Source of the DNA: Desulfobacteraceae bacterium 4572_89
Lineage (GTDB): Bacteria > Desulfobacterota > Desulfobacteria > Desulfobacterales > Desulfobacteraceae
Direction: 5' to 3'
DNA: 16,722 nucleotides
Assembly: GCA_002085465.1 (NCBI GenBank)
Contig: NBML01000049.1
Location: 1-16,722 of the forward strand
Shown here: one piece after another, positions 1 through 16,722 of the stretch
Layout: every line of letters begins with the position of its first letter
How positions within the stretch are numbered: position 1 is the first letter of the stretch
The notes under the pieces: generated by a model
Told to the model about the DNA's origin: nothing
The model's input: only the letters and a program-made list of their open reading frames with translations
Databases searched by the model: none
Translations under genes and position numbers: made by a program

Positions 1-1739
1 CATTCCAGGAATTTTTTCAATCAGGTCAATGAAAGCCTCAGGGGCTATAGCCTGGTTTTGGAAAATGTTGAAAAAATATACAAAGACACAAGTTCCCGTT
101 TGATTGTCATTGCCACCCACATGCACGCCGGCGACGGAAATGTCCATGTGAATATCCCTGTTTTGTCCAATGACAGGGAAATGATGGACCGGGCCAAGAG
201 TACGGCTGACAAGGTCATGGAAAAGGCTGTTGCACTGGATGGTGTGGTTTCCGGGGAACATGGAATCGGTGTTACCAAATTTAAATATCTGGACCAGGCT
301 GTGATTGATGAATTTACTGCCTATCGAAAGAAGATAGATCCGGACGGTCTCATGAATCCAGGTAAGCTCAGGGAAAAAAATATCCATACCCGGGTTTTTA
401 CCCCTTCCTTTAATCTGCTTGAACTGGAAGCCAGGATATTAAAGCACGGATCATTGTCCCACCTGGCTCTGGATATTGCCAATTGTGTCAGGTGCGGCAA
501 ATGCAAGCCCCAGTGTCCTGTATTTTATCCTGCCAAGAACATGTTTTTTCATCCAAGAAATAAGAATCTGGCCATTGGAGCCCTGATTGAGGCTCTGCTC
601 TATATCACCCAGCGCACCCAGTCCACTGGCTTTAAAATACTCAAAAACCTGGAACAAATTGCCGATCATTGTACCATCTGTCATCGCTGCCTGGTAAAAT
701 GCCCCGTGAACATTGATTCTGGAAAAATTTCAATCAAAGAGCGTGAAATTCTGAAAAATATGAAATTCAATGGCACAGCTCTTTCCACCAGGATGGCCTT
801 AAAATATCTGGGCACCCGGAATGAGACTTTGAACCAGGTGCTCAGGCCGGCTCTTATGGGTGGGGGTGCTTTTCTTCAGAGAACCGGATCAAAAATCACG
901 CCTTTTTTTTCATTTATCCGTCCTTTGAAAAAAACCAGGCCGTTCCAGCTTTTGCGAAGTCCAATGCCCATACCTGGAAATGTAACCCTGGGATACTATC
1001 TTCCCAAAACCTTAAAAAATCAGGCCATACTGCTGGAGCCTGAGGGCATGGCAGTATCCACGGTTTTTTATTTTCCAGGATGCGGCAGTGAAAGAATTTT
1101 TTCCAGGATATCCATGGCATCTATTTTTCTGCTTCTCTCCAATAACCACAGGGTTGTCCTGCCTCCGCCCTATTTGTGCTGCGGATACCCCCTGAAGGTA
1201 AATGCCAGGAAAAAAGAGTTTGGTAAAATTTTTCTTGAAAATATTATTATTCTGACCCAGATACGGGATATGTTCCATGACCTTGAATTTGAGTCCCATG
1301 GGATTTGCCTTGTTTTTACCATGCCCCCTGCCACGATTCCCTGAAAGAAAAGGCCATGCCCTTGCTCCTGGGTCAGGGTATGGATGTCCAGGCCGTACCC
1401 CATTGCTGCTCCGAGGCTGGGACTTTGGCTATTTCCCGGCCGGATATCAGCCATGCCATGCTTTCTCGGAAGCAGAAGGCCGTAAAAGAGGCTGTGCAGG
1501 GTCAGGGTTCTGGCCCAGGAATTCGGTCTGGTACAGGAGCAGGTTCTTTTCCAGGTGCAGGACAGGGGAGAAAAAGGAAAATTCTGACCAACTGTCCTTC
1601 CTGTGTTCAGGGACTTGGCAGGCAGGCAGATCTTTTACCGGTTCACCTGGCAGAAGAACTGGCCCTGTTGACAGGGGGAAAAGACTGGGTTCAGAAGTTT
1701 AAGAACCTGGTAAGCTCCTGGGAAAAGGTGAGTTTTTAA
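1..1739 (+). pseudogene. FAD-linked oxidase / 4Fe-4S / CCG-domain oxidoreductase, 3' part, frame-disrupted
   Basis: The reading frame is open from the window edge, so the 5' part (FAD-binding half) lies outside. The first ~100 codons match the C-terminal FAD-linked oxidase domain of the GlcD/D-lactate dehydrogenase type (HMHAGDGNVHVN; GVVSGEHGIG). Two 4Fe-4S motifs follow (CVRCGKCKPQCP, CTICHRCLVKCP), then a CCG domain (FPGCGSE, CCGYP). Near 1296-1304 the homology leaves frame 1, which stops at 1344, and resumes in frame 3 with YHAPCHDSL, PHCCSEAGTL and LTNCPSC, ending at the TAA at 1739. The closing CxxC of the first CCG domain is absent. By family knowledge some 40-50 codons lie between these blocks, so I infer a deletion plus frame change, not a single-base slip. 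Known relatives are membrane-associated 2-hydroxyacid oxidoreductases feeding electrons to heterodisulfide-reductase-like partners; the substrate here is unknown. A Gly-rich stretch at about 1495-1575 is unusual. The stop is 2 nt before rsmE. Confidence 0.8.
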
Positions 1740-1741
1740 AG

Positions 1742-2458
1742 ATGAACCTGATGCTTCTGGAAAAAAAAGATTTTACAGGGCCGGTCAGGGTGGTGATTTC
1801 AGGCCGCAGGTTTGACCATGTGCAAAAGGTTCTAAAGGCTGGAGCAGGAGAAATCCTTTCCTGTGGAATTGTTAACGGCAGGATGGGAACTGGCAGAATC
1901 ATCGAGGTTAATTCAGATTCCCTTGAAATGGATGTAAGTCTGGATATGGAACCACCTGAGCCCCTTCCCTTAACCCTTATTCTGGCATTACCCAGGCCAA
2001 AAATGCTGAAACGGATTATTGAAAATGTCACCAGCCTAGGGGTAAAAGATATCTACCTTATTAATTCCTGGCGGGTTGAAAAAAGTTTCTGGCAAAGTCC
2101 GGTTCTGGAAGCCAGGGAACTGGAAAAATATCTGCGCCTTGGACTGGAGCAGGGCAAAGATACAATTATGCCTAGGATTTATCAAAAAAGGTTTTTTACA
2201 AAATTTGTAAAACAGGAATTGCCTGGCATTGGAAAAGACAGTTTTTGCATAACTGCCCATCCAAAGACTTCAAATATATGTCCAATTGGTGTAAATAAAA
2301 AGACATGTCTGGTGATTGGGCCCGAAGGAGGGTTTATCAACCTGGAAATAAAAACCCTGGAAGAATCCGGGTTTACAACCTATAGTATAGGCCAGAGAAT
2401 TCTCAGGGTAGAAACTGCAACCACTTTTTTGATTTCACGATTATTTTCATGGGGATAA
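1742..2458 (+). CDS. rsmE: 16S rRNA (uracil1498-N3)-methyltransferase RsmE
   Basis: This 238-residue protein has the usual length and layout of RsmE, a SPOUT-class (trefoil-knot) SAM-dependent enzyme that methylates N3 of U1498 in the decoding region of 16S rRNA. The N-terminal PUA-like part carries SGRRFDHVQKVLKAGAG and NGRMGTGRI. The C-terminal knot carries the SAM-binding signature VIGPEGGF (around residues 197-204) and RILRVETATTFLISRLF near the end. The ATG at 1742 gives the family's usual N-terminus (MNLMLLE). It has a purine-rich AGGTGAG about 10 nt upstream, inside the end of the preceding oxidoreductase, so the two genes probably share a transcript. No lesion is visible; this gene looks intact between damaged neighbours. 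Confidence 0.95.
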   Translation: MNLMLLEKKDFTGPVRVVISGRRFDHVQKVLKAGAGEILSCGIVNGRMGTGRIIEVNSDSLEMDVSLDMEPPEPLPLTLILALPRPKMLKRIIENVTSLGVKDIYLINSWRVEKSFWQSPVLEARELEKYLRLGLEQGKDTIMPRIYQKRFFTKFVKQELPGIGKDSFCITAHPKTSNICPIGVNKKTCLVIGPEGGFINLEIKTLEESGFTTYSIGQRILRVETATTFLISRLFSWG

Positions 2459-2470
2459 AAATAGAACAAT

Positions 2471-2632
2471 ATGGATAAAAAAACAAAGAAACAAAGACAA
2501 ATAGCCTTTGAAAGCCTGCCTCCGTCAATCCGGGAAACTCTTTCCGAAGAAGAAAAGAGAGATTTTTTAACTGCTGAGGAGTGGCCGGAAGAGTTATTTG
2601 CAAAACTGGATGAATTTATTATAAAAGAATGA
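2471..2632 (+). CDS. Small acidic/basic protein of 53 residues, function unknown
   Basis: A short ORF starts at the ATG at 2471 (MDKKTKKQRQIAFESLPPSI) and runs to the TGA at 2632, 12 nt after rsmE. It has a lysine-rich start, then a mostly acidic amphipathic body (SEEEKRDF, AEEWPEELFAKLDEFI) that should be largely helical. The codon pattern looks like real coding sequence, and I have a loose memory of similar small unnamed proteins next to rsmE or cNMP-domain genes in desulfobacteria, but I cannot verify this. There is no clear Shine-Dalgarno sequence and no signal peptide or membrane segment. Function is not assigned. Confidence 0.55.
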   Translation: MDKKTKKQRQIAFESLPPSIRETLSEEEKRDFLTAEEWPEELFAKLDEFIIKE

Positions 2633-2637
2633 ATCCT

Positions 2638-2922
2638 TGGTATAATTGTTAAAGGCTCTATCCAGATTATTAAGAAAAAAATTGGTGGCTGTCCTGAAAA
2701 GTTCCCAGACCTTTGGGGAAATGGTTTTGATCGATGGGGAACCAAGGTCTGCCACAGGTATTGTTGCAGAAGAGTCCATTGTTTTTTTTGAGGGAAAAAT
2801 ATCTACAGAAGCTGATAGAGGATGACCCCAAGCTCGGGGTCCAGTTTTTGTGGAAAATTTCCAAGCCTATCAGTCAGAGACTCCTCCAGACCACGGGGAT
2901 ACTGGTGGATTATATAGGGTAA
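2638..2922 (+). pseudogene. Cyclic-nucleotide-binding domain protein, decayed remnant
   Basis: Parts of one cNMP-binding (Crp/Fnr effector-type) domain can be read in three successive frames. Frame 2 near 2640-2680 reads GIIVKGSIQIIKKK. Frame 3 near 2694-2790 reads SSQTFGEMVLIDGEPRSATG. Frame 1 from about 2790 to the TAA at 2922 reads LREKYLQKLIEDDPKLGVQF and ends TTGILVDYIG. FGEMVLIDGEPRSA is the phosphate-binding-cassette-like signature of the domain. Two frame changes are therefore needed, near 2680-2693 and in the T-run near 2782-2789. The N-terminal strands and start codon that should precede IIVKGS are missing; the preceding small gene stops only a few bases before. This kind of protein (about 150 residues, no DNA-binding domain) is common in desulfobacteria. 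No intact product can be made. Confidence 0.8.
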
Positions 2923-2946
2923 TACTTTTTGGGGTGGAATAGTAAG

Positions 2947-3531
2947 ATGAAATTTCCGAGTAGTTTTAACCCGTTCAGACGATTTTTCAAATCCCCTTCA
3001 GACCAGAGAAGTCATCGAATTGTTCTGGTGATAGAATGCATAATCAACCAAAATGCACGGGATTTCGGGGCAGCTACCTATCCTTCAATGAATAAAAATA
3101 TTCTCAGGTTGTGTATGCAGTACAATGTTGGAATCTTACAGATACCCTGTCCTGAAATTGCATTCCTGGGCTTTTTACGGGAGAGGAAAAATGGACAATC
3201 CATTCGTAATGCTTTGGACACAGAATCTGGTCGGAATTGCTGTAGGAAATTAAGTGTTGAAATAGCAGATAAAATCCAAGTCTATAGAAAAAATAATAAC
3301 GATATTTTAGCTGTACTGGGCGGGAATCCGGAAAGTCCAGGATGTTCCGTCAATATGGATCAGTCAAGCGGGAATGGGTGTGAGATCAAGGAAAATTCAG
3401 GCGTTTTCATGAAAGAATTTTATAAAGAACTCTGTAAAAGAAAAATTAAAATACCTTTTAAAGGAATGCGGGATTGCAGGTCTGACTGGATAAACCAGGA
3501 TTTAGAATGGCTGGAAACTCTTTTTAAATAA
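2947..3531 (+). CDS. TudS-related putative desulfidase (CD3072-like family)
   Basis: The protein (194 residues from ATG 2947) has three spaced conserved cysteines in the contexts VIECIINQNA (C31), QIPCPEIAFLGF (C68) and GNPESPGCS (C133). This pattern resembles the TudS-related putative desulfidase family. In the founding TudS (DUF523), which desulfurates 2-thiouracil, a 4Fe-4S cluster is held by only three cysteines, and the three here could play the same role. The reaction of this branch is not established as far as I know, so the call is putative. An upstream in-frame TTG at 2929 exists, but ATG 2947 is preferred because GGGGTGG lies about 9 nt before it. The protein is soluble, with no signal peptide or membrane segment. 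The C-terminal SDWINQDLEWLETLFK looks natural. The decayed cNMP gene ends 24 nt upstream and a convergent gene follows. Confidence 0.72.
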   Translation: MKFPSSFNPFRRFFKSPSDQRSHRIVLVIECIINQNARDFGAATYPSMNKNILRLCMQYNVGILQIPCPEIAFLGFLRERKNGQSIRNALDTESGRNCCRKLSVEIADKIQVYRKNNNDILAVLGGNPESPGCSVNMDQSSGNGCEIKENSGVFMKEFYKELCKRKIKIPFKGMRDCRSDWINQDLEWLETLFK

Positions 3532-3577
3532 CCCCCATGCCCTGCCGGGCACAACAAACCTTGGAAAATATTTTAAC

Positions 3578-3607
3578 CACAGAGCTCTATTCTCGGTGTC
3601 CTCTGTG
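3578..3607. repeat. Inverted repeat CACAGAG-N16-CTCTGTG
   Basis: A perfect 7-bp inverted repeat (3578-3584 with 3601-3607) with a 16-nt spacer lies downstream of the TudS-related gene. Its wording resembles the degenerate CACAGAG/CACAAAG palindromes scattered in intergenic regions of many bacterial genomes. A looser element of similar wording occurs at 9406-9446. Confidence 0.45.
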
Positions 3608-3639
3608 AGATTCTTTTTCATATAAAAAGGCAGAATTTA

Positions 3640-3661
3640 CCTGTAAGTCCATTCTTACAGG
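3640..3661. repeat. 8-bp perfect hairpin CCTGTAAG-N6-CTTACAGG
   Basis: A perfect 8-bp stem with a 6-nt loop lies in the convergent gap, 109 nt after the TudS-related stop. It could act as an RNA 3'-end stabiliser or weak terminator. No T-run follows on either strand, so a Rho-independent terminator call is not supported. Confidence 0.5.
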
Positions 3662-3898
3662 ACATATTAATCCCATTAAACAATTTCAACTATTGAGATT
3701 CTCATGAATAGGACTGAAATAATAAAGAAATTAATACAGTATAAAAAAAAGAATCAGTCTTGTTATAACTTTTAAAAATAGGACTTTTTGGATCTGTGGG
3801 AAGGACTTTACGGCTTGTTCAAGAAATATTAAAACAGATTCTCATCGGAACAGAAAAAGTTATCAATCGATTTAAGCTGGTTACTACCGTTGCCTTTT

Positions 3899-5707
3899 TT
3901 ACTGATTTTCTTTTTTCCCCTCCAGAATTTCCCACCGGGTATAGAGGTCCTGTACCTTTGATTCAGCCTTTTCAAGCTGGGAACAGATATCGGTCATCAG
4001 TGCAGTATTACTTATAACTTCGGGCTCCTGGATTTTTCGGGTTAGTTCCAGGGCAAGTTCTTCTGCCGTAAGTATATTCTCTTCCATGTGTTCAAGTTCA
4101 TATTTGTCTTTATAGGAAAAAACAAGTTTTGCCTTTGGTTTTTTTTCTTTCACAGGTTTTTGAGCCTGTTTTTTTTGGGGTTCCCGGCTGGTTTCTCTCT
4201 TCTTGAGTATCTGGTTAAAGTCCCTGTAAAATTCAGCAGGGGAGTTGGGGTCTAGGTAAAGGATTCTGTGGCAGACATTGTCCATGAGATACCTGTCATG
4301 GGAAACAATGATGACAGCACCTGGAAAGTCTTTGATGCTCTGCTCCAGCACTTCAAGGGAAAGGATGTCCAGATCATTGGTGGGTTCGTCCAGCAAAAGG
4401 ATATCACAGGGCTGGAGCATGAGGTTGGCAATAATGATCCTGGCTTTTTCTCCACCGGACAGGCGTTTGACGGGCATATCCAATTGGTCTGGCATGAACA
4501 GAAAACGTTTTCCCCAAGTGACCACATGGATGGGTCTGCCTTTGTGATTTACGGAATCTCCGCCGGCCGGGTTCAGGGCTTCCCTTAATGGGAGGTCAGG
4601 ATTCAACTGGGTCCTGTCCTGATCAAATACTGAAATTTTAAGGTTTTCTGCCCATTTGACGGTTCCCTCGTCAGGTTCCATGGTTTTTTCAAGGATGGAT
4701 AAAAAGGTGGATTTGCCGCTGCCGTTTTCCCCTACCACACCCAGACAGAATCCAGGCCCCAGCTCAAAGGTCAGGTTGGAAAAAAGTTCTTTGCCCTGGA
4801 ATGCTTTTTTAAGGTTATGGCATCTCAGCAGTTTCCGGGTCTGCCGTCCCGTGGCCTCAAAATCAATTCCCACCTTGGCATTGTGTTTGTTCCGGTCTTT
4901 TACAGCGGACAGCTCTGTGCGGAGTTTTTCAGCCTGGTCAATGCGGTATTTGGCCTTGGTGCTTCTGGCCTTGGCGCCCTGGCGCAGCCACTCGTCTTCC
5001 CTGCGCATTTTACTGGCAAGGGAGGCCTGCTGTTTTTGCTGGGCAATTAGAAGTTTTTTTCGTTCTTTTTCAAATTTTTTATATTGCCCCTGGATCTTAA
5101 AATAGCCCTGGCCATAGTATTTACCGATTTCCATGGTATTGGCACAGACATTTTCAAGAAAGGTCCGGTCATGGCTGACAAGGATAAAAGAAAATAATGC
5201 AGTTTGAAGGATTTTCTCCAACCAGAGGATCCCTGTAATATCTAGATGGTTGGTGGGCTCATCCAGTAGCAGAAGATCTGGTTTCATGCACAGGGCCCGG
5301 GTGATAGCCAGCCTTTTTCTCCAGCCTCCGGACAGATGTCTTGCTTTGATGCCTGTATCTGGAAATTTACCCTTGCCAAGGGCCTGGTTTACCCTTTTAT
5401 GACGTTCTTTATCATCAATGGGTTCATTTTTAAGGCAATTGTACAATATATCTTCAATGGTTTGATGGGGATCAAATTTTTCATCCTGGGCAAGATAAAC
5501 AAAGTGTTCCCCTTTTTTTATACTTAGTTCGCCTGTGTCCGGGGCTGTCATGCCGGAGATCATCTTCAGCAGGGTGGATTTGCCGCTGCCGTTCATGCCG
5601 ATGAGTCCCAGTTGCTCCTTTGCTTTAAAATCAAGGGTAAGATCGGAAAAAAGGGTGTCATCTCCATAGGCTTTTGAGACCTGGTTTAAACTGAATAAAA
5701 TGGTCAT
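3899..5707 (-). CDS. uup: ABC-F family ATPase Uup
   Basis: This 602-residue protein has two ATP-binding cassettes and no membrane segment. Cassette 1 has Walker A GMNGSGKST (about residues 38-45), signature LSGGW (125-129), Walker B LLLLDEPTNHLD and SHD (178-180). Cassette 2 has GENGSGKST, LSGGEKAR, ILLLDEPTNDLD and SHDRYL. The basic, heptad-like linker between them (KKLLIAQQKQQASLASKMRR) is typical of ABC-F proteins. A lysine-rich stretch and a C-terminal coiled-coil-like region (EHMEENILTAEELALELT) match the extra C-terminal domain of Uup, which distinguishes it from EttA. ABC-F proteins bind the ribosome; Uup is linked to DNA stability, ribosome-associated functions and stalled-complex handling. 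The start at 5707 gives the family N-terminus (MTILFSLNQVSKAYG). The upstream Shine-Dalgarno is weak. The gene is intact and transcribed alone, divergent from the two-component unit. Confidence 0.93.
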   Translation of the reverse strand: MTILFSLNQVSKAYGDDTLFSDLTLDFKAKEQLGLIGMNGSGKSTLLKMISGMTAPDTGELSIKKGEHFVYLAQDEKFDPHQTIEDILYNCLKNEPIDDKERHKRVNQALGKGKFPDTGIKARHLSGGWRKRLAITRALCMKPDLLLLDEPTNHLDITGILWLEKILQTALFSFILVSHDRTFLENVCANTMEIGKYYGQGYFKIQGQYKKFEKERKKLLIAQQKQQASLASKMRREDEWLRQGAKARSTKAKYRIDQAEKLRTELSAVKDRNKHNAKVGIDFEATGRQTRKLLRCHNLKKAFQGKELFSNLTFELGPGFCLGVVGENGSGKSTFLSILEKTMEPDEGTVKWAENLKISVFDQDRTQLNPDLPLREALNPAGGDSVNHKGRPIHVVTWGKRFLFMPDQLDMPVKRLSGGEKARIIIANLMLQPCDILLLDEPTNDLDILSLEVLEQSIKDFPGAVIIVSHDRYLMDNVCHRILYLDPNSPAEFYRDFNQILKKRETSREPQKKQAQKPVKEKKPKAKLVFSYKDKYELEHMEENILTAEELALELTRKIQEPEVISNTALMTDICSQLEKAESKVQDLYTRWEILEGKKENQ

Positions 5708-5815
5708 GGATATATTTCTTTTTCAGGTTTCAGGGAGTGTTCCGGATTTGTTGGAATACCCGTATCATTTTGATTAAAATTCTGGCAAGGATATAGGTTT
5801 TTTGAAAAAAAATCA

Positions 5816-5829
5816 AATCAATATTGATT
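5816..5829. promoter_or_regulatory. 14-bp perfect palindrome, candidate operator
   Basis: AATCAATATTGATT is its own reverse complement and overlaps the proposed -35 box of the two-component promoter. It lies in the divergent uup/regulator spacer. It may bind a dimeric regulator, perhaps the encoded OmpR-type regulator, but AT-rich palindromes of this size can also occur by chance. Confidence 0.4.
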
Positions 5830-5851
5830 AATGGAGAGAGGTTCATATACT
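5824..5851 (+). promoter_or_regulatory. Candidate sigma-70 promoter of the response regulator-kinase-protease unit
   Basis: TTGATT (5824-5829) and TATACT (5846-5851) are separated by 16 nt. They lie 22 nt upstream of the apparent original start codon of the response regulator (5873). Each box has two mismatches or fewer to the consensus. The call is by eye only. Confidence 0.5.
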
Positions 5852-5872
5852 ATTTATTGCATTAATTTTTAA

Positions 5873-6485
5873 ATGGAAGTTCTGGTATATGAGTTTTGAG
5901 TGGTGAGAAAAATATGACATGGCATTTGTAGAACCCTATGACACCCTGATCATTGATATAATGCTGCCGGAAATGGATGGATTTTCCCTGATCCGTAAAT
6001 TGCGTGACCATAAAAATAACACGCCCATCATTGTACTCAGTGCCCGGGGCAGGGTGGATGATCGTGTTAAGGGGCTTGAGGCAGGGGCAGATGATTATCT
6101 GACCAAACCTTTTTCCTTTACAGAACTTCTTGCCCGGGTCCAGGCATTGATCCGCAGGGCAGGCAATGTGGCCGAACCAGTCTCTCTCTCCTATGGGGAT
6201 TTATCCGTGGATATTGTAAAAAGACAGGTGAGGCGGGAAAAAGATCTCATAGAGCTTCAGCCCCTTGAGTTTTCATTGCTGGAATATCTTTTGCGGAACA
6301 AGGAGAGGGTGGTATCCAAAACCATGATCATGGAGCATGTGTGGAACTATAATTTTGATCCCATGACCAATGTGGTGGAAGCCAGGATCTGCAGACTCAG
6401 GGATAAAATTGATAAAGATTATCCAGTGAAGTTGATTCATACGGTGCGGGGTGCCGGATATGTCCTTAAAAAACAGAATGCCTGA
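5873..6485 (+). pseudogene. OmpR-family response regulator with deleted N-terminal segment
   Basis: From 5919 the protein reads as a receiver domain starting just before its phosphoacceptor: YDTLIIDIMLPEMDG (Asp13 counted from ATG 5919), then VLSAR, GADDYLTKPF (the conserved Lys) and a winged-helix DNA-binding domain ending IHTVRGAGYVL. It is about 37 residues shorter than the usual ~225. The first beta strand and the acidic pair that holds Mg2+ are missing. Upstream, ATG 5873 in another frame encodes MEVLVYEF, which looks like the normal OmpR-type start (M-x-hydrophobic-L-V-x-E). I infer a deletion of roughly 80-90 nt plus a frame change between about 5893 and 5915. A shortened product from ATG 5919 could be made, but it lacks the acidic pocket and probably cannot be phosphorylated normally. 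It overlaps the kinase gene by 8 nt, as is usual for such pairs. Confidence 0.8.
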
Positions 6486-7899
6486 TCTGTTCAGGACCAT
6501 TGCCTTCCGTCTGACCCTCTGGTATGCGGGTATTTTTTCTGTTTCCTCCTGCGTGGCCTTTGCTTTGTTTTATGTTCTGATAACCCAGACCCTTCAGGAC
6601 AGACTGGATCAGGAGCTGGTTGAGAAAACAAGATATTTTTCCACTGTCATCAAGCAGAGCGGACTCATGGGTGCAAGTAATCTGGCAGTGATAGAGGCCC
6701 AGGCAGCCGGAGAAAAAATGATTTTTTTCAGGCTTCTTTATCCCACAGGTGAGGTGTTTGCATCCTCCCACATGTCCTATTGGAAAGATGTACACGTGGA
6801 CCATGATGTAATTGATATCCTGCTTCACAAAGGCGGTCATGTATTCAAAACCCTGTCCATACAGCCGGAAGATCCAAAGGACAGGATTCAGAAAGCCAGG
6901 ATTTTATATGGTTTTGTAGCACAAAATGTTATTTTGCAGACCGGCATTGCCATGGATTCCCATTCAAAATTTATATCTGCATTTAAAACAGTGTTTATCA
7001 TATCCATGGGGTTTATCATTATTTTTTCAACTGTTTCAGGGCTTTTTCTGGCAGAAAAGGCCCTGTCCGGGGTAAAGGCCATTACCAGAACAGCCAGCAG
7101 TATTTCCGGGTCCAACCTTGAAAAAAGGGTGCCTGAAATCGGGAATAAGGATGAGCTGGATCTTCTGGCCAACACCTTTAATCACATGCTGGACCGCATT
7201 GAAGACCTGGTGAAAAGTATCCGGGAAATGAGTGATAATATTGCCCATGATTTAAAAAGTCCCCTTACCAGGATAAGGGGGTTTGCCGAGATTGCCCTGG
7301 TTCAGGGAGATGATTTGGACAGCTATCGGGGAATGGCCGCCAATACCATTGAGGAATCTGACCGGCTTCTGGATATGATCAACACCATGCTTGTGATTTC
7401 CAGAGCCGAGGCAGGGGAGGGTGAGTTTGTTTTTAAACCTGTGAATCTTTCTGCCATGGTTCAGGATGCCTGCGAATTGTTTGTGCCCTTGGCCGAAGAC
7501 AAGGGCATTGACTTTACCCATGGGGTTGCGGAGAATATCCATATGGATGCAGATGTAAAAATGCTGCAGCGGGCCTTTTCCAACCTTCTGGACAATGCCT
7601 TGAAATATACCCAGGCCGGGGGACGGGTCCATGTGGATTTCAGGCAGGAATTCGACGGGTTTGTCCATATCAGTGTCACAGACACGGGTCCTGGAATAGA
7701 TCCTGTTTATTTTGAAAAAATATTTGAACGATTTTTCCGCGCTGAATCTTCAAGAACAAGCCAGGGAACAGGCCTTGGGTTAAGCCTTGCCAGGACCATT
7801 GCAAGGGAGCATAAGGGAGATATAAAGGTCACTAGTCAATTGGGTAAAGGATCTGTTTTTGAGATGACATTACCATTTCGTAACTTTGAGGTCATTTAA
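6478..7899 (+). CDS. Membrane sensor histidine kinase (HAMP, HisKA, HATPase_c)
   Basis: The layout is an N-terminal membrane segment (LTLWYAGIFSVSSCVAFALF), a periplasmic sensor region of about 120 residues, a second membrane segment (VFIISMGFIIIFSTVSGLFL), a HAMP linker and a HisKA domain. The phosphoacceptor His is in DNIAHDLKSPLTRIRG (codon at 7246-7248). The ATPase domain has an N box (NLLDNALKYT), G1 (VTDTGPGID), an F box (FERFFR) and G2 (GTGLGLSLA). All catalytic motifs are present, so the kinase looks intact even though its partner regulator is damaged. ATG 6478 overlaps the regulator stop by 8 nt. In-frame starts at 6451 (GTG) and 6460 (ATG) are possible, and none has a strong Shine-Dalgarno. 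The kinase sits between the regulator and a DegP protease, an order that recalls envelope-stress systems such as CpxRA or mycobacterial MprAB-PepD; the sensed signal is unknown. Confidence 0.9.
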   Translation: MPDLFRTIAFRLTLWYAGIFSVSSCVAFALFYVLITQTLQDRLDQELVEKTRYFSTVIKQSGLMGASNLAVIEAQAAGEKMIFFRLLYPTGEVFASSHMSYWKDVHVDHDVIDILLHKGGHVFKTLSIQPEDPKDRIQKARILYGFVAQNVILQTGIAMDSHSKFISAFKTVFIISMGFIIIFSTVSGLFLAEKALSGVKAITRTASSISGSNLEKRVPEIGNKDELDLLANTFNHMLDRIEDLVKSIREMSDNIAHDLKSPLTRIRGFAEIALVQGDDLDSYRGMAANTIEESDRLLDMINTMLVISRAEAGEGEFVFKPVNLSAMVQDACELFVPLAEDKGIDFTHGVAENIHMDADVKMLQRAFSNLLDNALKYTQAGGRVHVDFRQEFDGFVHISVTDTGPGIDPVYFEKIFERFFRAESSRTSQGTGLGLSLARTIAREHKGDIKVTSQLGKGSVFEMTLPFRNFEVI

Positions 7900-7974
7900 A
7901 AGTAATGTTTCTGTATTATTATGAATTCAACAGCAATTGTTTATTTATAATTTTTTAAACAAAGGAGAATTATC

Positions 7975-9390
7975 ATGAGATACATAAAAATTTTTTTTAT
8001 AACCCTGATGATTATCGGTTTATTTGCCATGCCGGCCCTGGCAGGTAAAAATAATTCCATCCCCATGGTGCCGGCCAGCTTTTCCCGGCTTGCAGATGAA
8101 GCAAAAACCGGGGTGGTCAATATCCAGACAGTTAAAACAATCAAAGGCGGGGGGCGTGTGTTCCAGCATTTCTTTGGATCACCCTTTGGCGGAAACCAGG
8201 AAGGCATGGAAGAGTTTTTTGCACCTTTCTTTAATCAGAAACCCAGGAACAGGGAGGAAAGAAGTCTTGGGTCTGGATTCATTATCAGTGAAAACGGCTA
8301 TATAGTCACCAATAATCATGTGATAAAGGATGCCGACCAGATAAAGGTCATCCTCCATGATAAAAAGGAATATGACGGCAAGATTATCGGCACCGACCCC
8401 ATGACAGACCTTGCTTTGATAAAAATCAATGCCAAAGACCTTCACCCTTTGAAATTTGGCAGCTCCTCCAATACAAAGGTCGGTTCATGGGTGGTTGCCA
8501 TTGGAAGTCCATTCGGCCTTGAACAGACAGTGACGGCAGGTATTATCAGTGCAAAGGGACGGATTCTGGGATCAGGACCCTATGATGATTTTATCCAGAC
8601 CGATGCTTCCATCAACCCGGGCAACAGCGGGGGACCCCTGCTCAATCTTGCCGGAGAAGTCATAGGAATTAATACGGCCATTATAAAATCCGGACAGGGC
8701 ATAGGCTTTGCCATTCCATCGGATCTTGCTACGGGCATCATAGACCAGCTGACAGAATCAAAACAGGTGTCCAGGGGCTGGATGGGGGTTGCCATCCAGG
8801 ATGTAAACAAGGAACTGGCAGAATATTACAGTATCAAGGAAACAATTGGTGTATACGTAGCAAAGGTTTATGAAGGAAATCCAGCCCATAAAGCCGGTAT
8901 AGAGAATGGTGATATCATCACCATGATTAATGGTCGGGCAATCGAAAATTCAAGGGATTTGACCCTGACAATTGCCAATTTAAAAGTGGATGAAACCATA
9001 AAAGTGAAACTCATCCGCCAGGGAAAAGAAAAAATTGTTGAAGTTAAACTTGGGGAAAGACCTGATCAGAATCCTGAAACCCTTGCTTCAATGGACGGAT
9101 ATGATGCATTTGGGTTTATGTTCAAGCAGGTTGATGATTCCATTGGCCAGCGTCTGGGATATCCCGAAGGAATTCAGGGACTCATTGTAACCCAGATGAA
9201 ACCGGACACCCTTGCTGCTAAATCCGGTGTTCGTGCAGGGGATCTGCTGGTGGAGCTTAACCATAAAAAGGTTACAAACCCCAGGGGATATCAGGATATT
9301 TTAAATAAAATCAACAAAGGGGAAGTTGCACAACTCTTGTTCCGCAGGGGCAACAGCCATATTTTTGTGGTCCGGTTTGTAAAGGAATAA
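7975..9390 (+). CDS. Do-family periplasmic serine protease (DegP/HtrA-like)
   Basis: This 471-residue protein starts with a signal peptide (MRYIKIFFITLMIIGLFAMP, cut after ALA near residue 23). The trypsin-like domain carries the full catalytic triad: His115 in TNNHVI, Asp145 in DLALIK and Ser218 in NPGNSGGP. Two PDZ domains follow, at roughly residues 255-345 and 375-470, matching DegP/DegQ architecture. Such proteases act in the periplasm as oligomeric proteases and chaperones on misfolded envelope proteins. The Shine-Dalgarno AAAGGAG sits 7 nt before the ATG, stronger than for other genes in this unit. The 75-nt gap after the kinase leaves room for a separate promoter, but none is clear. 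The position after a regulator-kinase pair suggests it belongs to that regulon. No lesion is visible. Confidence 0.94.
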   Translation: MRYIKIFFITLMIIGLFAMPALAGKNNSIPMVPASFSRLADEAKTGVVNIQTVKTIKGGGRVFQHFFGSPFGGNQEGMEEFFAPFFNQKPRNREERSLGSGFIISENGYIVTNNHVIKDADQIKVILHDKKEYDGKIIGTDPMTDLALIKINAKDLHPLKFGSSSNTKVGSWVVAIGSPFGLEQTVTAGIISAKGRILGSGPYDDFIQTDASINPGNSGGPLLNLAGEVIGINTAIIKSGQGIGFAIPSDLATGIIDQLTESKQVSRGWMGVAIQDVNKELAEYYSIKETIGVYVAKVYEGNPAHKAGIENGDIITMINGRAIENSRDLTLTIANLKVDETIKVKLIRQGKEKIVEVKLGERPDQNPETLASMDGYDAFGFMFKQVDDSIGQRLGYPEGIQGLIVTQMKPDTLAAKSGVRAGDLLVELNHKKVTNPRGYQDILNKINKGEVAQLLFRRGNSHIFVVRFVKE

Positions 9391-9528
9391 AAGATTGTTT
9401 TCGCACAAAGAACAGAGCCACTAAGAATATAAACGTAGTGCCTTTGAGGATTAGAAGGGATAGGGGATAGGAACTCGCTTTTTGTTAAAGAAAGTATCGG
9501 AAAACCCTAAAGTTAATAATATTCATTC
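9391..9528. repeat. Degenerate palindromic intergenic element (9406-9446) in the spacer after degP
   Basis: No gene was seen here. Two nested inverted pairs are visible: CAAAG (9406-9410) with CTTTG (9442-9446), and CACTA (9419-9423) with TAGTG (9436-9440). The wording (CGCACAAAGAACAGAGCCAC) resembles the CACAGAG element at 3578 and the widespread degenerate intergenic palindromes of that type. It has no T-tract, so it is not a convincing terminator. Confidence 0.35.
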
Positions 9529-9570
9529 CCTCCCGATACAAGCACAATATGTTGTGCTTGTATCAGGAGG
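9529..9570. repeat. 42-nt near-perfect palindrome (18 of 19 bp paired, 4-nt loop) with an embedded AGGAGG
   Basis: GATACAAGCACAA (9535-9547) and TTGTGCTTGTATC (9552-9564) form a perfect 13-bp stem around TATG. One C/A mismatch follows, then CCTCC (9529-9533) pairs with GGAGG (9566-9570). The right arm ends in an ideal Shine-Dalgarno that the hairpin would hide. No start codon lies 5-12 nt downstream. The HipB-like remnant begins 97 nt later, so this may be the operator/leader of the former hipB-type gene. HipB-family operators are palindromes with TATCC or TATC half-sites, and TATC is present here. It has no T-tract, so it is not a standard terminator. Confidence 0.6.
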
Positions 9571-9666
9571 AACAAACTTAAGTCAAGGCAAAAATCAAGG
9601 CCTGAAAAATTGGAGAGAAAATAGCTTGAGATTCTTGAGTAAATTTTGAAAAATCCTGGAAAATAG

Positions 9667-9906
9667 ATGATTTTGGGCGTAGCCCTCCGAAAAATCAATA
9701 CCAGCTCTCCAGTTCCGGCTGGATATCTAAATATTGGAGCTCGTTTCCTGTCGGATCTTGAAAACGGTAAACCTACTGTCCAGTTGGAAAAGGTCTTACA
9801 TGCGTTGAACGGTCTCGGGTTTAAGGTAATTGCTGTACCAAAGGCAAGCCACAAACTAATCCGCTATATTGAATTATTTTTGCAGACGTACCCGGATGGG
9901 GCATGA
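9667..9906 (+). pseudogene. HipB-like (XRE/y4mF type) HTH antitoxin-type regulator, damaged remnant
   Basis: The segment GYLNIGARFLSDLENGKPTV followed by QLEKVLHALNGLGFKVIAV is a clear match to HipB/y4mF-type XRE regulators (recognition helix and dimer part). The preceding MILGVALRK fits the start of helix 1. The middle, where KRR-x-LGLTQ-x-ELA is expected, reads INTSSPVPA and is short, so helices 1-2 appear rewritten by indels. The ATG at 9667 has no good Shine-Dalgarno, while an ideal one (9565-9570) is stranded upstream. The last codons (LQTYPDGA) read antisense into the 3-hydroxyacyl-CoA dehydrogenase remnant, so the natural C-terminus is lost at a junction near 9884-9893. No hipA-like kinase follows. 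It is probably non-functional. Confidence 0.65.
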
Positions 9907-10126
9907 CATCCACCACATTGGTAATGGCACAATCGTGGAAATGCAGAGCGGCAAACCGGTCCGGCCGACATGTGGCATCCGCAATCATGGAGGGTACCAG
10001 GGTGGAGGAGTTGGTGGTAAAATAAATGGTCACGTCAAACCCTGAACATGCACAGGTCAACCCGATCTGCAGACCCATGGTCCCGGCGCCCAAAATTAAT
10101 ATGGTTTTTATCTTATGTTCACTCAT
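9887..10126 (-). pseudogene. 3-hydroxyacyl-CoA dehydrogenase, N-terminal remnant with internal deletion
   Basis: The remnant starts at ATG 10126 (MSEHKIKTILILGAGTMGLQ) with the NAD-binding GxGxxG motif and a preceding GGAGAA Shine-Dalgarno. After GFDVTIY it jumps directly, still in frame, to FTTNSSTLVPSMIADA and ALHFHDCAITNVVDVMPHPG. Family members have about 70-90 residues between these blocks, containing the NAD ribose-binding acid and the ESVPED-type segment. The junction is near 10020-10025, with a short ATTT repeat that could have served as microhomology. The homology ends after HPGTS near 9887, where it runs into the HipB-like remnant on the other strand, so the whole substrate-binding C-terminal domain is gone. 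The enzyme would oxidise 3-hydroxyacyl-CoA with NAD+ in beta-oxidation; this copy cannot. Confidence 0.82.
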
Positions 10127-10324
10127 AATTTTCTCCAAGCAGGAATCCACGGCATTCCCCTTTTAAACCTAGTGCCATGGAGCAGGTGCCAGAGCCATGG
10201 AATTCCATTTTTTCTTCAACCATACACATTGGACATCATTGGGTTTGTCAAAGTTTTTGTCTTCATTGATCCAGATTTTTGGGACAATAAAGATAGAGAT
10301 ACCGCGGCTACCTTTGGGTGCATC
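10119..10324 (-). pseudogene. Long-type acyl-CoA dehydrogenase (about 600-residue family), central fragment
   Basis: On the minus strand from 10324 the frame reads DAPKGSRGISIFIVPKIWIN then EDKNFDKPNDVQCV. After a frame change near 10220-10227 it continues VEEKMEFHGSGTCSMALGLK and GECRGFLLGEN. This is the central FAD/substrate-binding part of the larger acyl-CoA dehydrogenases (KMGIHGS-x-T-C and LLGE-x-N are hallmarks). The N-terminal ~220 residues and the C-terminal half are missing. The frame stops in GAGTGA, inside the start of the 3-hydroxyacyl-CoA dehydrogenase remnant. The SDR remnant abuts its other end near 10317-10324. I read it as a gene deleted on both sides, so that about 200 bp survive in the original order SDR, ACAD, HCDH. 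Confidence 0.8.
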
Positions 10325-10574
10325 CTTTTTTTGTCATTATTTTTTCGTACATGGCCTTGATCTGATCCGGATATCCGGTGTGGCAGGCCATGGCTTCTGC
10401 TTTATACCCTTTTTCCCTGATTCCGGCTGCTGCAGTTTCCAAATTATCAGCTTTCCGGTTCACCAGGATACATTGTGCCCCGTATTTGGCAAGTTTCCGG
10501 GCTACGGCCAGGCCAATGCCCATGCTGGCACCCGTGATAACTGCGATTTTTCCTTCCAGGTTAAACTCTTTCAT
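10308..10574 (-). pseudogene. Short-chain dehydrogenase/reductase, N-terminal remnant
   Basis: From ATG 10574 (MKEFNLEGKIAVITGASMGI) the protein has the classical SDR cofactor motif TGASMGIG and a Rossmann start through IREKGYKAEAMACH to YEKIMTKKG, about 84 residues of the usual ~255. It then reads CTQR into the acyl-CoA dehydrogenase remnant and stops. The NNAG motif, the catalytic Ser and the YxxxK are all missing, so no activity is possible. GGGGAA about 8 nt upstream is a fair Shine-Dalgarno, and the gene follows the acyl-CoA ligase by 19 nt, so it was the next gene of the operon. By analogy with LvaD it might have interconverted a keto- and a hydroxyacyl-CoA; that is inference. Confidence 0.85.
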
Positions 10575-10593
10575 AGTTTTTGTTCCCCATTGT

Positions 10594-12207
10594 TTATTTT
10601 TCTTCCCTGAGTTTATATTTTAAAACCTTGCCGGTTGGATTTCTTGGAAGCTGATCTATTATTTCTATAAATTCCGGAATTTTATATTTTGCCAGTTTGT
10701 CTTTAAGATAATCTGCGATCATTTCAGGGGTAAGGCCACCCGGTTCTGAGGGTTCAATAAGGGCTTTAACCCTCTCCCCCAGTGAGGTATCCGATACTCC
10801 GATCACTGCCACAGCCATGACACCGGGATGGGTTTCAATGACCATTTCAATTTCCCTTGGATAAATATTTTCACCGCCTCGATTGATCATATCCTTTTTT
10901 CGGTCAACAACAAATAAGAAACCATCTTCATCCAGATAGCCGATATCACCGGTATGCAGCCATTGGTCAATCATTGCCTCGTCAGTCGCTTTTGAATTGT
11001 TCAGATACTCAATCATGCTATTGGCCCCCTTGATACAGACTTCCCCTTTTTCGCCCGGAGCCATTATTTTGTTATCGGAGCCCATGATTTCAATTTTCTG
11101 ACCCGGCAAGGCCAGGCCGCAGGAACCAGGCTTTCTCTTCCCATCGGGCGGATTGACAGATGAAACCCCTGTGCCCTCTGTAAGCCCATAGCCTTCAATG
11201 ATTTCAACATTAAATTTTTCTTTAAATCCATTGATCAGGTCAACGGACAAGGGGGCAGCCCCACTGAAAGCAAATTTTAATTTCAGGTTCGATATATCCA
11301 GGCTTGAAGCATCAATTGAATAATAGACATAATTATACATGGCCGGCACACCCATGAGGATAGTAATATTATTTTCCAGGATCGCAGGCCAGAAATCTGC
11401 AGGCGAAAAAGCTTTTCGGATGCAGAGGGTCTGTCCCATAAAAGTCAATGGATAGGTCCATACACTGATGGGATTAATATGATACATGGGAAGCAGAACC
11501 AGCATGGTCTCATTGTTGCTTGTAACCAGGCCGATAACCGACATGTCGCGGCATATATCAAGTTGCCCCTTATTGGACAGCAAAATACCTTTGGGCAGGC
11601 CCGTGGTTCCCGATGAATAGGAAAGAAGAAAGGGATCCGATGATTTTTGAGGCACCAGAACTTCGTCTGCCGGATAAAGGTTCAGAATATCTGAAAGCTT
11701 TTGTTGGGCAATATCAGAATGATGTTCAGCATCTGTCTTAACTTCCACTACCACAGGTTTGTGAACAGCCTGGTCATAGCCCTTGGAAAAAGGTTCCATG
11801 AATTCACTGCCCACAAATACAATTTTTGGTTTTGAATCATCAAGAACATGGGCTATTTCCGGTCCCATCAAGGCAAAATTGATCACCCCTGCAATGGCAC
11901 CGATTTTCTGGGCACCAAACATGATATAATATATTTCAGGTGAGTTTGAGACCATCAAAGATACTACATCACCTTTTTGGGTTCCTTTTTCTTTAAGATA
12001 ATTGCCCACCTTGTTTGCCCGTTCATTTGTCTGCGCATAGGTAATTTTTTGATCATAATAGATGACATGAACTCTTTCCGGTATTTCCTGGGCCCTGACC
12101 GTAAACATTTGGGCGATGCTGTCAAACTCTAAACGCTTATTTTTTAACGCAGCCACATTTTCAAGTTTAGAAACCGGCATTTTTATTTTTTTTATTTGAT
12201 TTTTCAT
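10594..12207 (-). CDS. Acyl-CoA synthetase (AMP-forming, class I adenylate-forming enzyme)
   Basis: The protein carries all core motifs: the P-loop SSGTTGLPKG (residues 198-207 from the start chosen here), GYGLTEGTG, the hinge block HTGDIGYLDEDGF and VVDRKKDMINRGGENIYPRE, and the C-terminal lysine in PRNPTGKVLKY. It makes acyl-AMP from a carboxylic acid and ATP and transfers the acyl group to CoA in the cytosol. The chain-length preference cannot be read from the sequence. ATG 12207 is preferred over ATG 12225 because AAAGGA lies about 9 nt before it, whereas 12225 has only a weak GAAAG; the longer form would add six residues. It follows the phosphotriesterase-family gene by about 50 nt and precedes the SDR remnant. 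In an LvaE-like role it would activate a 4-hydroxy- or 4-oxoacid. It appears intact. Confidence 0.92.
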   Translation of the reverse strand: MKNQIKKIKMPVSKLENVAALKNKRLEFDSIAQMFTVRAQEIPERVHVIYYDQKITYAQTNERANKVGNYLKEKGTQKGDVVSLMVSNSPEIYYIMFGAQKIGAIAGVINFALMGPEIAHVLDDSKPKIVFVGSEFMEPFSKGYDQAVHKPVVVEVKTDAEHHSDIAQQKLSDILNLYPADEVLVPQKSSDPFLLSYSSGTTGLPKGILLSNKGQLDICRDMSVIGLVTSNNETMLVLLPMYHINPISVWTYPLTFMGQTLCIRKAFSPADFWPAILENNITILMGVPAMYNYVYYSIDASSLDISNLKLKFAFSGAAPLSVDLINGFKEKFNVEIIEGYGLTEGTGVSSVNPPDGKRKPGSCGLALPGQKIEIMGSDNKIMAPGEKGEVCIKGANSMIEYLNNSKATDEAMIDQWLHTGDIGYLDEDGFLFVVDRKKDMINRGGENIYPREIEMVIETHPGVMAVAVIGVSDTSLGERVKALIEPSEPGGLTPEMIADYLKDKLAKYKIPEFIEIIDQLPRNPTGKVLKYKLREEK

Positions 12208-12260
12208 GGCAATTTTTCCTTTCATAAACTTTCAAGATTGCATCAGGCCTGAAATTTCAA

Positions 12261-13247
12261 TCATACAGCAGAAAAAATCCTTCCCGGATTGCCCTTGATT
12301 ATGGTTTCGATCTGTTCGTCGGTTACCCCGCCTTGTTTAAGGGCAGGAATAATATTATTAAACAAATGGGTGGGATGCCAGTTGGCGATCAGGGGGAAGG
12401 CTTCTTCAGGAAGGTTAAGGGGACGACCCAGCCATTGAATAATATAATCATGGGAGAGCATCAGTTTGTCAGCAAACCCTTTTTTAATCAGGTCAATAAT
12501 AACGGCATACCGCTGTTCGTCCATGGGGCAGCCCACAAGTCCCTGAAGCCCCATCCGGTCCCAGGAGACATAAACGCCATGTTCCAGGGTTTCAAGTTGG
12601 TAATTTATATCCAGACTGTCGCTCATATGGCCTATTTGTATTTTTGCAGGATCAACCCCCTCAGAGATTAAAAGTTTGGCCTGCTCCGGTCCCATGGTCC
12701 CTTCCTGGGTATGGGTAATAATAGGAACACCTGTATCCTTTTGTACCCTGGCTGCGGCTGTAAACATCATCTTTTCATAGTCTGTGATAACGCCTTTGCT
12801 GGAGCCCACTTTTATTACACCTGCCTTGATACCCGTATCCCTTATGCCGGTTGTGATTTCCGCCATGAACAGGTCATAGATTTCCTGGCTGATATCTCCC
12901 AGGCTGCCTCGAAATTTCCAATAGGCTGAAGATCCTTCGCCTTCAAAATAGTACCCTGTTGAACATATGATATTGATCCCTGTTTTTTCTGAGACTTCTT
13001 TGTAAACTTCAGGGCATCGCCCGCTGTCATTGGTTGTGGCATCCACATATGTTGTCAGGCCAAGGACTTTGAGTTGATTTAACACGTCCACTCCCTGGCT
13101 GACAGCAGCCTTGGAATCAAAGGGAGCAATGGTCTGGTCTCCTTCCCAGCCTGGATAGCCAAATAAAAGGTGTTCATGCATCAATGTAGTCCCCAGTTCA
13201 TCGGATGAAACAGGTCCTGTGACAGTATTTACCATTGTTTTCTCCAT
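12261..13247 (-). CDS. Phosphotriesterase-family metal-dependent hydrolase (possible lactonase)
   Basis: This 328-residue amidohydrolase-fold protein has every metal ligand of the phosphotriesterase family: the HxH pair His24/His26 (LMHEHL), the lysine that becomes carboxylated (Lys146 in GVIKVGSS), His179 (IITHT), His207 (IGHMSD) and Asp267 (LSHDY). The DRMG motif at 230-233 matches the D-R-x-G loop of phosphotriesterase-like lactonases, whose Arg contacts the lactone. The binuclear site is therefore complete, and the natural substrate is more likely a lactone, ester or amide than an organophosphate. Mammalian PTER, an N-acetyltaurine hydrolase, shows the family is broader than lactones. AGGAG lies 8 nt before the ATG. 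The location between an APH kinase and an acyl-CoA ligase suggests it produces a hydroxyacid for CoA activation. There is no signal peptide, so it is cytosolic. Confidence 0.88.
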   Translation of the reverse strand: MEKTMVNTVTGPVSSDELGTTLMHEHLLFGYPGWEGDQTIAPFDSKAAVSQGVDVLNQLKVLGLTTYVDATTNDSGRCPEVYKEVSEKTGINIICSTGYYFEGEGSSAYWKFRGSLGDISQEIYDLFMAEITTGIRDTGIKAGVIKVGSSKGVITDYEKMMFTAAARVQKDTGVPIITHTQEGTMGPEQAKLLISEGVDPAKIQIGHMSDSLDINYQLETLEHGVYVSWDRMGLQGLVGCPMDEQRYAVIIDLIKKGFADKLMLSHDYIIQWLGRPLNLPEEAFPLIANWHPTHLFNNIIPALKQGGVTDEQIETIIKGNPGRIFSAV

Positions 13248-13275
13248 GATTCAGTCTCCTTTTTTAAATTTTAAG

Positions 13276-13289
13276 TAAACGCTTGTTTA
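13276..13289 (-). promoter_or_regulatory. Candidate TetR-type operator TAAAC-N4-GTTTA
   Basis: A perfect 5-bp inverted repeat with a 4-nt spacer lies between the APH kinase stop and the phosphotriesterase-family start, about 30 nt before that ATG. It closely fits the PsrA (TetR family) pattern AAAC-N2-4-GTTT known from Pseudomonas fatty-acid regulation. The TetR gene two genes upstream is the obvious candidate. It suggests an internal regulated promoter for the downstream half of the operon. I saw no equal copy in the short gaps before the ACAD or TetR genes. Confidence 0.45.
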
Positions 13290-13293
13290 AAAA

Positions 13294-14361
13294 TCATAAA
13301 TCAGACGACTCAATGACTTTGAGAGCCGTTTTTTCAAGGCCGATTACAGCAAAAATTAACATGGCAAACCGCTTGTTCTTTGTTATTTTATGAAAAAAAC
13401 GGTAATAAATCTGCTGGGCAATGACGGCCAGCCGGAACAGGCCAAAGCAATAATAAAAGTCAAACTGCTGCGTACTTCTTCCGGTTCGTTTTTCATAATG
13501 ATCCAGGATTTCCCGTCGTGTCAGGGCACCTGGCATATTGGTGGGCAGGGTCCGCATCATCTGCATCTCGTCGGGATCATTTTTTTCCACCCAATAGGCA
13601 AGGGAGTTGCCAAGGTCCATTAAAGGATCTCCATGGGTTGCCATTTCCCAGTCAAGGACCCCAATAATTTTCTCAGGCCTGTCAGGGTCCAGAACCACAT
13701 TGTCAAGTTTGTAATCATTATGCACAATGGTAGGCTGTTCTGTGTCCTGGGGCATTTTTTCCCTGAGCCATGCCATGATGAATTCACAATCCGGTGCATC
13801 ATCGGTTTTTGCCGCGCGGTACCGGCTGCTCCATCCTTCCACCTGGCGTTGAACATATCCTTCAGGTTTCCCGATAAAATCAAGGCCGGCTTTTTTTACA
13901 TCAATGGCATGTATATCAGCCTGAAAATTTGTGAGTGTCCTGCACAAGTTTTGGGCCTGTCCCTTTGAAAAAGAAAGGCCTTTGGGCAGGTCCTTTCTAA
14001 GGATGATACCGGATAATTTTTCCATGACAAAAAAAGGGCTTCCCATGATGGCAGTGTCTTCGGTATATGCCAGGGGTTTAGGACAGTATGGAAATATGGG
14101 ATGCAGGGCTTTGAGGATTTTGTATTCCCGCCCCATGTCGTGACCTGCCTTTACCTTGGCGCCGATGGGGGGCCGTCGCAGCACCATTTGCCTGCCGCCC
14201 ATGTTAATTAAATAGGTCAGGTTGGAAAATCCGCTGGGAAATTGGGAAATGGCCATATCACCGGTCAGACCCTCTATATTTTCCAGTAAAAATGTTTTGA
14301 CCGCCCCAGGGTCAATTTCCTCTCCCGGCCGGATTGTCCCTGCCTTGTCTGTTTCCTGCAT
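13294..14361 (-). CDS. APH-family phosphotransferase, ACAD10/ACAD11 kinase-domain type
   Basis: The protein (355 residues from ATG 14361) is an aminoglycoside-phosphotransferase-like kinase. It has a small N-lobe with MVLRRPP and GREYKIL, a hinge near FFVMEKL, the catalytic HNDYKLDN (residues 214-221) and the metal-binding DWE (237-239) followed by HGDPLMDLG. This form is the one found as the N-terminal domain of animal ACAD10/ACAD11 and as LvaA in Pseudomonas, where it phosphorylates the 4-hydroxyl of 4-hydroxyacyl-CoA. An antibiotic-resistance role is unlikely in this context. ATG 14361 is chosen over ATG 14385 because AGGGG sits 6 nt before it and no ribosome-binding site precedes 14385. 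The gene lies 30 nt after the TetR gene. The separate ACAD gene just beyond encodes the matching ACAD domain. Confidence 0.9.
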   Translation of the reverse strand: MQETDKAGTIRPGEEIDPGAVKTFLLENIEGLTGDMAISQFPSGFSNLTYLINMGGRQMVLRRPPIGAKVKAGHDMGREYKILKALHPIFPYCPKPLAYTEDTAIMGSPFFVMEKLSGIILRKDLPKGLSFSKGQAQNLCRTLTNFQADIHAIDVKKAGLDFIGKPEGYVQRQVEGWSSRYRAAKTDDAPDCEFIMAWLREKMPQDTEQPTIVHNDYKLDNVVLDPDRPEKIIGVLDWEMATHGDPLMDLGNSLAYWVEKNDPDEMQMMRTLPTNMPGALTRREILDHYEKRTGRSTQQFDFYYCFGLFRLAVIAQQIYYRFFHKITKNKRFAMLIFAVIGLEKTALKVIESSDL

Positions 14362-14391
14362 GATTTCCCCTTTTTTTGTTTCCATTGACGT

Positions 14392-15057
14392 CTATACCCG
14401 GCAGAAAGCCGCCACCATATCCATTATATGATCTGCGAACTGATCCACTGATATTTTTAATTTTTTGTATTTCCATTGTTTCAAATACCATTCCTGCTGC
14501 ATGGCCTTGATGATACTGGCTGTCAGGTGATGATTACCGGGTTTGAAGATACCTTGTTTTTCTCCTGTTTCAAGAATATCCGTGAGCATTTTCTGGGTAT
14601 GATTTTCCATGGATTTAACCGCTGCAATATTTCTGGCTTCCATAAAGGTGAAAAAAAACCAGGGCCGGAATAATTCAGACAGAAAAATATGGGCTTTTAT
14701 AACAGCTTTCAGCTTTTCCCAGGGTGCTTCATGTGTTTTTGCAACCTGTTCAATATCTTTTTCTATAATGGACCACCCCTGGGTCTGTATGATACCCAAA
14801 AGGTCATTTTTGCCCTTAAAATAGTCATATAAGGACCCCAGGCTCATGCCGGTCTGTTGACTTAAATCTCTCATGCTCATGGATTGAAAGCCCTTTTTAT
14901 AGGAGATATAAAACACGGCATTAAAAATTTTTTCCAGATTATTGACAGCGGTCTTTTCCTTTTTTATCCGTATGAAGCCCTGGTTGTTGCGATAGACTTC
15001 ACGGGAAATATCAATGCTTGAAGCGCCATATATCTTTGTAAACTCTTTAAAATCCAT
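14392..15057 (-). CDS. TetR/AcrR-family transcriptional regulator
   Basis: This 221-residue protein has a roughly 40-residue N-terminal extension, then a TetR DNA-binding domain (LEKIFNAVFYISYKKGFQSM and SMRDLSQQTGMSLGSLYDYF, the helix-turn-helix with the typical LYDYF-K-K-like end). A helical ligand-binding domain follows, rich in Trp/Phe (RPWFFFTFMEARNI). Regulators of this form in acyl-CoA operons usually repress until a CoA thioester binds; ligand and sign of regulation are unknown here. The start ATG at 15057 has AGGA upstream, and the gene lies 17 nt after the ACAD gene, inside the operon it probably controls. The long N-terminus reads as coding and is a plausible family feature. The TAAAC-N4-GTTTA element near 13280 is its candidate site. 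Confidence 0.88.
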   Translation of the reverse strand: MDFKEFTKIYGASSIDISREVYRNNQGFIRIKKEKTAVNNLEKIFNAVFYISYKKGFQSMSMRDLSQQTGMSLGSLYDYFKGKNDLLGIIQTQGWSIIEKDIEQVAKTHEAPWEKLKAVIKAHIFLSELFRPWFFFTFMEARNIAAVKSMENHTQKMLTDILETGEKQGIFKPGNHHLTASIIKAMQQEWYLKQWKYKKLKISVDQFADHIMDMVAAFCRV

Positions 15058-15074
15058 CTGGGGTTCCTGAATAA

Positions 15075-16277
15075 TTATTTTATTTTATTGTATGTTTTTA
15101 AAATCCGCCTTGCCAGGGATGCTTTATGGACCTCATCTGCTCCGTCATAAATTCTGGCTGCACGTTCATGGCGGTAAAAATAGGCCAGAATGGTATCATC
15201 AGTCATTCCCAAACCCCCGTGGGCCTGTAAAGCCCTGTCCACAATCTTGTTCATGGTGTTGGCCACTACAAATTTGATCATGGAAATGGAATCCCGTGCC
15301 TGGGCAGCACCCATATGATCAATCTGCCAGGCGGAATTAAGGGTTAAGAGCCTTGCAGCCTGGAGTTCAGCTGCAGATTCTGCAATCCAGTTCTGGATGG
15401 TCTCTGTACTTCCAAGAGTCTTTCCTGAAGGCGAAATCACCCGATCATTCGCCCGCTGGCACAGAAGGTCAAAAGCACGCTGGCAGATGCCCAGCCATCG
15501 CATGCAATGGTGGATTCTTCCCGGTCCCAGCCGGTCCTGGGCAATGACAAATCCCTGGCCTTCGGGTCCCAGAAGGTTTGTTTGCGGCACCCGGCAGGAT
15601 TCAAACAGGATTTCTGCATGGCTTGAATAATCACTGCCTTCATGACCCATGACCGGGATATTTCTGACCAGGTTAAACCCTTTGGTGCCAGTGGGAACGA
15701 TGATCATACTGGCCTGAAGATAGGTGGAGGCATCCGGGTTGGTAACGGCCATGACAATGGCAAAATCCGCCCCATCAGCTGCCGTGGTATACCATTTGTG
15801 ACCATTGATGACATAATCATCTCCATCCTTTACTGCTGTGGTTTCCAGCATGACAGGGTTGGAGCCCGGCATATCCACCTCGGTCATGGCAAAGCAGGAC
15901 CGGATATCACCTTTTACCAGAGGAGTAAGATAGCGCTGTCTTTGTTTCTGGGTCCCATGAAGGTGCAGGATTTCAACATTACCGGCATCGGGAGCCTGGC
16001 ACCAGAAGACATAATGCCCTAAAGGAGATCGGCCCAACGCTTCAGACACAAGACCGTGTTCCAGCAGTGAAAGTCCCATCCCCCCACACTCAACAGGAAA
16101 ATTAGGGGCCCACAATTCCATTTTTTTGACCACGTCCTGTTTTTTCTTGAGCACTGGCAGCAGATCTTTAAAATCCTTTGCCAGAAATTCCGGTTCCAGG
16201 GGAATGAGTTCTTTTTCTACAAATTCATTGATCATTGCCACAATGGTTTGAATCTTGTCTGAAATCTTAAAATCCAC
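15075..16277 (-). CDS. Acyl-CoA dehydrogenase, ACAD10/ACAD11-like
   Basis: This 400-residue flavoprotein has the full acyl-CoA dehydrogenase fold: an N-terminal helical domain, a middle beta domain with CFAMTEVDMPGS (128-139) and KWYTTAA, and a C-terminal helical domain. The signature GPGRIHHCMRW (251-261) and the end RIYDGADEVHKASLA are hallmarks of the ACAD10/ACAD11/LvaC branch. Asp378 in YDGADE occupies the place where classical enzymes such as MCAD carry the catalytic Glu (YEGT). In the known branch members the enzyme works with an APH kinase to turn 4-phosphooxyacyl-CoA into an enoyl-CoA, leading to 3-hydroxyacyl-CoA. The start is GTG 16277, with AAAGGAG 6 nt upstream. The product looks intact and heads the TetR-APH-hydrolase-ligase series. 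Confidence 0.92.
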   Translation of the reverse strand: MDFKISDKIQTIVAMINEFVEKELIPLEPEFLAKDFKDLLPVLKKKQDVVKKMELWAPNFPVECGGMGLSLLEHGLVSEALGRSPLGHYVFWCQAPDAGNVEILHLHGTQKQRQRYLTPLVKGDIRSCFAMTEVDMPGSNPVMLETTAVKDGDDYVINGHKWYTTAADGADFAIVMAVTNPDASTYLQASMIIVPTGTKGFNLVRNIPVMGHEGSDYSSHAEILFESCRVPQTNLLGPEGQGFVIAQDRLGPGRIHHCMRWLGICQRAFDLLCQRANDRVISPSGKTLGSTETIQNWIAESAAELQAARLLTLNSAWQIDHMGAAQARDSISMIKFVVANTMNKIVDRALQAHGGLGMTDDTILAYFYRHERAARIYDGADEVHKASLARRILKTYNKIK

Positions 16278-16300
16278 TAGTTTCTCCTTTATTGTTTTTT

Positions 16301-16402
16301 TTAGGCCCTATGTTCCTCATCCCTGAGAACCCGTCGTAAGACCTTACCAATATTTGATACGGGAATTTCATCCCTGAATTCAATGACTTTTACTGTATAA
16401 TG
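16301..16402 (-). pseudogene. C-terminal stub of a FadD-like acyl-CoA ligase
   Basis: On the minus strand the frame reads VKVIEFRDEIPVSNIGKVLR then RVLRDEEHRA and a stop at 16301. This is the C-terminal cap of long-chain acyl-CoA ligases, including the catalytic lysine in NIGKVLRR. The other ~500 residues are absent. The frame instead fuses near 16395-16402 with the end of etfA, in a different reading frame. I infer a large deletion between etfA and the ACAD gene. It cannot make a functional product. Confidence 0.78.
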
Positions 16403-16722
16403 TTAAAAAGGCCGGGATAAATTCAAGAACATCTTCTACAATGCAAAGGTCTGAATGGAGAAAGATGGGGGCGGATGGATTTTCATTGATACTGATCACA
16501 AATTTGGCATCCTTCATTCCGGCGATATGCTGGGAAGAACCTGAAATGCCGCAGGCAATATAAATTTCAGGTGCTACCATGGCACCGGTGATACCCACCT
16601 GGTGTTCATATCCAATCCAGCCCCTGTCCACCAGGGGGCGGGACACGCCCACACTGGATGAAGAAAGGCTTTCGGCAAATTTAAAAATCAGGGTGAGGTT
16701 TTCTTTCTCACCAATTCCCTGG
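16380..16722 (-). CDS. etfA: Electron transfer flavoprotein alpha subunit, C-terminal part (partial at window edge)
   Basis: The frame is open to the window edge, so the N-terminus lies outside. The visible part, about 113 residues, carries the FAD-binding domain of EtfA: SSVGVSRPLVDRGW, EHQVGITGAMVAPEIYIACG, ISGSSQHIAGM and ISINENPSAPIF. EtfAB accepts electrons from acyl-CoA dehydrogenases, so its position directly before the ACAD operon is logical. The usual ending E-x-IPAL-x-E-x-I is replaced after FIPA by FLTLYSKSH and a TGA at 16380. The last natural residues seem to have been cut by the deletion that removed the neighbouring ligase gene. Only a few C-terminal residues are altered, so the protein may still fold. 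Confidence 0.88.
   Translation of the reverse strand, partial: QGIGEKENLTLIFKFAESLSSSSVGVSRPLVDRGWIGYEHQVGITGAMVAPEIYIACGISGSSQHIAGMKDAKFVISINENPSAPIFLHSDLCIVEDVLEFIPAFLTLYSKSH

What the first reader, a model, noticed from the sequence alone, without database searches (positions are those of the whole stretch)
10594..16277. Possible gamma-lactone / 4-hydroxyacid degradation operon: hydrolase, ligase, APH kinase and ACAD10/11-like dehydrogenase
Seen: a complete phosphotriesterase-family metal site with a DRMG loop, a class I acyl-CoA ligase, an APH kinase with the HNDYKLDN and DWE motifs, an ACAD with the GRIHHCMR signature, and a TetR gene, all on one strand with short gaps. Known: LvaA/LvaC/LvaE of Pseudomonas and the ACAD10/ACAD11 fusions degrade 4-hydroxyacids through 4-phospho-acyl-CoA; some phosphotriesterase-like enzymes are lactonases; as I recall, Mycobacterium tuberculosis places php (Rv0230c) beside fadE4 and a TetR gene. 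Inferred: the hydrolase opens gamma-lactones and so adds a front end to the 4-hydroxyacid route. I do not know of this full combination being described for a sulfate reducer.
Basis: partly seen in the sequence, partly recalled or inferred. Interest (0 to 1): 0.75.

Follow-up and report, generated by a model that had tools for sequence, protein, structure and literature searches.

The report
Lactone-opening genes joined to 4-hydroxyacid pathway
In a bacterium related to Desulfobacterota, a gene that looks able to open ring-shaped fats (lactones) sits in one operon with genes that look able to prepare the opened molecules for ordinary fat breakdown, which suggests a testable everyday job for a lactonase family whose natural role is unclear.

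Summary
Observation confirmed: five intact co-directional genes, 6-46 bp apart, at 10594-16277 (ACAD, TetR, APH kinase, PTE-family hydrolase, acyl-CoA ligase). The hydrolase is nearest PLL-B lactonases: eight of eight named GkaP residues kept, 55% identity. The ACAD keeps the ACAD11 phosphate-pocket residues and catalytic Asp, not human Pro463. The kinase resembles the ACAD11 kinase domain.

Interpretation partly supported. ACAD-TetR-kinase is a widespread module; hydrolase+ligase is a separate pair (adjacent in 14 of 23 loci; background 10 of 439 ORFs). They are joined in the window, its sister G002 and, in other gene orders, G762 and G1386. The join is rare: 1 of 80 kinase loci; hydrolase in 1 of 86 genomes of G002's family. 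Genome-wide co-occurrence loses significance once ACAD number is controlled. The operon's tail (SDR, ACAD, 3-hydroxyacyl-CoA dehydrogenase) survives in the window only as remnants. The nearest characterised hydrolase prefers delta-lactones, so 'gamma' is inferred.

Lactonase+ligase+TetR (Rhodococcus qsd) and kinase+ACAD (lva, ACAD10/11) are known separately; joining them looks like a new variant. No activity was shown here.

The parts
16380..16721 (-). C-terminal part of electron transfer flavoprotein alpha subunit (cut by the window end)
   Evidence: Pfam ETF_alpha E 9e-26; ETF genes lie divergently upstream of the same cluster in L148; an ETFA-like gene is in the same locus in L006, L007, L015, L019, L027
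16313..16390 (-). possible C-terminal remnant (26 aa) of a FadD-type acyl-CoA ligase; L002 keeps about 215 N-terminal residues of such a ligase just before its ACAD
   Evidence: tblastn 42% over 26 aa, E 0.03 (weak); L002 2158-2796 E 4e-29
15075..16277 (-). ACAD10/11-LvaC-like acyl-CoA dehydrogenase (proposed 4-phosphoacyl-CoA phosphate-eliminating enzyme); R249, R254, H257, R260, D378
   Evidence: best PDB hit human ACAD11 2wbi E 1e-85; residue check
14392..15057 (-). TetR-family regulator (proposed local repressor)
   Evidence: Pfam TetR_N E 3e-8, TetR_C_24 E 1.5e-6
13294..14385 (-). APH-fold kinase like the ACAD11 kinase domain and (by the papers' homology) LvaA; proposed 4-hydroxyacyl-CoA kinase; HNDYKLDN at 222, LDWEMA at 244
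   Evidence: Pfam APH E 5e-51; PDB 9o56 E 4e-90, 3dxp E 7e-48, ACAD11 8v3v E 9e-47; motifs
12261..13247 (-). PLL-B-type phosphotriesterase-like lactonase; metal ligands H24, H26, K146, H179, H207, D267; lactonase residues Y100, R231
   Evidence: PF02126 E 2e-63; top PDB hits include GkaP 3tn3 (named GkaP) and DR0930 3fdk, E about 1e-118; residue map
10594..12225 (-). class I acyl-CoA ligase (AMP-binding), proposed hydroxyacid-CoA ligase
   Evidence: Pfam AMP-binding E 2e-77; nearest NCBIfam PRK06187 at 447 bits, below its cut-off of 476; close relatives in G762 and G732 at 758 and 615 bits
10323..10574 (-). remnant: first 84 aa of the SDR that follows the kinase in several relatives
   Evidence: tblastn 81% over 84 aa, E 3e-41
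10131..10321 (-). remnant: aa 219-282 of a 603-aa acyl-CoA dehydrogenase (two overlapping pieces in two reading frames)
   Evidence: tblastn E 1e-15 and 2e-11
9869..10135 (-). remnant: aa 8-45 and 128-178 of a 3-hydroxyacyl-CoA dehydrogenase (PRK08293 type)
   Evidence: tblastn E 1e-15 and 2e-25; Pfam 3HCDH_N E 1.5e-12; PRK08293

Best explanation
A fat-degradation operon in which two modules that usually stand apart have been joined. Proposed path: the hydrolase opens an alkyl-substituted lactone to a hydroxyacid; the ligase makes its CoA thioester; the APH kinase phosphorylates the 4-hydroxyl of 4-hydroxyacyl-CoA; the ACAD expels phosphate in an internal redox cycle to give 2-enoyl-CoA; ordinary beta-oxidation follows. 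The TetR protein probably represses the operon and is released by a lactone or acyl-CoA ligand. Shown here: gene identities, catalytic residues, selection, gene order and its recurrence. Inferred: every reaction, the substrate ring size, the regulation, and that all five act on one substrate. In the window the local downstream beta-oxidation genes are broken, so those steps would have to be supplied from elsewhere in the genome, which is not held.
For: Hydrolase: all six metal ligands plus Tyr99 and Arg230 of GkaP are conserved, 55% identity over 324 residues to chain 3tn4; it is far closer to GkaP/DR0930 (E about 1e-118) than to the 'Phosphotriesterase homology protein' 4if2 (2e-55), 2vc5 (4e-46; SsoPox by recall) or the best chains named Parathion hydrolase / Phosphotriesterase of the true-PTE kind (5e-44, 9e-41); PLL-B are called exclusive oxo-lactonases (PMC4323659, passages). 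ACAD: R626, R631, H634, R637 and D753 of mouse ACAD11 match R249, R254, H257, R260 and D378. Kinase: ACAD11 E 9e-47 over the kinase domain. Linkage: hydrolase and ligase adjacent on the same strand within 300 bp in 14 of 23 loci with hydrolase score >=400 bits, against 10 of 439 background ORFs. Hydrolase joined to ACAD-TetR-kinase in G002 (ACAD-TetR-APH-PTE-LIG-SDR-ACAD-HCDH), G1386 (ACAD-TetR-APH-LIG-PTE) and G762 (PTE-ETF divergent from HisPhos-ACAD-TetR-APH-LIG). Leaving out G002, 2 of 10 order genomes that hold both genes have them within 10 kb; chance about 9e-4. On the hydrolase tree the joined label needs 3 changes, at least 2 by well-supported branches. Precedent: gamma-caprolactone is degraded by QsdA lactonase + QsdC ligase under a TetR repressor.
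Against: The join is rare: hydrolase near 1 of 80 kinase loci (flanks up to 10 kb, many cut by contig ends); in 1 of 20 and 0 of 13 kinase-bearing genomes (E<=1e-20, 1e-30); in 1 of 86 genomes of G002's family (E<=1e-90); absent beside the kinase in the closest kinase relative L001, where SDR follows 49 bp later. In the other 8 of the 10 order genomes that hold both genes, they are on different contigs; these are drafts and some contigs are short, so the distance is not always known. ACAD presence by genome, 10 of 12 hydrolase-positive vs 34 of 100 hydrolase-negative (p 0.0014), becomes 9 of 10 vs 21 of 31 (p 0.17) among genomes with 17 or more ACAD candidates, a cut chosen after seeing the data. 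Hydrolase neighbours vary: HpaB, aldo/keto reductase, DUF7064 plus two ACADs, CoA-transferase. GkaP prefers delta-lactones and the ACAD10-dependent intermediate was seen with 4-OH only. Human Pro463 is His88 here. The joined label is not significantly clustered on the tree (34 of 500 shuffles as low). No operator evidence.
Confidence: 0.6

Rival explanations
1. Two modules that merely share an operon: the ACAD-TetR-kinase core handles 4-hydroxyacids made inside the cell, for example from oxidised lipids, while the hydrolase-ligase pair serves a different lactone or ester whose product never meets the kinase (for example delta-lactone to 5-hydroxyacid).
For: The core is common without the hydrolase; the hydrolase-ligase pair is common without the core (14 of 23 adjacent, of which 2, L111 and L163, are joined to the core); GkaP prefers delta-lactones, and 5-hydroxyacyl-CoA needs no kinase to enter beta-oxidation (general knowledge); genome co-occurrence is not significant after the ACAD-number control.
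Against: Three different gene orders join them, hard to expect by chance; in L002, and perhaps the window (weak), a second ligase beside the ACAD is truncated while the pair's ligase is intact, as if the pair's ligase now serves the core.
Confidence: 0.25
2. The hydrolase is not a lactonase in vivo but another PTE-family activity, such as a phosphotriesterase or an amide/ester hydrolase.
For: GkaP has weak phosphotriesterase activity, and hydrolase neighbours vary between genomes.
Against: Tyr100 stands where bdPTE/OpdA have Trp, and the Tyr99 mutants of GkaP had reduced delta-decanolactone hydrolysis (PMC4338136, passages); closest solved relatives are PLL-B.
Confidence: 0.1
3. A decaying locus: deletions show the operon is on its way out and no longer works as a pathway in this lineage, or some junctions are assembly errors.
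For: Three deletion junctions and a truncated end within 9869-10574; possible ligase remnant at 16313-16390; another gene of the window also looks frameshifted near 1300-1344 (by eye).
Against: The five genes are intact with dN/dS 0.06-0.15 against L002.
Confidence: 0.1

Closest known systems
lva operon of Pseudomonas putida (LvaA kinase, LvaC ACAD, LvaE ligase)
   Same: Separate kinase and ACAD genes plus acyl-CoA ligase; the same proposed 4-phosphoacyl-CoA chemistry (as described in PMC12440821 and PMC11342911, passages)
   Different: Here a lactonase and a TetR gene lie inside the operon and the SDR survives only as a remnant. The lva paper itself was not held, and no Lva protein sequence was compared directly
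ACAD10 / ACAD11 (mammalian fused kinase-ACAD)
   Same: Kinase-domain and ACAD homology, HCMR motif, upstream Arg, catalytic Asp
   Different: Two separate genes; Pro463 position is His; no HAD domain. A histidine-phosphatase gene sits beside the ACAD in 18 of 30 related loci, but none was seen in the window (tblastn)
qsd operon of Rhodococcus erythropolis (QsdA, QsdC, QsdR)
   Same: Lactonase + acyl-CoA ligase + TetR repressor for gamma-lactones (PMC6476934, PMC6262395, passages)
   Different: Here the lactonase is PLL-B-like (QsdA as a PLL-A member is recalled), TetR lies co-directional inside the operon rather than divergent, and kinase plus ACAD are added; neither 'acyl-CoA dehydrogenase' nor 'phosphotransferase' occurs in the main text of PMC6262395
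GkaP (Geobacillus kaustophilus) and DR0930 PLL-B lactonases
   Same: 55% identity to chain 3tn4 of the GkaP set, all named active-site residues
   Different: Phe101, Trp229, Met232, Leu234 replace Tyr, Phe, Phe, Ile of chain 3tn4 near the pocket (3tn4 may itself be a variant); substrate range unknown

Membership tests
PLL-B phosphotriesterase-like lactonase | binuclear metal ligands (GkaP H23, H25, K145, H178, H206, D266) | tested here: met
   window H24, H26, K146, H179, H207, D267 (names; map; H26 read from the HEH motif at 24)
PLL-B phosphotriesterase-like lactonase | lactonase Tyr (GkaP Y99) in place of the phosphotriesterase Trp, and Arg230 | tested here: met
   Y100, R231
PLL-B phosphotriesterase-like lactonase | closer to GkaP/DR0930 than to PLL-A or PTE | tested here: met
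   E about 1e-118 against 2e-55 to 9e-41 by phmmer; no tree with named PLL-A/B references was built
PLL-B phosphotriesterase-like lactonase | hydrolyses alkyl gamma/delta-lactones, not AHLs | not testable with these tools
   needs an assay
ACAD10/11-LvaC group | catalytic Asp instead of Glu | tested here: met
   D378
ACAD10/11-LvaC group | HCMR motif and upstream Arg (mouse R626, H634, R637) | tested here: met
   R249, H257, R260
ACAD10/11-LvaC group | conserved Pro (human ACAD11 P463) | tested here: not met
   H88 in the window; other HCMR-type ACADs of the alignment vary here too. So it is filed as ACAD10/11-like, not as a strict ACAD10/11 member
LvaA / ACAD11-type kinase | APH-fold catalytic motifs (HNDYKLDN, DWE) and homology to the ACAD11 kinase domain | tested here: met
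   LvaA itself was not compared
LvaA / ACAD11-type kinase | phosphorylates 4-hydroxyacyl-CoA | not testable with these tools
   needs an assay
lva operon | full lva gene set (LvaA-G and LvaR, recalled) | tested here: inconclusive
   kinase, ACAD and ligase types present, SDR only a remnant; no separate search for LvaB, LvaF, LvaG or LvaR was made
qsd operon | lactonase + acyl-CoA ligase with a divergent TetR repressor | tested here: not met
   lactonase, ligase and TetR types are present, but TetR is co-directional inside the operon and kinase/ACAD are added

The most novel reading that the evidence does not exclude
The natural job of PLL-B lactonases in Desulfobacterota and some Bacillota is catabolism of environmental alkyl lactones through a dedicated CoA ligase, and in several Desulfobacterota lineages this front end has repeatedly joined the ACAD10/11-like kinase-ACAD module to give one operon that takes a gamma-lactone all the way to beta-oxidation under anoxic conditions.
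Probability: 0.4. Interest if true: 0.65.

Novelty: new variant of a known kind. Interest (0 to 1): 0.48.

Why it matters
The biological function of PLLs is stated to be unclear (PMC4323659, passage); the listings seen here treat them mainly as quorum-quenching or pesticide enzymes. A PLL-B gene sitting with a CoA ligase and a 4-hydroxyacid-type kinase/ACAD pair gives a concrete, testable substrate class. If true it would also carry the ACAD10/11 chemistry into anaerobes and give them a way to use lactones, which the mammalian papers opened with alkali to make their 4-hydroxyacid substrates.

Tried and rejected
Conserved four-gene neighbourhood across the clade: rejected; among the loci read, only G002, G762 and G1386 besides the window. 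Genome-level co-occurrence as support: dropped after controlling for the number of ACAD candidates. TetR operator: no shared palindrome in the 5 upstream stretches examined; the TetR's 42 PDB hits include no molecule named as a lactone sensor. Promoter/terminator scan: 23 promoter-like sites (13.3 expected) and 5 terminator-like sites (9.9 expected), not used. Plasmid search: 7 records; 4 regions fetched, in none of which a relative of the kinase or the ACAD was seen at E<=1e-6. A search of G415's phylum (Pseudohongiella's, so Pseudomonadota by inference) gave 0 of 299 at E<=1e-70, which shows little, as the tool warns. Structure prediction was not run because solved relatives are close. Literature: searches listed no paper that joins a PTE-family lactonase with LvaA/LvaC or ACAD10/11-type genes; the library is open-licence only and this was judged from titles and abstract starts, plus passages of six papers (PMC6476934, PMC12440821, PMC11342911, PMC6262395, PMC4323659, PMC4338136). 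No paper was read whole.

Rows left out of counts: G001, G005, G006, G007 were not used as controls because they came through their kinase; G002 was left out of the linkage and co-occurrence tests; G768 (hydrolase E 1e-93, 50% identity) was used neither as positive nor as control. Hydrolase-negative means no match at E<=1e-90; that G674-G775 belong to that call follows from handle numbering. One of the 27 ACAD matches (G767) is weak (E 8e-86, 43%). The 32 loci with hydrolase score below 400 bits (highest 348) were kept apart from the adjacency count; none had a ligase within 300 bp (L129 at 705 bp).

Full report
What is there. The window's - strand carries, in transcription order, the C-terminal part of an ETF alpha gene (16380-16721), ACAD (15075-16277), TetR (14392-15057), APH kinase (13294-14385), PTE-family hydrolase (12261-13247) and acyl-CoA ligase (10594-12225). 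The gaps between the five are 17, 6, 46 and 35 bp. All five are intact; dN/dS against L002 is 0.06-0.15, though dS is 0.8-1.1 and so only rough.

The operon used to be longer. Below the ligase, 9869-10574 aligns in order to SDR aa 1-84, a 603-aa acyl-CoA dehydrogenase aa 219-282, and a 3-hydroxyacyl-CoA dehydrogenase aa 8-45 and 128-178; G002 carries these three full length in the same order. Above the ACAD, a short stretch reads like the tail of a different, FadD-type ligase (E 0.03, weak), and L002 has about 215 N-terminal residues of such a ligase just before its ACAD (E 4e-29). Both lineages may thus have lost an older ligase while carrying the hydrolase-ligase pair. Whether the window's junctions are real or assembly errors was not tested.

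What the hydrolase is. Its best solved relatives are GkaP-type chains and DR0930 (E about 1e-118), far ahead of 4if2 (2e-55), 2vc5 (4e-46, SsoPox by recall) and PTE/parathion-hydrolase chains (5e-44, 9e-41). Over 324 aligned residues it is 55% identical to chain 3tn4. Using the residue names in PMC4338136 (passages), all six metal ligands, Tyr99 and Arg230 are kept. PMC4323659 (passages) calls PLL-B exclusive oxo-lactonases and says the biological function of PLLs is unclear. GkaP's best substrate was delta-decanolactone, so the gamma-lactone assignment is inference from the kinase and ACAD.

What the kinase and ACAD are. The kinase matches 9o56 (E 4e-90; no paper naming that entry was found), 3dxp and ACAD11 over its kinase domain (E 9e-47). 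The ACAD's best PDB hit is human ACAD11 (E 1e-85). The residues named for mouse ACAD11 (R626, H634, R637, D753; PMC12440821, passages) are R249, H257, R260 and D378; the human Pro463 of PMC11342911 (passages) is His88. ACAD10/11 needed no added electron acceptor, and in cells the ACAD10-dependent phospho-intermediate formed from 4-hydroxy but not from 5- or 6-hydroxyhexanoate.

Relatives. A scan of named genomes with the kinase kept 80 loci (of 198 that encode a relative). ACAD-TetR-kinase recurs among MAGs titled Desulfobacterales, Desulfobacterium, Syntrophomonadaceae and others; in 10 of the 19 closest loci an SDR or 3-hydroxyacyl-CoA dehydrogenase follows the kinase within 50 bp. The hydrolase was beside the kinase in 1 of 80 (L002). 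It was present in 1 of 20 and 0 of 13 kinase-bearing genomes, 33 of 395 genomes of G002's phylum at E<=1e-50, 1 of 86 of G002's family at E<=1e-90, 13 of 389 of its order at E<=1e-110, 5 of 249 in G009's phylum, 1 of 151 in G422's and 0 of 299 in G415's, all at E<=1e-70 (the last an empty answer, weak).

Linkage. Of 55 hydrolase loci annotated, 23 score at least 400 bits; in 14 of these a ligase lies within 300 bp on the same strand, in 0 of the other 32. The background in the same loci is 10 of 439 ORFs of at least 250 aa. The hydrolase shares a cluster with ACAD-TetR-kinase in G002, G762 and G1386 (3 of 55), each in a different order. Without G002, 2 of 10 order genomes holding both genes have them within 10 kb, and in the other 8 the genes are on different contigs of draft assemblies; the chance estimate is 9e-4. 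On a tree of 56 hydrolases the joined label needs 3 changes, at least 2 on well-supported branches, and is not clustered beyond chance (34 of 500 shuffles), so joining probably happened more than once, or was lost repeatedly. Genome-wide, the ACAD is present in 10 of 12 hydrolase-positive against 34 of 100 hydrolase-negative order genomes, but in genomes with 17 or more ACAD candidates the figures are 9 of 10 and 21 of 31 (p 0.17), so lifestyle may explain it. The 17-candidate cut was chosen after seeing the data.

Known parts. Lactonase + ligase + TetR repressor for gamma-caprolactone is the Rhodococcus qsd operon (PMC6476934 and PMC6262395, passages). Kinase + ACAD + ligase is the lva/ACAD10/11 route. 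Their combination was not found in ten literature searches of an open-licence library, judged from listings.

Judgement. The proposed function is the best single reading, but rests on homology and on a small number of joined loci, with a real ring-size doubt. I call it a new variant of a known kind.

Noticed in passing
L148 7182-8006; L171-L174, L177, L179-L186, L189-L192, L198: A histidine-phosphatase-superfamily gene sits beside the ACAD10/11-like gene in 18 of 30 related loci, several of which have short flanks (Pfam His_Phos_1 for L148). It might remove phosphate from stalled phosphoacyl-CoA, as was first supposed for ACAD10's HAD domain. Not seen in the window.
   Followed up: partly
window 1-1739: The first gene (by eye an FAD-linked oxidase with iron-sulfur/CCG domains, not searched) seems broken by a frameshift near 1300-1344; the remainder appears to continue in another frame to 1739.
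   Followed up: no
L178 (G684) 1498-2739 and 2743 onward: A tandem second acyl-CoA dehydrogenase (664 bits to a reference ACAD) next to the HCMR-type one lacks the HH[CA]MR motif as searched.
   Followed up: no
L113, L119, L150: Other hydrolase genes of this family lie near ACAD genes without the HH[CA]MR motif and, in L113, a DUF7064/7065 protein, hinting at further lactone pathways.
   Followed up: partly
L199 5152-7972 (Paracoccus versutus plasmid pBEN): A ligase gene about 320 bp upstream of a 47%-identical hydrolase, same strand, on a plasmid typed as conjugative.
   Followed up: partly
L195, L196, L197: ACADs from G009's phylum (hydrolase-positive genomes) carry ITHAMR in place of IHHCMR at the substrate helix, next to a kinase and an SDR.
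   Followed up: no
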